From Gemmata massiliana (lineage in GTDB: Bacteria > Planctomycetota > Planctomycetia > Gemmatales > Gemmataceae), in contig NZ_LR593886.1 of the NCBI RefSeq assembly GCF_901538265.1, forward strand, positions 496,001-560,000: 64,000 nucleotides of DNA, read 5' to 3'. Shown here piece after piece: positions 1 to 64,000 of the stretch. The notes below the pieces were generated by a model, which saw only the letters and a program-made list of their open reading frames with translations, did not search any database and had not been told where the DNA came from. Both the position numbers and the translations under genes were made by a program. Numbering within the stretch: position 1 is the stretch's first letter; the number at the start of each line of letters is the position of its first letter.

Positions 1-143
1 ACGAGTGGGTCGATAACCTCGTCAAGTCGCTGATCTCGCTGCTGGAGCCCATCATGATCGTGTTCCTGGGCTTCACGATCGGGGCCATTGTGATCTCGCT
101 GTTCCTGCCGCTCATCAAGCTGCTGGAAGGCCTGAGCAAGTAA
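1..143 (+). CDS. Type II secretion/type IV pilus inner-membrane protein GspF/PilC, C-terminal fragment
   Basis: Only the last 46 or so codons are inside the window; the reading frame runs from base 3 to a TAA at 141-143. The peptide starts EWVDNLVKSL and contains LEPIMIVFLG followed by a long hydrophobic helix ending in LPLIKLLEGLSK. This is the usual end of GspF/PilC proteins, where the LEP motif precedes the last transmembrane helix. These proteins form the polytopic inner-membrane platform that works with the assembly ATPase. The run of pseudopilin genes directly downstream supports the assignment. The start lies outside the window. Confidence 0.85.
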   Translation, partial: EWVDNLVKSLISLLEPIMIVFLGFTIGAIVISLFLPLIKLLEGLSK

Positions 144-260
144 CCCGGAGGTGGGTGCGGGGCGCGGAATTCCGAAGAACAGCCCGAACTGGTCTTCGTT
201 CCGCGCCCCGCGCTGCCTTCCGTACTCGGAACTCGGAATACACAGGGGAGGGACCGACCG

Positions 261-1151
261 ATGACGCGGCAGAGCGGTTACCGACGCGACGGCTTCACGC
301 TGATCGAACTGCTGGTGGTGATCTCCATCATCGCCGTCCTGGTGGCGCTAACGACCGCCGCAGTTATGCGGGGGCGCGAGGCCGTCGTCCGGGCCGACAA
401 CGGCTGGCGGATGGAGCAGGTCACCGTCGCAACGAATATGTTTTGTACGAGTGCGGCACTCGGTCAACCCGGCAACCTGCCCCCAGCCCCGTTCGTGCTG
501 AAACCCACTTACAGCATCAACGAGCCAGAAGCGATTTATCTCAAGCGTATCTTCCCAAATTTGCCAGTGACCGGTGGTGGAACGACCCTCTCTGTAGCGG
601 GCCTACCGTCGACGCCAATTACACTCGCAGACGGCAATCAAGTCGCGGTATTCTTCCTCACCGGCGGGGAACTGATGCAGTACCAGGGATTTAGTACAAA
701 CGGGCAGCAGCCGTTTACCCCAAAAAGCGCTAGCGCCCCTGACGAGCAACGGATCGGGCCATTCCTGCAACTCAAAGCGAACATGTACTCAGTGGCTCCG
801 GCGGGTATCACCTCACCTACGTTGCCGGCGAATGGGGCGTCGTGGCTTCTAGACCCGTATGGTGTGCCATACGCAATTTTCCTGGCAGGTCCGAAAGGAG
901 CTTATCTTACTTCTGCTGGTGCCGCTCAATCCTTTACGGTGACTACTCCGACGGGAACGTCCACTGTTAACACCTATTACCGCGGCTCTTCTCCGGTGAA
1001 ATACGAGAACCCGAAGACACTCCAGATCATTTCTGCTGGCCCGAACAAGCTGTTCGGGAAGGGGCAAGAGTGGAGTAGCCCTGCCACAGGTGCCGGGGAG
1101 GACGATAAGAGCAACTTCTCGACCGCCGTCATCGGCGCCGGCCCTCAATAA
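261..1151 (+). CDS. Type II secretion pseudopilin, GspG-like (prepilin N-terminal methylation motif)
   Basis: The 296-aa protein has a short basic leader, then [11 protein letters not shown] with prepilin peptidase cleavage expected between Gly11 and Phe12 and the conserved glutamate at +5 (Glu16). A single hydrophobic helix follows to about residue 34. The remainder is a Ser/Thr/Gly/Pro-rich periplasmic domain with no family I can name. The ATG is preceded by GGGGAGGGA about 8 bases upstream. It is the first full gene after the GspF/PilC tail and lies 11 bases before the next pseudopilin, so it is part of one operon. It is longer than a typical GspG (about 140 aa), as is common in planctomycetes, so the exact subunit role is inferred. 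Confidence 0.85.
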   Translation: MTRQSGYRRDGFTLIELLVVISIIAVLVALTTAAVMRGREAVVRADNGWRMEQVTVATNMFCTSAALGQPGNLPPAPFVLKPTYSINEPEAIYLKRIFPNLPVTGGGTTLSVAGLPSTPITLADGNQVAVFFLTGGELMQYQGFSTNGQQPFTPKSASAPDEQRIGPFLQLKANMYSVAPAGITSPTLPANGASWLLDPYGVPYAIFLAGPKGAYLTSAGAAQSFTVTTPTGTSTVNTYYRGSSPVKYENPKTLQIISAGPNKLFGKGQEWSSPATGAGEDDKSNFSTAVIGAGPQ

Positions 1152-1162
1152 CGGAGAAACAA

Positions 1163-2092
1163 GTGAAAATGAACACTCTTTCGCCCGTCCGAATCGGGCG
1201 CCGAGCCGGGTTCTCCCTCGTTGAGCTGCTCGTCGTTGTCAGCATTATGGCGATCCTGGTGGGACTGGGTGTGGCCGCCACCATGAAGTTCCGCGAGGGG
1301 GCGACCGAGCAAACCATCAAGAAGCAAGTGCAGCGTCTGCAATTGACGCTGAATCGAGAGTACGAGGCGGTTGTTGGGAAATGCCAAAAGGAACCGGTGC
1401 CGGACGCGGTTCTGGCGTACTGCGGAAACGATCGGGACCGCGCTAGAGCCGTCCACACCGCAGCCACCTTACGAATTATGTTCCCGGAGACTTTTGACGA
1501 AGCCACGACCGGGTTCACTATTCCCCCGAACGATCCAAACGGCTTCGCGTACAGACCAAAAGCCACCTTTCAGCAGGTGAAGAACATAACGAGCGCATCG
1601 GCGGATCAGCAGGCCGCAGTGCTGCTTCACCTGATTCTCAAGGAGCGCTCCGTTGGTAGTGGAGAGGGCGAGGACGGCGGGAGCACGGGCGAAATTCGCA
1701 CCGTCAACTTTCAAGCTTCTGTTGCGCCCATGAGCAGAGATCTGAGCGTGTTCATTGACTCCCGTGGTGACCTGATTCGCTACTTCCGGTGGGCGAGTAA
1801 CGATATGGAGCTCGACCAAGCGCCCTATGCCCACGCAAGTCCGGCGGGGAGCATCGACCCGCTCGACCCGAAGAAGGTAGTGGGCACGAGTTACGCGGCC
1901 GCTCTGAACGTGGCCCCGCTCAACCTTCAGTTCGGTAACCACAACCGCGTGCCTTCTGTGATCAGTTACGGAAAAGACAAGAAGTTTGACCAATACTACC
2001 CAAAGGATGCGTTGATCCCTCCAACCCCGCCGATCACGAAATCTGCAGGGGACGATATCGTCGGTTACCGGCTAAATCGCCAAGGAAACTAA
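1163..2092 (+). CDS. Type II secretion pseudopilin (prepilin-type N-terminal motif)
   Basis: The 309-aa protein begins MKMNTLSPVRIGRRAGFSLV and continues VELLVVVSIMAILVG. Cleavage is expected after Gly16, with glutamate at mature position 5 (Glu21). One N-terminal helix is followed by a soluble domain of unknown fold that contains several Asp/Lys-rich segments. A GGAG box six bases before the GTG at 1163 favours this start; an in-frame ATG at 1169 is a close alternative. It follows the preceding pseudopilin by 11 bases and precedes the next by 15, so co-transcription is very likely. I cannot tell from sequence which of the GspG/H/I/J roles it fills. Confidence 0.85.
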   Translation: MKMNTLSPVRIGRRAGFSLVELLVVVSIMAILVGLGVAATMKFREGATEQTIKKQVQRLQLTLNREYEAVVGKCQKEPVPDAVLAYCGNDRDRARAVHTAATLRIMFPETFDEATTGFTIPPNDPNGFAYRPKATFQQVKNITSASADQQAAVLLHLILKERSVGSGEGEDGGSTGEIRTVNFQASVAPMSRDLSVFIDSRGDLIRYFRWASNDMELDQAPYAHASPAGSIDPLDPKKVVGTSYAAALNVAPLNLQFGNHNRVPSVISYGKDKKFDQYYPKDALIPPTPPITKSAGDDIVGYRLNRQGN

Positions 2093-2107
2093 CCAAGGGG
2101 AAGTACC

Positions 2108-3154
2108 ATGACGCGCACGAACACGCGGGGTGGGTTCACCCTGATCGAACTCCTTGTCGCGATGGCCATCATCACCACGCTCGCGGGGTTCATCCTGCTC
2201 GTGTACCCCGGTGCCCGGGACCAGGATCGGGCGCGCAACGCGGTCAGCGATCTGGAAGCCACGCTCAAAATGGCGCAGGGGATGGCCGCGCGCGACAAGT
2301 CGCCGCGCGGGGTCCGGTTCATCGTCGATGGTACCGGGAAGCCCGATGCCCGGTTCGTGACCGAACTCCAGTATGTCGAACTCCCGCCGCCCCTGATCCC
2401 CAACCTGAAGCCCCTCACGTCGGGTGCCCCGGACAACGAGCCGCGCGTGCGGTTTGATTACACGCCGTTGGCGACCGGGCCGACACCGCCTGCGGGGACT
2501 GTCAACTCGCGCAAGTGCTTCATCGACAATTTGACACTCGATCAGGCGACTCAGATTCTTCCTAATAGCACGATCGTGATGCCGGTATTTGGGTCCTGGC
2601 ACAAGATAATTGGCGTGCTGGCCACGACCGGGCCGAATGCTGCCGCTCGTTACACCGTCCAAGTCGCGTTGGAAGTGTTTCCCGATGCAATCATGGGAGG
2701 GGGCACGCAAGCGGTGACCTATCACTTCTCGGTGTATCTCCCAGCCACACCGCTGGTCGGCGAGCCGACGGTGTTGCTTTCCAAGAACATCTGCGTCGAC
2801 CTGAACGTGCCGGATCTCAGTGCGAGTCCGCGGATCATGTTGGGCAGCATCGGGCCGCCGCCGAACACGGGTGACTTTGACGTGATCTTCAGCCCGGACG
2901 GGAAACTGGTCGGCGCCCCATCCGGTCAATTGTTCTTCTGGGTCCGCGACTACACCAAAGTTCCCAACATGCGGATCGGTGAGGGGCCGGCCCTTGTTGA
3001 CGCATTCCGGCGGGTGGGCGACATGTACATCGTTTCGGTTCGCGCGTCCGGCGCGCTCGGGCACAATCAGGTGCTCTGGCCCAATATGGGAACCGGTCTC
3101 TACCCCGCCGGGCAAGATCCCTTCTTGCTGGCCCGGCAAGAGCAGAATCAGTGA
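2108..3154 (+). CDS. Type II secretion pseudopilin, GspH-like
   Basis: The 348-aa protein starts [20 protein letters not shown], giving a clean Gly9|Phe10 cleavage site and Glu14 at the +5 position. The helix runs to about residue 34 and is followed by a segment (DLEATLKMAQGMAARDKSPRGVRF) resembling the start of GspH-type minor pseudopilins, where residues align along the helix before a beta domain. The ATG has AAGGGGAAG eight bases upstream. The remaining domain is beta-rich and unrecognised. It is the third pseudopilin in the operon. GspH rather than another minor pseudopilin is an inference from that junction. Confidence 0.8.
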   Translation: MTRTNTRGGFTLIELLVAMAIITTLAGFILLVYPGARDQDRARNAVSDLEATLKMAQGMAARDKSPRGVRFIVDGTGKPDARFVTELQYVELPPPLIPNLKPLTSGAPDNEPRVRFDYTPLATGPTPPAGTVNSRKCFIDNLTLDQATQILPNSTIVMPVFGSWHKIIGVLATTGPNAAARYTVQVALEVFPDAIMGGGTQAVTYHFSVYLPATPLVGEPTVLLSKNICVDLNVPDLSASPRIMLGSIGPPPNTGDFDVIFSPDGKLVGAPSGQLFFWVRDYTKVPNMRIGEGPALVDAFRRVGDMYIVSVRASGALGHNQVLWPNMGTGLYPAGQDPFLLARQEQNQ

Positions 3155-3289
3155 CGCAAAGTTTCGTGCGATTTTTTTGGCGCCCGTGATTGCACTGCGA
3201 ATGATTCTTCCGGGAGTGGTTCCGCTCCCCGATCCCCGACTCCCTGACCGGCGGCCGTCCCCCGCTGGTCGCCAACGCGAGGGCGACCG

Positions 3290-4306
3290 ATGACCCGCCG
3301 ACCCGGTCTGACGATGACGGAAGCCTTGGTCGCCATCTTCATCACGGCGATCGGGCTCGTGGGCGTGATGAGCATGTTCCCGTTCGGCGCGAAGCAGATG
3401 AGCGACGCCCTCATTGCCGACCGCTCGACCTCGCTTGCCAACTCCATCGACGGGCTCGTTCGGAGCTACTGGAGGGAAAAGGTCGCCGACGATACGAACA
3501 TGTTGGGCAGCGGCGAACCGTTCTACACCGCGATGGACAGCCCGGGGACGCACCCGGCAAGTCCGATCGGGACGGGGGCGACGCTGCCGACGATCTCTTC
3601 GAGTTCCACCGAACCGAGTTACCCTGTGTTTCTTGATCCGATGGGCGTTCTCGGGCGCACGACGGCGAATAACCAGTGGGTCGGTGACATAACCACTCCC
3701 ACAAGTCTCACGTATGTACCGCGTCGGAACATGAACGTGGTCGGGTCGCCGTCACAGGCTCTCCGGCTCTTCAGCCAGCCGGACGGGTTCGCGTGGGACG
3801 AGGAGTCTCGCCCGAAGATGAACTACGACGCTAAGGGGCAGCCGACGAGCAGCTCGGAGATGCGCGAATTGCGCTACAACGCGCTGGCTGTGTTGCAGCG
3901 CCCGGTGAACAGCGCCCGTAACAACGCCACGCTCAAGATCGTGGTGTTCATTAATCGTCGCCACCAGTTCTATCCCCAGGGGTCCGAAGCCGTCTTCCCC
4001 AACGCCACGAGTTCCGCCACCATTTCGTTCCTCCCCACTAGCACGGCAATCAGGATCTCGACCGCGGCGGACATCCGGAAGGGGAGCTGGATCATGGACG
4101 CAACAATTGACGGCACGGTTCGGCACGCGAACTTCTACCGCGTCGTGAGTGCGACGGACGACGGCACGGGGTTTTACGACGTGGAGTTACACACGCCGAT
4201 CAAGCGCGTGGACGGTGGGACCAACGCCTATAACGCGACCGTTGTGATCATGCCCGGCGTTGCCGATGTGTTCGATCGCCCGGCGCTTAACGGGAACACA
4301 AACTGA
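3290..4306 (+). CDS. Minor pseudopilin, PilV/GspI-like
   Basis: The 338-aa protein begins MTRRPGLTMTEALVAIFITA. The predicted cleavage is Gly6|Leu7 with glutamate at +5 (Glu11); TEALVA in place of IELLVV is the pattern of PilV/GspI minor pseudopilins, followed by IGLVGVMSMFPFG. The start sits in a GCGAGGGCGACCGATGA context almost identical to the one at the next gene (4404-4419). The gap to the previous gene is 135 bases, the longest in the operon, and contains no other gene. The soluble domain has no recognisable motif. Confidence 0.8.
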   Translation: MTRRPGLTMTEALVAIFITAIGLVGVMSMFPFGAKQMSDALIADRSTSLANSIDGLVRSYWREKVADDTNMLGSGEPFYTAMDSPGTHPASPIGTGATLPTISSSSTEPSYPVFLDPMGVLGRTTANNQWVGDITTPTSLTYVPRRNMNVVGSPSQALRLFSQPDGFAWDEESRPKMNYDAKGQPTSSSEMRELRYNALAVLQRPVNSARNNATLKIVVFINRRHQFYPQGSEAVFPNATSSATISFLPTSTAIRISTAADIRKGSWIMDATIDGTVRHANFYRVVSATDDGTGFYDVELHTPIKRVDGGTNAYNATVVIMPGVADVFDRPALNGNTN

Positions 4307-4415
4307 CCGATCGCACGAGAGGCTGGATTTCCAGCTCTTGGGCCGCCTACTCCGAACAACGATTCCTTCCGGTCCAGACGGTTCGCCCCGTCCGGTGCCG
4401 ACGCGAGGGGGACCG

Positions 4416-5618
4416 ATGATCCGCCGCACGCACACACGCCGATCAGCCCGCCGCCGAGCGTTCACCATCATTGAACTGATGGTGGTCACGGTGGTGGTGC
4501 TGATCCTGATGAGTATTCTCGTGGCCGCGTCCTCGATCGCGACGGACACGGTCCGCGCGGCCAAGGCTCAGGGCGACCACATGGCGCAAGAGCGGGCCGC
4601 GCTCGCGATTCTGCGCCGCGACCTGCAGTACGACCACTTCTTTGAAGAGGACGGGAAGCCCAACCTGGGACGGAGGCTGAGTGACCAGCGCACCAATGAT
4701 TTGGTCGCGAATGGTGGGAAATTGACCAATTACAAACCGCCATTGTCCGGCTACTTCTTCGCGTCGAGCATCCCGGTCGATAACGTGAGCAACTTTTACG
4801 AGGGCGTGGACGGTGAGGGCTTCCAATCGTCCCGTTCCGGCAATCACGTCCTTCAGTTCACGATCATCGTGCCCGGCGGTGCTCCCGAGAACCGGCTCAC
4901 CGCGGACGTGCCATTCCAGAACCCGTCGAATAGTCCCAGCTATCCGATCATCGGAACTTGCGCGGAGGTCGCGTACTTCCTCGTGGCCAACGGAACGACC
5001 CCGGGCGGGGTGAAAACGTACAAATTGATCCGCCGACAGCGGCTCGCCGCCCGAAACGTCGACGACGCCCCGGCCTATTCCAATTTACTGAACACGTCCG
5101 GCGCGAATGCGAATGATCCACCCGAAGTGATGGCGGTGACCGGCGCCGCACCCAACTTCAAAATGCTGAACATGAACGAACTCACGCTCGCGACCAATCG
5201 TGTTGCCCGCACTACGATCCCGACGTACCGCATCGGGGAAGACGTTTTGCTCCACAACGTGACTTCGTTCGAGGTCAAGTTTACGGGCCCGCAGGTCACA
5301 GGCGTTGGGTGGGGCGTTAGGGATAACAATGGAGCGCTCGTGTCCGTCGATACGTCTTCGCCCAATGATCGTTGGCCGCGGCTCTTCACCACGAACACCG
5401 ACTACCCCTACGATAATCTGCCGTATGACGGCAATTACGACACGTTCCATCAAGGTGCCAATTGGGACCTGGAAGCGAACTTGGCAACGACTGCTAACGT
5501 CGCTAGCGCCAGCGCCTCGTTGAAGAGGATCCGGATCACCGGCGCGATGATCCGCCTGCGGTGCTGGAGCCCGGCGACCAAGAGCTCGCGGCAGACGACG
5601 ATGCAAGTGGACCTCTAA
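4416..5618 (+). CDS. Minor pseudopilin, PulJ/GspJ-like
   Basis: I start this 400-aa protein at the ATG at 4416 because a GAGGGGG box lies just upstream and the open frame farther upstream overlaps the preceding gene. It begins MIRRTHTRRSARRRAFTIIE; cleavage would fall Ala15|Phe16, so the -1 residue is Ala rather than the usual Gly, and Glu20 is at +5. The long helix (ELMVVTVVVLILMSILVAAS) is followed by a segment with MAQERAALAILRRDLQYDHF, typical of GspJ-type proteins in which an Arg-rich helix leads into a beta domain. The C-terminus ends near residue 400 with RCWSPATKSSRQTT. Subunit identity is inferred. Confidence 0.8.
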   Translation: MIRRTHTRRSARRRAFTIIELMVVTVVVLILMSILVAASSIATDTVRAAKAQGDHMAQERAALAILRRDLQYDHFFEEDGKPNLGRRLSDQRTNDLVANGGKLTNYKPPLSGYFFASSIPVDNVSNFYEGVDGEGFQSSRSGNHVLQFTIIVPGGAPENRLTADVPFQNPSNSPSYPIIGTCAEVAYFLVANGTTPGGVKTYKLIRRQRLAARNVDDAPAYSNLLNTSGANANDPPEVMAVTGAAPNFKMLNMNELTLATNRVARTTIPTYRIGEDVLLHNVTSFEVKFTGPQVTGVGWGVRDNNGALVSVDTSSPNDRWPRLFTTNTDYPYDNLPYDGNYDTFHQGANWDLEANLATTANVASASASLKRIRITGAMIRLRCWSPATKSSRQTTMQVDL

Positions 5619-5713
5619 CCGCTCCCCCGCGACACCCGAAACACACTGTTCGCTCGTGCCCGGTGGCGCGGGCGCTGGCCGCACACACTCGCACTCGCCC
5701 GGAGACCGCCGCT

Positions 5714-8700
5714 ATGTTCCGGCCGCTCACACGATCGCACCGACGCGCCCCGCGCCGCGGGACCGTGGTCGTGATTACGATCTTCGCCCTCATCACCATC
5801 CTGATGGTGCTGGGGCTGGCGTTCATGATGTACGCCGTCAAGGAAAAGGCTGTCGCGCAGGCCCACAAGGACGGCGCGAACGTGGCCGGCACCGGCGCCC
5901 CGGACCCGACCGACACGATCAACCGGTTCCTCAGTACGCTCATCTACGACGAGAACGACGACGGCGACTCGCTCAACAACGCGCTGCGCGGGCACAGCAT
6001 TGCCCGGTCCATGTACGGTGGGCGCCGCGACGCCTCCAGTCCGTGGGCCGGCTCCACCGTCCCGTGGGCCGGGGTCGGCACCTTCCACGAAGACGCATTA
6101 GGTTACCCCAGTAGCCCGACCGCGGGTTCAAATTACCCACTGATCGGCGCGCTGACCGCCGGAACCACGCGCGACCGGGCTCGGTTCGTGAACCACACGG
6201 TCATGACCGTGAACGACAGGGCACTGGTGATCGATCCCGAGTGGACCGGGAACCGGTTCGCCGATAACGCCACCCCGCCCGTGCTGACGCCGTTCAACAC
6301 GAGCCTAACTTTGCCCGGGCGGAATTACGTCGGTAAGCACGCGGGCTACACCTACCCCGATCTGAAGAATTTCTTCCTCGGCGCCCGCGACCCCGCGACC
6401 GGCGAGGTGTTGGTCTCATCGTTTCACCGTGAGTGGTTGTTCGGCACACTCGCGCCGAGCAACCCGAATTGGAGCACCGCAACGGGCCGGTTGTTCACCC
6501 TGCGCCCGACGCCGTTTAATCACCCGAATTTCCCCCGCGTGCCACCGAACCCCGACGGCACTTACACCGGCGACGTGCAGAACCTGTCCGGCGCGGTGGG
6601 CGTGCAGAAGAACGACAGCCTCTGGATGCACATCGGGTTAAGGCCGCGCACCCTCGCGGACGGGCGGCTCGTGCAACCGCTGGTCGCTCCGCTGATCCTC
6701 CCGCTCGACGGCTTGTTTGACCTCAGCACGCACGGGAACCAGTTCGGAACGGGCAACGCCCACGTGTCCTACGGCGGGTACGCTCCCTGGGAGATTAACC
6801 CCATCTACGGGTTGACGAACGACGCCGAGCGCCAAGCGCTCCTCCAGTACCGGAGTCCGAGCTACCCGACCGCATTCGACCGGTACACGAGCGGTCGGTC
6901 GTTGCCCCGATACTCCTCGGTCATTTGGCCCAGTCCGGCATCGTTGGCGACGCCCATCAACTTCACGCTGCCTACCGGCGGGAGCCTGACCGGGTTGCCG
7001 TCGTCTGCCGATCCTGCGGCTACACCAGCGTTCGGCAATTTCCGAAACGATAACGCGGCCGTCTTGCACCCGGCGGGGTACAACCCCAACGAGTTCGCCG
7101 TGATGAGCGACACGGTTTCTAACAGCCCGATCTTCCCGTACACCGATATCAAGCGCCTGAGCCTTCGCTATGCGTTCACGCCGGACTGGTACTCTCTGGC
7201 GTTCGTGTCAAAGCCGAGCAACTCGCGGCCGACGTTTTACGGCACCCCGGGGACGTACCCGTACATAACGAACCCTGGTGCGACCACCGCGCACTCTTAC
7301 CGGCTCGACCCCGCCCACCGCAGCCGCTTGCTGTTCAACACGAGGAGCAGCAGCCTTGACCGGCCCGCCCTTGCGCCCACGTTCTCACGAGACGAAGCGA
7401 ACTCGCTTCAAATTCTGGCCGGTTCGACCAAGCCCGCTGGGCTGTTTACTGCGCCGACCGCGTACCCCAATCCGGGAGCATTAGGCGCCGTCACAGATTT
7501 CGCCGCGGCCAATCAGTGGGTCAGCGCATATGCGGCTCTTGGTTCGGTGAACTTGAACCGTCCGCTTGCGGATTACCGTAACAATCTAACGCAGTCGCTC
7601 TCTTCAGGGAACGTGGCAAACGCTAACCAAGCCAATTTGGATCGGCAGCAGTTCGCGAAAGATATCTTCGCGCGGCTTATTGTGGCTCTTGGTGCGGCCG
7701 CATCCGTTGATGCGTCGGGTAACATAACGATTCTCGCTACCGTTGGGACGACGCGGTACGACGCGCTGCGGTACCTGGCACAAGTTGCAGTGAATCTTGT
7801 TGATTACATCGACAACGATGACGTAAGCACGGTGTTCGTGTGGAACTCTAGCGGCACGCTAGCGACCGACATGTCGGCTACGGAAGTCGGCAATCGTGTG
7901 GTATTTGGTGTCGAAAAGCCACGCCTCGTCATCAACGAAGCTTACGGTGAGATCACGAATGACCCTGCAGATCCGGCTACGGATACCGTTCCACTCGCGA
8001 ATACTAAAAAAGCTCACGTTCGATTCTGGGCGGAATTACTCAATCCGACCGCAACGCCACAGACGAGTACGAACGAAATTTTCGGCGACGGATCAGTTCC
8101 TCTCAATGCGTACCAAATCCAGATTTCGCGTGCGAATCGAACCTTCGGGCCAACAGGGACGTTGATGGCTCCTCAAGCAGGTAACACTTCCAGTTACTTG
8201 ACCAATAACCCGGTTCACCCGAAGTATCTGGAAAACACGATGGGGGTGTTCGATCCCGCGACGGGTAATCCGGACGTGACGTGTCGGCTGTCAGCGTTGG
8301 GCACTCCACCGCCGTCGGTCAGCCCGAATAATGCGACTTACGCCCCGGGCGCTGCTAACTTGCTGACGAATGGAGTTGCACTCCTGCGCACTGATCCTGG
8401 TGGCACGGTAAAGGGCAGCGAATTCAATGCGGACCCGGCGGCTGCGGGGTCCATTTGGGCAACATCGATTACGTGTCCGGCGCCGGATCAAGGAAATTCT
8501 CTTGGTTACGTGATCCAAATGCCGCCAAATGTAAGTGATTTGTCAAAGCCGGAATTTAAACAACACGTTGTCCTATTGCAGAGACTCGCGAATCCGTATT
8601 CGGCATTTGATGCCGTTACGAATCCGTACATCACCGTCGACATGATGGATTACGTGCCTGCGTTCGACGCAGTTACTCGCGCGGTTGGGCAGATGAATCA

Positions 8701-10393
8701 GCGAAGCGCGCGCCCGGCGATGGGGGCCAACGGGAGCGAGTACGACCCGCCCGCGGAGCGCTTCTCAGTTGGTAAGGTTCAACCGCTGGCGGGCCAGTCC
8801 TTCGCAACAGTGGTGGACGGTGCGGGTAAATACAACCAGTACACGTTCGCCACGTCGATGGTCCTGAACCAAACCGCCGCACCGAGCGCAACCGATCCAA
8901 AGAATACTTTCGGCCGGCATAACGGCAACAGTGCTACTCAACCCAGCGCGACGGTGTCGACGGTTAACACGGCCGTGTTCCCGGCGACTATAACCGCCCC
9001 CGAAACTCTCATGACGCCGTTCGACTGGCTGCCCCACATGGATCGGCCGCTCGAAACGCTCGGCGATGTGTTTTTTGCCCGTGATTCAAGGCCGTATCGC
9101 CTTACGACCGAGTTCGTGGTCAACACCAATGCCACTCCTGGTCTGGTGTATGACAGTGGCTACGGCCGCTGGCGGCTCCACGAAGACGGCTTGGCGCGGG
9201 CGCTGGAGCTTCTCACGGTGAAATCGCCGAGCACCTACGTCGCGCACGGCGGGCGCATGAGTGGGAAGATCAACGTGAACGCCATGCAGGACCGGCGCAT
9301 CGCATTGGGGCTGTGGGACGCGCCGGTGACGGCCACTACGGGTAACCGGTTTAATCAGGCGTTCGTGAATAACACCATCTGGGGTGACCTGACGGTTCCG
9401 ACACCGTTGCCGACGTGGATGAGTAGTCGCACACCGCTCCAGTTGCGCAACACGGCCAGTGGTGCGACCGCAGACCAAGTATCGGTGCCGGTGCCAAACC
9501 AAAGAGCGGACGGAACCCCCGCGCCCTCGTTCACCGATACCGTGTCGACGGACGGCTCCGATCGGCCGTTCCTCCCGTTTGGTGCCCCGAGTGCGGGGGC
9601 CGGCTCTTTCGCGTATGGGACGACGACAAGCGGGACCGGAACTGAAGACACGATCCTGCGGCGCAATTCGACTGGTCAGCCCATCTTGTACAACATCGCG
9701 CCTTCGCCAGCGATAAATCACCTCCATACCCAGACCGAGCCGTTCCGGAAGGTGGTTAGCAACGCCACCACCGTTAGCCATGCGTTCGCCGTGTACCTCA
9801 CCATCGGGTACTTTGAGATAGAACCATCGACCGTGCCGAATGGGTGGCCGAGCAACGTAACACCGCCGCAGCGATTCGGTGCCGAGGTGTACGACAAGAT
9901 CCCCGGTGACATGCGGCAGAAGTACGTCGCCGTTGTTGACATGTCGAACATGGCGCTGAAGCCGAACAATGAGCCCGATCCTCACGCCCAGGAACAGCCG
10001 TTCTTTACTGCACTGACTGAAACGGCCCGACCACCGGCTAACCCGCTAACGGACCCCGCGCCGATCTCGTTCGTGTGCCAAGGGTATGATGCAACGGGTA
10101 CTGGAACACTGTACGTTGCGGCCGACGGTCAACGCCGGCCGATTGGGGCCACTACAACATTGGTCCTCGGTTACGGAACCGAGACGCAAGTGGTTACCGT
10201 CACCAATAGTCCAGTCGTGTTTGACCCCGCTACCGGGATCGGTTCAGTCCAAGTAACTGGGCTGGCTCGTACTGCCTGGGGTGGAACGTGTGTGTCGAAC
10301 GTGCGTCCGGGTTACGCCGGGCCACAACCCACGTTCGATTTCACCCTGCCGAAGTACAAACCCGTGGTTCCGTATGTGGAACGATTGAAGTAA
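5714..10393 (+). CDS. Very large PilX/GspK-like pseudopilus-associated protein
   Basis: From the ATG at 5714 the product is about 1,559 aa. An open frame continues upstream to 5561, but that part overlaps the previous gene and reads as arbitrary sequence. The N-terminus is a basic leader (MFRPLTRSHRRAPRRG) then TVVVITIFALITILMVLGLA, a single membrane helix like those of PilX/GspK proteins, which lack the +5 glutamate. The other 1,500 residues look secreted, rich in Asn, Thr, Pro and Gly, with no recognisable domain. GspK is normally about 300 aa, so this is five times larger. It is the last gene of the operon, followed within 20 bases by a strong hairpin. GspK-like function is an inference from position and N-terminus. 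Confidence 0.75.
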   Translation: MFRPLTRSHRRAPRRGTVVVITIFALITILMVLGLAFMMYAVKEKAVAQAHKDGANVAGTGAPDPTDTINRFLSTLIYDENDDGDSLNNALRGHSIARSMYGGRRDASSPWAGSTVPWAGVGTFHEDALGYPSSPTAGSNYPLIGALTAGTTRDRARFVNHTVMTVNDRALVIDPEWTGNRFADNATPPVLTPFNTSLTLPGRNYVGKHAGYTYPDLKNFFLGARDPATGEVLVSSFHREWLFGTLAPSNPNWSTATGRLFTLRPTPFNHPNFPRVPPNPDGTYTGDVQNLSGAVGVQKNDSLWMHIGLRPRTLADGRLVQPLVAPLILPLDGLFDLSTHGNQFGTGNAHVSYGGYAPWEINPIYGLTNDAERQALLQYRSPSYPTAFDRYTSGRSLPRYSSVIWPSPASLATPINFTLPTGGSLTGLPSSADPAATPAFGNFRNDNAAVLHPAGYNPNEFAVMSDTVSNSPIFPYTDIKRLSLRYAFTPDWYSLAFVSKPSNSRPTFYGTPGTYPYITNPGATTAHSYRLDPAHRSRLLFNTRSSSLDRPALAPTFSRDEANSLQILAGSTKPAGLFTAPTAYPNPGALGAVTDFAAANQWVSAYAALGSVNLNRPLADYRNNLTQSLSSGNVANANQANLDRQQFAKDIFARLIVALGAAASVDASGNITILATVGTTRYDALRYLAQVAVNLVDYIDNDDVSTVFVWNSSGTLATDMSATEVGNRVVFGVEKPRLVINEAYGEITNDPADPATDTVPLANTKKAHVRFWAELLNPTATPQTSTNEIFGDGSVPLNAYQIQISRANRTFGPTGTLMAPQAGNTSSYLTNNPVHPKYLENTMGVFDPATGNPDVTCRLSALGTPPPSVSPNNATYAPGAANLLTNGVALLRTDPGGTVKGSEFNADPAAAGSIWATSITCPAPDQGNSLGYVIQMPPNVSDLSKPEFKQHVVLLQRLANPYSAFDAVTNPYITVDMMDYVPAFDAVTRAVGQMNQRSARPAMGANGSEYDPPAERFSVGKVQPLAGQSFATVVDGAGKYNQYTFATSMVLNQTAAPSATDPKNTFGRHNGNSATQPSATVSTVNTAVFPATITAPETLMTPFDWLPHMDRPLETLGDVFFARDSRPYRLTTEFVVNTNATPGLVYDSGYGRWRLHEDGLARALELLTVKSPSTYVAHGGRMSGKINVNAMQDRRIALGLWDAPVTATTGNRFNQAFVNNTIWGDLTVPTPLPTWMSSRTPLQLRNTASGATADQVSVPVPNQRADGTPAPSFTDTVSTDGSDRPFLPFGAPSAGAGSFAYGTTTSGTGTEDTILRRNSTGQPILYNIAPSPAINHLHTQTEPFRKVVSNATTVSHAFAVYLTIGYFEIEPSTVPNGWPSNVTPPQRFGAEVYDKIPGDMRQKYVAVVDMSNMALKPNNEPDPHAQEQPFFTALTETARPPANPLTDPAPISFVCQGYDATGTGTLYVAADGQRRPIGATTTLVLGYGTETQVVTVTNSPVVFDPATGIGSVQVTGLARTAWGGTCVSNVRPGYAGPQPTFDFTLPKYKPVVPYVERLK

Positions 10394-10410
10394 GCGCGAT
10401 CCGGTTGTCC

Positions 10411-10489
10411 GCGTTCGGGCGGGCCGGTTGGTGAGATCGAAGCGCCGAGTGCGTTTCGGCTTCATCAGCCGGCCCGCCCGAACGCTTTT
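10411..10489 (+). terminator. Hairpin terminator closing the pseudopilin operon
   Basis: A 20-base arm at 10411-10430 (GCGTTCGGGCGGGCCGGTTG) pairs with 10466-10485, with one G-U position. The right arm is followed by TTTTG. It starts 18 bases after the stop codon of the last pseudopilin operon gene. The loop of about 35 bases contains a smaller GCCGA/TCGGC pairing. Confidence 0.7.
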
Positions 10490-10628
10490 GTGCTGGTGGA
10501 ATCTGCGCACGAAAGCACAACGCTGCTCGGCGCCGCATGAATGCGGGCTTCGTACTGCTCCGATGACACTGGATGGGTGTAGAAGTGCCGCATCCCCACG
10601 AGGGATGGTTCTGCGATACGAAACGGAC

Positions 10629-10676
10629 GACGCCCGCGGCCCAAGTCGCGGGCGTCGAGTGACTGCTGTAGCAGTC
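10629..10676 (-). terminator. Two adjacent hairpins after the papain-like membrane protein gene
   Basis: A perfect 10-bp stem (GACGCCCGCG at 10629-10638 with 10647-10656) and a 7-bp stem (GACTGCT at 10661-10667 with AGCAGTC at 10670-10676) lie 8 to 55 bases past the stop codon at 10684 on the minus strand. No clear T-run follows on that strand, so termination is inferred. Confidence 0.45.
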
Positions 10677-10683
10677 GATTGCG

Positions 10684-11673
10684 TCAGTCGCTGCTTGCTG
10701 CGGGGATCACGTTGGACGGGTTTGCGGTAGCTGAGTTGGCGTTGGCGCCGCTGAGACCGGCCAACACGTGGCCCTGGCGCGGGCTGCGGTAGAACGTGTA
10801 ATCGGTGCCGTAGAGTGACTTGTCGACGCCGTGCAGATAGACGCCCAGCGTGCCCCACTTCCCCTCGACCATCACCGGTTGCCCCTCGCTGGCGTACCGA
10901 ACGAGGGCACTGTGCGAGATCCCGCCGTTCTGCCGGTAGATCGCCACGTCGCCCGGGCGCGGGTCGTTCGTTTCCGCGTACCCGTTCTCCTTCAGAATCA
11001 GTTCCACGTCGTCCGGGGAGAGCAGGAACTGGCCGCCCGTGAAGACCCAGCCGTGGCAGTTCGAGGTGTCCGTCGGGGCACTGTTGCGGATGATTTGTGT
11101 TGTGAGCTTGCGCTCGCGGAGCAGCTTCTCTTCGGGTTCGGCTAAATCGCTGCCGTCGCGCGGGTTCAGCGGCTCCTTCAGTACGACCCGCGTGCCGCGG
11201 TCGGTCGTCGCGCGGGCGCGCTCCGTAGGGGCGTTGGGCGGGGGGCCGAGTACGGCTTCGAGTTCCCGTGTTTGCTGTTCGAGGGTCTCGCTATCGGCGT
11301 GCTCAAACGCGACCACGGACCCGAGTACCAGGGCCAGACCGCCGACCGTCAGAAGCCCCCAGCGCGCCGACGGCCGGAGGAGGAGCGACACGAGGAGCAC
11401 GAGCCGCTGCTGGAGCCACTCGGAGTTGGAGAGCGTGATCGTGAGCACCAGACCGCCGAGCAGCATTGCGGCGCGAGCGGCCAGTTCGCCCCGGGCGATC
11501 TCACTCACCCCGACCGCGACCAGCGCGCAGATCGCGATGTTGACTCCCGTCCGGAGCGCGAACCGGCGCCCCGAACGGGCCCCGAGCGCGAGGTTCGTGC
11601 CCCCAACGAGCAACAGGCCGAACCCGACGGCGGCGAGGACAATGAATTGGTCGAAGTAGTCGGTGGAGTCCAT
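10684..11673 (-). CDS. Membrane protein with C-terminal papain-like (CHAP/NlpC-type) domain
   Basis: I place the start at the ATG at 11673 (MDSTDYFDQFIVLAAVGFGL), giving 329 aa; 54 further upstream codons are open but look non-coding. About four hydrophobic segments occupy residues 8-110, followed by a charged linker. The C-terminal 120 residues contain SNCHGWVFTGGQF, then RPGDVAIYR, then GISHSALV and VEGKWG. A cysteine at the start of a helix followed by a GDVAIY strand and a histidine in a SHSALV strand is the pattern of papain-fold amidases or peptidases. The likely nucleophile is the Cys of SNCHG and the base the His of SHSAL. Substrate is unknown; cell-wall or protein cleavage are both possible. 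It is monocistronic. Confidence 0.6.
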   Translation of the reverse strand: MDSTDYFDQFIVLAAVGFGLLLVGGTNLALGARSGRRFALRTGVNIAICALVAVGVSEIARGELAARAAMLLGGLVLTITLSNSEWLQQRLVLLVSLLLRPSARWGLLTVGGLALVLGSVVAFEHADSETLEQQTRELEAVLGPPPNAPTERARATTDRGTRVVLKEPLNPRDGSDLAEPEEKLLRERKLTTQIIRNSAPTDTSNCHGWVFTGGQFLLSPDDVELILKENGYAETNDPRPGDVAIYRQNGGISHSALVRYASEGQPVMVEGKWGTLGVYLHGVDKSLYGTDYTFYRSPRQGHVLAGLSGANANSATANPSNVIPAASSD

Positions 11674-11824
11674 TGTCGCCTCAATACACGCGGGCGGCCC
11701 GAGGTCATACGCCCATCGCACACAACATCTAACACGGCGGCCGTGAGTTGGTGGTGAGGCACAAAGGAGAAATTTTCGCGCGCTCGACCACAAGAAATGA
11801 GAGGCGAATGTCGCAAAAAGCGAG

Positions 11825-11867
11825 CCGGGCTTCAAACCGCCGATTTTTTAAGCGGTTTGAAACCCGG
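11825..11867 (-). terminator. Hairpin terminator after the Gfo/Idh/MocA gene
   Basis: A 16-bp stem (CCGGGCTTCAAACCGC at 11825-11840 with 11852-11867, one G-U) encloses an 11-base AT-rich loop. It lies 82 bases beyond the stop codon at 11949, in the gap before the next minus-strand gene. Confidence 0.5.
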
Positions 11868-11948
11868 TAGTTATGAGAGCAATCGACACAATCTGGGAAA
11901 TGAGCGAATCATGAGACTATCGTGCCGGCTCTGATTCGCGGAACGCGA

Positions 11949-13241
11949 TTACACCTTCCACTTCGCACGCGATTCGCGCGACAGTTCCTTGTTCGCTTTC
12001 TCGTCGTCCACGAACAGTTCCTTGACCGCGTCCCACTTCAGTTTTCGCCCCAGGCGGTAACCGATGTTCCCCAAGTGGCAGACGCTCGCGGAGCGGTGCC
12101 CCGTTTCGGGCGGGCAGATCGTTTCCTTCCCGCTCACAATGCACTCCAGCCAGTTCTTGGGGTGGCTGGTGCTCGGGTAGACGCGCTGCGGTTGGTCGGG
12201 GAACTTCGTGGGATTTCCGTTCTTCATTCGCAGTTCGAGCTGGTTGCGCCCAACAAGGAGCGTGCCCTCGGTGCCCTCGAACACGCAGTCGGCCTTCGCG
12301 ATCTCCTTACCGTCCTTGTCCTTCTCGAACTCGTTGTGGATCATCGTGACGCCGTTCTTGTACACGAACCGCAGCCCGCTCCCCTTCTTGGGGTTCTCGG
12401 GCGGGATGATCTCGGCCGGGCCGGACGTGTCCATCTTGAGCGCCCACTGGGCAATGTCGAAGTGGTGCGCGCCCATATCGGCCAGTAGCCCGCCCCCGTA
12501 CTCCCGGTAGTCGCGCCACGCGGGGAAGTGCGTGTGAACCCCTTTGGGGCACAGCACGGAACTGTATTCGCGGTCGGGCGCCGGCCCGAGCCACATGTCC
12601 CAGTCGGTGCCCGCGGGCTTCTCCTCGCCCTTGAGGTCGCACGGCCGGGACGGGCCGCCGACGCCGATGCGGACCGTCTTCACGGTGCCGATCCACCCGT
12701 TCCAGATCATCTCGACCCCGGCGCGGAACCGGTTCGCGAACTCGCTCCGCTGCTGGCTGCCGGTCTGGAACGCGATCTTCGCCTTTTTCACCTCGTTTAC
12801 GATCTCGCGCCCCTCCGCGACGTTGTTCGTGAGCGGCTTCTCGCAATAGATGTGTTTTCCGGCCCGGGCCGCGAGCACACAGGGAATGTGGTGCCAGTGG
12901 TCCGGGGTCGCGATCACGACCGCGTCGAGGCCCTTGTGGGCCAGCAGGTCGCGGAAGTCGGCATACGGGGTCACGCCCTTGTAGACGCCGGACTTGATGC
13001 GGTCCGCGTACCGCTTCTCGACGATCGTTTTCGCGCTGTCGATGCGCTCCTTCACCACGTCGCACACGGCGACGACTTCGACTTCCGGGCGCCCGAGGAA
13101 CGCCGCGAGGTGCCCGCGGCCCATCGTGCCGACGCCGATGAACCCGAGGGTGATCTTCTCGTTCGCGGCGCGCCCCGACGCGCGAGAGAACACAAGAGGG
13201 GCGGTCGCGCTTGCGGCCAGGAACGTTCTGCGCGTGAGCAT
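11949..13241 (-). CDS. Gfo/Idh/MocA family oxidoreductase with Tat-type leader
   Basis: The 430-aa product starts at the ATG at 13241 with MLTRRTFLAASATAPLVFSR, a twin-arginine leader as usual for planctomycete members of this family. The Rossmann part has GFIGVGTMGRGH (GxGxxG) near residue 35 and VCDVVKERID after the second strand. The CEKPLTNN motif, whose lysine is the catalytic-site EKP signature, follows near residue 120. The second half has the family alpha/beta domain with GAHHFDIAQWAL. Such enzymes oxidise or reduce sugar or inositol hydroxyls with NAD(P). The substrate cannot be read from sequence. An exported copy suggests action on surface or periplasmic sugars. The previous gene upstream (13692) encodes an unrelated small protein. 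Confidence 0.85.
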   Translation of the reverse strand: MLTRRTFLAASATAPLVFSRASGRAANEKITLGFIGVGTMGRGHLAAFLGRPEVEVVAVCDVVKERIDSAKTIVEKRYADRIKSGVYKGVTPYADFRDLLAHKGLDAVVIATPDHWHHIPCVLAARAGKHIYCEKPLTNNVAEGREIVNEVKKAKIAFQTGSQQRSEFANRFRAGVEMIWNGWIGTVKTVRIGVGGPSRPCDLKGEEKPAGTDWDMWLGPAPDREYSSVLCPKGVHTHFPAWRDYREYGGGLLADMGAHHFDIAQWALKMDTSGPAEIIPPENPKKGSGLRFVYKNGVTMIHNEFEKDKDGKEIAKADCVFEGTEGTLLVGRNQLELRMKNGNPTKFPDQPQRVYPSTSHPKNWLECIVSGKETICPPETGHRSASVCHLGNIGYRLGRKLKWDAVKELFVDDEKANKELSRESRAKWKV

Positions 13242-13311
13242 GGGGAGAGACCTTTGGGACAAAATTCCAAAATCGAAATACGAAAAACGAAAGTGAACAA
13301 GAGGGTCCGTT

Positions 13312-13692
13312 TTACTCACCGAGGTTGGCTTCTAATTTGCGCAGGATAGCCGCGAGTATATTCGTCAACTCGACCGCTTCCTGAATGAGTGACATTCGGG
13401 CCGTTGCTACCGCCTCGCTAGTGCCGACATCGACGAGACGGAGCCAGTACCGGGATTCTTTTGCTTCCTTCCGTGCGATCCTCACCCGCACAACGCGATC
13501 CTTCGCGCTCAGCGCTTCGTTAGTTTCGATGTAATTCGCGCCGACCGAGCCGGACGAGCGAACGAGCTGTTTGATGTCCTCGAAGTTCGCAATCGAGCGC
13601 GGGAGGGTTTTAACGAACTCCCGCACGTCTTTGGCGAACAGAAACGTCCGCTCCTCTAGATCGTAGACCTTCGGCTCGTTCGCGGAGGGCAT
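13312..13692 (-). CDS. Four-helix bundle protein (23S rRNA intervening-sequence protein family)
   Basis: The 126-aa product begins at the ATG at 13692 (MPSANEPKVYDLEERTFLFA). It has the family pattern: DLEERT, then an amphipathic helix with FVKTLP, then the hallmark LVRSSGSVGANYIETNEA, then a long charged helix and a final helix ending EEAVELTNILAAILRKLE-like. These small proteins are encoded within rRNA intervening sequences in some bacteria and as free-standing genes in others; their biochemical role is not known. Here no rRNA is nearby, and the gene is flanked on both sides by AT-rich leader-like stretches that are unlike the surrounding GC-rich DNA. That fits a mobile or recently acquired gene, but this is inference. 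Confidence 0.8.
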   Translation of the reverse strand: MPSANEPKVYDLEERTFLFAKDVREFVKTLPRSIANFEDIKQLVRSSGSVGANYIETNEALSAKDRVVRVRIARKEAKESRYWLRLVDVGTSEAVATARMSLIQEAVELTNILAAILRKLEANLGE

Positions 13693-13762
13693 GTGCTGCG
13701 CCTTTGTGCGTAATTCGTCAGGCCTGCGTTTTTTTTCGAGTTTTGTGTTTCGGATTTCGAGT

Positions 13763-14677
13763 TTACTTGCTCTGAAGGTATTTGTCGAACCAGTCGGCCA
13801 GCGTGACAAGGTCTTTGTCCATGCCGGCCCAGCCGTGGGCGAGCCCTTTCTTCACGACCAGTTCGCACGGCACCTTGTTGTCCTTCAGCTTCGTGATGAT
13901 GAGTTCGGCCTGCTGGATCGGCACGAGCAGGTCCGCGTCGCCGTGGACGATCAGTGCCGGGGCCGAGTCCTTCGTCACGTGGTACAGCGGGGAGATCGCT
14001 TTGCCGATGGCCTTGCGCCGCTCCTGGTCCTCGATCACCACGAGCTTGTTCGTGCCCTTCTCGCGCTCCCAGAAGTCGAACGGCGGGCGGAAGCCCTTGA
14101 GCGTGCCGTCGCCCAGCGCGACCTGCCCCTCTTTGCCGTAGTTGAGGAAGTCCGTGGGCGGGAAGAAGCACGCGACCGCCGCGACCTTCGACGACTGTTG
14201 TTCCACCGGGTCTTTCGACTTCGGGTCGCCCTCTTTGGGCGCACAGCCCTGCATCAGCGACAGGTGCCCGCCGGCGGACCCGCCGGCGATACCGAGTTTG
14301 TCCGGATCGACGTTGTACTTCTTCGCGTTCGCTTTGATGAACCGCACGGCGCGGTGCATGTCGTCGAGCACTTCGGGAATGGTGAACTTCGGCTGGCTCC
14401 CGTGAAGGACCGCGAACACCGTGTACCCGCGCTCGACGAACGCCCCCACGAAGCCGGGATTGACCGATTCTTTGGACGAGAACCACCCGCCGGACACGCA
14501 GAAGATGATGCCCTTACCGTTGGCCTTTTCCTTGGGGGCGAACACGTCCATCGTCATCGCGAGGCCGTGCTTGCGGCCGTAGATCACGTCCTCGGTGCGG
14601 GTGTAGTTCGGCTGCGCGAACGCGGCCGGTGCGAGCGCGACGACCGCGACCGCGGCCAGGAAGAAACGGGAGAGCAT
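13763..14677 (-). CDS. Secreted alpha/beta hydrolase (BD-FAE/esterase-like)
   Basis: The 304-aa protein has a signal peptide (MLSRFFLAAVAVVALAPAAF, cleavage near AFA-QP). It shows an oxyanion-loop GGWF near residue 64, the nucleophile elbow GGSAGG with Ser134, the acid in HGDADLLV and the base in LAHGW. GGSAGG is typical of hormone-sensitive-lipase-like and BD-FAE carbohydrate esterases. The closest role is deacylation of plant or algal polysaccharides or small esters in the periplasm. It precedes the four-helix protein by 70 bases, so they may or may not be cotranscribed. Substrate is unknown. Confidence 0.8.
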   Translation of the reverse strand: MLSRFFLAAVAVVALAPAAFAQPNYTRTEDVIYGRKHGLAMTMDVFAPKEKANGKGIIFCVSGGWFSSKESVNPGFVGAFVERGYTVFAVLHGSQPKFTIPEVLDDMHRAVRFIKANAKKYNVDPDKLGIAGGSAGGHLSLMQGCAPKEGDPKSKDPVEQQSSKVAAVACFFPPTDFLNYGKEGQVALGDGTLKGFRPPFDFWEREKGTNKLVVIEDQERRKAIGKAISPLYHVTKDSAPALIVHGDADLLVPIQQAELIITKLKDNKVPCELVVKKGLAHGWAGMDKDLVTLADWFDKYLQSK

Positions 14678-14962
14678 GTGGGTACTCCGGGAATGGGACG
14701 GGCCGATGATACTCGACGCGAACCGGAGTTGGGAGTGGCATTCGTCGCGTTACTGGTGAGGCGATTCTGAAATTCTTCACGATGTGCTATTTGCCTCTTG
14801 CAAAAGGCGCGGCGCAGTTGGTAGCGTGTACCGGTCCTCTCCATCTCCACTTGAATTCTCCCCGCAACCCTCTCCCCACGCCGTCTCCAGGCAGTCCGTT
14901 CACTCCCCCGGACTCCCGCACCGAGTTCGCCCGCCGTCATCATTCTTTTTTTGGGAGCCGTC

Positions 14963-15940
14963 ATGTCTCACACGGTCCGTTGTCTCCCCGCGCGCCGCGG
15001 GGGTGCCCCGTCGCGCACCCGTACCCGCGCGTTCACGCTCATCGAGCTGCTGGTGGTGATCGCGATTATTGCGATCCTCATCGGGCTGCTGCTGCCCGCG
15101 GTGCAGAAGGTCCGCGAGGCCGCGGCTCGCATGAAGTGCAGCAACAACCTGAAGCAAATTGGGCTGGGCCTGCACAACTACGAGAGCGCCAACCAGAAAT
15201 TCCCGATGGGGCAGCGCGGCCCCTCGGTGGCCAGCGCGAACTGGCGCGTGGAGATGTTCCCGTACATGGAGCAGGACAACCTCTACAAGCAACTGAACGT
15301 GAACGACGTCTACAACAGCGTGGTTCTTCAGAACCTGGTTCTGCCCATCTGGAAGTGCCCGTCCGCCAGTGTGCCCGACACGCAACCGGCCGCGTGGGTG
15401 ACGTGGTGGACGAACAACAACCACCAGGTCGCCGGGTACATCGGGATCATGGGCGCGTACCCGGACCCGACGGGGCGCTCGAACGTGATTCTGGCCTCGA
15501 ACTACGGCGGGTGGTGGTCCTCGAACGGGATGCTCCTGGCGAACGAGCAGACCCGCATCGCCGACTGCACGGACGGCACCTCGAACACGATCATCGTGGC
15601 CGAGCAGTCGGGGCTCGTCGGCACGCAGGACATCCGCAACGGGTACTACAGCCCCTGGGGGAGCTGCACCTTCCCCGGGAAGATTTCTTCCCCCGGGTCG
15701 AGCGACATCTGGGGCATGGGGCTGACCTGCGTCGCCTACGCCATCAACTCCCGGACCGCGACGTCGGCCGGCTCGGACACCTCGTACAAGGGGAACTCGA
15801 TCCTGAACTCCAACCACACGGCCGGCATCAACACGCTGCGCACCGACGGGTCGGTCCGGTTCGTCACGAACAGCATCGACTTCGCCACGTTCCAGAAGCA
15901 ATGCGTCCGCGACGACGGCCTCGTGGCCAACGACTCGTGA
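14963..15940 (+). CDS. DUF1559 prepilin-type protein
   Basis: I start this 325-aa protein at the ATG at 14963, with GGGAG six bases upstream. It contains [20 protein letters not shown] (prepilin motif with Ala at -1) and the DUF1559 continuation [20 protein letters not shown] then [13 protein letters not shown]. Further along, CPSA, DGTSNTI and the final [17 protein letters not shown] are the conserved DUF1559 landmarks. These proteins occur in dozens to hundreds of copies in planctomycete genomes and are thought to be exported pseudopilin-like surface proteins; no function is established. A small lipoprotein gene follows 28 bases downstream. Confidence 0.92.
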
Positions 15941-15968
15941 TCCCCCCACCCTTTAGAGACACACCATA

Positions 15969-16379
15969 ATGACAGCGCGTATTTTCGCCCGCACCGCGAG
16001 CGGGCTGGCGCTCTTCTGTGCCGCACTCGCCGCGGGCGGGTGCTCGAGCGAGAAACCGACCGGAACCGTCGCGGGGATTGTTAAGTACAAGGGCAACCCG
16101 TTGACCGCGGGGGAGGTGAACTTCCTCTCCAAAACCGGCTCGGCGGGCAGCGCCAAGATCGACGCGAACGGCCAGTACAAGGTCACCGGCGAACTGGAGG
16201 CCGGGGAGTATAAGGCGTACTTCGCCCCTCCGCGTGCCGAACCTCACGCGCCGGGAACGAAAGCCGCCGCGGTGCCGAAGGTCGACGTGCCCGCCAAGTT
16301 CCGCGACCCGGGTTCCAGCGGGGTGGTCGTGACCGTGAAGCCCGGCAGTAACGACATCGCGGTTGAGTTCAAGGACTGA
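15969..16379 (+). CDS. Small lipoprotein with transthyretin/carboxypeptidase-regulatory-like fold
   Basis: The 136-aa protein has a lipobox (LAAGGC, lipidated Cys about residue 25) and a beta domain reading GTVAGIVKYKGNPLTAGEVN then IDANGQYKVTGELEAGEYKA. That is the pattern of carboxypeptidase regulatory-like or transthyretin-like beta-sandwiches, which bind surfaces or partners rather than catalyse. It is 28 bases after the DUF1559 gene, a pairing common in planctomycetes, and is probably cotranscribed with it. The C-terminus ends with VVVTVKPGSNDIAVEFKD. Confidence 0.8.
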   Translation: MTARIFARTASGLALFCAALAAGGCSSEKPTGTVAGIVKYKGNPLTAGEVNFLSKTGSAGSAKIDANGQYKVTGELEAGEYKAYFAPPRAEPHAPGTKAAAVPKVDVPAKFRDPGSSGVVVTVKPGSNDIAVEFKD

Positions 16380-16387
16380 CAGCCAGC

Positions 16388-16419
16388 GTGCGGCGCGGGG
16401 TCAGTGCCCCGCGCCGCAC
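16388..16419. terminator. Bidirectional hairpin between convergent genes
   Basis: A perfect 13-bp GC stem (GTGCGGCGCGGGG at 16388-16400 with 16407-16419) and a 6-base loop lie between the stop at 16379 on the plus strand and the stop at 16435 on the minus strand. There is no U-tract, so its efficiency is uncertain. Confidence 0.6.
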
Positions 16420-16434
16420 ATCTCCACAATCACC

Positions 16435-17340
16435 TCACGGCGAGTTGCACTTCCCCAGGAAGCCGAGAGTCACAGACCGGTATTGGTCGGGGGCTGCCTC
16501 GAAGAGTTGCAGGTGATCGCCCTCCGCAATTACGACGAGTTCCGCACGCGAACCGAGTTGGGCCGCAATTTCACGCGCCTCGTTCGGCGTGGCCCGGGAA
16601 TCTCTGCCGCCGGCCAGCACAAGCGCGCGAGTTTCTCGCGGAGCACTCGCCGCGGCTTCGACCGGCGCGATGTGGTCGAAATCGGGCAACACGATCGGCG
16701 CCGTGATTCGCAGCCCGGCATACGCGACGTGATCGAGAACCGGTGGTAAGCGCGAATGGAGCCGGTTCCAGACGGCGGTGCGCAAGTCGCGATAGGGGCA
16801 TTTGAGAGCGTACCCGCACACCCGCGTTCCGAAATCGCGTGCGGCGAACAGGGCTGCGGCCGAACCCAGCGATTGGCCCCAAACCACGACCCGTGCGTGG
16901 GGGCGAGTCGCGTTGAGCCAGTCGACCGCGGCGATCACGTCGTGTCGCGCGGAGTACCCGATGTCGTTGTGGTCGCCGGTCGAATCGCCGTGCGCCCGAA
17001 GGGTGACGGCCAGTACCGGGTACCCGGCCGCGGCGAGCAACTCCGCTTGGGGCAGGCACGCCGTTCGACTTCCGCCGTTACCGTGAAGGAGGACAACGAC
17101 GGGCCGATCAGACCGACCGGAAAAGAACCACGCGCCGAGCGTCTGGCCATCGGAGGTGTGGAGCGTGAGCGCTTCGGCATTACCCCAGGGTACCGTGGGT
17201 AGCGGTTCCGGGGCGAGTGGGCGAGCGCGTCGAGTTAATCGGGAAGCGACCGCGAACGAAGCCACGAGCCAGAACACGACCGCGCACGCAGCAAAAACGA
17301 ACATGCGCCGAACCCACTTGCGCCGGACCGAATTCCCCAC
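16435..17340 (-). CDS. Membrane-anchored alpha/beta hydrolase
   Basis: The 301-aa frame starts with GTG at 17340; an internal ATG at 17304 (MFVFAACAVVFWLV) is an alternative start just before the N-terminal anchor helix. The hydrolase domain has VVLLHGNGGSRTACLPQAEL, the elbow GQSLGS (Ser near residue 155), GGRDSRATP for the acid and EGDHLQLF for the base. The layout matches BEM46/serine aminopeptidase S33-type hydrolases. Substrate unknown. The start is only 10 bases from the stop of the gene upstream, so the two are probably in one operon. Confidence 0.8.
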   Translation of the reverse strand: MGNSVRRKWVRRMFVFAACAVVFWLVASFAVASRLTRRARPLAPEPLPTVPWGNAEALTLHTSDGQTLGAWFFSGRSDRPVVVLLHGNGGSRTACLPQAELLAAAGYPVLAVTLRAHGDSTGDHNDIGYSARHDVIAAVDWLNATRPHARVVVWGQSLGSAAALFAARDFGTRVCGYALKCPYRDLRTAVWNRLHSRLPPVLDHVAYAGLRITAPIVLPDFDHIAPVEAAASAPRETRALVLAGGRDSRATPNEAREIAAQLGSRAELVVIAEGDHLQLFEAAPDQYRSVTLGFLGKCNSP

Positions 17341-17349
17341 GAGTTCCGC

Positions 17350-17880
17350 CTATTTCTCGGTTGGCGCGAAGAACACGTACTTCGCTTCGTAAGGCACCCC
17401 GATCTTTGTGCCCGTGCGCTTCGGCGCTTCCGCGGGGGCTTTTCCGCCGCTCGTTTCGATCCGCTGAACGTAGACCACTTTGGTGAGCGCACCGGGTTTG
17501 GGATCATCCGACTTCACGCGAATGAGGAGCCAGGGGATATCGGCATTGCCTTTCGAGACCGACCTCGGCTTTTCGGCCTCGTCGCGCACGAGCCGGCTCC
17601 CGTCCGCTGCTTCCCACGACGGTCCCTCGAAGTGACACCCGACGCGCGTGCCCTTCGCGTCGGTCAGTTCCGCGAGCGGGCCGTCCAGAACCCACGCCAG
17701 TTTGCCGTCCTTGTCGGCGACCGATTTGTAAATCTGAACGCCCTTCGCCTTGACCGTGAGGACGTCCTTGTACCCCGCGGGGACGGCGATGTCTTTGGGA
17801 ATTTCGACATCGGCTCCCCTTGTGGGGGCGGGGATTGCGATCAAGCCGAGTACCACCGCGGCACGCAGTAACGGAATCAT
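17350..17880 (-). CDS. DUF3455 family secreted protein
   Basis: The 176-aa protein has a signal peptide (MIPLLRAAVVLGLIAIPAPT). The mature part reads VLTVKAKGVQIYKS, WVLDGPLAELTDAKGTRVGC, HFEGPSWEAADGSRLV, PWLLIRVKS and then VVYVQRIETSGGKAP and VPYEAKYVFF. These are the landmarks of DUF3455 in their usual order. The family is a secreted beta-rich protein of unknown function, seen in bacteria and fungi. It is probably in one operon with the hydrolase 10 bases downstream and the ankyrin protein 37 bases upstream. Confidence 0.8.
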   Translation of the reverse strand: MIPLLRAAVVLGLIAIPAPTRGADVEIPKDIAVPAGYKDVLTVKAKGVQIYKSVADKDGKLAWVLDGPLAELTDAKGTRVGCHFEGPSWEAADGSRLVRDEAEKPRSVSKGNADIPWLLIRVKSDDPKPGALTKVVYVQRIETSGGKAPAEAPKRTGTKIGVPYEAKYVFFAPTEK

Positions 17881-17917
17881 CGGTCGGCCTCGTTCGGGTG
17901 AATGTTCGCGCGGCGAT

Positions 17918-18550
17918 TTACGACTTCTTCGGCGGGTCTTTCTTGTCGCCGGGCTTTCGGAGAAACGGGTTCGGCGGGAGGTCGATCTTCTTGATCGATT
18001 GCAGGTACTCGACCATCTTGTCTGCGTCCTTGCCGGCCAACTGCGCGTGGAAGTGCAGGCTGAATCCGTGCGGCCCCTTCGCGTCGATGAGCTTGGGCTG
18101 AAGCGTGAGGAACGCTTTGACCGCGTCGAGTTGCCCCATCATTGTGGCGCAGAAGATGTCGATACGGGCGCCGCGCTCCAGGAGCAGTTCGGCCATCGCG
18201 CGGTTGCCCATGTGGGCCGCGGCACCGAGGCCGCTCTCCCAGTCCCCGCCGCCCCAATCCATGAACGAGTTGACGAGGGCCGGTTCCTTGTCGAGGAGCT
18301 TCGACACCATCGCCGCGTCCGTGTGCGCGTAAACGACGAAGTCCTGAATGAGCAGCCGGTTGATTTGCGGCCGGCGCCAACTCGGATTGAAGCCCGGTTT
18401 GGGGTAATCGCGCTCGAACGGCGCTTCAGTGGGCTTGCCGTGCGGCATCGGAGCAACGGCCGGTGCGTCGGCGCTGAGTGCTTCACTTCCGAGAACGACA
18501 CTCGCGGCGAACGCGGTCGCGAACGTGCGACGATCGACAGGGTCGGGCAT
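17918..18550 (-). CDS. Secreted ankyrin-repeat protein
   Basis: The 210-aa protein begins MPDPVDRRTFATAFAASVVL, a twin-arginine-like export signal. The core shows degenerate ankyrin repeats: GLGAAAHMGNRAMAELLLER followed by GARIDIFCATMMGQLDAVKA and FLTLQPKLIDAKGPHGFSLH. The C-terminus is Lys/Pro-rich. Ankyrin repeats serve protein binding, so it is likely a periplasmic binding or regulatory protein; there is no catalytic motif. It is the first gene of a likely three-gene unit with the DUF3455 protein and the hydrolase. Confidence 0.75.
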   Translation of the reverse strand: MPDPVDRRTFATAFAASVVLGSEALSADAPAVAPMPHGKPTEAPFERDYPKPGFNPSWRRPQINRLLIQDFVVYAHTDAAMVSKLLDKEPALVNSFMDWGGGDWESGLGAAAHMGNRAMAELLLERGARIDIFCATMMGQLDAVKAFLTLQPKLIDAKGPHGFSLHFHAQLAGKDADKMVEYLQSIKKIDLPPNPFLRKPGDKKDPPKKS

Positions 18551-18708
18551 GGCGGGCCTCTGGTTGGGCGAGGATCGGTGTGCCGATCAGCATACCGTAA
18601 CGAACCAGAAGTGGGAGCGGGGACGTCGAACTTGTGTCGGCGCGACGAAATGCAACGACCCGCCGGAACTTTTTGTGGTTCCGGCGGACCGAGATAGGGA
18701 TCGAACAC

Positions 18709-18897
18709 TTACCGCTGTGGAGGGTTCTTGGGCGGAGGCGGGATCGGCGCGACGGACGGGTCTCCGCGCCCACCGCCCTTGTGTACCCCGTTCTTGGGGG
18801 CGTCCGTCGCCACCGGTTGTGTCGGGGCCGACGTTCCGCAGCCGACAATAACGGCCGCGAGGCCCGCGGTCAGGAGAGCTTTGCGAAAGCGAATCAT
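18709..18897 (-). CDS. Small lipoprotein
   Basis: The 62-aa product starts MIRFRKALLTAGLAAVIVGC, a lipoprotein signal with lipobox Ala-Val-Ile-Val-Gly-Cys near residue 20. The mature part is about 42 residues rich in Pro, Gly and Thr and has no domain. It lies 50 bases downstream of a DUF1559 gene on the same strand, mirroring the DUF1559 plus lipoprotein pair at 14963-16379. I infer it is a real gene from the lipobox, the signal helix and that repeated arrangement. Confidence 0.65.
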   Translation of the reverse strand: MIRFRKALLTAGLAAVIVGCGTSAPTQPVATDAPKNGVHKGGGRGDPSVAPIPPPPKNPPQR

Positions 18898-18947
18898 TAT
18901 GGCTCCGTGAGCGGCGACCGCACCCGACCGCCGGTTAAAGGTGTGAA

Positions 18948-19877
18948 CTAGTTACTGATGCTGGAGTAATCCGTGCTCTGGCCGTCCTGCATCCCGGCCA
19001 TGCGCTGGAACGTGTACCAACTGTCGCTGTACCAGTCGGTGCTGGCACCGGAGAACTTGCGGATCGTGCGGACGGACCCGTCGCACATCCCGAAGCACAC
19101 GATCCCGGAGTGGTTGCTCGAGTAGTTGGTGAGCGAGCTGGTGGTCGGGATCGCCCACGCCGTCGGGAGGTTGGACCCGCCCATCCAGCTCGAGACGAAG
19201 TCGCGGGTGCCGGGCGCGGTGCCGCCGAGGGTCTCGCCGAACGCGATCGTGTTGCTCGTCCCGTCCGAGATCCCGACGATGGTGGTCTTGGAGTTCTGCG
19301 TGTACGGCCCCTTCCACTGGTCCCAGAAGCTGTCGCCGGTCGCGCCGAGGGCGCCCGAGCTGGCCGCGTAGTTCGTGCGGCCCAGGGGCGTGGTCGGATC
19401 GAACCACGCATACGCGAGCGAGCCGGGGGTGGTGTAGTAGTACGCCATCACCCCGGTCGAGGGCGCGACGTCGGCCGTGTCCGACGGGCAGAGGAACGTC
19501 TTGATCCGGACCTGGGCCGGGCCGTAGGCCGAGCCCCACCACGCGCCGCCGGCCGCGCCGGGCGGGAGGATGAACTCGTTGGTCGGGATCTGAGTGTACA
19601 CGTTGTCCTGCTCGATGTACGGCAGCAGGTACGCGAGCGTTCCCACGAAGGTGCTCATGTTGATGCCCGGGGGCAGGTACCCGTTGGCGCTGTCGTAACT
19701 GTGGGCGGCGAGGCTGATCTGCTTGAGGTTGTTCTGGCAGCTCATGCGCGCGGCGGCCTCGCGCACCTTCTGGACCGCGGGCAGCAGGAGCCCGATCAGG
19801 ATGGCGATAATGGCGATCACCACCAGCAATTCAATGAGCGTGAATGCCGAGCGAAAACGGCGCAGCCGAACCGACAT
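18948..19877 (-). CDS. DUF1559 prepilin-type protein
   Basis: The 309-aa protein contains [20 protein letters not shown] and [20 protein letters not shown] followed by [20 protein letters not shown]. Later landmarks are LCPSD, the [11 protein letters not shown] block and [20 protein letters not shown] near the end. The start is the ATG at 19877. It is the second DUF1559 protein in the window and is transcribed toward the first, with a small lipoprotein gene immediately downstream. Function as a pseudopilin-like surface protein is inferred from family membership. Confidence 0.92.
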
Positions 19878-20463
19878 GCGAATCTCCGAGTAAACGAACG
19901 AAAAGAATAGACCAAGCCAGGCAAATCGGACTGGGAGCGAAAAGACACTATGGGCGGATGAAGGAGCGGGCAGGCTCTTTCGGGGGAGAGTGGGCAGGCT
20001 TATTGCAGTTTACCTGCCAACGGCGCGGGGCTTACGCGCCGGGGAACTGAAAATACCGCAAGTGGCTCGTTTTACGTGCGTCCCGCGGGTCCAGTTTTTG
20101 GACTCTCATCCCGGGCACATCACTTTGCCGCCGTATCTCGCGACAGCGTGCTCAAGAATAGTGCACAAATGAATCGAACGTGAAACGGGAAGGGCCGCTC
20201 TCACAACTAAAGACACACGAAATCGTATCTGCGTCCGCCAAAGGAAACGATCGATACGCTGAGAGATGAATATTGGAATTGAGTGAGTGTGCGTCGGGAC
20301 GCGCAACCGGTTTTATGAGGGCGAATTCTCTCGAGGCGCTTCCCACCCGCTCGTTAACACTCGCGGTTCGCCCAGAGCCCTTTGGCGAACCGCGAGTGTT
20401 AACGAGCGGGTGGGATGGAGTGCCAACAAAGGGCGCTAAAAATTACCCCGGTGGTGCCCAGGG
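19878..20463. other. 586-bp gap holding a long palindrome; no gene seen
   Basis: The region between the start of the DUF1559 gene (19877, minus) and the stop of the DUF1501 gene (20464, minus) has no open frame with family similarity. It should hold the DUF1559 promoter near its left end. Its only structured element is the 32-bp palindrome at 20341-20415. Confidence 0.6.
20341..20415. repeat. Perfect 32-bp inverted repeat (long hairpin) after DUF1501 gene
   Basis: The arm at 20341-20372 (starting TCCCACCCGCTCGTTAACAC) is the exact reverse complement of 20384-20415, with an 11-base loop (CAGAGCCCTTT). It lies 49 bases beyond the stop of the DUF1501 gene on the minus strand. It could be a terminator, but 32 perfect base pairs is far more than termination needs. 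Confidence 0.9.
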
Positions 20464-21963
20464 TCACGCCAGCACGTCGCGCAGGACTTGCCCCGTGGGG
20501 ACGATCGACACCGGCCGGTTGGTCTTGTCGGCGATCGTCGTTTCGAGGTCGTAGCCCAGGAGGTGGTACGCGGTCGCGAGCAGATCTTTCGGCGACACCG
20601 GGCGGTCCGCCACGGTCCCGCCGATCTTGTCGGTCTTGCCGACGACCTTTCCGCGTGCGATCCCGCCGCCCGCGAGCAGCACCGAGTACGCCTGCGACCA
20701 GTGGTCGCGCCCCGCGCCCTTCGCGCTGCTCAGTTTCGGCGTGCGCCCGTGCTCGCTCAGCACCATTACGAGCGTGTCATCGAGCATCCCGCGCTGGTCG
20801 AGGTCGCTAATCAGCCCGGAGAACCCGCGGTCGAACCCGGGCATCAGCTCGTTCCGCATGCGCGGGTAGTGCTCCCAGTGCGTGTCCCAGCCCGACCCGG
20901 CCAGCCCGAACTCGTCCCAGAACACCGTCACGAACTTGCTCCCGGCTTCCACCAATCGGCGCGCGGCGAGGCAGCTCTGGCCGAACAGCATGTGTCCGTA
21001 GCTCTCGCGCGTCTTCGCGGACTCGCGGCGCACGTCCAGGGCGTGGCGCACCGCGTTCGAGCTGATGAGCGAGTAGGCCATCTCACGGAAATGGTCCCGG
21101 GAGCCGGCCCCGTCGCGCGCCCGGCGCGCGTCCTCCATCTGGTCGAGCAGTGACTTCCGCGTGTTCATCCGGTCGAGCGTGAGGTCGGCGACCGGTTCTC
21201 CGCCGAGCGCGAAGTACGAGTCCGGCGAAATTCCCGCATAGGGTTCGTCGAACTCGATGGTACGGTCGGTCAGCGTCTTGGTGATCTTCGCCGTCGCCTT
21301 CCCGTGGAAACTGGTGTAGTGCGGGTGGAACTGGTTCCCGAGGAACGCGGGGTACGGTCCCGCGCGCTGGACCTCGCCCGTGCGCTGGCTGCTGAACGGG
21401 AACGGCAGCGCGATGTTGTCCGGCACCGCCCTCTTCGTGCTCGCGGGGTTCCGGCGCTGTTCGAGGTGCGCGACCGTCGACCCGATGAACGGCCAGTGCT
21501 TGCTGTCGTGGGGCGCCAGTTCCATTGACACATCGATCTCGGGAATCGACGTGGTCGCGTAGGCGACGCCGTGGATCGGGTACGGGTGCGTCACCGAGCG
21601 CACCACGGTGACGTTGTGCATCACGCGGCTGGTGTGCGGGAGCAGTTCGCACACGTCGCACCCCGGCAGGGTGGAGCGGATCGACTTGAGTTCCCCGCGC
21701 ACCTCCACGGGCGCATCCGGTTTCTGGTCCGCGAGTTCGATCTGGCTCGGTGACCCGTAGAGGAACAGCAGGATGCACGCCTTCGCGCGGCCGAAGTGCT
21801 TGTCGTGCCCCGTTGCGGCACCCGCTCCGGTGGGCGGAGCTTTTCGGGCTTCGGCGCGCAGGAACGCGGGCAAATTCAGCCCCAGAGCGGCGCCGGCAGT
21901 GATGAGGTCGCGCCGGGTGACACCGGTGCAAAGCCGCTTCGGGTTTCCGAGAACGCGCAACAT
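20464..21963 (-). CDS. DUF1501 domain-containing protein
   Basis: From the ATG at 21963 the product is 499 aa and begins MLRVLGNPKRLCTGVTRRDL, a twin-arginine-like export signal followed by LPAFLRAEA. The family landmarks are CILLFLYGSPSQIELADQKP, RGELKSI, LPHTSRVMHNVTVVRSVTHP, VTVFWDEFGLAGSGWDTHWE, DLDQRGMLDDTLVMVLSEHG and GRDHWSQAYSVLLAGGGIAR. DUF1501 proteins have an alkaline-phosphatase/sulfatase-like fold and are usually paired with DUF1549/DUF1553 cytochrome-type proteins in planctomycetes; no such partner is adjacent here. Function is unknown. Confidence 0.9.
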   Translation of the reverse strand: MLRVLGNPKRLCTGVTRRDLITAGAALGLNLPAFLRAEARKAPPTGAGAATGHDKHFGRAKACILLFLYGSPSQIELADQKPDAPVEVRGELKSIRSTLPGCDVCELLPHTSRVMHNVTVVRSVTHPYPIHGVAYATTSIPEIDVSMELAPHDSKHWPFIGSTVAHLEQRRNPASTKRAVPDNIALPFPFSSQRTGEVQRAGPYPAFLGNQFHPHYTSFHGKATAKITKTLTDRTIEFDEPYAGISPDSYFALGGEPVADLTLDRMNTRKSLLDQMEDARRARDGAGSRDHFREMAYSLISSNAVRHALDVRRESAKTRESYGHMLFGQSCLAARRLVEAGSKFVTVFWDEFGLAGSGWDTHWEHYPRMRNELMPGFDRGFSGLISDLDQRGMLDDTLVMVLSEHGRTPKLSSAKGAGRDHWSQAYSVLLAGGGIARGKVVGKTDKIGGTVADRPVSPKDLLATAYHLLGYDLETTIADKTNRPVSIVPTGQVLRDVLA

Positions 21964-22140
21964 GGCATGGTCCTGACGGGCCGCGGGAGGCGGGACGCTG
22001 GCGGGATGACACAATAATGCCCCGGCGCCGCGATCGGGGCAAGTGAAATGCGTGTGCGAAAACTGCCGCCCCCTTGCCCCGAACACGGTAACTGGTGACA
22101 CTATTCCGGCACCCATCAAATCCGTGAGGACCAAGTCCCC

Positions 22141-24156
22141 ATGAAGCGCTACCTCTCTCTGGCCGCGCTGCTGATCGCTGCGCCGGTGTCGGCCGCGGAG
22201 CTACCCAAGCCCCTCGCTACGGGGCTGGTGAATCCCGAGTCGGTCGTCGTCGGACCGGACGGCAAGATTTACGTCACCGTGGTCGGTGAGTTCGATAAGG
22301 ACGGCGACGGGGCCGTTGTCACGATCGAGAACGGGAAAGTGGTCCCGTTCGTGAAAGATCTCGACGATCCCAAAGGCATCGCGCTGTTCCAAAACTGGCT
22401 GTTCGTGACCGACAAAACGAAGGTGCTGCGCATCAACCGCCAGAGCGGTAAGTCGGACGTGTTCGCCGCCGCGAAAGCGTTCCCGGCCGAACCGAAGTAC
22501 CTGAACGACGTCGTCGTGGACCCGGAAAACGGCCTGGTTTACGTGAGCGACTCCGGCGCGAAGGGGAGCGGCGGGGCCGTGTACCGCATCAACCAGAAGG
22601 GCGGCGTCTCGCTCGTCGTGGACGAGAAGAAGTTGCCCGGGCTGAAAACCCCCAACGGCCTCACGATGGACGGCTCCTCGCATCTGATCCTCGCGGACGC
22701 GGGGGCGGGCACGCTGCACCGCATCAAACTCCTCGACGGCAGCAACGAGAAGATCGCCGACGAATTGCCCGACGCCGACGGCCTCACCTGGGACTACTAC
22801 GGCCGGCTGTTCGTTTCGTGCCACCAGGCGGGCAAGCTGTTCGTCATCCCGCGCCCGGGGGACAAGCCGGTGCTCGTGGCCGAGGGCTTGAAGTCGGCCG
22901 CGGACACGTGTTTGGACGCGACCGGCAAGCTCATCCTCGTGCCCGATATGAAGGGCGGTACGCTGAGCGCGGTTCTCGCGCAGGTGCCCGGAGCACCTGT
23001 CGATGAGAGCCCGCTCCCGCTGAAGACGGACGTCGCGTTCCCGGACCTCAAGTGGACCGGGTGGAACCCGGAAACGGCCTCGGGCCGGCCGAACCCGCTC
23101 CGGCCGCTCGTGCTCACGCACGCCGGCGACAGCAGCAACCGCGTGTTCGTCGGCACGCAGCACGGCGTGATCCACGTGTTCCCCAACGACCAGAAGGCCA
23201 CCGAGACGAAGGTGTTCCTCGATATCCAGGACCGCGTGAAGTACAACGACAACACCAACGAGGAGGGGTTCCTCGGCATGGCGTTCCACCCGAAGTTCAA
23301 GACCAACGGCGAGGTGTTCGTCTTCTACACGCCGAAGAAGGAGAACAAGGTCAACGTCGTGTCGCGGTTCCGGCTCAGCAAGACCGACCCGACGAAGCTC
23401 GACCCGGATTCCGAGGAGCAGATCATCCGGTTCGAGAACAAGCTGTTCTGGAACCACGACGGCGGCACCGTCCTCTTCGGGCCGGACGGGTACCTGTACG
23501 TGATCCACGGCGACGGCGGCGCGGCCAACGACCCGCAGGAGAACGGGCAGAACCTCGGCGTGCTCTACGGGAAGATCCTGCGCCTCGACGTCGACAACAA
23601 GGCCGACGGCAAGAACTACGCGATCCCGAAGGACAACCCGTTCGTGGACAAGAAGGGCGCGCGGCCCGAGATCTGGGCTTACGGCATCCGCAACATCTGG
23701 CGCATGAGCTTCGACCGGAAGACGGGTAAGCTCTGGGCCGGTGAAGTGGGCCAGAACCTGTACGAAGAGATCAACATCATCGAGAAGGGCGGCAACTACG
23801 GCTGGAACATCCGCGAATCGCTCCACCCGTTCGGCGCGAAGGGCGTCGGCCCGCGGAAGGATCTCATCGACCCGATCTGGGAGTACCACCACAACATGGG
23901 CAAGTCGATTACGGGTGGTGGGGTGTACCGCGGGAAGGCGCTCCCGGAACTGGAGGGGCACTACCTGTACGCGGACTACGTCACGTCCAAGATCTGGGCG
24001 CTGAAGTACGACGAAACCGCGAAGCGCGTGACCGCGAACCGAACGATCAAAGACCCGGAAAAGCCGGTGCTCTCGTTCGGTGAAGACGAGCAGGGCGAGA
24101 TGTACTTCCTCATCGTTGCGGCCAACGGTAAGGGGATCTACCGCTTCGTGAAGTAA
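22141..24156 (+). CDS. Two-propeller secreted dehydrogenase-like protein (SMP-30/NHL plus sorbosone/glucose dehydrogenase)
   Basis: The 671-aa protein has a signal peptide (MKRYLSLAALLIAAPVSAAE). Residues about 25-300 form an SMP-30/NHL-like propeller (LVNPESVVVGPDGKIYVTVV, PKYLNDVVVDPENGLVYVSD, TPNGLTMDGSSHLILADAGA). Residues about 320-671 match the PQQ-dependent glucose/sorbosone dehydrogenase family, with NEEGFLGMAFHPKF, FWNHDGGTVLFGPDGYLYVI, HGDGGAANDPQENGQ, IWAYGIRNIWRMSFD, GEVGQNLYEEINI and GNYGWNIRE. The GSDH half probably oxidises a sugar or alcohol in the periplasm using PQQ. The role of the first propeller is unknown. It is divergent from the DUF1501 gene. Confidence 0.85.
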   Translation: MKRYLSLAALLIAAPVSAAELPKPLATGLVNPESVVVGPDGKIYVTVVGEFDKDGDGAVVTIENGKVVPFVKDLDDPKGIALFQNWLFVTDKTKVLRINRQSGKSDVFAAAKAFPAEPKYLNDVVVDPENGLVYVSDSGAKGSGGAVYRINQKGGVSLVVDEKKLPGLKTPNGLTMDGSSHLILADAGAGTLHRIKLLDGSNEKIADELPDADGLTWDYYGRLFVSCHQAGKLFVIPRPGDKPVLVAEGLKSAADTCLDATGKLILVPDMKGGTLSAVLAQVPGAPVDESPLPLKTDVAFPDLKWTGWNPETASGRPNPLRPLVLTHAGDSSNRVFVGTQHGVIHVFPNDQKATETKVFLDIQDRVKYNDNTNEEGFLGMAFHPKFKTNGEVFVFYTPKKENKVNVVSRFRLSKTDPTKLDPDSEEQIIRFENKLFWNHDGGTVLFGPDGYLYVIHGDGGAANDPQENGQNLGVLYGKILRLDVDNKADGKNYAIPKDNPFVDKKGARPEIWAYGIRNIWRMSFDRKTGKLWAGEVGQNLYEEINIIEKGGNYGWNIRESLHPFGAKGVGPRKDLIDPIWEYHHNMGKSITGGGVYRGKALPELEGHYLYADYVTSKIWALKYDETAKRVTANRTIKDPEKPVLSFGEDEQGEMYFLIVAANGKGIYRFVK

Positions 24157-24169
24157 AGGCGGACTCCGT

Positions 24170-24202
24170 GGGTGGTGCGCCTGATTGATAAGCGCACCAC
24201 CC
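24170..24202. terminator. Bidirectional hairpin between convergent genes
   Basis: An 11-bp perfect stem (GGGTGGTGCGC at 24170-24180 with 24192-24202) has an 11-base AT-rich loop and is followed by GTTCGTTT. It lies 13 bases after the stop at 24156 and 19 bases before the convergent stop at 24222. Confidence 0.65.
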
Positions 24203-24221
24203 GTTCGTTTCCGATCGGAAC

Positions 24222-25250
24222 TCACTTCTCCCCCGCGCGTTCCTTGAGCAACTTCGCGGCCGCGCCGGTGTGGAACTCCCACGTGCGCATCCCGCTCTCC
24301 TCGACCGCTTTCGGGTCCGCGCCCGCGGCGAGCAACAGACGCACCGTCTCCACGTTTTTGGAGAGCATGAGAGCGTTGCGCCCGGAGTTGTACTTCTGAG
24401 TCGTCTTCGCATTCACGTCTGCCCCGCGGGCGAGTAGCAGCGAGACGAGCTTCACGGCCGCGCGGTTCGCGGCCCACAGGAGCGGAGTGAATCCGTCCGC
24501 GTCGCGCGAATCAACCGCGGCGCCTTTATCGAGTAGAGCTTCGGCCAGTTTCACGTTCTGGTGCGACATGACCCACCCCGACCGAATCGCGGCGTACTTC
24601 AGTGGATCGCTCTTTTCCTTGTCGGCCAGATTCACGTTCGCGCCCTGCGCAATCAGGTAAAGCGCGACGTCCAGTTTGTCACTCACAATGGCCGCGATGA
24701 GTGGCGTATAGCCGTACTGTCCGCGCCCGTCGAGTTTCGCCTTCGTCGCGACGAGGCCCTTCACTTTGTCCAGGTCGCCGGCAATCGCGGCTTTCACCAG
24801 TTCGGCGACCGACGCCTTGGCCGCAGATTTCTTTGGAGCAGGTTTGCCGTCGTCGACCTGCGTGGCCTTGACCTTCCCGCCGCTGTCTGGCGACAGGTCG
24901 ATGAACACCTTGCGCTTGTCCATGACCGTGTCGAAACAGCCCTCACCGATGCCGTCGCTCCACTGGCCCTGCGTGTCTTCGATCAGCCCATGGAGTTCGT
25001 CTTTGGCGAGTTTGCGCGCGCTGATGAATTCGGACACGACGCGCAGTTTCTTCGCTGCGGCGTCAAACACGAGCGTCACCCGTCCGCCCTTCAGTTCCAG
25101 GTCCGCGATGTCGCCGTGGTGGTACTTGGCGCACGTTTCTTTGCCGGAGTGAAGCCCGTCGAACGTGCCGAGCCGCTTGGCGTCGGTGATCGGCTCCTCG
25201 GTCGCGTCGTCGGTGACTACGACCGGGCCGCTAATTGTAATGGTGAACAT
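24222..25250 (-). CDS. Ankyrin-repeat protein with novel N-terminal domain
   Basis: The 342-aa protein has no signal peptide and starts at the ATG at 25250. Residues 1-130 are an unrecognised beta-rich domain (DLELKGGRVTLVFDAAAKKL, GIGEGCFDTV). After a Lys/Pro/Ala linker, ankyrin repeats begin near residue 145: AELVKAAIAGDLDKVKGLVA, GYTPLIAAIVSDKLDVALYL, GANVNLADKEKSDPLKYAAI, GFTPLLWAANRAAVKLVSLL, and GRNALMLSKNVETVRLLLAA. This gives about five repeats for protein binding in the cytoplasm. Its partner is unknown. The 143 bases to the next gene show no structure of note. Confidence 0.8.
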   Translation of the reverse strand: MFTITISGPVVVTDDATEEPITDAKRLGTFDGLHSGKETCAKYHHGDIADLELKGGRVTLVFDAAAKKLRVVSEFISARKLAKDELHGLIEDTQGQWSDGIGEGCFDTVMDKRKVFIDLSPDSGGKVKATQVDDGKPAPKKSAAKASVAELVKAAIAGDLDKVKGLVATKAKLDGRGQYGYTPLIAAIVSDKLDVALYLIAQGANVNLADKEKSDPLKYAAIRSGWVMSHQNVKLAEALLDKGAAVDSRDADGFTPLLWAANRAAVKLVSLLLARGADVNAKTTQKYNSGRNALMLSKNVETVRLLLAAGADPKAVEESGMRTWEFHTGAAAKLLKERAGEK

Positions 25251-25336
25251 GGCTTACCTTGGGTTGGGAGAAAACCGTTACGGTAAGCGACCCACAATAC
25301 CGAATCTATCTCAGAGAAAAACATCTCTTGGGCAAC

Positions 25337-25354
25337 GGCCGGTGTGAGCCGGCC
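25337..25354 (-). terminator. Weak hairpin after the PEP-CTERM gene
   Basis: A 6-bp GGCCGG/CCGGCC stem with a 6-base loop lies about 40 bases past the stop codon at 25394 on the minus strand. It is short and has no U-tract. Confidence 0.3.
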
Positions 25355-25393
25355 GGAGTGTTGACAGTGCTTCTCCCAGGCACACGAACCGAG

Positions 25394-26101
25394 TTACGCC
25401 AGTGCCACAACTCGCTGGCGTCGCGCGTAAATGACGAGCGTACCGGCACCGGTCACGAGCAGCACCCAGCTACTCGGTTCCGGGGTCGATACGGCGGTCG
25501 GGTTCGATGCGGGCGAGGGCGGGCTGGCGTCGAACCCGTCCGCGAAACTCCACCCGTCCCACGAACCGTCCTTCAGGATGCGACCGGACATCCCCGTACC
25601 GCTGTACCCCCAATCGTTACCGGGGTCTTTGACCCAGTAGCTCCAGTACCCGGTCCACCACCCTTCGCGGTAGAGGTCGCCCGGGTCGGTCGGCGACCGA
25701 CCATCGGCCAGCCCGCCGTCCCGGTCCGCGGACGCGATCCCGTTCGTGAACGTGAGCGTCGGCGACACGCCGAACATGCCGTTGTGGTTCGCGTCGAACC
25801 CGATCCCGAACAGCGCGAACCCCAGGCCCGTCCCAAAATCCCCGAGATTGGCGTAAAGTCCGGTGTTGGACCCGGTGATCGCCCGGAGCATGTCCTCCGC
25901 GGTCGCCGTGCCGTCCCACCGGTACCCCCAGATGAACGACGAGGTTCCGGACGCGGTCTTCCAGTCCACCACGAACGCGGCGCGGTTGCTCCCCGTCCCC
26001 ACCCACACGTCGACGTCATCGAGGGATGTAACGAACCCGGCCTGTGCGCTGCCCGCCAGCCCCAACAACACGCCGAGACAAAGAACCAATTGCCTGAACA
26101 C
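25394..26101 (-). CDS. PEP-CTERM-sorted surface protein under a cobalamin riboswitch
   Basis: I choose the GTG at 26101 because GGAGG lies six bases upstream; the frame opens at 26140. The 235-aa protein has a signal peptide (FRQLVLCLGVLLGLAGSAQA), a beta-rich body with DVDVWVGTGSNRAAFVVDWK, SFIWGYRWDGTATAEDMLRA, FALFGIGFDANHNGMFGVSP and GWWTGYWSYWVKDPGNDWGY, and a C-terminal TPEPSS signal, hydrophobic segment and RRQR tail. The body is unlike known enzymes. The upstream cobalamin riboswitch on the same strand implies control by vitamin B12. A surface corrinoid-binding or uptake role is an inference. Confidence 0.75.
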   Translation of the reverse strand: MFRQLVLCLGVLLGLAGSAQAGFVTSLDDVDVWVGTGSNRAAFVVDWKTASGTSSFIWGYRWDGTATAEDMLRAITGSNTGLYANLGDFGTGLGFALFGIGFDANHNGMFGVSPTLTFTNGIASADRDGGLADGRSPTDPGDLYREGWWTGYWSYWVKDPGNDWGYSGTGMSGRILKDGSWDGWSFADGFDASPPSPASNPTAVSTPEPSSWVLLVTGAGTLVIYARRQRVVALA

Positions 26102-26441
26102 ACGAGCCTCCGTTCCCCAGTACCAGCGGGGGCCGCTCACCGCACGCGGCGACGCGACCGCCCGTTCGTTCCGGGACGTAAGCCGTTGGTGCCGGCGTTT
26201 CCACGCTAATGGGCCGGGGAAGTCGCGCTTCGCGACTACGATGAGGAGTTCGACCGGGGTGAAACCACAAACCGCGGCGCTAGCGCGCCGGGAACGGGGA
26301 ACGCACGGGCTGCTCCTTCTGCCGGGCCGGGCGAGGAAACGCCTACGGGCCGGGACGGACGGGCAGCGCCGCGCACGCGCGCGGGCAGAGACCTGCCGGT
26401 CCGGTCGCCTGGGGTCCGAGGCACCGAACGACGATTACGAC
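26102..26441 (-). other. 340-base leader between the riboswitch and its gene; no gene seen
   Basis: This stretch, read on the minus strand, is the RNA between the cobalamin aptamer and the GTG at 26101. It is GC-rich and holds no convincing small ORF. The GGAGG ribosome binding site for the PEP-CTERM gene lies at its end. An expression platform for the riboswitch should be in this span, but I could not identify a clear switch hairpin by eye. Confidence 0.5.
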
Positions 26442-26610
26442 AGGCAGGTCTTCTGGCTTACGGCCTGTATCGGGTTCGAGCGGCCTTCCCGCGGTGCTCC
26501 CGCAGTGGCATTGTGCCCGTTCCCGGCCGAATACAGCAGCGGCCCTGCGCCGGATTCTCACCGGCTTCCCTTTTCACCCCCGCCGCGTGAACGACGGGGA
26601 CACCTATCGA
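26442..26610 (-). promoter_or_regulatory. Cobalamin (AdoCbl) riboswitch
   Basis: Read on the minus strand, the element starts near GATAGGTG at 26609-26602, continues through AAAAGGGAAGCCGGTGAGAA and TCCGGCGCAGGGCCGCTGCT, then the AATGCCACTGCGGGA segment (the GCCACTG B12 box), then GCGGGAAGGCC, and ends with GTAAGCCAGAAGACCTGCC near 26442. The GCCACTG, GGGAAGG and GCCAGAAGACCTGCC elements occur in the usual order and spacing of cobalamin riboswitches. It lies 341 bases upstream of the PEP-CTERM gene on the same strand, the only gene it can control there. Whether it acts on translation or transcription is not clear. Confidence 0.9.
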
Positions 26611-26856
26611 GTGGGGTGAGTTATACGCGACCGGCGCACCACGTCTAGAACGGCCAAAAACTTCACCGCACAAACATATCTGGCACTGGTTTGCGCGTTG
26701 CCGCGCGCAAACAATTGGCAACACCGGTACGTGCCCGGGGCCGGCACGAGTTTTCGCCCGGCGGATTGCTTTCACCGCCCCGGACGGTTAGAGATGATAA
26801 ATGCCCGTGTGTTTCCGTTCACAGAATTGAATTGCGCGACACCAGAGGGGGGATAC

Positions 26857-27990
26857 ATGGGTTCCAAATCCGTGCGCCGGGCCGCCAAACCCGAACCGCT
26901 TCCCGCCCCCAAACCGCGACCGAGTCGCCGGACGTTCATCCTCAGCGCGCTCGCAATGGGTGGATTCGGGGTAGCCTACGGGATTACCAAAAAGACCCAG
27001 ACCCCGAAGTCCCCCGCACCGATCGACGCGGTCCCTCCACCCGGCGCACGCGACTCCGTTGGGATGAAGTGGATTCCCGGTGGCGAGTTCACAATGGGTT
27101 CGGCCGATTCCGCGCTCCCGCGGAACGAGCGCTCGGCCCATAAGGTGAAATTGACCGGCTACTGGATCGATGAAACCGAGGTCACCAATTCCGCGTTCCG
27201 GACGTTCGTTGAAGCGACCGGGTACGTCACGACGGCCGAGAAGAAACCCGACTGGGAGGAGATGAAGAAGTTCGTCCCGCCCGGCACCCCGAAACCGCCG
27301 GACGATCAACTCGTGGCGGGGTCACTAGTGTTCAAACAGCCCGCGCAGGCTGTACCCCTCAACGACGTTTCGCGGTGGTGGGCCTACGTTCCCGGGGCGT
27401 GTTGGAAGCAACCGGAAGGGCCAGGAAGTAATCTCACGGGAAAGGACGATCACCCCGTTGTTCACGTCTCGTGGGACGACGCGGTCGCGTACTGCGCCTG
27501 GGTGGGTAAGCGGTTGCCAACGGAGGCCGAATGGGAATTCGCCGCACGCGGCAAACTCGCCGGTAAGCGGTACCCGTGGGGGGACGAAAAGCCGACTGAC
27601 GACAACCCGCGTGCGAACATCTGGCAGGGCGAGTTCCCGCACCACAACACCGAACGCGACGGTCACGCGCGAACCGCGCCGGTCAAGAGCTTCCCGCCGA
27701 ACGGGTACGGCCTCTACGACATGGCCGGCAACGTGTGGGAGTGGTGCGCGGACTGGTATCGCGCGGACGCTTACGACAGGCTCGCGGACCGCGGAACGAG
27801 CGCTGATCCGCAAGGCCCGAGCGACAGTTGGGATCCGGGCGAGCCGTGGGCACCCAAGCGCGTGACGCGCGGCGGGTCGTTCCTCTGTCACGTCAGCTAC
27901 TGCGAGAGCTACCGCCCCGGCGCCCGGCGCGGAACGACCCCCGATACCGGCATGTCGCACATCGGGTTCCGCTGCGTGCGATCTGCTTGA
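26857..27990 (+). CDS. Formylglycine-generating enzyme (SUMF1/FGE family), Tat-type leader
   Basis: The 377-aa protein starts at the ATG at 26857 after an AGGGGGG ribosome site. A twin-Arg-like leader (SRRTFILSALAMGGFGVAYG) precedes the FGE domain. The domain opens with MKWIPGGEFTMGS, carries ETEVTNSAF, HPVVHVSWDDAVAYCAWVG, KRLPTEAEWEFAARG, NGYGLYDMAGNVWEWCADWY, and ends RGGSFLCHVSYCESYRPGAR with TGMSHIGFRCV. Cys344 and Cys349 correspond to the paired active-site cysteines of human FGE, so this is a catalytically competent enzyme rather than a generic DUF323 protein. It converts a sulfatase cysteine to formylglycine. No sulfatase gene is in the window. Confidence 0.9.
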   Translation: MGSKSVRRAAKPEPLPAPKPRPSRRTFILSALAMGGFGVAYGITKKTQTPKSPAPIDAVPPPGARDSVGMKWIPGGEFTMGSADSALPRNERSAHKVKLTGYWIDETEVTNSAFRTFVEATGYVTTAEKKPDWEEMKKFVPPGTPKPPDDQLVAGSLVFKQPAQAVPLNDVSRWWAYVPGACWKQPEGPGSNLTGKDDHPVVHVSWDDAVAYCAWVGKRLPTEAEWEFAARGKLAGKRYPWGDEKPTDDNPRANIWQGEFPHHNTERDGHARTAPVKSFPPNGYGLYDMAGNVWEWCADWYRADAYDRLADRGTSADPQGPSDSWDPGEPWAPKRVTRGGSFLCHVSYCESYRPGARRGTTPDTGMSHIGFRCVRSA

Positions 27991-28014
27991 AGCGGCACTC
28001 TCGTTCGCTGTGAA

Positions 28015-28857
28015 CTACTGTGACCGGGCACGCCGGCGCCGGAGCCACTCGCCCACGCTGAGTTTGCGGCTGCTGAGTAGCAGGTAAATCAGCGCGAACA
28101 CGGCCGGCGGGCCGCCCCACATGAGAAGATCGGGCGGTGGGAACTTCGGGGCAGACCCCGCTTCGGAGAGAACGGCCCCGGTCGTTTTTTGGGCCAGCAT
28201 TTCGCCGACAAACATCCCGACCACGACCAGTAGCACGAACACAACGAAATCCACGATAAACGGCATCAGCGTCGCTTCGGGCCGCTCTTCGACTTCTGGC
28301 TCGGGAGCGGGGATCGATGGTTTGGGAGCGCGTTGCTTGAGATCGATTTTCGGGGGCGTGTGTTTTTCTGTGGTAGAAGAGGCGGACCTCGAGCCGGCGG
28401 TACCTTCGAGTTCCGATCCTGCCGCGGGATTCACGCCGTCCGGAGGTAGCGCGCGGGCCGCGTCGCTGAGGTTCGCGGCCGTTGGTCCGCTCAGATTGAA
28501 GTCGATGTCTGGTGCCGAATCCGAGTTCGTCGCGAGCGCGTCGTCCGCGTCGTCGGCCGGTGGTGCAGAGGGCTGCGGTTTCGCGACGGGCGGGGCCGTG
28601 TCGGTCGGCGCGTGCGGCTTTGCGGCCGGAGGTGCAACGACCTTCGCGACCGGCAGCGTTGCCTTTGGCGTCGGGATTGGTGCGGCGGGCTGTTGCAAAA
28701 CCGGTGCGGGTGGCGGAGGAGGCGGGGGTGGCGGTTCCGGGTCCGGCGCGGGGGGCGTGATGCGCTCGCCGCACTGTTTGCACACCAGCGGAAGGAACGC
28801 GAGTGCCGGGAGCAGTTCGTAGTGGCGACCGCAGTTCGGACAGTTGAATCGGATCAC
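28015..28857 (-). CDS. Zinc-ribbon, proline-rich, membrane protein of unknown function
   Basis: I start at the GTG at 28857, with CGAGG about 6 bases upstream, giving 280 aa; the frame continues open to 28944. The N-terminus has two cysteine pairs, CPNC (residues 6-9) and CKQC (26-29), typical of a zinc ribbon found in planctomycete regulators and shuttle proteins. A Pro/Ala-rich linker of about 150 residues (runs of Pro, and APDPEPPPPPPPPPAP) follows. Two hydrophobic segments near the C-terminus (LMPFIVDFVVFVLLVVVGMF and WGGPPAVFALIYLLL) end with an Arg-rich tail. The arrangement suggests a membrane-anchored metal-ribbon protein with its ribbon in the cytoplasm. No enzyme motif. Confidence 0.65.
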   Translation of the reverse strand: MIRFNCPNCGRHYELLPALAFLPLVCKQCGERITPPAPDPEPPPPPPPPPAPVLQQPAAPIPTPKATLPVAKVVAPPAAKPHAPTDTAPPVAKPQPSAPPADDADDALATNSDSAPDIDFNLSGPTAANLSDAARALPPDGVNPAAGSELEGTAGSRSASSTTEKHTPPKIDLKQRAPKPSIPAPEPEVEERPEATLMPFIVDFVVFVLLVVVGMFVGEMLAQKTTGAVLSEAGSAPKFPPPDLLMWGGPPAVFALIYLLLSSRKLSVGEWLRRRRARSQ

Positions 28858-29020
28858 GCGGACCTCGGGTGGCGACACATCCGATGAGCGCGATAATAGC
28901 GAACCCCAAAGGGAAAAGCAGCCCACGCCGGTGCCCCAGCACACGCGGTACGTTTCCCTTGGTCGCTACAATCGGAACCGTTTTGATACGGCTTCGCGCC
29001 ACAGCCGCAAGCAACTTGTC

Positions 29021-29096
29021 TTCTGTAGCTGGCCTCTGTGAGGCCGGGTAGCCACATACAGCGGACATCCCGGCCTCGCAGAGGCCGGCTACAGAA
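29021..29096. repeat. 28-bp inverted repeat between minus-strand genes
   Basis: The arm at 29021-29048 (TTCTGTAGCTGGCCTCTGTG then AGGCCGGG) pairs with 29069-29096 with only two G-U positions, around a 20-base loop. It begins 21 bases beyond the stop of the gene at 29118 (minus strand), so it can act as its terminator. Confidence 0.85.
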
Positions 29097-29117
29097 AGCC
29101 ATCACAACGAGACCGTA

Positions 29118-30083
29118 TTACTTCGTGAATTCTTTGTGTAACGCGGCGAGCGTCGCTTCACAATCGGCCGCCGTGCCCACGATAACGAAGCACCGGAACT
29201 GGTGATCGCCACCGGGCACGCCGTCTTGATTCTTCAAACGGAAAACGCAGTTCCACTTAACCACCTTTTCGGGCACGAAGCGGAACCGCCCGTACCCGGC
29301 CCCCTCAAATCCCTTACTGGGCAGCTCCGGTGCGTACACGCCCATCGCGTGCTTGCGGTCGGCGGTGGCCAGCACGACCGGGTCGGCTTGTTCGCCCGGG
29401 CCGTCGGTAAGCAGGAGCAACTGACCCTTCTTCGAGTCGAACCGGAGGAACGTGTTGAACTCCGCCGGCATGTACCCGGTGACGGCCTCGAACTGTGCGT
29501 AAGTGTGTTTCTCGCCATTCGGGACCAGGAACGTGGTGCGGTACTCGATCGCGTGCGGTAGCCCCTTGTAGCCGATGGTGACGCGCTTCGCGAGGTAGTG
29601 GTCCGAGAGCGCGACCGAGTTCCGCGCCGGATTGCCCAGCGATTTCTCCCCCGGCTTCAGCCAGAACGCCATGCGGTTGAGTGTGGTGAGTTCGTTTTCC
29701 TTCGCGCTCAGTTCGAGCAACTTGCTCGTGGAAGTCGGTCCACGGCCGTCCGCCAGGCTCCCGGCTTCGGTCGGGTTGAACACTTCGGGAATGAACTCCT
29801 TCCCGCTATCGAAGTTCGACGCGGACTGGATCTGCCGCCCGTGGTCGAAGCTGTCCACGAACTCTTTCCCGCCCCACGCCAGCGAGTGAATCGCCCCGGC
29901 CGTGCGCGCGGTGGTGCGGATGACGATATCGGACGCGCCCGCTTTCGCACGAATGGTCGCGTCCCCGAAGACCGGGGGAGGAGGTGGTTCCGTTGCCGCG
30001 CCGGGATGGAACTGGAGCGCGGCCATGATGCTCACGCTCGTGAGTGCCAACAGCACCAGGATGGTTTTCACAACGAGCTTCAT
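29118..30083 (-). CDS. Exported protein of unknown function
   Basis: The 321-aa protein has a single N-terminal hydrophobic segment (MKLVVKTILVLLALTSVSIM) that is a signal peptide or anchor, then a Pro-rich stretch. The body is beta-rich and moderately acidic, with AGAIHSLAWGGKEFVDSFDH, YKGLPHAIEYRTTFLVPNGE and GRFRFVPEKVVKWNCVFRLK. I do not recognise the family. Repeated Gly-Lys-Glu and Trp-containing beta strands are reminiscent of carbohydrate-active or lectin-like folds, but no catalytic motif stands out. It is divergent from the propeller gene at 30379. Confidence 0.6.
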   Translation of the reverse strand: MKLVVKTILVLLALTSVSIMAALQFHPGAATEPPPPPVFGDATIRAKAGASDIVIRTTARTAGAIHSLAWGGKEFVDSFDHGRQIQSASNFDSGKEFIPEVFNPTEAGSLADGRGPTSTSKLLELSAKENELTTLNRMAFWLKPGEKSLGNPARNSVALSDHYLAKRVTIGYKGLPHAIEYRTTFLVPNGEKHTYAQFEAVTGYMPAEFNTFLRFDSKKGQLLLLTDGPGEQADPVVLATADRKHAMGVYAPELPSKGFEGAGYGRFRFVPEKVVKWNCVFRLKNQDGVPGGDHQFRCFVIVGTAADCEATLAALHKEFTK

Positions 30084-30378
30084 GGCGGTTATTCTACCCG
30101 TGACGCGAGTGTGGTCGGGCGCTGGTGAGCGCTTATCGGCTCGGGTCCGAGAGCGCGTCCTGGAAATTGAGGCGCATTTTGGCTGCGCGTGTTACCCGAA
30201 TGTCAGCACGATCCGGCCGAATTTGGAGAATTGTTAGCCGCGGTTCGCGCGTCTTGTCTCAAAATTGCGTGCTTTGGCCCTTCCGCTTGCTCACTTTTGG
30301 AAGGACTCGGTGTCGGTTTCAGCGTAAAGTGTTCAACAATCTCCCACCCCAAAGCCCTTCCCAGCGCGGAATCCGCAC

Positions 30379-31617
30379 ATGCACCGCTTTGTTTCTTGCT
30401 TCGCGCTTTCGCTTGCTGTTGCTCCCTCTTTACTTGCGGGCGACTGGAACCAGTTCCGCGGACCGGCCGGAAACGGGCACGCGGACGCGAAACTGCCGAC
30501 CGAGTGGGGCACCAGCAAGAACGTGTCGTGGCGCAAGGAGCTACCGGGTCTGGGTTGGTCGTCGCCGGTGATCGCCGGCGAGAAGGTTTACCTGACGACC
30601 GCAGTGGCACAGGGCGAGGAGTATTCGCTCCGCGCTCTTTGCCTCAATGTGAAGACCGGCGACACGGTGTGGGACCAAGAGGTGTTCAAACAGGGCGCGG
30701 ACGCGCCGAAGCCCCACAAGAAAAACAGTCACGCCAGCCCGACGCCGATCGTTGAGGGCGGCAAAGTGTACGCTCACTTTGGGCACATGGGTACCGCGTG
30801 CCTGAACGCGAACGACGGGAGCAAGGTGTGGGCCAAACAGGAACTCAAATACACCCCGGTTCACGGGAACGGCGGGTCGCCGGTTCTTGCGGGGAATCAC
30901 CTCATTTTCAGCATTGATGGCACCGACAAGCAGGCCGTGATTGCGCTCGACAAGGCAACTGGGACGATCGCGTGGCAGACGCCGCGAAACAACAAGACCG
31001 GAGCGAACCCGTTCTCGTTCAGCACACCGGTACTCATCAAAGTGAAGGACCAGGAGCAACTCGTCTCCGCCGGGAGCGGAGTCGTGATGGCGCTCGACCC
31101 GAAGACTGGTAAGGAGATCTGGCGCGCGACCTACGGCGGCGGTTATTCCGTGGTTCCGAAGCCGGTGTACGCGAACGGCCTCATTTATGTTTGCACCGGC
31201 TACAACACAGCGAATCTGGTCGCCGTTAAGCCGGACGGGAAGGGCGACGTGACGGCCACGCACATCGCGTTCACGGTCAAAAAGAACGTCCCGCTCAACC
31301 CATCAATCCTGGTGATCGACGACGCACTGTACATGATCTCCGATAACGGCGTGTTGAGTTGCCTGGACGCGAAAAAGGGCACCGAGCGGTGGAACGAGCG
31401 CGTCGGCGGGAACTTCTCTTCGTCACCGCTGCTCGCGGACGGTCTGGTGTACTTGCTGGACGAAGCGGGCGCGACGACCGTGTTCAAACCGGGCGAGAGC
31501 TACGAGGAGATCGCGAAGAACAAGCTCAGCGAGAAGACGCAGGCTAGTTGCGCGGTGTATGGCGACGCGCTCTTACTTCGCACCGAGAAAGCGCTGTACC
31601 GCATCGAGAAGAAGTGA
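30379..31617 (+). CDS. Secreted PQQ-binding-like beta-propeller protein
   Basis: The 412-aa protein has a signal peptide (MHRFVSCFALSLAVAPSLLA) and starts the mature domain DWNQFRGPAGNGHA, the common opening of planctomycete PQQ-like propeller proteins. Repeated blade motifs follow: GWSSPVIAGEKVYLTTA, ALCLNVKTGDTVWDQEVF, HASPTPIVEGGKVYAHFGHM, GGSPVLAGNHLIFSIDGTD, AVIALDKATGTIAWQTP, and later VMALDPKTGKEIW and LSCLDAKKGTERWNERVGG. The alternation of Trp-rich and VYL-type strands is the PQQ/quinoprotein propeller. Whether it binds PQQ or only shares the fold is not decidable here. There is no cytochrome domain. Confidence 0.85.
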   Translation: MHRFVSCFALSLAVAPSLLAGDWNQFRGPAGNGHADAKLPTEWGTSKNVSWRKELPGLGWSSPVIAGEKVYLTTAVAQGEEYSLRALCLNVKTGDTVWDQEVFKQGADAPKPHKKNSHASPTPIVEGGKVYAHFGHMGTACLNANDGSKVWAKQELKYTPVHGNGGSPVLAGNHLIFSIDGTDKQAVIALDKATGTIAWQTPRNNKTGANPFSFSTPVLIKVKDQEQLVSAGSGVVMALDPKTGKEIWRATYGGGYSVVPKPVYANGLIYVCTGYNTANLVAVKPDGKGDVTATHIAFTVKKNVPLNPSILVIDDALYMISDNGVLSCLDAKKGTERWNERVGGNFSSSPLLADGLVYLLDEAGATTVFKPGESYEEIAKNKLSEKTQASCAVYGDALLLRTEKALYRIEKK

Positions 31618-31638
31618 AAAGCAGTTATCGGTTTGGTT

Positions 31639-31754
31639 CACAGGGCGGATGCCTGTGCTACGTCAGTCGGCCCTTCCGGGGTGAAGACAAACACCCTCGC
31701 TGTCTTGCACGCCGTTCCGCGGTGTGCGTTCATAGCACAGGGCACTTGCCCTGT
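31639..31754. repeat. Pair of CACAGGG-type hairpins
   Basis: CACAGG at 31639-31644 pairs with CCTGTG at 31652-31657, and ACAGGGC at 31737-31743 pairs with GCCCTGT at 31748-31754. The two share the CACAGGGC core but with different spacers, suggesting two inverted copies of one short hairpin family. Confidence 0.5.
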
Positions 31755-31959
31755 GTCGTTTGACGGGTTCATCTCTCGCCTAAATTGCCCTTGTAAAATT
31801 TGTGAACTGATTTACACTTGGGGTAGGAATTGTGGCAACAGGTGTTTGTCGTAAAAGCGACGCACATTTATCTGTGTCCGTGTTCGCACCCGAAGAGCTA
31901 ACATTCACTCGGGATCGAATTGCAGTAAGTGATTGTGTAATAATAGTTTGCGTCGCAGA

Positions 31960-32020
31960 TGTGGCGAATTGATGGGCCGGAAATGTTAGCAAATGTTAGC
32001 CGCGCGCCGGACGAGACGTG
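31960..32020. repeat. Dispersed intergenic repeat, copy 1
   Basis: The stretch contains ATGTTAGCAAATGTTAGCCG followed by CGCGCCGGACGAG, preceded by GTGGCGA. The same 22-base core and much of the flank occur in inverted orientation near 40752-40830, 8.8 kb away. Internal ATGTTAGC occurs twice. Confidence 0.6.
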
Positions 32021-32050
32021 GTGGATATCGTGAGAGCCGGGGCAAAATAA

Positions 32051-32085
32051 AAGGCGAGCCGCACATGAGTTGCGAGACTCGCCTT
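32051..32085 (-). terminator. Hairpin terminator for the 32104 gene
   Basis: On the minus strand, an 8-bp stem (AAGGCGAG/CTCGCCTT; plus-strand 32051-32058 with 32078-32085) is followed by TTATTTTGCC. It starts 18 bases beyond the stop codon at 32104. Confidence 0.6.
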
Positions 32086-32103
32086 CCGGTCGTGTGATTG
32101 AGC

Positions 32104-32730
32104 TTAGTCGCTGAACACGCGGTCGAAATCGCCGACACCGGCTCGCATCGCGAGTTGGCGGAAGTCGTCCGCGAACTGCTCCGTCGTGTGGTGCAGGTGC
32201 TCGGCTTCGGAGATAAGTGAGAGCGTTTCGCGCCGGCGGACGCCGTGGTCGCGCAACACGCGGCGGAACGGTTTCAGGTTCGGTGCGTAAATGTGGAACA
32301 GCTTGTGTTCGTCGAACTGCACCTCGATCGGCCGGCGGTTCGCGAGAACCGCGACCCCGGTGCAACCGTCGTGCGTCAGCAGTTCCTCGAACTCACAGAA
32401 GTGGCTCGTGAGAACGGCCAAGTCGATGTGTTCGCGGCGCAAGTCTGCGTGCCCATCCGCGGTCGTCCCGTGACTGCTTTCCAAGACCACGTGAACAACC
32501 TCGCCGAGCGGTTCGAGTAGCGCCAGGAACGTCTCGAACAGCCGCTCCGCGGAGACCGCGGCCGAGAGCATCGGGAGCCGCAGTTTCGCACGCTGATCGC
32601 GGTACACTTCAACACGGTAGCCCTGGCGCGGGCGCACCGGCAGTTCGGCCCCCGGACGGATCGCGTCCGTGAGCGTGAAAGAGCCGTAAGAGTTAACGGA
32701 CAGGTGCGTGGCCAGCCGGTCAGGAGTCAC
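32104..32730 (-). CDS. Conserved hypothetical protein
   Basis: The 208-aa soluble protein starts with a GTG at 32730, with GAGG about 8 bases upstream. It has no signal peptide or membrane segment. The sequence is alternating beta and alpha (GYRVEVYRDQRAKLRLPMLS, LFETFLALLEPLGEVVHVVL, HKLFHIYAPNLKPFRRVLRD) with a final helical region rich in His and Glu (SEAEHLHHTTEQFADDFRQL). I do not recognise the family and see no catalytic motif. It is monocistronic, with its own terminator. Confidence 0.6.
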   Translation of the reverse strand: MTPDRLATHLSVNSYGSFTLTDAIRPGAELPVRPRQGYRVEVYRDQRAKLRLPMLSAAVSAERLFETFLALLEPLGEVVHVVLESSHGTTADGHADLRREHIDLAVLTSHFCEFEELLTHDGCTGVAVLANRRPIEVQFDEHKLFHIYAPNLKPFRRVLRDHGVRRRETLSLISEAEHLHHTTEQFADDFRQLAMRAGVGDFDRVFSD

Positions 32731-33121
32731 GGGGACACCTCGCGCGACAACGGAATTTAGCCCGGGGTGAGACAGAAATCAGTGGTGTCGCGTCGTGGCG
32801 GGCGGCGTCTGGGTGAAAAGCCCCGGGCACTGTAACTTAGCCCCAATTTTGCGTCGCTGGCGTCCCTGCCGCCCGAATTATAGCGCGCCGTTTGTCCGAA
32901 GCGCACGAAACTGGCGCGAAGTCCGGGTGTTCCGATTACGGAACCGGTGTATGATCGGGGCACTGGCGCGGCGGTACCGCCCGTTACCAACGCGCGTGGC
33001 GCGAATTTCGTTGAACGGATCAAGCCGGCGGGCGACAGGGTGTGAATGAAGATACAGCCGGGATCGGACACTCTGATCCCGGCTCTCGCGAACCGCAACG
33101 GCGCAACGGGAGAACTCATCC
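32731..33121. other. 391-bp divergent intergenic region; no gene seen
   Basis: This gap separates two divergent genes and should contain both promoters. I see no gene in it. The only structure is a hairpin in the leader of the downstream transglutaminase gene at 33057-33083. Confidence 0.5.
33057..33083 (+). promoter_or_regulatory. Leader hairpin upstream of the transglutaminase gene
   Basis: A perfect 9-bp stem (GCCGGGATC at 33057-33065 with GATCCCGGC at 33075-33083) lies 38 bases before the ATG at 33122, inside the presumed 5' leader. It may be attenuating, stabilising or incidental. Confidence 0.35.
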
Positions 33122-34891
33122 ATGCAGCGATTCGGCACGTTTCTCTCTTTAACCGCCTGTGCGCTGTTCGCGGCCTACTCTTTCGCGCAACCGACCAAAC
33201 TGGACGAGCAGAAGAACTTCATCATCCGCCCGAAGACGTCCGGCGGATCGGGTGGTACCAACTACGACACGTCCAAGTTCATCGTCATCAGGCCCAACGG
33301 GAACGTGCCATCTCTTGTAACGCAACCGACGACACCCGCTCAACCGACCACTCCGTCTACTCAGCCCGTTGCCGGGCGCCTCGTACCCGGAATGATCGCG
33401 GTTCCCCCGCCGGGAACGCCCAAAGTTGATGCTGGTATCGTGTTCGACTACTGGTTCGCGGCCGCAGTGGAGGGTCAGCGAATCGGCTACGTTCAGTGGG
33501 GCGCGAAGAAGGTCAAGCAGAACGACCGTGAACTTCTCGTCGGCGTGAAGCACCAGAAATTTACCGTGTCGCGGTTCGGGCAAGTCGTGAGTCAGTGGGG
33601 CGAGGAATCGTCCGTTGAAAACATGGATGGCGACGTTCTGATTACCGGGATGCGGCAAGGCATTGGCCAAGACCAGGCGCTCGTGCTAAACGGCGTGGTC
33701 GACGGCAAAACGCTCAAAGTGACGGGCGAGGGCGCCGCAAAAGGTGCGAGTAACACCCCCTGGCCCGAGGGCGTGGTCGGGTGCGTCCGCGAACCCGCTC
33801 TCTTTAAGGAGAAGCGGCTCAAGACCGGCGAATCCTTCGATTACCCCGCGTACATCGGTGTCGTGAACCGCGTGGTGAAGATGACGGTCACGCTGGAAGC
33901 GGAAGAAACGCTGGCGTTGTGGCCGAAAGAACCGGCCCGAAAGCTACTTCGGTTCGTTTCTCGAATGGAACCGGTCGGAAACTTCAAGCTGCCGCCCGCC
34001 ACGACCTGGGTGGACGCGGAGACGTTTGAACCGCTGAAAATGGAGTTCGATTTCCCCGGTTTCGGTGGCAAAGTCACGTTCCTGCGCACCACGAAGGAGT
34101 CCGCGACCGTGGCCGTGGCCCGGCCGGTCGAGTTGTTCAACGCGCAATCGATTCGCTTGGATCGCGAGATTCCTGGAATACATGCGGGTAGGAGCGTCGT
34201 CTACAAGGTAACGGCCCCGAAGGACGACGAGCCGGGCACCCTTTTCGCGGAGGACGCGCGACAAACGGTCAAGAACCCGGACGCCAAGGCGAAGAGCTTT
34301 GAATTGCACGTGTCCGCGGCCCACGGGCCGATTAAGGGAGCGGCCGTGCTTCCTGCACCGGGTAAAGAGTTCACCGCGAGTAACTACTTCATCAACTGGG
34401 ACAATGACGGGGTGAAGGGGCACGCGGCGGCGGCCATGCGGGGACTGCCTGCGACCGCGACCGATTGGGACAAGGCCGTTGCGGTCGAACGCTGGGTCCA
34501 CCGAAATATGAAGGCGTTCGAGTTCTCTCAGGCGATGGCAACCGCCGATAATGTGGCGAAAACGCTCAGCGGGGACTGCACCGAGTACGCGATGCTCGGG
34601 GCCGCGATGTCCCGGGCGGTCGGGGTTCCATCGCGGACGGTGTTGGGGCTGGTGTACGCCCCCGCGAAAGACGGAAAGCCATACCTCGCGTACCACATGT
34701 GGTTCGAGGTGTTCGCGGACGGCCAGTGGCTCCCGCTCGACGCGACGCTCGGGGGCGGAGGCGTTGGCCCCGGGCACCTGAAGATCGCGGACCACAGTTG
34801 GCACGACGAAAAGACGTTCGCCCCGCTGCTGCCCGTATTGCGGGTGCTCTCGGCGAAACCGGCGGTAACCGTGGGGAAAGTGGAACCATAA
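33122..34891 (+). CDS. Secreted transglutaminase-like protein
   Basis: The 589-aa protein has a signal peptide (FLSLTACALFAAYSFAQP) and a Thr/Pro-rich linker at about residues 60-85. The transglutaminase-like domain is near the C-terminus: AVAVERWVHRNMKAFEFSQA, then SGDCTEYAMLGAAMSRAVGV (Cys486), then LAYHMWFEVF (His525), then WLPLDATLG (Asp540). All three catalytic residues are present and in the usual spacing. The middle region (about 130-430) is beta-rich with unknown function. Such proteins act as proteases, transglutaminases or cyclic-peptide processors; no neighbour indicates the substrate. It is monocistronic. Confidence 0.8.
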   Translation: MQRFGTFLSLTACALFAAYSFAQPTKLDEQKNFIIRPKTSGGSGGTNYDTSKFIVIRPNGNVPSLVTQPTTPAQPTTPSTQPVAGRLVPGMIAVPPPGTPKVDAGIVFDYWFAAAVEGQRIGYVQWGAKKVKQNDRELLVGVKHQKFTVSRFGQVVSQWGEESSVENMDGDVLITGMRQGIGQDQALVLNGVVDGKTLKVTGEGAAKGASNTPWPEGVVGCVREPALFKEKRLKTGESFDYPAYIGVVNRVVKMTVTLEAEETLALWPKEPARKLLRFVSRMEPVGNFKLPPATTWVDAETFEPLKMEFDFPGFGGKVTFLRTTKESATVAVARPVELFNAQSIRLDREIPGIHAGRSVVYKVTAPKDDEPGTLFAEDARQTVKNPDAKAKSFELHVSAAHGPIKGAAVLPAPGKEFTASNYFINWDNDGVKGHAAAAMRGLPATATDWDKAVAVERWVHRNMKAFEFSQAMATADNVAKTLSGDCTEYAMLGAAMSRAVGVPSRTVLGLVYAPAKDGKPYLAYHMWFEVFADGQWLPLDATLGGGGVGPGHLKIADHSWHDEKTFAPLLPVLRVLSAKPAVTVGKVEP

Positions 34892-35093
34892 TTAGAAAGT
34901 CGCGGGCACCGATTGCGCATGAAATTTGAGTGTGCGATAGCATCCCCGCGATCGACCGTCTATACTCTTGGCACTGCCGCTGAACACGTTCCTTAAGCGT
35001 CGTGAGGCGCAAAACGCCAACGGGTGCCCGTTTCTCCCGCGACCACCCTCGTGAGCGAGCGCAGATGACCGTTGAGTCAGTCAGAGTGCCCGC

Positions 35094-37181
35094 ATGACAG
35101 AACGGGAATCGCTCGCGCCGGCCCGGTCGGTCGCTCACCCTGCTTCGCACCCAGACCACGAAGGTATCGGTTCGTTAATGACCGCGACCCTTGTCCCTCG
35201 ACCGTCTGCTTCCGGCGCGCACGCGCGGGGAGAGCACTCCGTGACCGCCTCCGATCTCGGCGACCGCGGCCGTCAGTGGCTCGACCGCTTGTTCGCGGGC
35301 GACACGTCCATTCCCGCGATTACCCCCGTCACGCTCCCGCCCGCGGACCGCACGGTTGCCGAGCACGCGGCCGTCGCTCGCGCCGCTGCGTGTCGCGACT
35401 TGTTCGTGATTCACGCCGATCCCGCGGTCGGTGAGCGCGTCATCGTGGACGTCGCTCGTGCCATAACTGATCGCGTGTTGGTGCTGTCACCGAATCCGGG
35501 CGCCGCCGACCGCGTGACCGAGCGGTTGCTCAAGTACGGCGTGCCCGTACTCCGCGCACTCGCAGACGACGAGAACCCGACCCGGCCGTCCCCGGCCGTC
35601 AGTAAGGTCACGTCTGTTGCGATCGGTACCGGGCGCGCGGAGCAAGCGCGCCGTGATGCGGTTGCCGAGGTCGCCGCGGCCGAGGCTAAAATTGCTGCGT
35701 TCGCAAGTGTTTCTAAAGCTCTCGCACGCTTAACCGAGGTCAACGACTCGCTCGTTCGCCTCGACACGGACCTCGCCGAACGCACGGTCGTGCGGGATCG
35801 CATTGAGGCCGACCTGCGGGCCGAAACGGACACGCCGTTCACGCTGGCGCTCGCCAAACTCCAAACCGATCACGACGACGCGGCTGCGAAGCTCGCCTCA
35901 GAATTGCAGGCCGCGGGCGCGAGCCACACCGAAAAAGACACGGTTCTGACGCAGGCGCGGCACGTTCTTGCCGAAGCCGCCCGCAAGCCCGGATTCTTGT
36001 CGCGCCTGTTCAGCAGCAAGGCGAAACCCGGTACTGCCGATCCGGTGGACCTGGAAAAACAGGTTCACACCCTCGAAACAGAAGCGGCGGCGCTGGCAGA
36101 CCAAGTTCGCGAGTTACAGGCGAAGCTGGACGCTTCTCGGGCCACGATTGCCGCTGAGTGTGCTGCGCTGGTCGCGAACGAACTGACTTCCCGGCGCGCG
36201 GCCAGTGAAACCGCGATTGCCGCGATCGAAGACGAACGCACGCGGGCGCTGGCCGAAGTCGCCGCGCTCAACAAGGTCATCACAGCGGCCGTACCGGACG
36301 ACGACTACGCAACCGCTCAGCAACGGCTGACCACTGCTCGCGAGAAAGCCGCTCAACTCACGCGGTCCGAGTCGTCGGTCGCAGCGCGGATTGTGGTCGG
36401 TACCCCCGGGAGCCTCGGTACAGATCCGGTGTTCGCAGCCCTGACCACCGATCCGCCTTTTGGCGTGCTCGTGCTCGACCGCGCGGAGGAGTTGCCCGAA
36501 GCGGAGTTCCCTCGGCTCGCGCGACTAGCCGAGCGCTGGGTTCTGGTCGGCCACGCGCTCCCCGCAGATGACCCGCGTCCGCCGTCGAACCACAATCGTT
36601 CGCGTGGCCCCCGCCCGGGACAGGCCGAAGGGCCGTTCACGGTCCGCTTGGCGAAAACGCTCGACCGTGAAGCGTGGGCGATCGAGGGCGATCGGTTCGT
36701 GTGCCGGCTCGCGCACCTCACCCCAGACCAGCGGCGAATGGTGACCCGCGAACCACTCGCCGACCGGCCCGAAATCGAACTCCGATTCACCACGACCGAT
36801 GCTGATCCGCAACTCGCGGAGATCGCGTTCCCCAACCACGTGACGGTCGCTGCGGCGAAAAGCCTCCTGTTCCACGAACTCGGCGAAGTGCTGCTGCGAC
36901 CGTGCGGCGATCTCTGCTGGACCCACGGCGCCGAAGCGATTACCGCGACTTGGTCCGCCGATAGTGGTTCGGACGGTGTGTGGATCGACCTCGAAGCGGG
37001 CGTGCGCGAGAAGGTGGTCGGCGCCGGTCCGTTTGCATTCACTGTTGCTGTGAGTTTCGACCCGGCCGCCGGGTGGGACGCGGAACGGGCAGCAGCGTGG
37101 GTCGCCGCGCGTCTGCCGGCCCCGTCACAGAGCCGCTTCGCCGCACTCCCGCGCACTCCCGGCTCCCGACCCGGCGCGTGA
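35094..37181 (+). CDS. Coiled-coil protein resembling a degenerate superfamily 1 helicase
   Basis: The 695-aa protein begins at the ATG at 35094, with another in-frame ATG at 35178. Residues 100-150 read CRDLFVIHADPAVGERVIVD then VARAITDRVLVLSPNPGAAD, which aligns by pattern with the Walker A region and motif Ia of Upf1-like SF1 helicases, but GPPGTGKT is replaced by HADPAVGERV. Residues 180-420 are Ala/Glu/Arg-rich coiled coil. Then ARIVVGTPGSLG, FGVLVLDRAEELPEAEFPRL (in place of the DExx motif II) and ERWVLVGHALPADDPRPP (in place of motif III). The C-terminal third is unrecognised. I infer a decayed, non-ATPase helicase-like domain with a coiled-coil insertion. Confidence 0.65.
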   Translation: MTERESLAPARSVAHPASHPDHEGIGSLMTATLVPRPSASGAHARGEHSVTASDLGDRGRQWLDRLFAGDTSIPAITPVTLPPADRTVAEHAAVARAAACRDLFVIHADPAVGERVIVDVARAITDRVLVLSPNPGAADRVTERLLKYGVPVLRALADDENPTRPSPAVSKVTSVAIGTGRAEQARRDAVAEVAAAEAKIAAFASVSKALARLTEVNDSLVRLDTDLAERTVVRDRIEADLRAETDTPFTLALAKLQTDHDDAAAKLASELQAAGASHTEKDTVLTQARHVLAEAARKPGFLSRLFSSKAKPGTADPVDLEKQVHTLETEAAALADQVRELQAKLDASRATIAAECAALVANELTSRRAASETAIAAIEDERTRALAEVAALNKVITAAVPDDDYATAQQRLTTAREKAAQLTRSESSVAARIVVGTPGSLGTDPVFAALTTDPPFGVLVLDRAEELPEAEFPRLARLAERWVLVGHALPADDPRPPSNHNRSRGPRPGQAEGPFTVRLAKTLDREAWAIEGDRFVCRLAHLTPDQRRMVTREPLADRPEIELRFTTTDADPQLAEIAFPNHVTVAAAKSLLFHELGEVLLRPCGDLCWTHGAEAITATWSADSGSDGVWIDLEAGVREKVVGAGPFAFTVAVSFDPAAGWDAERAAAWVAARLPAPSQSRFAALPRTPGSRPGA

Positions 37182-37241
37182 GCCGCGTTGGTGAAGGGCT
37201 CCACAGGACGTGTGAGCGAGATCGCCTCTCCGGAGACTGGT

Positions 37242-37880
37242 GTGTCGTTCAAACTCGTCATTTGGGACTTCGACGGCACGCTCGCGGACTCGTTACCATC
37301 GGCCGTGAGCATCTTCAACCGGCTCGCGCCGGAAATGGGCATCAAGCCGATCGGCGATCTGAGTGCCGCGCGCGAACTCTCAACGCGCCAGTTCCTCAAG
37401 CAGCACGGTATCTCCCTCTGGCGCTTGCCGCGCCTCGTGCGCAAGTATCAGGCGATCGCCGCAGAGAGTGCAGATCAACTGAAACTGATCGAAGGAATAC
37501 CCGCGACTCTCGCCGCGCTCGCGAGCGCGGGCGTGCGGTTGGGCGTGCTGTCGTCGAACCGCGAGGACAACATTCGGCGCTGTTTGCGGGCCAACGGCGT
37601 GGAGCAGCACTTCGCGTTCGTGATCGGGTACCCGCGCCTCTTCGGTAAGGCCAAAGCACTCAAACGCATCCTCCGCGCCGAGCGGACCGACCGTGCGGAC
37701 GTGCTTTACGTCGGGGACGAACTGCGTGACGTGGAAGCCGCAAAGAAGGCCGGTGTGAAAGTCGCGGCGGTCGCGTGGGGGTTCCACAAAGCGGAACTGC
37801 TACGCACCGGCGCGCCCGATTTCGTGGCGACCGAGGTGCGCGAGTTGATGGGTGTGCTCGGCGGCGAACGGACCCTGTGA
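37242..37880 (+). CDS. HAD superfamily phosphatase, phosphoglycolate phosphatase-like
   Basis: I start at the GTG at 37242, with GGAG about 7 bases upstream, giving 212 aa; the frame opens at 37188. It reads VSFKLVIWDFDGTLADSLPS (nucleophile Asp9 and Asp11), LGVLSSNREDN (motif II), LFGKAKALKRIL (Lys, motif III) and VLYVGDELRDVEAAKKAGVK (motif IV). A helical cap follows motif I, as in class C1 HADs such as phosphoglycolate phosphatases. The final stretch (ATEVRELMGVL) also fits that family. Substrate is not decidable. It lies 60 bases after the coiled-coil gene and probably belongs to the same operon. Confidence 0.8.
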   Translation: MSFKLVIWDFDGTLADSLPSAVSIFNRLAPEMGIKPIGDLSAARELSTRQFLKQHGISLWRLPRLVRKYQAIAAESADQLKLIEGIPATLAALASAGVRLGVLSSNREDNIRRCLRANGVEQHFAFVIGYPRLFGKAKALKRILRAERTDRADVLYVGDELRDVEAAKKAGVKVAAVAWGFHKAELLRTGAPDFVATEVRELMGVLGGERTL

Positions 37881-37884
37881 GCCG

Positions 37885-38700
37885 TTATTTCGTTTCCAGA
37901 ACCCGTTGGATCGCCAGCGCGAACGCCCGGCCCTCGTCGCCCTGATCGCTGAGACCGAGCGGCCGCGCCCGGAGCCGGGCCACGTCGTCCCCGAGCACAT
38001 CAACCGTGCGGAAGTACAAGTACCACATCGCACCGGCCCGGAGATCGTCTTCACCGAACACGTAGGTCGGGCGGTTCAGTCGGTCGCCGGTTACGCGGTT
38101 AAACGTCGCACTCGCTGTAGCGAGCGTTTCAGGGGTCGTTTCGATCGCGTGGAACGCCAGCCCACGGCTCGAAGCCATGTCCTTGATCGCGCTCAGGTCC
38201 GCACCGCTCGTGTGCAGGTACACGACACTGCGGAACCCCGAACTTCTGAGTGCGTCGAACCCGTCGAGGGTCGGCTTGCGCCCCGCGAACAACCCGTCCT
38301 TTACCTTCATTTGTCCGGTCGCCGCCGTCTTGGACGGTTCGGTCGTTTGTGGTTTCACGGGCGCGCCGAGAATGCCCGACGGGACCGACGAACCGGGTCG
38401 CGCCGACGGGTTGCCCGGCAGCGGTTCCGGGAACAGCGTTTCGGGTCCGCCACTCTTCGGACCGGGGGGAGTACCGATCTCCGGTGGCGGGAAGTTACTC
38501 GACCCGCCCGGGGGCTGAACCGAGGGGGCCGGCGACGTCGGTACGCCGGCCGGCGGGAGCAGGATCGAGTTCCGCGGCGGGTTCGGCAGGAAGGGCTGCG
38601 GGCGGTTGCCAGGCTCGTTCAGGTGGCAGCACTTGTGCCGGCACCCGACAGCCCCAGCCATCAGCGCGGCGACCGCGACGAGCATCAACTTCCGAGTCAT
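37885..38700 (-). CDS. Lipoprotein with degenerate phosphatase-like (DUF442-type) domain
   Basis: From the ATG at 38700 the product is 271 aa. A lipobox (LMAGAVGC) is followed by a Cys/His cluster (RHKCCHLNEPG) and a Pro/Gly-rich linker of about 120 residues. The C-terminal half reads TLDGFDALRSSGFRSVVYLH and AIKDMASSRGLAFHAIE, the pattern of beta-lactamase-hydrolase-like (DUF442) tyrosine-phosphatase-like domains. Where the active-site HCxxGxRAG motif would fall the sequence is VFGEDDLRAGAMW, so the nucleophilic Cys is absent. A non-catalytic, perhaps sensing or binding, role is inferred. Confidence 0.7.
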   Translation of the reverse strand: MTRKLMLVAVAALMAGAVGCRHKCCHLNEPGNRPQPFLPNPPRNSILLPPAGVPTSPAPSVQPPGGSSNFPPPEIGTPPGPKSGGPETLFPEPLPGNPSARPGSSVPSGILGAPVKPQTTEPSKTAATGQMKVKDGLFAGRKPTLDGFDALRSSGFRSVVYLHTSGADLSAIKDMASSRGLAFHAIETTPETLATASATFNRVTGDRLNRPTYVFGEDDLRAGAMWYLYFRTVDVLGDDVARLRARPLGLSDQGDEGRAFALAIQRVLETK

Positions 38701-38927
38701 GGGACGGTCCTCCGCGCATTGAAACGAATGCACTCGACATCCGATTCTAGGCTGAGAACGGGCATGACCCACGGATCTTGAGTCAAACTGCGATAATTCC
38801 GATTGCACCGCGTGGCGGAGTTGCCGATTGTGCAACATGTGCGGGCATAGCTGCGTGGGTAAGATGAGTGGGTTGCGGCTTTGTGGCAAAATGTAGGGCA
38901 CGGGTGGCGCGCCCCACACCAGTCAAC

Positions 38928-39818
38928 TCACTTCTTCGCTGCGGGCGGGTCCGCGTAGTCGCGTGCGAGGTTCAGCAGCTCTTCCACGGTCACTTGCTCG
39001 GTGCCGTTGGTCGCGCGCTTGCCGTCCTTCTCTTTGGCCCGGGCCGCTTTCACGATTGCCCCCGTAATCGCGGGCTTCGCGTTGTCCGCGTCGGCCTTAT
39101 TGGACCAACTGTTGCGGATGTGAGTGAGCACGCCCGCGATCTCGTAGTCCTTCAGCAGTGAGCCGTGCGCGGGCATTGCGGTGCCAGTGCCGGAGAACTG
39201 CTTCCCGTCCACCTCGATCGGCCCCTTCAGACCGTACAGCAAGATCCGCGAGAGGCGCGCGGGCGTCGCCTTGTCCCCCGCGACCCACTCGGACCGGTCC
39301 AGCGGCGGGATCGGCGGCTGTTCGCTCGGCTTCCCCTTACCGTCCGGCAGGTGGCACGCGGCGCAGATCGCGTCGTACTTCTGCTTGCCGATCGCCTTCA
39401 GGTCGTCGACCGTTTGCGGATCGGGGTCGGCGGCCGGTCCCTGGACGAGCGTTGGCTGTGGGTCCGGGTCGTCGAACACGTCGCGCCGGAAGTCGGCGGA
39501 GTTCGTGCCGATGTAGAAGCCGCCCCACATGAGCAGCCCGCCGCACACGACCGCGACCCAGAACGGGATCGGCTCGAACCCGTCGCGCGGTTCGGCCTGT
39601 TCGCGCATCACGACCTCGTGCAGTCCCTGCACGGAGTCCGATCCGCCCTCGCCCGGCTCGTCGCTCTCGGGGCTGTCGTCAACCCCGTCTGCGGTGAGCA
39701 TCACCGGATCGTTCATCTGAATCATGTGCGCCCGGTGCAGGTCGGACACGGAATCGCCGCCGGTCGGAACGACCGGCGCGTCCGTCTTGGGCGCGGCGTT
39801 CGGGTTCGGCGTGCTCAT
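38928..39818 (-). CDS. Monoheme CcoP-like c-type cytochrome subunit
   Basis: The 296-aa protein has an acidic N-terminal stretch of about 80 residues, one membrane helix (PFWVAVVCGGLLMWGGFYIG, about 85-104), and a cytochrome c domain with CAACH at residues 152-156 and a likely sixth ligand in TAMPAHGS. Only one CxxCH is present, whereas CcoP of cbb3 oxidases normally has two. It overlaps the CcoO gene by four bases (ATGA), so translational coupling is likely. It should pass electrons between the ACIII/cytochrome pool and the CcoN/CcoO core. It could instead be a dedicated small cytochrome, but position favours CcoP. Confidence 0.75.
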   Translation of the reverse strand: MSTPNPNAAPKTDAPVVPTGGDSVSDLHRAHMIQMNDPVMLTADGVDDSPESDEPGEGGSDSVQGLHEVVMREQAEPRDGFEPIPFWVAVVCGGLLMWGGFYIGTNSADFRRDVFDDPDPQPTLVQGPAADPDPQTVDDLKAIGKQKYDAICAACHLPDGKGKPSEQPPIPPLDRSEWVAGDKATPARLSRILLYGLKGPIEVDGKQFSGTGTAMPAHGSLLKDYEIAGVLTHIRNSWSNKADADNAKPAITGAIVKAARAKEKDGKRATNGTEQVTVEELLNLARDYADPPAAKK

Positions 39819-40633
39819 TCCTTTGCCTCCGGCAGCGGGACTTCGGCCTTCCGCAGCGCCAACAGGTACGCGACCAGCGCGTCGCCCTCGGCGTTCGGGA
39901 CCACCTGATACTCTTCTTCCGGCGTCGTCAGCCAGAACTCCAAGAGGCGCTTCTTCCCCTCGGGGGTGCCGATGTTGATCGGCTCGGGTTGGCCCGCGGT
40001 GTACTGGGCCACCAACGCGCTACCGCGCTCGGCGACGATCGCGTCCCACTCTTTCGTACTCGGGCGCCACCGGTACCCGGGATCAACGGTCCACTCGCGC
40101 CCTAGCGTCAGCGCCTTGTCGCTGCGGCTCCCGACGATCTTCTCGCGGGAGTACAGGTACGCGAATGACGGCATGATGCTCCAGCCGTTCGCGGACCGCG
40201 GGTTCAGCAAGTGGGTGTGGTGCCAAGCGTCTGACGGGTTCCGGGCGCCGATGTTCGCGAGGTCCGGCCCGGTGCGCATGGTCCCGAGCATGGTCGGGTT
40301 GTCGTAGATGTAATCGCGCGACACGGTGCGCCGGAGGCCGTAACTGCGCTTGATGTCGGCCCCGGTCTTGTGCTCGCCGTTCGCGTCCCACCAGTCGCCG
40401 AACTTCTCGCTGCGCACCTGTTGGGTGTGGCAGTACATGCAGCCGTTGTTCTGATAGACCTTGCGCCCCGCGAGCGCCTTACCCTGAAGCGGCTGCGGGT
40501 ACGGCTCGTCGCCCTCGTCCTTCTGGTACGGCTGCTGCTTGCCCAGTTGCCAGAACGGGAATACGACCAGTCCCAGCCAGCTCGACGAGAACGTGAGCAC
40601 CGCCCCCAGAAAGATCACCATCCCGCGGTCCAT
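39815..40633 (-). CDS. ccoO: Cbb3-type cytochrome c oxidase subunit II (CcoO)
   Basis: The 272-aa protein starts at the ATG at 40633 with an N-terminal anchor (MDRGMVIFLGAVLTFSSSWL) and carries GCMYCHTQQVR, the heme site and the conserved QVR that follows it in CcoO. Further landmarks are DYIYDNPTMLGTMRTGPDLA and NPRSANGWSIMPSFAYL. CcoO is the monoheme periplasmic subunit that relays electrons to CcoN. It is followed by the CcoP-like gene with a 4-base overlap. The upstream CcoN gene is 414 bases away, unusually far for this operon. Confidence 0.9.
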   Translation of the reverse strand: MDRGMVIFLGAVLTFSSSWLGLVVFPFWQLGKQQPYQKDEGDEPYPQPLQGKALAGRKVYQNNGCMYCHTQQVRSEKFGDWWDANGEHKTGADIKRSYGLRRTVSRDYIYDNPTMLGTMRTGPDLANIGARNPSDAWHHTHLLNPRSANGWSIMPSFAYLYSREKIVGSRSDKALTLGREWTVDPGYRWRPSTKEWDAIVAERGSALVAQYTAGQPEPINIGTPEGKKRLLEFWLTTPEEEYQVVPNAEGDALVAYLLALRKAEVPLPEAKE

Positions 40634-41047
40634 ATCGGTCCCTCAAGAAAACGCGCCGCGGGCACCGAGTGCCATAAGATCCGCCACGGATAGACACTAC
40701 GAACACGGAACGGACGTTTCACAAAGAATCGTGTTCGTCTCGTTCCGCCAATCGATCGCAACCAGCCCGTCCGTCGCGCGGCTAACATTTGCTAACAATT
40801 ACCGGGTGCTTCATCGCCACCCTTCGGCCGCAAATTCAACGTCAGTAATCTGTTACGTATGGAGGCTGTTGCAGCCTTTGTTACACTTCGTTTCGACTCA
40901 ATTCGCCCGTCATGGCGTCTGATATCATCGCGTTTTTGCAGCGCAATACGTGGACGCAAGATCATTATACCTGGTGCTGTGCGGGGGGGCCACAAGCACC
41001 AACTGCAAAATCACGCGACTTCAGTAAGTCGTGGGCGATCCGTGCGT
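40634..41047. other. 414-bp gap between ccoN and ccoO with a dispersed-repeat copy; no gene seen
   Basis: This lies between the stop of ccoN and the start of ccoO, both minus strand. I see no plausible gene. It contains the repeat copy at 40752-40830. All other gaps in the cluster are 161 bases or shorter, apart from the 173 bases between actB and actA, so this one may hold a separate promoter for ccoO-ccoP. Confidence 0.65.
40752..40830. repeat. Dispersed intergenic repeat, copy 2 (inverted relative to copy 1)
   Basis: Contains GTCGCGCGGCTAACATTTGC followed by TAACAATTACCGGGT. The core CGCGCGGCTAACATTTGCTAAC is the exact reverse complement of that in copy 1 near 31984-32005, and the flanks (CCGG, GTGGCGA, CGGACG) also match in part. 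Both copies are intergenic. Confidence 0.6.
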
Positions 41048-42508
41048 TTACGCTTTGCGGGTGGCCGGTTCCACGAAGAACGTCGGGCCGCCGGATCGCT
41101 GCTTGCCCCACCCGGACAGGTTCATCACGAACGAGATCGCAAACGCGATGTGCCCGGTCGTGAGTAAGACCCCCGCGATCGAACGCGCGAACAGGTGCGG
41201 CTGGAGATACAGGACGATCTTGGCGAACGGCACGTCCGGGTTGTTCAGCATGCGCCCCTGCCACCACCCGCCGATGGAGAGGGCTACGAAGTACGTCGTG
41301 ATGCCGACCGCGGTGCCCCAGAAGTGGATGCGGATCAGCGTGCTGCTCGCCCACTCGCGCCCGGTGAGGCGCGGGACCATGTAGTAGAACAGTCCGAAGA
41401 AAATCATCGTGACGAACGCATACGCGCCGAGGTGCGCGTGAGCGACGATGTAGTGCGTGAAGTGGGCCGTCTCGCTGACGCCCTTCAGCGCCATGAGCGA
41501 CCCCTGGAAACTCGCCATCGTGTACGCGATCGACCCGAACACGGTGAACCGCAGGGCCGGGCTGTACCGCAGCCGGTGGAAGTGCCCGAGCATCGTCATG
41601 TGGTGGTTGATCGCCACCGCGATCACCGGGATGAACATCATCATGCTGCCGACGGTGCTGGCGGTCGCGAGCCACGCCGGGATCGGCCCGCCGATCAGGT
41701 GGTGCATGCCGGCCCACGAGTAGAACAGGGCAAGCGCCCAGAACCCGATGATGCTCAGGTAGTAGCTGTGGACCGGGCGCCCGATGATCTTCGGGATCAG
41801 GTAGTACGCGGTCCCCACCGCGACCGGGGTGAACCACAGCCCGAGCACGTTGTGCCCGAACCACCAGTTCACGATCGGCTGGACCACGCCGGCGACGGGC
41901 ACCCAGAAGATGATGAACTGCGCGACGAGGTAGAGCCACGGGAACCAGAACACCGCCCCGAGGATGTACCACTGCGTGACGTACACGTGCAGTTCGCGGC
42001 GCCGGCGGAACGTGGCCACCGTCCACGCCGAGACGAGGCCGAGGGCGGCCACGAAGAACGGCGGGGCGTAGGGCGGGGCGTCGAGCCACTCCACCGACTG
42101 GCCGTCGCCGAACAGGATGCCGAACACCGCGAAGAACACGCCCACGTTCCAGAGCGCGCCGGCCAAGTACAGCATCTTCGGGTAGATCAGTTCCGCGCGC
42201 GACAGCCGGCACATGAGCCACAGGCACGCGGTCACCGACGCGAGCGACGCCCAGCCGATGCCCACGGACTGGAGGTGGGCCATCCGCGCGCGGCCGAACG
42301 TGAGTTCCGCGGTACCCGTCAAGAAGTACGGGCTGTGGAGCTTGATCGAGGCGATGAGCGCGAGCATCGAGCCGATAACCAGCCAGAGCACCGCACTCGA
42401 AGCGAAGAAGAGCACCGGTCCGCGGCACGACGCATCGATCGCGGCGCGCTCCGCCGCCGATTTCGCGCGATCGTATTGACGGGGGTCGGGTGCTGCGATC
42501 ACGGCCAT
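41048..42508 (-). CDS. ccoN: Cbb3-type cytochrome c oxidase catalytic subunit I (CcoN)
   Basis: The 486-aa polytopic protein has the landmarks of cbb3 subunit I: ARMAHLQSVGIGW (a low-spin heme ligand His is in this helix region), WWFGHNVLGLWFTPVAVGTA (Cu-B ligand His), TAYYLIPKIIGRPVHSYYLS, SWAGMHHLIGGPIPAWLATA (two Cu-B ligand His), AINHHMTMLGHF, and SETAHFTHYIVAHAHLGAYA (heme ligand His). About 12 membrane helices are expected. It reduces oxygen to water. CcoS is 68 bases upstream; ccoQ is not visible. The start is the ATG at 42508. Confidence 0.92.
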   Translation of the reverse strand: MAVIAAPDPRQYDRAKSAAERAAIDASCRGPVLFFASSAVLWLVIGSMLALIASIKLHSPYFLTGTAELTFGRARMAHLQSVGIGWASLASVTACLWLMCRLSRAELIYPKMLYLAGALWNVGVFFAVFGILFGDGQSVEWLDAPPYAPPFFVAALGLVSAWTVATFRRRRELHVYVTQWYILGAVFWFPWLYLVAQFIIFWVPVAGVVQPIVNWWFGHNVLGLWFTPVAVGTAYYLIPKIIGRPVHSYYLSIIGFWALALFYSWAGMHHLIGGPIPAWLATASTVGSMMMFIPVIAVAINHHMTMLGHFHRLRYSPALRFTVFGSIAYTMASFQGSLMALKGVSETAHFTHYIVAHAHLGAYAFVTMIFFGLFYYMVPRLTGREWASSTLIRIHFWGTAVGITTYFVALSIGGWWQGRMLNNPDVPFAKIVLYLQPHLFARSIAGVLLTTGHIAFAISFVMNLSGWGKQRSGGPTFFVEPATRKA

Positions 42509-42576
42509 GTCGAATCGGTCTCCGGGCGCGGGCGCGCCGAAGGGGGAAAGTTCGTTACGGGCGGCTCCGGCCCGCT

Positions 42577-42837
42577 CTAGCGCTCGATCGGCGTTCCGGG
42601 GAACGAATCGGTCGCTTCGCCAATGGGTTCGTCCGGCCCGAAGATCGACTGCGAGCCTTGTTGGAAGTTATCAAACTGGCCGTCGCGGAAGGCCCAACTG
42701 AGAGCGATCGCGGCGGCCCCGCCGAACATCACGATCGACCCGATCACGGTCGCGAAGAGCGCGATATCGGCCGCACTCACGGTCGCCCCGGGCGTGGCAA
42801 CGTCGTGGGCCGCGAACAGGGCGGCAATCGCACTCAT
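42577..42837 (-). CDS. Cbb3 oxidase assembly protein CcoS-like
   Basis: The 86-aa protein (start ATG at 42837) has a helix SAADIALFATVIGSIVMFGG and then ALSWAFRDGQFDNFQQGSQS. The WAFRDGQFDN motif directly after the helix is the CcoS signature. CcoS helps insert heme and copper into the cbb3 core. The gene is 5 bases after the 130-aa membrane protein gene and 68 bases before ccoN. An in-frame open stretch upstream overlaps the previous gene and is not part of this one. Confidence 0.8.
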   Translation of the reverse strand: MSAIAALFAAHDVATPGATVSAADIALFATVIGSIVMFGGAAAIALSWAFRDGQFDNFQQGSQSIFGPDEPIGEATDSFPGTPIER

Positions 42838-42842
42838 GGTTC

Positions 42843-43235
42843 TTACCCCTTCCCGTCTTTCTTCGGCTCGTCCTTCTTGGGTTCGTCCTTTTTCGGGGCG
42901 ACCGGGGCCGGCGGTTCCGGCGTGGGGAACGGCATCTTGTCGTTCGGCCCCTTGAGCGTGGAGAGCAGCTTCCCGCGAGCCTCGTCCCGCGGCATCTTCG
43001 CGCCGACGCCGTTGAGGGCCGCTTCGTTCCGGGCCTTCACCTCGTCGAGCTTCGCGGCGGCGTCCGGCTTGGGTTCGCCCTTCAGGTCGGTCTTCGATGC
43101 GTCGAGCACGTTCTCGCGGCTCGTCACCAGCCACATGAGGAACAGGAAGGCGAACAGCACGCCCACCGACGCGCCCACCGTGATGAACGGGAAGCCCTGG
43201 GGTTCCGGGTTCGTGTGTTCCGTGCTTGCGGCCAT
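42843..43235 (-). CDS. Small membrane-anchored protein of the respiratory cluster
   Basis: The 130-aa protein has one membrane helix (PFITVGASVGVLFAFLFLMW, about residues 16-35) and a charged tail ending with repeats of KKDEP. No heme, metal or Fe-S motif is present. It lies between actF and ccoS and is transcribed with them. A role in linking or assembling the ACIII-oxidase complex is inferred from position only; I do not recognise a family. Confidence 0.55.
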   Translation of the reverse strand: MAASTEHTNPEPQGFPFITVGASVGVLFAFLFLMWLVTSRENVLDASKTDLKGEPKPDAAAKLDEVKARNEAALNGVGAKMPRDEARGKLLSTLKGPNDKMPFPTPEPPAPVAPKKDEPKKDEPKKDGKG

Positions 43236-43378
43236 CCCCGACTCTCGTGTTTGGTGTTTCGTTTGGCGCTTTGTAGTAGTTTGTGGCCCGGTGCTCTAGT
43301 CCGGGCCTCGAGTACCACGGGGCCGAACCCCGCGGTCCCGACATCAGGCTCACCGCCCCGCGAACCGCTCGGGGCACC

Positions 43379-44641
43379 TCACGGCGTTTCGTTCTCGTAC
43401 CCGATCGTCTCGTTCAACCGCGCGTCGCGGATCGGGATCAGCGGCAACCGCATGAACCCCCAAACGGCCGATAGCAGCACCACGCTGAACATGAACACCG
43501 GCGCCGCGGCGTCCAGCCAGTGGAAGTGGATCGTGTCCTGGTGCAGCACCGGCATCACCTGCCAGTACAGGTCGTAGGCGTGCATCACCAGGATCCACGC
43601 GCTGATGAACGCGAGCCACAGCGGGTTCCGCTTGTGCGCCCGCGGGAGCAGCATGAAGAACGGGGCCACGAAGTACAGGAACGGGAGCAGGATGCTCATG
43701 ATGTTCCACGCCCCGTTGCGCCGGAGCAGGAAGAACTGCGTTTCTTCCGGCATGTTCCCGTACCAGATCAGGAAGTACTGGGAGAACGCGATGTACGTCC
43801 AGAACACGGTGAACCCGAACATGATCTTCGCGACGTCGTGCAGGTGCTCCATCGTGATCGTGTTCCGCAGGAACCCCGCGGCGCGGAGCCCGAGGACCAC
43901 CAGCACCACCGTGGCGAGCGACCCGCGGATGCCGCCGGCCCAGAAGTACACGCCGAAGATCGTGCTGAACCACGAGTACTGCAGGCTCATCAGGATGTCG
44001 AACGCGAAGAACGTGGCCGTCAGGCCCAGGAGCGCGACGCCCGACGGCGCCCACCACTGCATCTTCCGCGTGAGCGCCGCGCCGCCGACCGCGTCCTGCT
44101 TCGTGGACCAGTTCCGCATCGCCACGGAGTACCCGATCCACACCGCGAAGTAGATCGCGATCCGGGCCGCGAAGAACGGCGTGTTGAAGTACAGGTGCTT
44201 GACGTGCCACAGGTGCGCGTGCTCCGTGGGAGCGGCGCTGTTGACGAACTCGTACCAGGCGTGCAGGTTGCCCGTGAACGTGCCGACCAGCACCGGAACG
44301 AACAGCACCGCGAGCGGGATGATCGCGCGGTTGATGTTCTCGAACACGCGCCGCAGCCCGACCGACCAGCCCGCGTCCGCGACGTGGTGGATCATCGTCC
44401 AGAACAGCGCGCCGAGCGCGATGTCGAGGGCAAACACGTACCCGAACAGGTACGAGTGGTAGAACTGCTTCGCGTCCGTGAACAGCCCGATCACGAGCAG
44501 CGCGCCTGTAACCACCAGGATCGCGACGAGAGCGCGAACAACGCTGCCGAGGGCGTTACCAACGGGGGCAACGTTGTCCGGCAGCCCGGCGGGGTAAGTG
44601 AGCGGCGGGGTGCCGTCGGTGGTAATGTTCGCGGTACTCAT
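43379..44641 (-). CDS. actF: Alternative complex III membrane subunit ActF
   Basis: The 420-aa protein has about ten hydrophobic helices of NrfD/PsrC type, with GYVFALDIALGALFWTMIHH, NINRAIIPLAVLFVPVLVGT, NTPFFAARIAIYFAVWIGYS, ILMSLQYSWFSTIFGVYFWA and KIMFGFTVFWTYIAFSQYF. The NQ-type conserved motif pattern and FxxHxW near residue 130 (LHAWYEF) resemble ActF. It is a quinol-interacting or proton-path membrane subunit of ACIII. It follows actE by 161 bases. Confidence 0.85.
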   Translation of the reverse strand: MSTANITTDGTPPLTYPAGLPDNVAPVGNALGSVVRALVAILVVTGALLVIGLFTDAKQFYHSYLFGYVFALDIALGALFWTMIHHVADAGWSVGLRRVFENINRAIIPLAVLFVPVLVGTFTGNLHAWYEFVNSAAPTEHAHLWHVKHLYFNTPFFAARIAIYFAVWIGYSVAMRNWSTKQDAVGGAALTRKMQWWAPSGVALLGLTATFFAFDILMSLQYSWFSTIFGVYFWAGGIRGSLATVVLVVLGLRAAGFLRNTITMEHLHDVAKIMFGFTVFWTYIAFSQYFLIWYGNMPEETQFFLLRRNGAWNIMSILLPFLYFVAPFFMLLPRAHKRNPLWLAFISAWILVMHAYDLYWQVMPVLHQDTIHFHWLDAAAPVFMFSVVLLSAVWGFMRLPLIPIRDARLNETIGYENETP

Positions 44642-44802
44642 CGGCCTTCTTCTGTGGCTTCTTGTCGTGGTCCGGCGACCCGTCTGACACCCGATGGGGT
44701 ATCGCTTTCTGAGCGGTCAGCTCCAGAAAACGAACCAGTCAACCTGCTACCGTGGGCCTACTTCTTATGGCACGGGCACTCAGCCCCGCGCCCCAACCGA
44801 CA

Positions 44803-45672
44803 CTACTTCTTGTCCGTCACCGCGTTCCCGTTGGCGAACTGCAACTCGCGGACGTAGGCCACGATCGCCCAGCGGTCCAGCGCGTCTCGCACTTGGTGCC
44901 CGTAGCCGGGCATCGCGCTTTTGCCATTGGTGATAGTGTTGAACAACTGCCCGTCCGGTTGCGCTTGCACGTCCGGCGTGAGGACGTTCGCGGGGGCCAC
45001 GCTCAAGCCGTAGGCGCCCACGATGCCGTAGGCCAGATCCCCACCGCCCCCGCGCCCGCTCGTGCCGTGGCACACGGAGCAGTTCCGGTTGAACTGTGCT
45101 TGCCCGCGCTTCAGGAGGGCTTCCCACCCGCCGGCCCGCTCGACCGCTTGCTGCGGCAGGTTGTTCACGTAGTACCCCTCGCCGATCAGCTTCCCGCCGG
45201 CCCACTTGGGCTTCGCGGGGGCGCCGTCGGCCCCCTTCGCGTCGGCGTCGGCGATGCCGAAGTAGTACCGCTTGTCGGCCTTCAGGAAATCCGGGTTCGG
45301 GGCGGTGTGCGTGCCCGCGTCGGCGCTGTAGTCGGTGCCGTCGAAGGGCACCGTGTTTTCCGGCGGGAGCCGGTTGCTCCGGCCGTCCGCGAAGTATTTG
45401 CTCTGGCCCTGGCTCAGGTACTTCGCCTGGTACTTCATGTCGAGGAACAGGTGCCACGGGCGCGAATCGCTCTTCTTCCCACGGAATCCCATCGCCGCGA
45501 CCACGACCGTGAACGAGACGAACAGCGCGGTGAACATGTACAGGTACGACATCACGCGCCCGCGCTTGCCCAACCACGACGCGGTCACCGTCGTGACGAG
45601 CAACAGCGCGGTCGTGCCGAGGATCACGGCTACTACCGCGTTCATGAACACGTTCGCGTCGATCATGTACAT
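44803..45672 (-). CDS. actE: Alternative complex III monoheme cytochrome subunit ActE
   Basis: The 289-aa protein has two N-terminal membrane helices (about residues 7-32 and 40-62), a DUF-like central stretch and a C-terminal cytochrome c domain with NCSVCHGTSG (one CxxCH) and a distal Met in KSAMPGYGHQ. That matches ActE of ACIII, the membrane-attached monoheme cytochrome subunit. It lies between the ActCD fusion and ActF, in the standard actABCDEF order. The ATG at 45672 is used; a second in-frame ATG at 45666 is possible. Confidence 0.85.
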   Translation of the reverse strand: MYMIDANVFMNAVVAVILGTTALLLVTTVTASWLGKRGRVMSYLYMFTALFVSFTVVVAAMGFRGKKSDSRPWHLFLDMKYQAKYLSQGQSKYFADGRSNRLPPENTVPFDGTDYSADAGTHTAPNPDFLKADKRYYFGIADADAKGADGAPAKPKWAGGKLIGEGYYVNNLPQQAVERAGGWEALLKRGQAQFNRNCSVCHGTSGRGGGGDLAYGIVGAYGLSVAPANVLTPDVQAQPDGQLFNTITNGKSAMPGYGHQVRDALDRWAIVAYVRELQFANGNAVTDKK

Positions 45673-45804
45673 GCGAATGAATCCCTAATCTTGGCGAACC
45701 GCTCACAAATCTTAGTACCCGCGGTCCAATCGGGACGGCGGGTCGCTTAGTCCGGTATTTCTCACTATCTCCGCCACCCACAAGGGCGGCGAAATCTGTC
45801 ACAA

Positions 45805-47895
45805 CTACGCTTCGACCACCGCCACGTGCTTGCCGCCGAGCGACTCCAGGAACGCGCGGGTCACGTCCGGGTTGAAGCTCGCGTCCTGGGCCTCGATCGT
45901 CAGGAAGAATCCGGCCTGGGTGCTGCGGTTGAACGTCGGGTGACTGTCGAGCGGGTGGAAGAACTTCGGCAGCCCGCACAGCCCAATAAGGCTGAACAGC
46001 GTGAAGAACCCCGAGAACAGAATCGTCATCTCGAAGAACACCGGAACGAACGCTTCCCACGCCCGGTACTCCTTCCCGCCCACGATGGTCGGGTAGTAGT
46101 ACGTCATGAGGTAGAACTGGAGCGTCGCGGCGGCGGTCAACCCGGTCAGGCCCCCGGCGAGCGTAAAGACCGGCAACCGGCTCCGCGTGCGGCCGATGGC
46201 TTCCTTCATCCCGTGGACGTAGAACGGGGTCCACGCATCCAGGTGCTTGTAGCCGGCCGCGAGCGCCTTCTTCGCGGCATCGAGCAGGTCCGTACCGTTG
46301 GCGAACTCGGCGACCGCGCCCCACGGCTTGCCCGTTCCGCCCGGGGTCGGGATGAACGCGGGGACCGGCTCGGTGTGCGGCTTCACTTCGGTCGGCGGGT
46401 GCGACGGCGGGCCGTAGGCCGCGGCCATCACGTGGTCGTCGGTCGGGTACTGACCGCTCTCGTTCTTCAGGTACTGGGCTTCCGGGGTCGGGTGGTAGTG
46501 CGGGTTCGCCATCGGCAGAACGCCCTTCACTTCGGCCATCGCCACCATCGGCAGGAACCGGACGAACAGCAGGGTGAACGTGAAGAACAGCCCGAAGTCG
46601 CCGATCATCTGGAGCCAGTCCACCCACGTCGGGTGGAACTGCCCCCACGAGCCGGGCAGGAAGTCGTGGTGCAGCGACTGCACGATGATGACGAACCGCT
46701 CGTACCACATCCCGACGTTCACGAACGTCACGATGATGAGCACGAACCACGGGGTCTGCCGGCACCACCGGATCCAGAACACCTGCGGGATGAACAGGTT
46801 GCACCCCATCATCACCCAGTAGGCCCAGGTGTAGTCGCCGTCGAACGCGCGGTTCTTGAACGTCTGCCACTCATACGGGCTGCCCGAGAACCACGCGATG
46901 AACAGCTCCATGCAGTAGGCGTACCCGACGATCGTGCCCGTCGCCATGATGAACTTGCACATCACGTCGATGTGCTTGATCGTCACGACGTTCTCGAGCT
47001 TGTACACCACGCGGGCCGGGATCATGCACTGGAGCACCATCGCGAACCCGCCGAAGATCGCCCCCGCGACGAAGTACGGCGGGAAGATCGTCGTGTGCCA
47101 GCCGGGGATCAGCGACGTGGCGAAGTCGAAGCTCACGACCGAGTGGACGCTCAACACGAGCGGCGTGCTCAGGCCCGCGAGCATCAGGTACGCCACCTCG
47201 TAGTGGCGCCAGTGCCGCGTACTCCCGCGCCACCCGAGCGCGAGGAACCCGAAGATCATCTGCCGCGCGCGGCTCTTGGCCCGGTCGCGGAGCGTCGCGA
47301 GGTCCGGGATGAGGCCGATGTACCAGAAGATCAAGGAGATCGTGAAGTACGTCGAGATCGCGAAGGCGTCCCACAGCAGCGGGGACCGGAAGTTCTGGAA
47401 AATGTGGTTCGCGTTCGGCAGCGGGATCGTGAACCAGGCGTACCAGATGCGCCCGACGTGCATCGCCGGGTAAATGAACGCACAGATCACGGCGAAGATC
47501 GTCATCGCCTCGCTGAACCGGTTGATCGACGTGCGCCACTTCTGCCGGAACAGGAACAGGATCGCGCTGATGAGCGTGCCCGCGTGCCCGATGCCGATCC
47601 AGAACACGAAGTTCGTGATGTCGAACGCCCACGCGACCGGGACGTTGCTCCCCCACACCCCGACGCCGGTCGAGATGAGGTAGCTCACCGCCAGCACCCC
47701 GCCACTCAGCAGCGCGGTGGTGATGAGCAGCGAGGGCCACCACCAGTACGGCTGCGGCTTCTCGGTGATCTCGCTGATCTGCTCGGAGATGGTGTCATAG
47801 TCGGCCGGCCCCCACACGAGCGGGATGCGCGGCAGCGGGTCCGGGAACTTCGGCCCGTGCCCGGCGTGCGTATCGTGGTGGGTGGTGGTGGTCAT
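45805..47895 (-). CDS. actCD: Fused ActC-ActD subunit of alternative complex III
   Basis: The 696-aa protein joins two subunits that are normally separate. Residues about 1-475 are an NrfD-type membrane protein (ActC) with about ten helices, including [55 protein letters not shown] and [20 protein letters not shown]. Residues about 510-696 are an ActD (DUF3341) domain: [40 protein letters not shown], the [20 protein letters not shown] helix and [20 protein letters not shown]. It lies between actB and actE, so the ActC and ActD functions are both covered. ActC carries the quinol-side membrane function; ActD is a structural membrane subunit. Confidence 0.85.
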
Positions 47896-47973
47896 TCTGG
47901 CGGCCTTTGGTCGAATTCTTCAGTGCGGGCCGCTCGGTCCGCGAGCGGCGCTGTGTTCAGGGGCGCGAAACCG

Positions 47974-50900
47974 TTAGTGCGAAGCGGCCGGTTTTTCAAC
48001 CAGATCCTCGTTCAGGTTCCGCAGGCGCGGCAGGTAACTCGTCCGCGGTTTCGTGTTCAGTTCGCCGAGCAGCAGATACTCGCTCTCTTTGGCCTTCAGC
48101 TTCGCGACCTTGCTCTTCGGGTCGAGCATGTTGCCGAAGGTGATGGACTGCGACGGGCACGCGGCCTGGCACGCGGTCACGATCACGCCGTCCGGAACGA
48201 TCACGCGCCCGACCGAGTCGAGGTCGTAGCCGGCCACGAGCGGGTTCTTCGGCTTTTTGTACGCCGACACCGAACCGTCCGCGGTCTTGAAGGCGGCGTC
48301 CACCTCGATCGTGCGCCGGTCCTGGGCCACTTCCGCCGCCGCGATCTTCGCCCCGTACTTCCCGCGCTCCAGGCGCTGGACGCAGTACGTACACTTCTCC
48401 ATCACCCCGCGCATCCGCACCGTCACGTCGGGGTTCTTCTGCATCTTGAGCGTTTCGGGCACGCCGCTCTCGGTGAAACCCATGCCGCCGCTCGCGAACG
48501 GTGTCGCGACCCGCAGCTCGTCCAGCCGGCGCTTGTTGAAGTCGAACCAGTTGAACCGGCGGACCTTGTACGGGCAGGCGTTCGAGCAGTACCGCGTCCC
48601 GATGCAGCGGTTGTAGACTTGCAGGTTCAGCCCCTCGGGGCTGTGAACCGTCGCGTTGACCGGGCACACCTGCTCGCACGGAGCCGCTTCGCAGTGGGCG
48701 CACGCGATCGGCTGCGACACGATCGTCGGCTCGGCGTCGGCCGCTTCGCCGTGGGTCGTCGCGGACGAGAAGTACCGGTCGATGCGGATCCAGTGCATCT
48801 CGCGGTTGCGCTTCACGTCGTCCTTACCGACGACCGGGATGTTGTTCTCGGCCTGGCACGCGATCAAGCACGCGGTGCAGCCGGAGCAGGAACTGAGGTC
48901 GATCACCATGCCCCACTGGAACTGGCTGTCCAGCAGTTCGGGGCGCGCGAGGTCGAGCGGGAACCGCTCCTGCTTCACGCCCGACGGGGCCGGGAGCTGC
49001 TGCTTGTTGCCGTAGCCGCCCTGGAACTCTTTCTTCAGCGCCTCTTCAGTGATGTGCCCGGTCGGGGCGATCCCGAGCTTCGGGCCGTGACCGTGGTCGT
49101 CCCCGTGCGATTTCTCGTGTTTGTGGTCGTCGCCGTGCTTGTGATCGTGCCCGTGCGACTTTTCGTTCTTCTTGGCGGTGTCCACCTCGCGGATGATGTC
49201 GCGCCCCTCGGGGATGACACCGTGTTCCTGCGTGGTAACGAGGTCGGCTTTGCGGCCGGTCTTCTTCAGCGTGGCGCCGGTCGCGGTGTGGAGCGCCGCG
49301 GCTCGCCGCAGCGGGAACACGTCCGTTCCGCCGCCGTTGGGAACGTGCGAGATCCGCATCTGGCCGAACTGCCCGAACGCGAGCGCGACCGAGTAGTCCG
49401 CTTGCCCCGGCAGCACGAACACAGGTACCGCGATGGTCGAGTCGCCAAGCCGGATCTCAATAATGTCGGTCTGCGCGACCCCGAACGTAGTCGCTGTCGC
49501 AGGACTCAGGAGCGCGGCGTTGTCCCACACGAGCTTCGTGATCGGGTCCGGCATCTCCTGGAGCCACGGGTTCATGGCCCCGCTGCCGTCGTATAGCGTG
49601 TTCGACGGGTGGAACGTGACCTCGACCGCGTCCTTGGTGGGCGTTTCGGTCGGCCGGTACGCAGCGAGAACGGCGGTGATGCCCGCCTTGTTCGCGCTCA
49701 CCGCCTTCGGCTTCCGGTTCTTCTCGTCCGGCTTCGCGAACTTGAGAGTCTTGGCCTTCTCCGCGTCCACCGGGAAGAACCCGACTTGCTTGTAGCGGTT
49801 GAATTCGTCGTCGAAGTTCGGTGCGGTCAGCGCGATACCACTGCGGTCGCTGAACGCCTTGCGGACGTAGCCGTAACCGGCCTTCTGTGCCGCGGTGAAC
49901 GACGCGACCGGCTTGCCGTCCGCGCCGGGTGCTTGCGTGAGCAGCGCGAGCACTTCCAGAACCGTGCGCCCACCCCGAGCGGGCGGCGCCGCGTCGTCGC
50001 TACCCTTACCGCTGTTCAGCGGGGCGATGAGCGGTTGCACGCAGCAGAGCGAGCCGTCCCCAGCTTCGGTGTCGGCCCAGCCTTCGAGGAAATGGGCGAG
50101 CGGCAGGTGCCAGTCGCACTTTTCGGACGTCTGGTCGAAGTACAGCCCGAGCCGGATCTTCTTCGCGACCTTCGCGAGTTCTTCGCCGAACCGGAAGTCG
50201 GCCGGCGCACTGAACACCGGGTTGCCGCCGATGATGAGCAGTGTGCTCACGCGGCCCGCGGCGATGTCGGTGACGAGGTCTTTCAGCGTCTTGTCAACGA
50301 CTTCCGTCGGTGCGTCGCGGAACTCGGCCATCCCCGCCGCGTAGTTGCCCAGCGCGTCGTTGAGTGAGTGCGCGAGAGCGTGAACCCAGGCGGGTTGCCG
50401 CGCGCCGACGACAATGAGGCTCTTGCCCGCGTGCCCGGCGACGTCCTTCGCGACGCCCTTCAGCCACTTCTCGGGGAAGGAGTAGTTCGACGCTGCGGGG
50501 AAGGAATCCGGCAGCGCGGTCGGGTTCTTGAAGCTCGCCGCGTGCGCGACCTTCAGTTCTTTGGCCAGCGCGACTAGGTACGCACCGACCTGGGACGCGG
50601 GCACGCGCAGCCGGTGGTCGGCCATCGTGCCGGTCGCCGTCCACGTCGATTCCACGACGTAGAGGCGGTTCATGTGTTCGGCTTTGCGGTTCGCGCTGAA
50701 CGAGCGCGAGTGGAACACGCCGTCGGCTTCGTGACCGAGGAAGTCGCTGTCCAGAGCGAGGATGCGCTCGGCCTTATCGAACCGGGGCCGGACCACGACC
50801 TTCGCGCCGAACGCCGCTTCCGCGCCCTTCAGCTCTTCGCTCGTATCGACGGCCTCGTAGCTGTGCCACGACGCGAGCGAGAGCTTGTCCTTGATCGACT

Positions 50901-51537
50901 CGCGCAGCACCCGCAGTGACGGCGCCGCCGCCTGATCGGTAAGGATGTAGAAGCCCTTGCCCTTGTCTTTGACGAGCTTCTCGGTTTCACCGCGCGCGAA
51001 CCGGTCGAAGTCTTCCCACTTCCGCGCGGCCTTCCCCTCCATGACGCCGGGGTACTTGTCCGACATCAGCCGGTCGGGGCTGTAGAGATCGAAAATGGTG
51101 GCTTGCGCCAGCGCGTCGGTGCTGCCGAGGCTGCACGGGTGCTGCGGGTTGCCTTCGATCTTGGTGGGGCGCCCGTCGTGGCTCTCCACGAGAACGGGAA
51201 GCGCCCCGCCAGCGCGGGGGATGCTCGTCGCGTAGAACGCCGGTTTGCCGGGAACGACGTGGCCGATCTGTTCGTCCGGCACCGCGGAGAACGGAAGGAT
51301 CTGGATGTCCGGTCGGCGGCACCCGGCGAGGGCTGCGGCCCCGAGGGTCGCGACCGACAGCGCCATGAATTTGCGGCGGTTCAGCCCCACGGACTCGGGC
51401 TCGTCGGCCTTCAGTTCGGCCGCGCCGACGGACTCGAACACGTTGGCAAAGCCGGGAAACTCTTCCGACGCGAACGCCCGAAATTCCGGCGTGTCCGCCA
51501 GTTGTTCGAGGCTGCGGTAGTAGCTCTGTCGGTCCAT
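47974..51537 (-). CDS. actB: Alternative complex III ActB (molybdopterin-fold plus four-cluster ferredoxin subunit)
   Basis: The 1,187-aa product starts at the ATG at 51537. A Tat motif [20 protein letters not shown] (about residues 50-75) exports it. The N-terminal two thirds are a molybdopterin oxidoreductase-like fold that in ACIII does not bind molybdenum. A His-rich insert (around residues 793-818) precedes the ferredoxin half (about 880-1145), which has four cysteine groups: [45 protein letters not shown], and [11 protein letters not shown] with CQAACPSQ. These bind Fe-S clusters for electron transfer from quinol to the ActA hemes. It follows actA by 173 bases. Confidence 0.9.
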   Translation of the reverse strand: [1187 protein letters not shown]

Positions 51538-51570
51538 GTGAACCCTTCGCCCGCATCGGAGCCAAACCAA

Positions 51571-51643
51571 CCCGGGACTTCAGCCCCGGGCGATTACCAC
51601 CCGTTCCGGCCCGGCAATCAATCGCCGGGTGCCCCGTTGGGGC
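51571..51643. repeat. Cluster of short hairpins between actA and actB
   Basis: Three small hairpins follow one another: CCCGGGACTTCAGCCCCGGG (51571-51590), CCCGGCAATCAATCGCCGGG (51610-51629) and GCCCCGTTGGGGC (51631-51643). They are in the untranslated gap between two genes of the cluster and may modulate the relative expression of actA and actB, or be a repeated intergenic element. Confidence 0.6.
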
Positions 51644-51714
51644 TACAAGTTGTTGTCTTGGGGTTCCCAGGAGGAGATGCTGGGAACGAATCGAACCTCA
51701 ACCTACCGCAGTGC

Positions 51715-52380
51715 TTACCGGTGGCACGCCTGGCAACTCATCGGCGGGGCCACTCGCAAGTCCTTCTGGAGCAAGGAGCCGATCTCACCGAGGCTCTTCC
51801 CGCCTTCCGGCTTCCACTTCAAGTTGGTCACGTCTTTCACGTCACGCAGGTGCTCATGCGGATCGTTGTGGCACTGCAAGCACCAGCCCATCGTGAGCTG
51901 CTTCTCGTGCGACACGACCTTCATCTCGTTGACCTGACCGTGGCACGATACGCAGGACACGCCCTTGTTGACGTGGACCGAGTGGTTGAAGTAGGCGTAC
52001 TCGGGGAGTTTGTGAACCTTCTTCCATTCCACCGGGCGCCCGGTGTCGAAGCTCGACCGCACGGGGGCCAGGAGCGGGCTGGCGCCCTTCACGTTGGCCT
52101 TCTTCGGGTTGTGGCAATTCATGCACGTCTGCGAGTTCGGCACGCTCGCGTTCGGCGACTCGAACACGGACTGGTGACAGTACGCGCAATCCATTCCGAG
52201 TTTGCCCGCGTGCAACTCGTGCGAGAACGGCACCGGTTGTTCCGGCGTGTACCCGACGCGGGTGTAGCTGGGCAGCGCGTAGTAGTACCACCCGGTACCG
52301 ACGAGCGCGACCAGCACCCCCAGGCCAACAATGGCTTGGCGGAGGTGACCATCAAGTGACCGCGAAAAAATCGCCGGCAC
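51715..52380 (-). CDS. actA: Alternative complex III pentaheme cytochrome ActA
   Basis: The 221-aa protein starts with a GTG at 52380, with GGGAG nine bases upstream. An N-terminal helix (QAIVGLGVLVALVGTGWYYY) anchors it. Five CxxCH heme sites are at residues 65-69, 86-90, 143-147, 167-171 and 216-220 (CAYCH, CMNCH, CVSCH, CLQCH, CQACH). Pentaheme ActA of ACIII transfers electrons from ActB to the terminal cytochrome. It is the promoter-proximal gene of the cluster. Confidence 0.92.
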   Translation of the reverse strand: MPAIFSRSLDGHLRQAIVGLGVLVALVGTGWYYYALPSYTRVGYTPEQPVPFSHELHAGKLGMDCAYCHQSVFESPNASVPNSQTCMNCHNPKKANVKGASPLLAPVRSSFDTGRPVEWKKVHKLPEYAYFNHSVHVNKGVSCVSCHGQVNEMKVVSHEKQLTMGWCLQCHNDPHEHLRDVKDVTNLKWKPEGGKSLGEIGSLLQKDLRVAPPMSCQACHR

Positions 52381-52491
52381 GCTCTCGCTCCCAATAATCG
52401 GCCGGAATTCAAGCGAACTGCGACTTTGTGAAACTTTTCACAAGCCCGCAGTAATCGTATGAATTGCGCCGGCCTACTGGCAAGGGTGAAA

Positions 52492-53478
52492 TCAATCCGG
52501 GCCGCGAACCAACGGTTTTACTGTAGAAACGAAGAACTCGCGCAACCGCGCACGTGCGTCTGCTGGCAACGGCGCGAGGTTACTTGCGGCGGCGTTCGCC
52601 TCGGCTTGCGAGCGGTTCCGGGCGCCCGGAATGATCGTCGTGACCGCGTCGTGATCGAGGCACCAGCGCAGCGCGAGTTGCGGCAGCGTGTACCCGGCCG
52701 GCACGAGCGGCTTCAGTTTCTCGACCGTTTCCAAGCCCTTCTCGAAGCCCAGGCCCGCGAACGTTTCGCCGACGTTGAACTTCTCGCCGTTGCGGTTGAT
52801 GGTGCGGTGGTCGTTGGGGCCGAACGTGGTCGCGAGGGTGTATTTCCCCGCGAGCAACCCGGACGCGAGCGGCAGCCGGACGATGATCGCGACACCCTGC
52901 TTCCGGCAGCGATCGAGAAGCCTGCTCGTTTCGGGCGTTTGGCGGAAGATGTTGAAGATGATTTGCAGTGACGCGCAGTCCGCGTGTTTGATGCACTCTT
53001 CCGCTTCGGCCACGGATTCGACGCTCGCGCCGAACCGGGCGATCTTGCCTTCCCGCTTCAGCTCGCGAAGGGTATCCCACACTTCCGCGCGCCGGAGCTG
53101 TTCCATCGGCAGGCAGTGGAGTTGTGTGAGATCGAGCCGCTCGATTCCGAGACGCTTCAGCGAGTTCTCGGTGTGCTCGCGAATGGTTTTCGGCTCGAAG
53201 TTGCTGGGCCAGCCGGGGCGCGGGAAGCGCCCGAACTTCGACGCGACAAAGAACCGCTCGCGCGAGTAGTTCTTGAGGAATTGCCCGATCAGCTCTTCGC
53301 TGCGCCCGGCGCCGTACACATCGGCGGTATCGAGAAATGTGACGCCGGATTCGACAGAGGCGCGCAGCACCTCCTGCGCGTCCGATTCGGCGACGTCGCC
53401 CCACTGGTCGCCGCCGATCTGCCAGCAGCCCAGCCCGACTTCCGATACGTTTGCGTCGCCGAACTTGCGGAACTTCAT
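52492..53478 (-). CDS. Aldo/keto reductase
   Basis: The 328-aa soluble protein starts at the ATG at 53478. It shows the AKR motifs GVTFLDTADVYGAGRSEELI (catalytic Asp and Tyr), FVASKFGRF (catalytic Lys), LDLTQLHCLPMEQL (His position), GKIARFGASVES, and the C-terminal IIPGARNRSQAEANAAA for NADPH binding. It has no export signal. It reduces aldehydes or ketones using NADPH; substrate unknown. The neighbouring cytochrome cluster is on the same strand but separated by 111 bases, so linkage is not implied. Confidence 0.85.
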   Translation of the reverse strand: MKFRKFGDANVSEVGLGCWQIGGDQWGDVAESDAQEVLRASVESGVTFLDTADVYGAGRSEELIGQFLKNYSRERFFVASKFGRFPRPGWPSNFEPKTIREHTENSLKRLGIERLDLTQLHCLPMEQLRRAEVWDTLRELKREGKIARFGASVESVAEAEECIKHADCASLQIIFNIFRQTPETSRLLDRCRKQGVAIIVRLPLASGLLAGKYTLATTFGPNDHRTINRNGEKFNVGETFAGLGFEKGLETVEKLKPLVPAGYTLPQLALRWCLDHDAVTTIIPGARNRSQAEANAAASNLAPLPADARARLREFFVSTVKPLVRGPD

Positions 53479-53572
53479 ACCCGATCCCCGGAGAGGCAGC
53501 CGGGGTGAGCCGGCCGGTGAAAGCGCAGCACTTGGATGACAACCGCGGCCGGACGAGCCGGCCGGGAACCGG

Positions 53573-53680
53573 TTACGGCTTGCCCAGGAACCCGTACAGC
53601 AGGAACGGCGTCGCGATGATGATCGGGATGCCGAAGATGGTGAACAGAATGAATGCGGCGTGTTTCGCGACCTTGTTCAC
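53573..53680 (-). CDS. Small membrane protein (35 aa)
   Basis: A GTG at 53680 with GGAG about 8 bases upstream opens a 35-residue peptide that reads MNKVAKHAAFILFTIFGIPI and IIATPFLLYGFLGKP. It is one hydrophobic helix with basic ends. A longer open frame to 53788 exists but its upstream part is not hydrophobic and does not look coding. Function unknown; real-gene status rests on the ribosome site and clean single helix. Confidence 0.45.
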   Translation of the reverse strand: MNKVAKHAAFILFTIFGIPIIIATPFLLYGFLGKP

Positions 53681-53907
53681 TTGCGTAACTCCGAAATACG
53701 AAGCGCGTTTCGGAACACAATACGAACTCGGCGAGAGCGTGGCCGCAAATGGTCGTCGCACGAGCAGAAACTTGGTTCGAGAGGCCAACTTTATTCACAC
53801 CGAGTGCCGAACGGATCGCGGATACGGGCAACCGACGAGTACCGGAAGCACTCGTGGCACAAGAGCGGGCCTGATAAGATGTGGGCGACTCCACCGGAGG
53901 ACGTGCG

Positions 53908-54462
53908 ATGACCAACAACGCGATCCCGGCCGTACTGGAACCCGAAGATTTACTCACGATGCCGGAAGGGGATCACTACGAACTAATTGACGGCCGCTTG
54001 AAGGAGAAAGAGATGGGAGCCGAATCGGACAAGGTAGCCCTCCGGATCGGCGGACGACTCGACCAGTTTTGCCTGCAAACTAAAAGCGGTGTTGCTTTTG
54101 GGTCGCAAACCGGGTTCCGGTGCTTCCCGAATCAGCCGAAGATGGTTCGCAAACCGGATGCGGCAGTTGTTGTGGCGGGCCGGTTCCCGAACGACAAATG
54201 GCCGAAGGGGGATATTGCGCTCGTTCCCGATTTGGTTGTGGAGGCAGTATCGACGCACGACACTTACGAAGAAGTCGCGGTGAAAGTTGCCGAATTCAAG
54301 TCCGTTGGGGTCAGACTGATTTGGGTCATCAGTCCAGAAACTCGCACGGTACTTGTTCGCCGCGCGAACGGAACGTGTGAGGAACTGGGCGAAGCCGGCA
54401 CGTTGTCCGGCGAAGACGTGTTGCCCGGCTTCACGTGCGCGGTCGCAGATTTGTTCGTGTAG
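53908..54462 (+). CDS. Uma2 family nuclease-like protein
   Basis: The 184-aa protein starts at the ATG at 53908, preceded by GGAGGACGTGCG. It follows the Uma2 (PD-(D/E)XK) pattern: EPEDLLTMPEGDHYELIDGR, KPDAAVVVAGRF (Asp), VPDLVVEAVSTHDTYEEVAV (Asp...Glu) and then a Lys about residue 130 (VKVAEFKSVGVRLIWVI). The fold is restriction-endonuclease-like; Uma2 proteins are very abundant in planctomycetes and cyanobacteria and their biological role is not established. It is monocistronic. Confidence 0.85.
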   Translation: MTNNAIPAVLEPEDLLTMPEGDHYELIDGRLKEKEMGAESDKVALRIGGRLDQFCLQTKSGVAFGSQTGFRCFPNQPKMVRKPDAAVVVAGRFPNDKWPKGDIALVPDLVVEAVSTHDTYEEVAVKVAEFKSVGVRLIWVISPETRTVLVRRANGTCEELGEAGTLSGEDVLPGFTCAVADLFV

Positions 54463-54465
54463 ACG

Positions 54466-54903
54466 TCACGGGCGACCTTCTGCTTCGAGCCGTTCGGCCA
54501 AGACGTGCTGAACGCGGGCCAACTCACGATCCGCCCCGCCGTCCCACGGCTCGATAGCGATCCACCGATCGCGTTGGTCGGGCCGAACCCATCCCGCGTC
54601 ATCGTCCACGAGCAGAACTTCTTCTGGCGCGGCACCGGCAACGAAGGCGAGATCCTTGTGCTCCCCGACCCACGGAACGTAGCCCAAGGGTGTCAGCAAT
54701 TCTGCGGGAATGTGATTGTGCGTAATGAGTCGATCGAGCGCATCCCTCGCGTCCGGTTCCTCCACGGTCGTAAACAGCACGACGCGCTCGAACCGGGCGT
54801 GGCAGAACGCGAGGAACGCGGACAAACCGGGGCGCGGGTCAGCCCGGTTCGCGTCGGAAATCAGTGTTCGCTCCAGATCGAGCGCGAGCACGCGGATCGC
54901 CAA
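54466..54903 (-). CDS. HAD-like protein with altered motif I
   Basis: The 145-aa protein starts with a TTG at 54903 (AAGAAGG about 6 bases upstream). It begins IRVLALDLERTLISDANRAD. Motif I DxDxT is changed to DLERT, so the second Asp is Glu. FERVVLFTTVEEPD resembles motif II, EHKDLAFV includes a possible motif III Lys, and EEVLLVDDDAGWVRP resembles motif IV. It could be an active but unusual HAD hydrolase or a non-catalytic member. It converges on the Uma2 gene with a 3-base gap. Confidence 0.65.
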   Translation of the reverse strand: MAIRVLALDLERTLISDANRADPRPGLSAFLAFCHARFERVVLFTTVEEPDARDALDRLITHNHIPAELLTPLGYVPWVGEHKDLAFVAGAAPEEVLLVDDDAGWVRPDQRDRWIAIEPWDGGADRELARVQHVLAERLEAEGRP

Positions 54904-54952
54904 ATACTACCTTCTTTCGATTCCAGTCCAGTATGGCTTCGCCACAAACACT

Positions 54953-55468
54953 TCAGACCCCACTCACTCGCTTACGCAAGATGCTGCCGTGGTGTCGAAC
55001 GTGGCCCACGATGATGTACGCGAGCGCCCGCACGCTGATGTGGTTGCCGTTCGCGTCGCCGCCGCGCCCCCACGCCGCTTCGGGCAAGTTGCGGAACAGC
55101 CACAAGCTCGACCGGCGCACGGCCTCGAACTCGTTCACGAGGTCCGAAAGCGCGAGGCGCTCGTAGCCGCCCGACTTCGCGTAGTCGTTTTCCTCGAAGC
55201 CGGGGAGCGGGGTCGTGTCGCCGCGTGCGAACCTCAGTGCCCGGTACCCGAAGATGCGCTCGCCGTCGATGAGGTGCCCGATCACTTGCTTCACGGTCCA
55301 GGTGTAAGGCTCGTGGCACACGTCGCCCTGCGCTTCGGGAATGCGCCGCCAAAGTGCGAGCGCCTCGTCCAGTTGCGCCGACATCGCGGCGAGTACGTCG
55401 GTTTCGGGCACGAGGTCGAGGTACTTCGCGTAGAACGCCGCGAACTCCGACTTATCCGGGCGCCGCAT
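54953..55468 (-). CDS. DinB-like four-helix protein
   Basis: The 171-aa protein starts at the ATG at 55468, with GAGGAG about 6 bases upstream. The pattern is that of DinB/YfiT-like four-helix bundle proteins: a first long helix, then EPYTWTVKQVIGHLIDGERI (His ligand region), FGYRALRFARGD and NHISVRALAYIIVGHVRHHG near the end (HxxxH). The three histidines in HL, GH and RHH regions can bind a metal. DinB-like proteins are metal-dependent, thiol-transferase or unknown-role enzymes. Its substrate is not clear. Confidence 0.8.
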   Translation of the reverse strand: MRRPDKSEFAAFYAKYLDLVPETDVLAAMSAQLDEALALWRRIPEAQGDVCHEPYTWTVKQVIGHLIDGERIFGYRALRFARGDTTPLPGFEENDYAKSGGYERLALSDLVNEFEAVRRSSLWLFRNLPEAAWGRGGDANGNHISVRALAYIIVGHVRHHGSILRKRVSGV

Positions 55469-55539
55469 GAGCGATCTCCTCAAAAATGTGGAGCAGGGCG
55501 TGTTCGGGCGCGACTCATTCGCCGCGCCCGAGGTCACAT

Positions 55540-56115
55540 TCAAATGTCGGACGTGCGCGCACCGAGCAAGCCGACGTGAATCCCGCGACTCTTGAGAAGG
55601 CTCGTCGCTTTGCCGTTAATGACGAGCAAAACGATCAGGCCGATGCACGGAATTAGAGTCAGGATACCCAGCAGAACGCCAACTCCGGAACTGTAGATTT
55701 TCGTTGAGAGCAGGAAAACGAAAACCGTTGCCGCGATCGCGATGGGGATCGACACAAGTGCCAGGATGAGGCGCAGGTTGTCATCCGGAACGGTAAACTG
55801 TGCGATAGTCAGGCAGATGTTCACCAGGATGCACAGGAGGATCGCCTTCTGATGACCGGCGATTGCGCGCAGGTCGCTCCGGGACAGGCGCCGGTCTGTG
55901 ACGTCCTCGTCGTCGTATTCTTCATCACGGCGCCGGCGCCGCGGGCGCTCCTCGAAGTCGTCCTCGTCGTCGCGGGAGCGCCGGGAACGCGGTGGTTCGT
56001 AGTCCTCGTCATCATCGCGCCGCCGCGACCGGGGGCGTTCTTCATAATCCTCATCGTCATCGCGCCGCCGCTTGTTTTTGGGGCGCCGATCTTCGTAATC
56101 GTCGTCATCAGCCAC
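55540..56115 (-). CDS. Membrane protein with long Arg/Asp repeat-rich N-terminus
   Basis: The 191-aa protein starts with a GTG at 56115 (GAGGTGA about 6 bases upstream). The first 80 residues alternate acidic and basic blocks with recurring RRRDDDEDYE-like units (RRRDDDEDYEERPRSRRRDD). Two hydrophobic segments follow (ILLCILVNICLTIAQF and LRLILALVSIPIAIAATVFV), then a further one (GVLLGILTLIPCIGLIVLLV). The N-terminal part is predicted to be disordered in the cytoplasm. This architecture recurs in planctomycetes but its function is unknown. The repeated block makes the DNA repetitive at 55890-56110. Confidence 0.7.
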   Translation of the reverse strand: MADDDDYEDRRPKNKRRRDDDEDYEERPRSRRRDDDEDYEPPRSRRSRDDEDDFEERPRRRRRDEEYDDEDVTDRRLSRSDLRAIAGHQKAILLCILVNICLTIAQFTVPDDNLRLILALVSIPIAIAATVFVFLLSTKIYSSGVGVLLGILTLIPCIGLIVLLVINGKATSLLKSRGIHVGLLGARTSDI

Positions 56116-56277
56116 TGGCTCACCTCAATGTGAAGTGTCAAGAGAGGATTATGCGATCGCACATTACGATTTGTTCGTCGCGTCATCAAGTACGCCGCGA
56201 CTTGCAATGCCCGTATCGTGTTGTGGGAACGGGGCCGATCGCGCTATTTTGATACCACGACACGTGAGGTGCGCGAA

Positions 56278-56583
56278 ATGTCTGTAGCGGTTTCTCTGCA
56301 CGCAGAAGGTGCGGCGCTCGCGGTTCGCGTTCAGCCAAAGGCCAAGCGGAACGCGGTTCTCGGCGAACACGCAGGGGCGCTGCGGGTGTCGGTAACCGCA
56401 CCGCCCGAGGACGGGCGCGCGAACGAAGCCGTCCTCGCCCTCTTGCGCGAACACCTGAAGCTTCAGCGGTCGCAGCTCGCCCTGCTGAGCGGGCAGACGA
56501 ACCGGAACAAGGTGATTCTCGTTCGCGGCGTCACGCCTCAGCAGTTATCGGCCCTGATTGAGCCACCGGAGCCGTCCGCGTGA
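56278..56583 (+). CDS. DUF167 (YggU) family protein
   Basis: The 101-aa protein starts at the ATG at 56278 (GAGGT about 10 bases upstream). It reads ALAVRVQPKAKRNAVLGEHA, then GALRVSVTAPPEDGRANEAV and LLSGQTNRNKVILVRGVTPQ, the family landmarks. DUF167 is a small widely distributed protein with unknown function. Its end overlaps the 3' end of the convergent flippase gene by about 50 bases, leaving no gap. Confidence 0.85.
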   Translation: MSVAVSLHAEGAALAVRVQPKAKRNAVLGEHAGALRVSVTAPPEDGRANEAVLALLREHLKLQRSQLALLSGQTNRNKVILVRGVTPQQLSALIEPPEPSA

Positions 56584-58081
56584 TTCCGGAGCGGACGAAT
56601 TTGAGCCGCTGGGCGAATTCAATCGCTGCGACACACACCACGAACGGCACCAGCCCGACCGCCACACCGAATGTGATCGCGAACCAGTCCGCTTCGACCG
56701 GCGCCACGAAACTCCAAACCGCAGTGGGGACCACGGCCGCGCACGCGGGCTTCAGCCAGCCCACGCGCAGGTAGCGCCACGCGCCCACTTCCAGCGTCCG
56801 GCACGAGTAAACGATCACGAACAGGCAGAACAACACGTTGGGCGCGGACACGGCAACTGCGACACCCACCAAACCGAACGGCCCCACGAGCGCGAAGCTC
56901 AGCGCGAGGTTCACCGCGGCTTCAACGAGCGCGAGCCGCGCGAAGAGCTTCAACTTCCCCATGCCGTACAGGATGCGCGCCGCGACCGATTGCGCGACCC
57001 CGATCGTCAGCGTCGCGGAGAGGACCATCATCGCGGGGTAGCACCATTCCGCGTACTGCGAGTTGCCCATCCAGCGCGCGAGGAACGGTCCGCCGAAGAA
57101 CAGCAGCCCGATGTGGATCGGGAGCACGAGGTACAGCACCCAGCGCGTGCCGTCGAGCAGCACCCTGCGCACGCCGTCGAAATCACCGACGGCCTCGCGC
57201 TCGCTCACCGCGGGCGTGAGCGTGGTGGTCGCGGCGCGGAGCAGGTTCTTCGCCATGTCCACGAGCCGCATCGCGATCGCGTAGTGCCCGGCCGTCGCGA
57301 CCGTCATGAACCCGCCCACGACGATCGTCCCGGTCTGCCCCGTGATGCGCCCCGCGATCATCGCCAGGAACGCATCAATGCTGTAACCTCGCACTTCCTT
57401 CAAAGTGATTCGGTCGATGAGCTTGAGCGAGATCCGCAGCCCCGGCAGGAAGCGAAAACACGCGACTGCCATGAGCGCGTGTTCGAGCAGGTTTGCTGCC
57501 GTGAACACGAGCGCCAACGAGAGCAGCCCCGGCCGCGTTTCCATGACCCAAACGATCGCCGCCACACGAAGCGTGAGGCACACAAGCCGCCCCGCGCTCT
57601 TCGTACCGAAGCGCTGGAGCCCGTCGAGGATGGTGGGGAACACGCTCAGCGGAAGGGTCATCGCGAGGTTCGCGAGCATGAGCAGCATGAACGGGAGCAC
57701 GTCCCCCGATTCGTCGAGCTTCCGCTCCATCCCCGGCGCAACGAACGGCACGATCGCGCCGCCCAACACCATCACCCCGGCTCCAGCGAGCACGAACAGC
57801 CCGAAGCACGCCGACACGAGCTTGCTGAGTTCGTGACGGTTGCTGGTCGCGTGCAACTTTGCCACGAACCGCACGAGGCACGCGGCGATGCCGAGATCGA
57901 AGAGCGTGAAGTACGCGAGAATAGATTCCGCGATGCACCACACGCCGTACCGCGCGTCACCGAGTGAGCGCACGAGATACGGTGCGAGGAAAAAGCTGAT
58001 TCCCAGCGCCGCGACGAACGCCGCCCAGTTGGTCGCGGCGCCGATGAGAAGAGAACGGTTAGCGGATCGTGGTTCAGACAA
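56531..58081 (-). CDS. Polysaccharide/lipid flippase (oligosaccharide flippase family)
   Basis: About 516 aa if started at the TTG at 58081 (GGAG upstream); the frame is open to 58240, but that upstream part contains the hairpin at 58161-58253, so a start below 58161 is favoured. It has about 12-14 hydrophobic helices and the pattern of Wzx-type flippases: SANRSLLIGAATNWAAFVAA, FFLAPYLVRSLGDARYGVWC, LFDLGIAACLVRFVAKLHAT, and the final GVAVAVSAPNVLFCLFVIVY. It likely moves a lipid-linked sugar across the membrane. No glycan gene cluster is adjacent; a GT2 gene lies 4 kb away. Confidence 0.8.
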   Translation of the reverse strand: MSEPRSANRSLLIGAATNWAAFVAALGISFFLAPYLVRSLGDARYGVWCIAESILAYFTLFDLGIAACLVRFVAKLHATSNRHELSKLVSACFGLFVLAGAGVMVLGGAIVPFVAPGMERKLDESGDVLPFMLLMLANLAMTLPLSVFPTILDGLQRFGTKSAGRLVCLTLRVAAIVWVMETRPGLLSLALVFTAANLLEHALMAVACFRFLPGLRISLKLIDRITLKEVRGYSIDAFLAMIAGRITGQTGTIVVGGFMTVATAGHYAIAMRLVDMAKNLLRAATTTLTPAVSEREAVGDFDGVRRVLLDGTRWVLYLVLPIHIGLLFFGGPFLARWMGNSQYAEWCYPAMMVLSATLTIGVAQSVAARILYGMGKLKLFARLALVEAAVNLALSFALVGPFGLVGVAVAVSAPNVLFCLFVIVYSCRTLEVGAWRYLRVGWLKPACAAVVPTAVWSFVAPVEADWFAITFGVAVGLVPFVVCVAAIEFAQRLKFVRSGITRTAPVAQSGPITAEA

Positions 58082-58160
58082 CGCAGCGGCCTCCGTGCCG
58101 ATTGAACAGAACCCGGAGGCTACCACAGCGGATGGAAGTGAGTCGAGGGCAACCCAAACC

Positions 58161-58253
58161 GTGAACCCCGCCCGCAAGGGCGATGGGTAGTGCATCGGTG
58201 GCCGCAAGTGCCACGTTCGCGCGCTACCCACCGCCCGCAAGGGCGGGGTTCAC
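58161..58253. repeat. 33-base inverted repeat between recA and the flippase gene
   Basis: The arms 58161-58193 (GTGAACCCCGCCCGCAAGGG then CGATGGGTAGTGC) and 58221-58253 form an imperfect inverted repeat: the outer 13 bases match exactly, and the rest differs mainly in a CGCAA/TTGC block. It lies 20 bases beyond the stop of recA on the minus strand and can act as its terminator. Confidence 0.7.
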
Positions 58254-58272
58254 TTGTGCCCGTGATTCGGGG

Positions 58273-59415
58273 TCACTCCGAGGACTTTCCGCGTTTCTTC
58301 TTGACCGGCATTTCGACCTCTTCGCCCAGCGCGGCCAGCGCTGCGGCTGCTTCGGCTTCTTCCTGAGCGGCGGTCGCTTCGAGGGCCGCAGCGTCCACGA
58401 CCTTCGGTGCCCGCTTCAGCTTCACCGCGGCCACGATCTCGTCGCGCACCGCCTGATTCTCGCGCAAGAACTCGACCGCGTTTTTCAGTCCCTGGCCGAG
58501 CCGCTGCTCCTTGTACGAGAAGTGCGCGCCGCTCTTCTCGATGACTTCGTCTTCAAGCGCGAGCTTGATTACGTCGCCCTCGAAATCGATGCCGCGGTCG
58601 TGGAGCAACTCGAACTCCGCGTTGCGGAACGGCGGGGCGATTTTGTTCTTCACCACGCGGACGCGGGTTTCCGCACCGATCGTGTCTTCGCCGTCCTTTA
58701 CGTGTGTGACGCGCTTCACTTCCATCCGCACGCTCGCATAGAACTTGAGCGCCAGACCGCCCGTTGTGGTGTTCGGGTCGCCGTACATCACGCCGATCTT
58801 CTGCCGGATCTGGTTGATGAACACGAGGCAGGTGCGGCTCTTGTTGATCTGCGGCGTGAGAATCCGCATCGCCTGGCTCATGAGCCGGGCCTGGAGCCCG
58901 ACCTTCGTGTCGCCGATCTCGCTGTCCTGAATTTCGTTCTTGGGAACGAGGGCCGCGACCGAGTCCACGACGATGATGTCCACCGCGTTCGATTTGATGA
59001 GCATTTCGGCGATCCGCAGCCCTTCTTCGCCGTACCCAGGCTGCGACACGAGTAGGTTGTCCAAATCCACGCCCAGGCGCTTCGCCCAACTCGGGTCGAG
59101 GGCGTGTTCGGCGTCGATGAACGCGGCCACCCCGCCGGCCTTCTGTGCCTGCGCGATGGTGTGGAGCGCGATGGTCGTCTTTCCGCTCGCTTCCGCACCG
59201 TAAATCTCGACCACGCGGCCGCGCGGCAACCCCTTACCACCGAGCGCCAGGTCGAGGCTCAGCGCCCCGGTCGAGATCCCTTCAATGTCCAGAGAACTCA
59301 TGTCGCCGAGTGACATGATGGAGCCCTTCCCGAACTCCTTCTCGATCGCCGCGAGCGCGGTTTTCAGTTCTTTGTTGTCCTTCGCCTTCTCCAGTTTGTC
59401 GTTCTTCTCAGCCAT
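58273..59415 (-). CDS. recA: Recombinase RecA
   Basis: The 380-aa protein starts at the ATG at 59415 ([20 protein letters not shown]); the frame extends well upstream but only this part is RecA. Walker A is [13 protein letters not shown] (residues 73-80 region, with Ala where most RecA have Pro or Ser), and the core continues [51 protein letters not shown] and [20 protein letters not shown]. The C-terminal tail is extended, Ala/Glu-rich and ends in Lys/Ser, as in many RecA. It drives strand exchange and SOS LexA cleavage. I could not see a LexA box in the 291 bases upstream. Confidence 0.95.
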
Positions 59416-59706
59416 GACTTGTTCCCAGCGTGTGTTGTGTTGGTGTGTACCAGTCGTTACGGGGTGGAGTTTACCCGCGCACGGGCCGTTAATGAAGGTC
59501 AGCAGCAGGCACGCTCGCTCCAAGTTGCGCGACCTGCCCCTCGGAGAACGGGCCGGCCAATGGACACGTGGTACGCGCCACAAACTCGCACCCCCAAAAG
59601 AAACTTCCTCTAACTCCGTGTGCCCAAGGGCCTTGACGTCACTGCCGAGGGCTGTCACGCTGAAATAGTAGTTGGGCGCGAAACACAGATTTTCGGGGGA
59701 GCGGCG
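59416..59706. other. Divergent intergenic region upstream of recA; no gene seen
   Basis: This 291-base gap separates recA (minus) from the next plus-strand gene and should hold both promoters. I see no further gene or distinct operator motif in it. Confidence 0.5.
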
Positions 59707-60504
59707 ATGGTCGTTCGGCGCGCGGTCGCGGTGGCAGGGGTACTCGCGTTGGCTGGGCTCGCGGCACGAGCGCAGGAGCCACCCGCTTCGGCAGGATCGG
59801 CAGCCGGCCCCGCGACGAAATCGAACGTGGTCCCGTCCCCGTTTCGGGCACAACTCGTCACGGACAACCGGTTCCCACCAAAGGTGCCCGCCCCCAAGGG
59901 CGGAGCCATTAAGGACGAGGACCGCGACCCGCGCGACCGCACCGGCAAAATGCACTGCCTGGTGTGCGAGTACGGGCTCGCCCCGGTCGTCGCCATTTTC
60001 GTGCGCGCCGACACGTCGAAGATCAAGGAAACCGACGGGCTGAGTAAGTTGTTCCAGAAGCTCGACTCGGCGAGTAAAGACCCCAACAAGGCGCGCGACG
60101 GGCTGATCTCGAAGTACCAGTCCGATAGGCTGGGCGCGTTCGGGATGTTCCTGACGCTCGACGGCGGTACGAAGGCCGTCACCGTGAAGGCCGCGGACGG
60201 CAGCGACACGAAGGTCGCGGTCGATCTGGAGTATCCGCACGACGAAAAGCGCGACGAAAAGCGCGACGAAGTGCAACGGTACGCAGGTGTCGTGAAGGCC
60301 GATCAAGTGCCCTTTGGCCTCGCCGCCGATAAGTCTGCTGCGCTCACCGCGTTCGCAGTCGGCGACGCCCCCGTAACCGTCATCATCTACAACCGCATGC
60401 GAATCGCGCAACGGTGGGAACTCAAGTTGGACGACCTGACCGACGAGAAAGTTAACGCGATCGTCGCTGCGATCGAAGAAATGGTTCGCGGTAAACAGAA
60501 GTAA
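59707..60504 (+). CDS. Secreted protein with thioredoxin-like N-terminal region
   Basis: The 265-aa protein starts at the ATG at 59707, with CGGGGGAG upstream. A signal peptide ([20 protein letters not shown]) is followed by a Ser/Pro-rich stretch. The mature domain has [20 protein letters not shown], a two-cysteine motif in a thioredoxin-like strand-helix context, and ends with [20 protein letters not shown]. The block [12 protein letters not shown] arises from a short tandem repeat (60240-60270). A redox role in the periplasm is possible but the CxxC is CLVC and the fold is inferred. It is monocistronic. Confidence 0.6.
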
Positions 60505-60551
60505 AAGACGCTTTTCAAAGTGAACGGCCGGCGCACTTGCGCCGGCCGTTT

Positions 60552-62174
60552 TCATTGGCTCGCTCGGTCGCGCATCTCTTCGAGAAACGGGCGTAGTGTC
60601 TCTTCGGGATACAGTACCCACGAGTAATCGCGGCGCTGAAGGACCGCGTTCGCGTCCACTTCGCTCTGCACGCGCGCCAGTGCTGATTCGCTCTCGGGCA
60701 CTTGGTTAACGACAAACGGGCGCAACTGTTCCTTCACCCGCTGAATCACCCGGAACCACTCTCGCCGTGCTGCGTGCGCTCCACGCGGCGGTTCGTGTTC
60801 AGTGAGCGACTTCAACTCCGCGGCTAGCGCCTGCGACGCTAAACTTGCGTGTTGGTCCGTGTTCAGGTGCTGGTGCGGGCTCCATTGCAATTCGCGGACG
60901 CGCCGCTGAGCACGTTGCAGATCGGCTGCGGTCGAGGCGAACGCGGGCAGCGGAAGGTGAAGCGTTGCAGACAGAACCTGGTACGCGGGCGGTTCGAGCC
61001 TGAAATAGTCGCGGATGATGGTGTCGGTCACTTCGTCGTACTTTCCGCCGCCGATCCCGTGGATGAAGAAGTCGCCGAGGCACACGCGGGCGAACAGTGT
61101 GAGCGTGAGTGCCCGCGGTCGAATCTCACGGTACGCGGACACGTGTTGCACGAACCCATCGAGGTCACTCGGGATGGGAGGTTTCGCGAAGGAATCACTC
61201 TCCAGGCGCCAAATGAACTCACGACCGGCGCGAATCAACGGTTTCCCGCGCCGTTTCCGACTGGAACCGACGTAGCTCCAAAAGGGAACCTCGCTCCACC
61301 CTTCGCGCTCCGCCAGATCGGGAACGGGGTGATTCGCGCTTCGGATTCGGTTCGCTTTTCGGTACCCCGCGACTGCAGTGTTATACACCTCGCGAAAGCG
61401 CGGCAAATCGTTCCAGATGTGCCAAACGAACCGCGCGAACGCTTTCGTTTGGGCCAGCCGGCTCACGGGTAGTTCGAGATTGTGGCAGCCCCACGCGCGT
61501 TCGCGTTCACCGCGCAGCGCAGTAAAGATGTCGCCGACTTTCCTGGTACGCGGAACCGTTTCGGTTCGCGCGCTCGGCCAGTGCTTGGCCAGCAGTGGCT
61601 TGTATCCCCAATTCGCATACAGTGGAGCGGAGCGGTCTGGAAAGGAATCGAACAGTTGAGGATCGAAGACCTGACGGCCCTCGTAAGCGAGTTCTCCGCC
61701 GCTTGGGTTCGTGTCGAACGCGATCGTTTCGAGTCGCGCGGAGTTTGGGTCGCGGTCCTTGAAGGCCGGAAGGCGGAGGGCCGGGCTCTTGAGCGTGTCG
61801 TTATCGACGACGAGATTGAGTGGGATGCCACCAAGCTTGCGGGCGAATCCGCTCAGCGCGAAATTCTTCACCCATACGCCGGGGTGCGACAGTTCCGGCT
61901 GGTGCCCTGCGAGAAGTAACGGCCTGTCCGGTGACGAAGAGATGTCGTTCAGCAGAGGCGGCGAACCCGCGCTCCCATCCGAGTCACGCACCAGGTCCAG
62001 AACTTCGCGCCGAGCGAGTGTGCGCAATTCCCGGAGTGGAAGCCCACCAACGACTACGTCTGTACGGTCGAGCCTCTTGCGGTTCGCTTCGACTAGTTCC
62101 GGGACCGCGTCGAAGTTTGGTTCGGCCAGCACCGCGCCGTTTGCTGTCGGTGCCCGGTAGCGGTGCGCTGGCAT
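60552..62174 (-). CDS. Conserved protein with BshC-like N-terminal motifs, overlapping the glycosyltransferase gene
   Basis: The 540-aa product starts at the ATG at 62174, which overlaps the stop of the upstream GT2 gene (TAATG), so translation is coupled. The motif [20 protein letters not shown] followed by [20 protein letters not shown] resembles the BshC (bacillithiol ligase) opening, which has GQQPGL and LYTLYKA. The remainder ([40 protein letters not shown]) has no family I can name. The assignment to a cysteine-ligase-like fold is tentative; the C-terminal half is unrecognised. Confidence 0.6.
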
Positions 62175-62911
62175 TAGCACGACCCCGGACACGGACAACA
62201 CGATGCGGCGCGGGCTGCCGGCAGCACATCGCTCTCGGCCGCGGCGAGAACCCCGCGGTAGTACGCGAGCCGCTGTTCCGGGTCGTTCATCACACCCCCG
62301 AACGCCCGGTTGGGGTCCAGGTAAAGGCGCGGAACGCCGATCTCTTTCACCCGGAGTTCCTGTCGGGCGGCCTGCACCCACAGTTGCAGCGGCATGCCCC
62401 ATCCACGCTCAGTGATGTGGAGTTTTTGGAGCGCCTCGCGCCGGTACGCTTTGAACCCGCAGAAGGCGTCCGTGAGGTCCAGCCCGTACCGCCGGTTGAT
62501 CTCCCGCGTGATGGTCGCGTTGATGAACCGGCGGTCAGACGGCGCGGGGGTGTCCTGGCGGAAGTCGCGGAAGTACCGCGAGCCGGACACGATGTCGCAA
62601 TCGTGAATCGCTTCGAGCAACACCGGGATGCGTTCCGGTTGGTGCTGACCGTCGCAGTCCATCGTTACGAGCACATCGAAATCATGTTCGAGCGTGAACG
62701 CGAACGCCGAAATGAGCGCGGCCCCGTACCCGCGGTTAACGGGGTGATCGATCCGCAAAAGCCCCGGTTCTTGGTCGAGCAGGGCGCTGGTACCGTCGGT
62801 AGACCCATCGTTCACAACGAGAATGTTAGGGCTGTATCGTCGCACTTCGGACAGTACGCCGTGAACGTGGTTCGCCTCGTTGTAGACGGGAACTGCGGTG
62901 AGAACGCGCAT
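62174..62911 (-). CDS. Glycosyltransferase family 2 (GT2)
   Basis: The 245-aa protein starts at the ATG at 62911 (MRVLTAVPVYNEANHVHGVL). It has the GT2 pattern: VVNDGSTDG (residues 33-40), LVTMDCDGQHQPE (DxD, near residue 85), SGSRYFRDF and YGLDLTDAFCGFKAYRREAL then GWGMPLQLWVQ. It likely transfers a sugar to a polyprenyl phosphate or other acceptor, as in dolichol-phosphate mannosyltransferase-like enzymes; no C-terminal membrane domain is present. It overlaps the next gene by one base (TAATG). Confidence 0.88.
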   Translation of the reverse strand: MRVLTAVPVYNEANHVHGVLSEVRRYSPNILVVNDGSTDGTSALLDQEPGLLRIDHPVNRGYGAALISAFAFTLEHDFDVLVTMDCDGQHQPERIPVLLEAIHDCDIVSGSRYFRDFRQDTPAPSDRRFINATITREINRRYGLDLTDAFCGFKAYRREALQKLHITERGWGMPLQLWVQAARQELRVKEIGVPRLYLDPNRAFGGVMNDPEQRLAYYRGVLAAAESDVLPAARAASCCPCPGSC

Positions 62912-63153
62912 AACGAGTCTTTCGTGTCGCGGTGCAGAACGGGCTGCCGCATTGTACTCGCACACCACATACCAAACCAAACCGCGGGGACCGACGGACC
63001 TTTCAGACCCGCAGTTGTTTACGCTGTTTACAGCAACAGTGCGGGACCAGTGTACCGCGGGCGCGGGTTGTGCGAAACCGGGTACCGCGGTTAACTCCGT
63101 AGCGGTTCGTAAACTACACCGGACCCGATTCGCCGCGACCACGGTTCCTTCTC

Positions 63154-64000
63154 ATGCCCACGGTAGTCAGCAAGCTCCTGGAACTGATCCGCTTCAGCCA
63201 CACGATATTCGCGCTGCCGTTCGCCATCCTCGCGGCGGCCCTCGCGTGGCGGGACGAGGAGTTCCGCTGGCAGGATCTGCTCGGCATCCTGCTCTGCATG
63301 ATGCTCGCGCGTAGTGCGGCAATGGCCTTCAACCGGATCATGGACCGCCACATCGACGCGGCCAACCCGCGCACAGCGGGCAGACACTTACCGGCCGGAA
63401 CGCTCCGTGTTGGGACGGTGTGGGCGTTCACGCTGGTGTGCTGCCTCGGGTTCGTGGCCTCCACGCTGCTCTTTTACGTGCGCGAACCCGAAAACCCGTG
63501 GCCGCTGTATTGCAGCACGCCGGTGCTCCTGTTCGTGCTCGGGTACTCGCTCGCGAAGCGGTTCACGAGTCTCGCGCACTTCTGGCTCGGGGGGGCGCTC
63601 ATGCTCGCGCCCGTCGCGGCGTGGGTCGCGGTCAAGGGATTAACCGACATGACGGTCCCGCTGTTGCTCGGCAGTGCGGTCGCGTTCTGGGTGGCGGGGT
63701 TCGATATTCTCTACGCCTGTCAGGACGCCAAGTTCGACACGGAAGCCGGCCTGCACAGCGTCCCCGCGCGATTCGGGGTGCCTCAAAGTCTGCGCATTGC
63801 GGCCGTGTGCCACGCAGTGATGTTCGGGTTGCTGGTGGGCCTGTACTTCGCCTCACCGCACCTGGACTGGGTGTTCCTCGCGGGCCTCGTCGCGGTCGGT
63901 GTGCTGCTCGTGTACGAACACAGCCTCGTGCGCGCGGACGACCTCACCCGCGTGAACCGCGCGTTCTTTCACGTCAACGGTGTGATTAGCTTGGGATTAC
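63154..64000 (+). CDS. UbiA prenyltransferase, 3'-truncated by the window
   Basis: From the ATG at 63154 the protein reads MPTVVSKLLELIRFSHTIFA and continues PFAILAAALAWRDEEF. The first Asp-rich motif is NRIMDRHIDAANPRT (Asn60, Asp64, Asp68) and the second is DILYACQDAKFDTEAG. Eight or nine hydrophobic helices are visible. UbiA-type enzymes attach a polyprenyl chain to an aromatic acid. In planctomycetes the likely product is menaquinone (MqnP-like, futalosine route) or a related quinone; the exact substrate cannot be told. The reading frame runs off the end of the window at 64000. Confidence 0.88.
   Translation, partial: MPTVVSKLLELIRFSHTIFALPFAILAAALAWRDEEFRWQDLLGILLCMMLARSAAMAFNRIMDRHIDAANPRTAGRHLPAGTLRVGTVWAFTLVCCLGFVASTLLFYVREPENPWPLYCSTPVLLFVLGYSLAKRFTSLAHFWLGGALMLAPVAAWVAVKGLTDMTVPLLLGSAVAFWVAGFDILYACQDAKFDTEAGLHSVPARFGVPQSLRIAAVCHAVMFGLLVGLYFASPHLDWVFLAGLVAVGVLLVYEHSLVRADDLTRVNRAFFHVNGVISLGL

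Follow-up and report, generated by a model that had tools for sequence, protein, structure and literature searches.

A PEP-CTERM protein gene behind a cobalamin riboswitch in Gemmata massiliana and the putative role of its unnamed domain in B12 acquisition

The cobalamin riboswitch and its downstream gene

The analyzed DNA, hereafter the window, is a stretch of 64,000 nucleotides from the genome of Gemmata massiliana. The sole gathering-level Rfam match across the whole window is a cobalamin riboswitch aptamer (RF00174) at 26426-26622 on the minus strand, identified by cmscan with 113.9 bits against a gathering cut-off of 31.5, an E-value of 8.9e-28 and coverage of all 189 model positions (1-189). 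A first-pass annotation had placed this aptamer at 26442-26610 on the same strand; the assignment stands, and the bounds were slightly short. A chance match is ruled out by the score together with the association of the element with homologues of the downstream gene (see below). In its 3' part the aptamer contains the B12 box AGACCTGCC (26443-26451, minus strand), and the exact complement of this box, GGCAGGTCT (26389-26397, minus strand), located 45 nt downstream, is a candidate expression platform (anti-B12-box). The leader between the aptamer and the start codon (26102-26425, minus strand) is long, as about 325 nt separate the two; a consensus scan of 25250-26800 detected neither a sigma-70-like promoter nor a minus-strand terminator-like site.

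The downstream gene (25394-26101, minus strand) encodes a predicted exported PEP-CTERM protein of 235 amino acids with a GTG start, as deduced from the open reading frame list and its translation. The reading frame as listed spans 25394-26140, and the most likely start is the GTG at 26101, which is preceded by GGAGG; the in-frame V-F-R-Q at this start is common to the relatives in Gemmata IIL30 (G009) and in genome G011. On the same strand, a signal-peptide-like N-terminus MFRQLVLCLGVLLGLAGSAQA (26039-26101) was recognized by eye and is followed by an unnamed B12-uptake-associated domain of about 170-180 residues (25490-26029), delineated by a profile search (308.5 bits, the window itself being a row of that profile) and by alignments A1, A2 and A4. 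The PEP-CTERM exosortase recognition tail (25418-25489, minus strand) has a hydrophobic stretch and a basic end by eye, and scores 18.4 bits with TIGR02595 (cut-off 16, reached) and 18.2 with Pfam PF07589 (cut-off 20.7, narrowly missed); with these scores and the N-terminus, the earlier description of the product as a PEP-CTERM protein holds.

The next gene on the same strand encodes an ankyrin protein (24222-25250). It is conserved in G009; the G011 stretch, which retains the domain gene and, beyond the ankyrin position, a GSDH gene, gave no match to it at E <= 1e-10. For this reason the window gene is probably the single gene downstream of the riboswitch, as had been proposed at first reading.

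The domain family

By sequence comparison, the body of the protein is a real, unnamed domain. It matches no Pfam family at E <= 1, no NCBIfam model above its cut-off and no PDB sequence at E <= 10, and PDB searches with the single protein and two profiles gave nothing credible. AlphaFold models of the protein are poor (pLDDT 42 and 38); in the first of them, which has low overall confidence, the strand-strand-helix start alone reaches 51-66 per block, and the order of these elements is as in beta-grasp.

A single-sequence search of the order found the gene in 4 of 102 genomes. Six loci came out of a scan of contigs, comprising Gemmata IIL30 (L009 and G009 are one record, counted once), four Bacteroidales and a Terriglobus locus (L014), the last of which was dropped since its match covers the C-terminal tail only. 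Using a six-row profile, we identified the domain in 19 of 392 Planctomycetota genomes (20 genes, with the weakest scores reaching E 2.7e-4) and in 8 of 395 Bacteroidota genomes. The final alignment A4 contains 31 rows and omits L051, L012, L013 and L085 as copies or tandem form; the near-identical sequences L050/L051, L059/L060 and L011-L013 are not independent. Most rows share the motifs WxGxGxNxAxxVVDW, WGYRWDG, TxxDMLxAI, GYWSYW and LxDGSWDGW. By eye, a PEP-CTERM tail or a variant of it terminates many of the planctomycete copies, and TIGR02595 matches 10 of the 31 rows, which are trimmed, at E <= 1. No relatives of the domain were found in viral contigs. A literature search limited to open-licence papers gave no paper that ties this domain or PEP-CTERM to B12; in the one paper that names both a cobalamin riboswitch and PEP-CTERM, the PEP-CTERM genes adjoin c-di-GMP switches.

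A body with no assigned function and with conserved Asp, Trp and Tyr residues could belong to a B12-controlled enzyme acting on corrinoids or surface polymers, and one of the 31 members has a weak Amidohydro_3 match (E 0.005). We consider such an activity very improbable: the window protein matches no enzyme family in Pfam, NCBIfam or PDB sequences, none is recurrent among the 31 members, no catalytic pattern was seen by eye, and the identified neighbouring genes are of transport type. The first-pass annotation, which saw no enzyme motif in the body, is thus borne out.

Riboswitches upstream of the domain genes

Homologues were collected by protein sequence alone. The planctomycete set comprises 23 genes, i.e., the window gene, those of G009, G011 and G006, and 19 further genes in 18 genomes. 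RF00174 matches at the cut-off, upstream and on the same strand, accompany 17 of these 23 genes (the window gene, three of three, and 13 of 19, the latter 13 being at most about 1.6 kb from the match). In G006, and possibly in other loci, another gene lies between the riboswitch and the domain gene. Four of the remaining six genes are preceded by sub-cut-off matches to RF01482, the AdoCbl riboswitch of the RF00174 clan (E 0.0001, 0.007, 0.06 and 0.15, two of them weak), and in 67 kb no match besides these four was listed at E <= 1. No Rfam match was obtained in the upstream regions of L064 and L057. The former shares a conserved block with the four RF01482-type leaders; in the latter, riboswitch-like stretches with a long insert were noticed by eye.

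In Bacteroidota, RF00174 is located upstream of the domain gene in 11 of 12 loci (four of four and seven of eight), mostly heading an operon; the contig of the eighth locus stops about 1.5 kb upstream. With elements as dense as observed, a randomly placed site would be expected to have an RF00174 on its own strand, no more than 2 kb upstream, in 0.008 of 22 genomes. The check proposed in the first-pass annotation, whether homologues also follow cobalamin aptamers, thus gives a strongly positive answer.

Among the 21 host genomes other than that of G. massiliana (G000), 16 of 31 RF00174 elements precede the domain gene, and in eight of these genomes the gene follows the only RF00174 found (one of them, G261, is 61% complete). 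Within the host family, 83 of 95 genomes carry RF00174; set against the four of 102 genomes of the order in which the single-sequence search found the gene, this means that most relatives do without it, and by these counts the domain gene is an optional regulon member in the host family.

The B12 boxes of the window, L006, L007 and L008, all four from the window's own family, have exact complements of 9, 9, 12 and 10 nt in the leader, spaced 42-46 nt behind the box. Complements of the same length were attained in 5, 3, 0 and 2 of 200 shuffled downstream regions, respectively. L006 is a close relative and is not independent in this comparison. The complements are kept in these leaders though the G006 protein is only 55% identical. 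In 20 other leaders the longest complement is 0-8 nt, with no exact one of at least 9 nt, and five of these 20 lack a recognized standard box. By eye, near-complements also follow the boxes of L015 and L017, two further riboswitches of the host genome. The comparison suggests competition between box and anti-box as the switch in the window's own family; with exact anti-boxes confined to that family's leaders of this gene, it does not prove the mechanism generally.

Genomic context of the domain genes in Bacteroidota and Planctomycetota

The Bacteroidota locus L010 contains, in order, a riboswitch, a TonB receptor, a BtuG-like DUF5074 protein, a BtuH-type protein and a 1442-residue domain protein, as assigned by Pfam and PDB matches. 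The 1442-residue protein has the domain at its N-terminal end, and behind it come a DUF5074 propeller and Ig domains. The best PDB matches of the BtuH-type protein are 8BLW chain B and 7BIZ (E 3.7e-59 for 7BIZ); 8BLW is the BtuB1G1 complex, with BtuG1 carrying a BtuH domain, and 7BIZ is BtuH2 (PMC10404256, PMC8941943). Of eight further Bacteroidota loci searched by tblastn, four (L078, L079, L081 and L082) have btuB, a btuG-like gene, btuH and the fused DUF5074 propeller, two (L080 and L084) have btuH and the propeller, L083 has btuB, btuG and btuH with no propeller seen, and L085, the tandem form, showed none of the four.

In the planctomycete genome G006 the riboswitch is followed by a DUF1559 pseudopilin, the domain gene, a DUF6580-like gene and a PF01497-like (BtuF-like) gene. 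In G462 a DUF6580-like stretch lies about 0.24 kb behind the match (30% identity, E 5e-8, tblastn). No DUF6580 or BtuF-like gene was found by tblastn adjoining the domain gene in any planctomycete locus except these two; a weak BtuF-like stretch was seen about 5 kb away in L053. A BtuH-like gene directly follows the domain gene in L053, L055, L060 and L061. These neighbours match BtuH with an hhalign probability of 92.1%, partly over the signal peptide, while five unrelated control sets give less than 1%; the tblastn matches are weak (best E 2.5e-4), phmmer with the L055 protein does not reach 7BIZ at E <= 1, and the BtuH-like identity is tentative. A prepilin-like gene is among the next two same-strand open reading frames in 8 of 19 planctomycete loci, with frames picked by a crude greedy rule; three of the 19 have no downstream sequence. 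Of seven such neighbours submitted to Pfam, six reach N_methyl and one falls below.

These neighbourhoods also accommodate a protein that belongs to the B12-uptake regulon and does not itself bind B12, i.e., a structural or scaffold part presenting or docking the real binder. BtuL of B. thetaiotaomicron provides a precedent, as it is described as binding no cobalamin despite its riboswitch-regulated operon (PMC12751083); the prepilin-like neighbours in planctomycetes and the position of the domain gene beside or fused to BtuH- or BtuG-type genes in seven of the eight further Bacteroidota loci fit the same scheme. We regard a scaffold as unlikely, and yet as an option with some weight. It is disfavoured by the genomes in which the domain gene follows the only riboswitch found, by the Streptomycete relative described below, whose fusion of domain and toroid resembles transcobalamin, and by the conserved aromatic motifs WGYRW, GYWSYW and DGSWDGW, which could form a ligand site.

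Relatives in Streptomycetaceae and the DUF4430 family

A tblastn search of plasmids with the L010 domain gave three weak matches (E 0.006 to 0.04), all in Streptomycetaceae. The locus in Streptomyces sp. SAT1 includes a riboswitch, a 911-residue protein that combines the domain with a prenyltransferase-type alpha/alpha toroid, a second domain protein, an ECF T component and an ABC ATPase. In the Embleya locus L094 the riboswitch is followed by a toroid gene and then by a domain gene; for the second L094 copy and for that of L095, the available stretch shows no gathering-level riboswitch upstream. Comparison of the family with the Streptomycete domain by hhalign gave a probability of 97.9% and E 5.9e-13 (the Streptomycete set has five rows and low diversity), and by this sequence evidence the domain is firmly tied to the Streptomycete B12-locus domain.

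The family is moderately tied, by profile comparison, to DUF4430, the transcobalamin beta-domain family. Against planctomycete DUF4430 sequences, hhalign gave 67.8% and E 4.9e-5 with a score of 34.7 over 99 columns, compared with maxima of 23.0 and 8.1% in 200 column permutations and with 0.1% for the reversed alignment. Comparisons with BtuB, BtuG, BtuH, the BtuF-like protein, DUF6580, DUF1559 and the propeller all remained below 1% (0.07% for BtuH). The Streptomycete domain matches DUF4430 with 80.2%, its second half not being convincingly aligned. The Pfam DUF4430 model (PF14478) matches none of the 31 members, and the DUF4430 profile does not reach the transcobalamin chains of PDB at E <= 1, so the link to transcobalamin comes from the Pfam family and from published work, in which transcobalamins carry DUF4430 as their C-terminal domain (PMC4350170). 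Given these two misses and the poor AlphaFold models, we do not file the domain as DUF4430; a transcobalamin-type fold is plausible, and the domain is related to a transcobalamin-type domain and probably works like one.

None of 20 planctomycete DUF4430 loci (20 of 28) has RF00174 among the matches listed in stretches of 2.0 to 3.2 kb. The genomes with DUF4430 (23 of 392) and those with the domain (19 of 392) do not overlap; we claim no mutual exclusion, as about one overlap is expected by chance. For secreted transcobalamin-like bacterial proteins, with planctomycetes named among their hosts, Burroughs et al. 2007 (PMC1796856) predicted B12 scavenging and described toroid fusions, CbiO/CbiQ-type neighbours and missing B12 synthesis.

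The B12 regulon and putative uptake genes of the host

The host genome (10.1 Mb in one contig, 98.9% complete), from the same genus as G009, carries four RF00174 elements, including that of the window. The element at L015 precedes genes for a DUF6580 membrane protein, a PF01497 (BtuF-like) protein and a PF01902 protein. The element at L016 precedes the large chain of ribonucleotide reductase, and the gene after it, judged by its sequence, we take to be the small chain. The element at L017 precedes a DUF1559 prepilin-like protein.

Profile searches of this genome gave no match to CbiC, one marker of corrin-ring synthesis (positive in 7 of 14 controls), and none to a TonB-dependent receptor (positive in 3 of 14 controls), while B12-binding domains have four matches, three of them above the cut-off. 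The host probably cannot make the corrin ring, as judged from this one marker gene. Because the CbiC and TonB receptor matches are absent and B12-binding-domain matches are present, B12 is probably imported, and not via BtuB. Three exosortase matches (PF09721, best E 2.8e-64) were also found. The BtuF-like protein reaches no NCBIfam cut-off (35.4 of 234 bits with the BtuF model) and has no signal peptide by eye, which makes the hand-over to an importer a weak step in the model given below.

The prepilin-like gene behind another cobalamin riboswitch of the same genome, the prepilin-like neighbours in other planctomycetes and the PEP-CTERM tail could alternatively reflect a B12-regulated adhesin or pilus-tip protein, made on B12 shortage and binding B12-producing partners instead of B12. 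The fusion of the domain to a BtuG-type propeller and its linkage to an ECF transporter point to a small molecule, and this possibility is hardly credible.

Proposed function

The recurrence of the core domain beside B12-uptake genes in distant bacteria indicates that the window protein is very probably a B12-scavenging protein. The context makes a role in B12 acquisition nearly certain, and direct binding of cobamides is likely. The corrinoid-capture role put forward in the first-pass annotation thus gains genomic support from the riboswitches and from the B12-uptake and ECF neighbours. The reading that we favour, with a probability of about two in three, is that the product is a surface protein repressed by B12 and processed by an exosortase, which captures cobamides and passes them on for uptake in a host with no recognizable TonB receptor and probably no synthesis of the corrin ring.

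Under this proposal, when B12 is scarce the aptamer would be empty, the B12 box could base-pair with the anti-box downstream of it, and expression would proceed; with B12 bound, the box would be held in the aptamer and expression would fall. Repression by B12 is predicted from the riboswitch class; the B12-uptake promoters tested in B. thetaiotaomicron were repressed by B12 (PMC12751083). The signal peptide would export the protein, and exosortase would process its PEP-CTERM tail. The body may then bind a cobamide alone or as one half of a clamp, the partner being a propeller in Bacteroidota, an alpha/alpha toroid in Streptomycetes and possibly a BtuH-like protein in other planctomycetes. The cobamide would presumably pass to the products of the separately riboswitch-controlled DUF6580 and PF01497 genes, with DUF6580 as a putative importer.

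B12 auxotrophs that lack TonB receptors have to bring a large vitamin across their envelope, and the planctomycetes form a large group to which this applies. A domain without a name that occurs in two phyla, has a relative in a third, is associated with B12 control and is combined with varied partner modules offers a single testable candidate binder. If it is truly of transcobalamin type, this B12-binding family extends to exosortase-anchored and propeller-fused surface proteins. More tentatively, it can be speculated that planctomycetes without TonB receptors possess a separate outer-surface route for B12 under cobalamin riboswitches, perhaps a B12-binding pseudopilus. In it, a transcobalamin-like domain anchored by exosortase would act together with a BtuH-like protein and with pseudopilins dedicated to capture, delivering cobamide to a DUF6580/BtuF-like importer. 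The same kind of domain would have been joined in Bacteroidota by a propeller and BtuB, and in Streptomycetes by a toroid and an ECF transporter.

Comparison with known systems

Several accessory surface proteins of B12 operons invite comparison. BtuG of Bacteroides (DUF5074 propeller) is, like the window protein with its predicted surface display, a riboswitch-controlled surface protein of B12 uptake, and a BtuG-type propeller is fused to the domain in L010 and in six of the eight further Bacteroidota loci. The analogy with BtuG-like proteins drawn in the first-pass annotation is sound in its logic and does not extend to homology, as the window protein has no PF16819 propeller match; the setting differs as well, given the lack of a TonB receptor match in the host. 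BtuH and BtuJ (DUF4465) are lipoproteins that act as accessory surface binders of B12 operons. The btuH gene adjoins the domain gene in Bacteroidota, and a BtuH-like gene follows it in four planctomycete relatives; identity with BtuH itself was rejected for lack of profile similarity (hhalign 0.07%). Identity with BtuJ was likewise rejected, as DUF4465 does not appear in the family listing of the 31 members at E <= 10 and the GTPAYF loop, a DUF4465 motif (PMC13398666), is absent by eye.

The SCO2322 family of Streptomyces (NF040672) shares the YWSYW...DG.W region with the domain. Sub-cut-off matches to NF040672 occur in 15 of the 31 members (best E 2.7e-4), and the window domain scores 18.7 bits against a curated cut-off of 85, from which the Streptomycete copies collected here are also far. 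Unlike the SCO2322 set, the planctomycete form has a PEP-CTERM tail and no toroid.

The transcobalamin/intrinsic factor beta-domain, DUF4430, falls in the transcobalamin-like clade of the SLBB beta-grasp superfamily (PMC1796856); like the family described here, it is exported and linked to B12. The toroid fusion of the Streptomycetaceae relatives and the co-linear profile alignment over 99 columns are shared with transcobalamin and DUF4430, and the host resembles the bacteria with transcobalamin-like proteins discussed in PMC1796856 in that the corrin-ring marker gene was not found in it. Unlike DUF4430, the family is larger, with inserts, and carries an exosortase tail and an upstream cobalamin riboswitch. 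Parallels to the proposed function are thus known in BtuG, BtuH, BtuJ and the SLBB proteins.

Atypical leaders of the domain genes

Upstream of the planctomycete homologs of the window gene, whose body is an unnamed domain associated with B12 uptake (hereafter domain genes), we observed two atypical leaders. Family f91 carries a shortened, sub-threshold AdoCbl-like element at loci L052, L054, L062, L063 and L064, with a highly conserved block in all five, and it is possibly a so far undescribed cobalamin riboswitch variant. At L057 (6560-6990, minus strand), a cobalamin riboswitch-like leader with a long insert was recognized by eye; it gave no Rfam match, even at a permissive threshold.

Neighboring genes

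The gene directly 3' of the domain gene encodes a BtuH-like protein in L053, L055, L060 and L061, and weak, sub-cut-off dockerin matches lie near the protein's end in two of the three scanned (L053, L055). In several planctomycete families, prepilin-like (N_methyl/DUF1559) genes repeatedly follow cobalamin riboswitches and adjoin the domain gene; such genes occur in G. massiliana at L017 (4473-5604; G000:C1:8516472 on) and in L048, L049, L050, L053, L055, L057, L058, L060 and L020. Planctomycete genomes may contain many DUF1559 genes, so the adjacency is provisional. A Bacteroidota protein with two tandem domain copies (L085, 6349-7479) is encoded directly behind a cobalamin riboswitch, and tblastn found no btuB adjoining its gene.

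Other riboswitch-led genes

The riboswitch-led DUF6580, PF01497 (BtuF-like) and PF01902 genes of G. massiliana (L015, 4223-6745) are candidate B12 import genes, and DUF6580 may be a membrane component of the import system. Elsewhere in this genome, the gene led by a cobalamin riboswitch encodes the large chain of a ribonucleotide reductase (L016; G000:C1:3392104 on), presumably of a B12-independent class switched on at B12 shortage. In Embleya (L094), a second cobalamin riboswitch (6454-6674) is followed by an 842-residue ORF that may encode a cobalamin-independent methionine synthase, with a gene for the related Streptomycetaceae domain adjoining.
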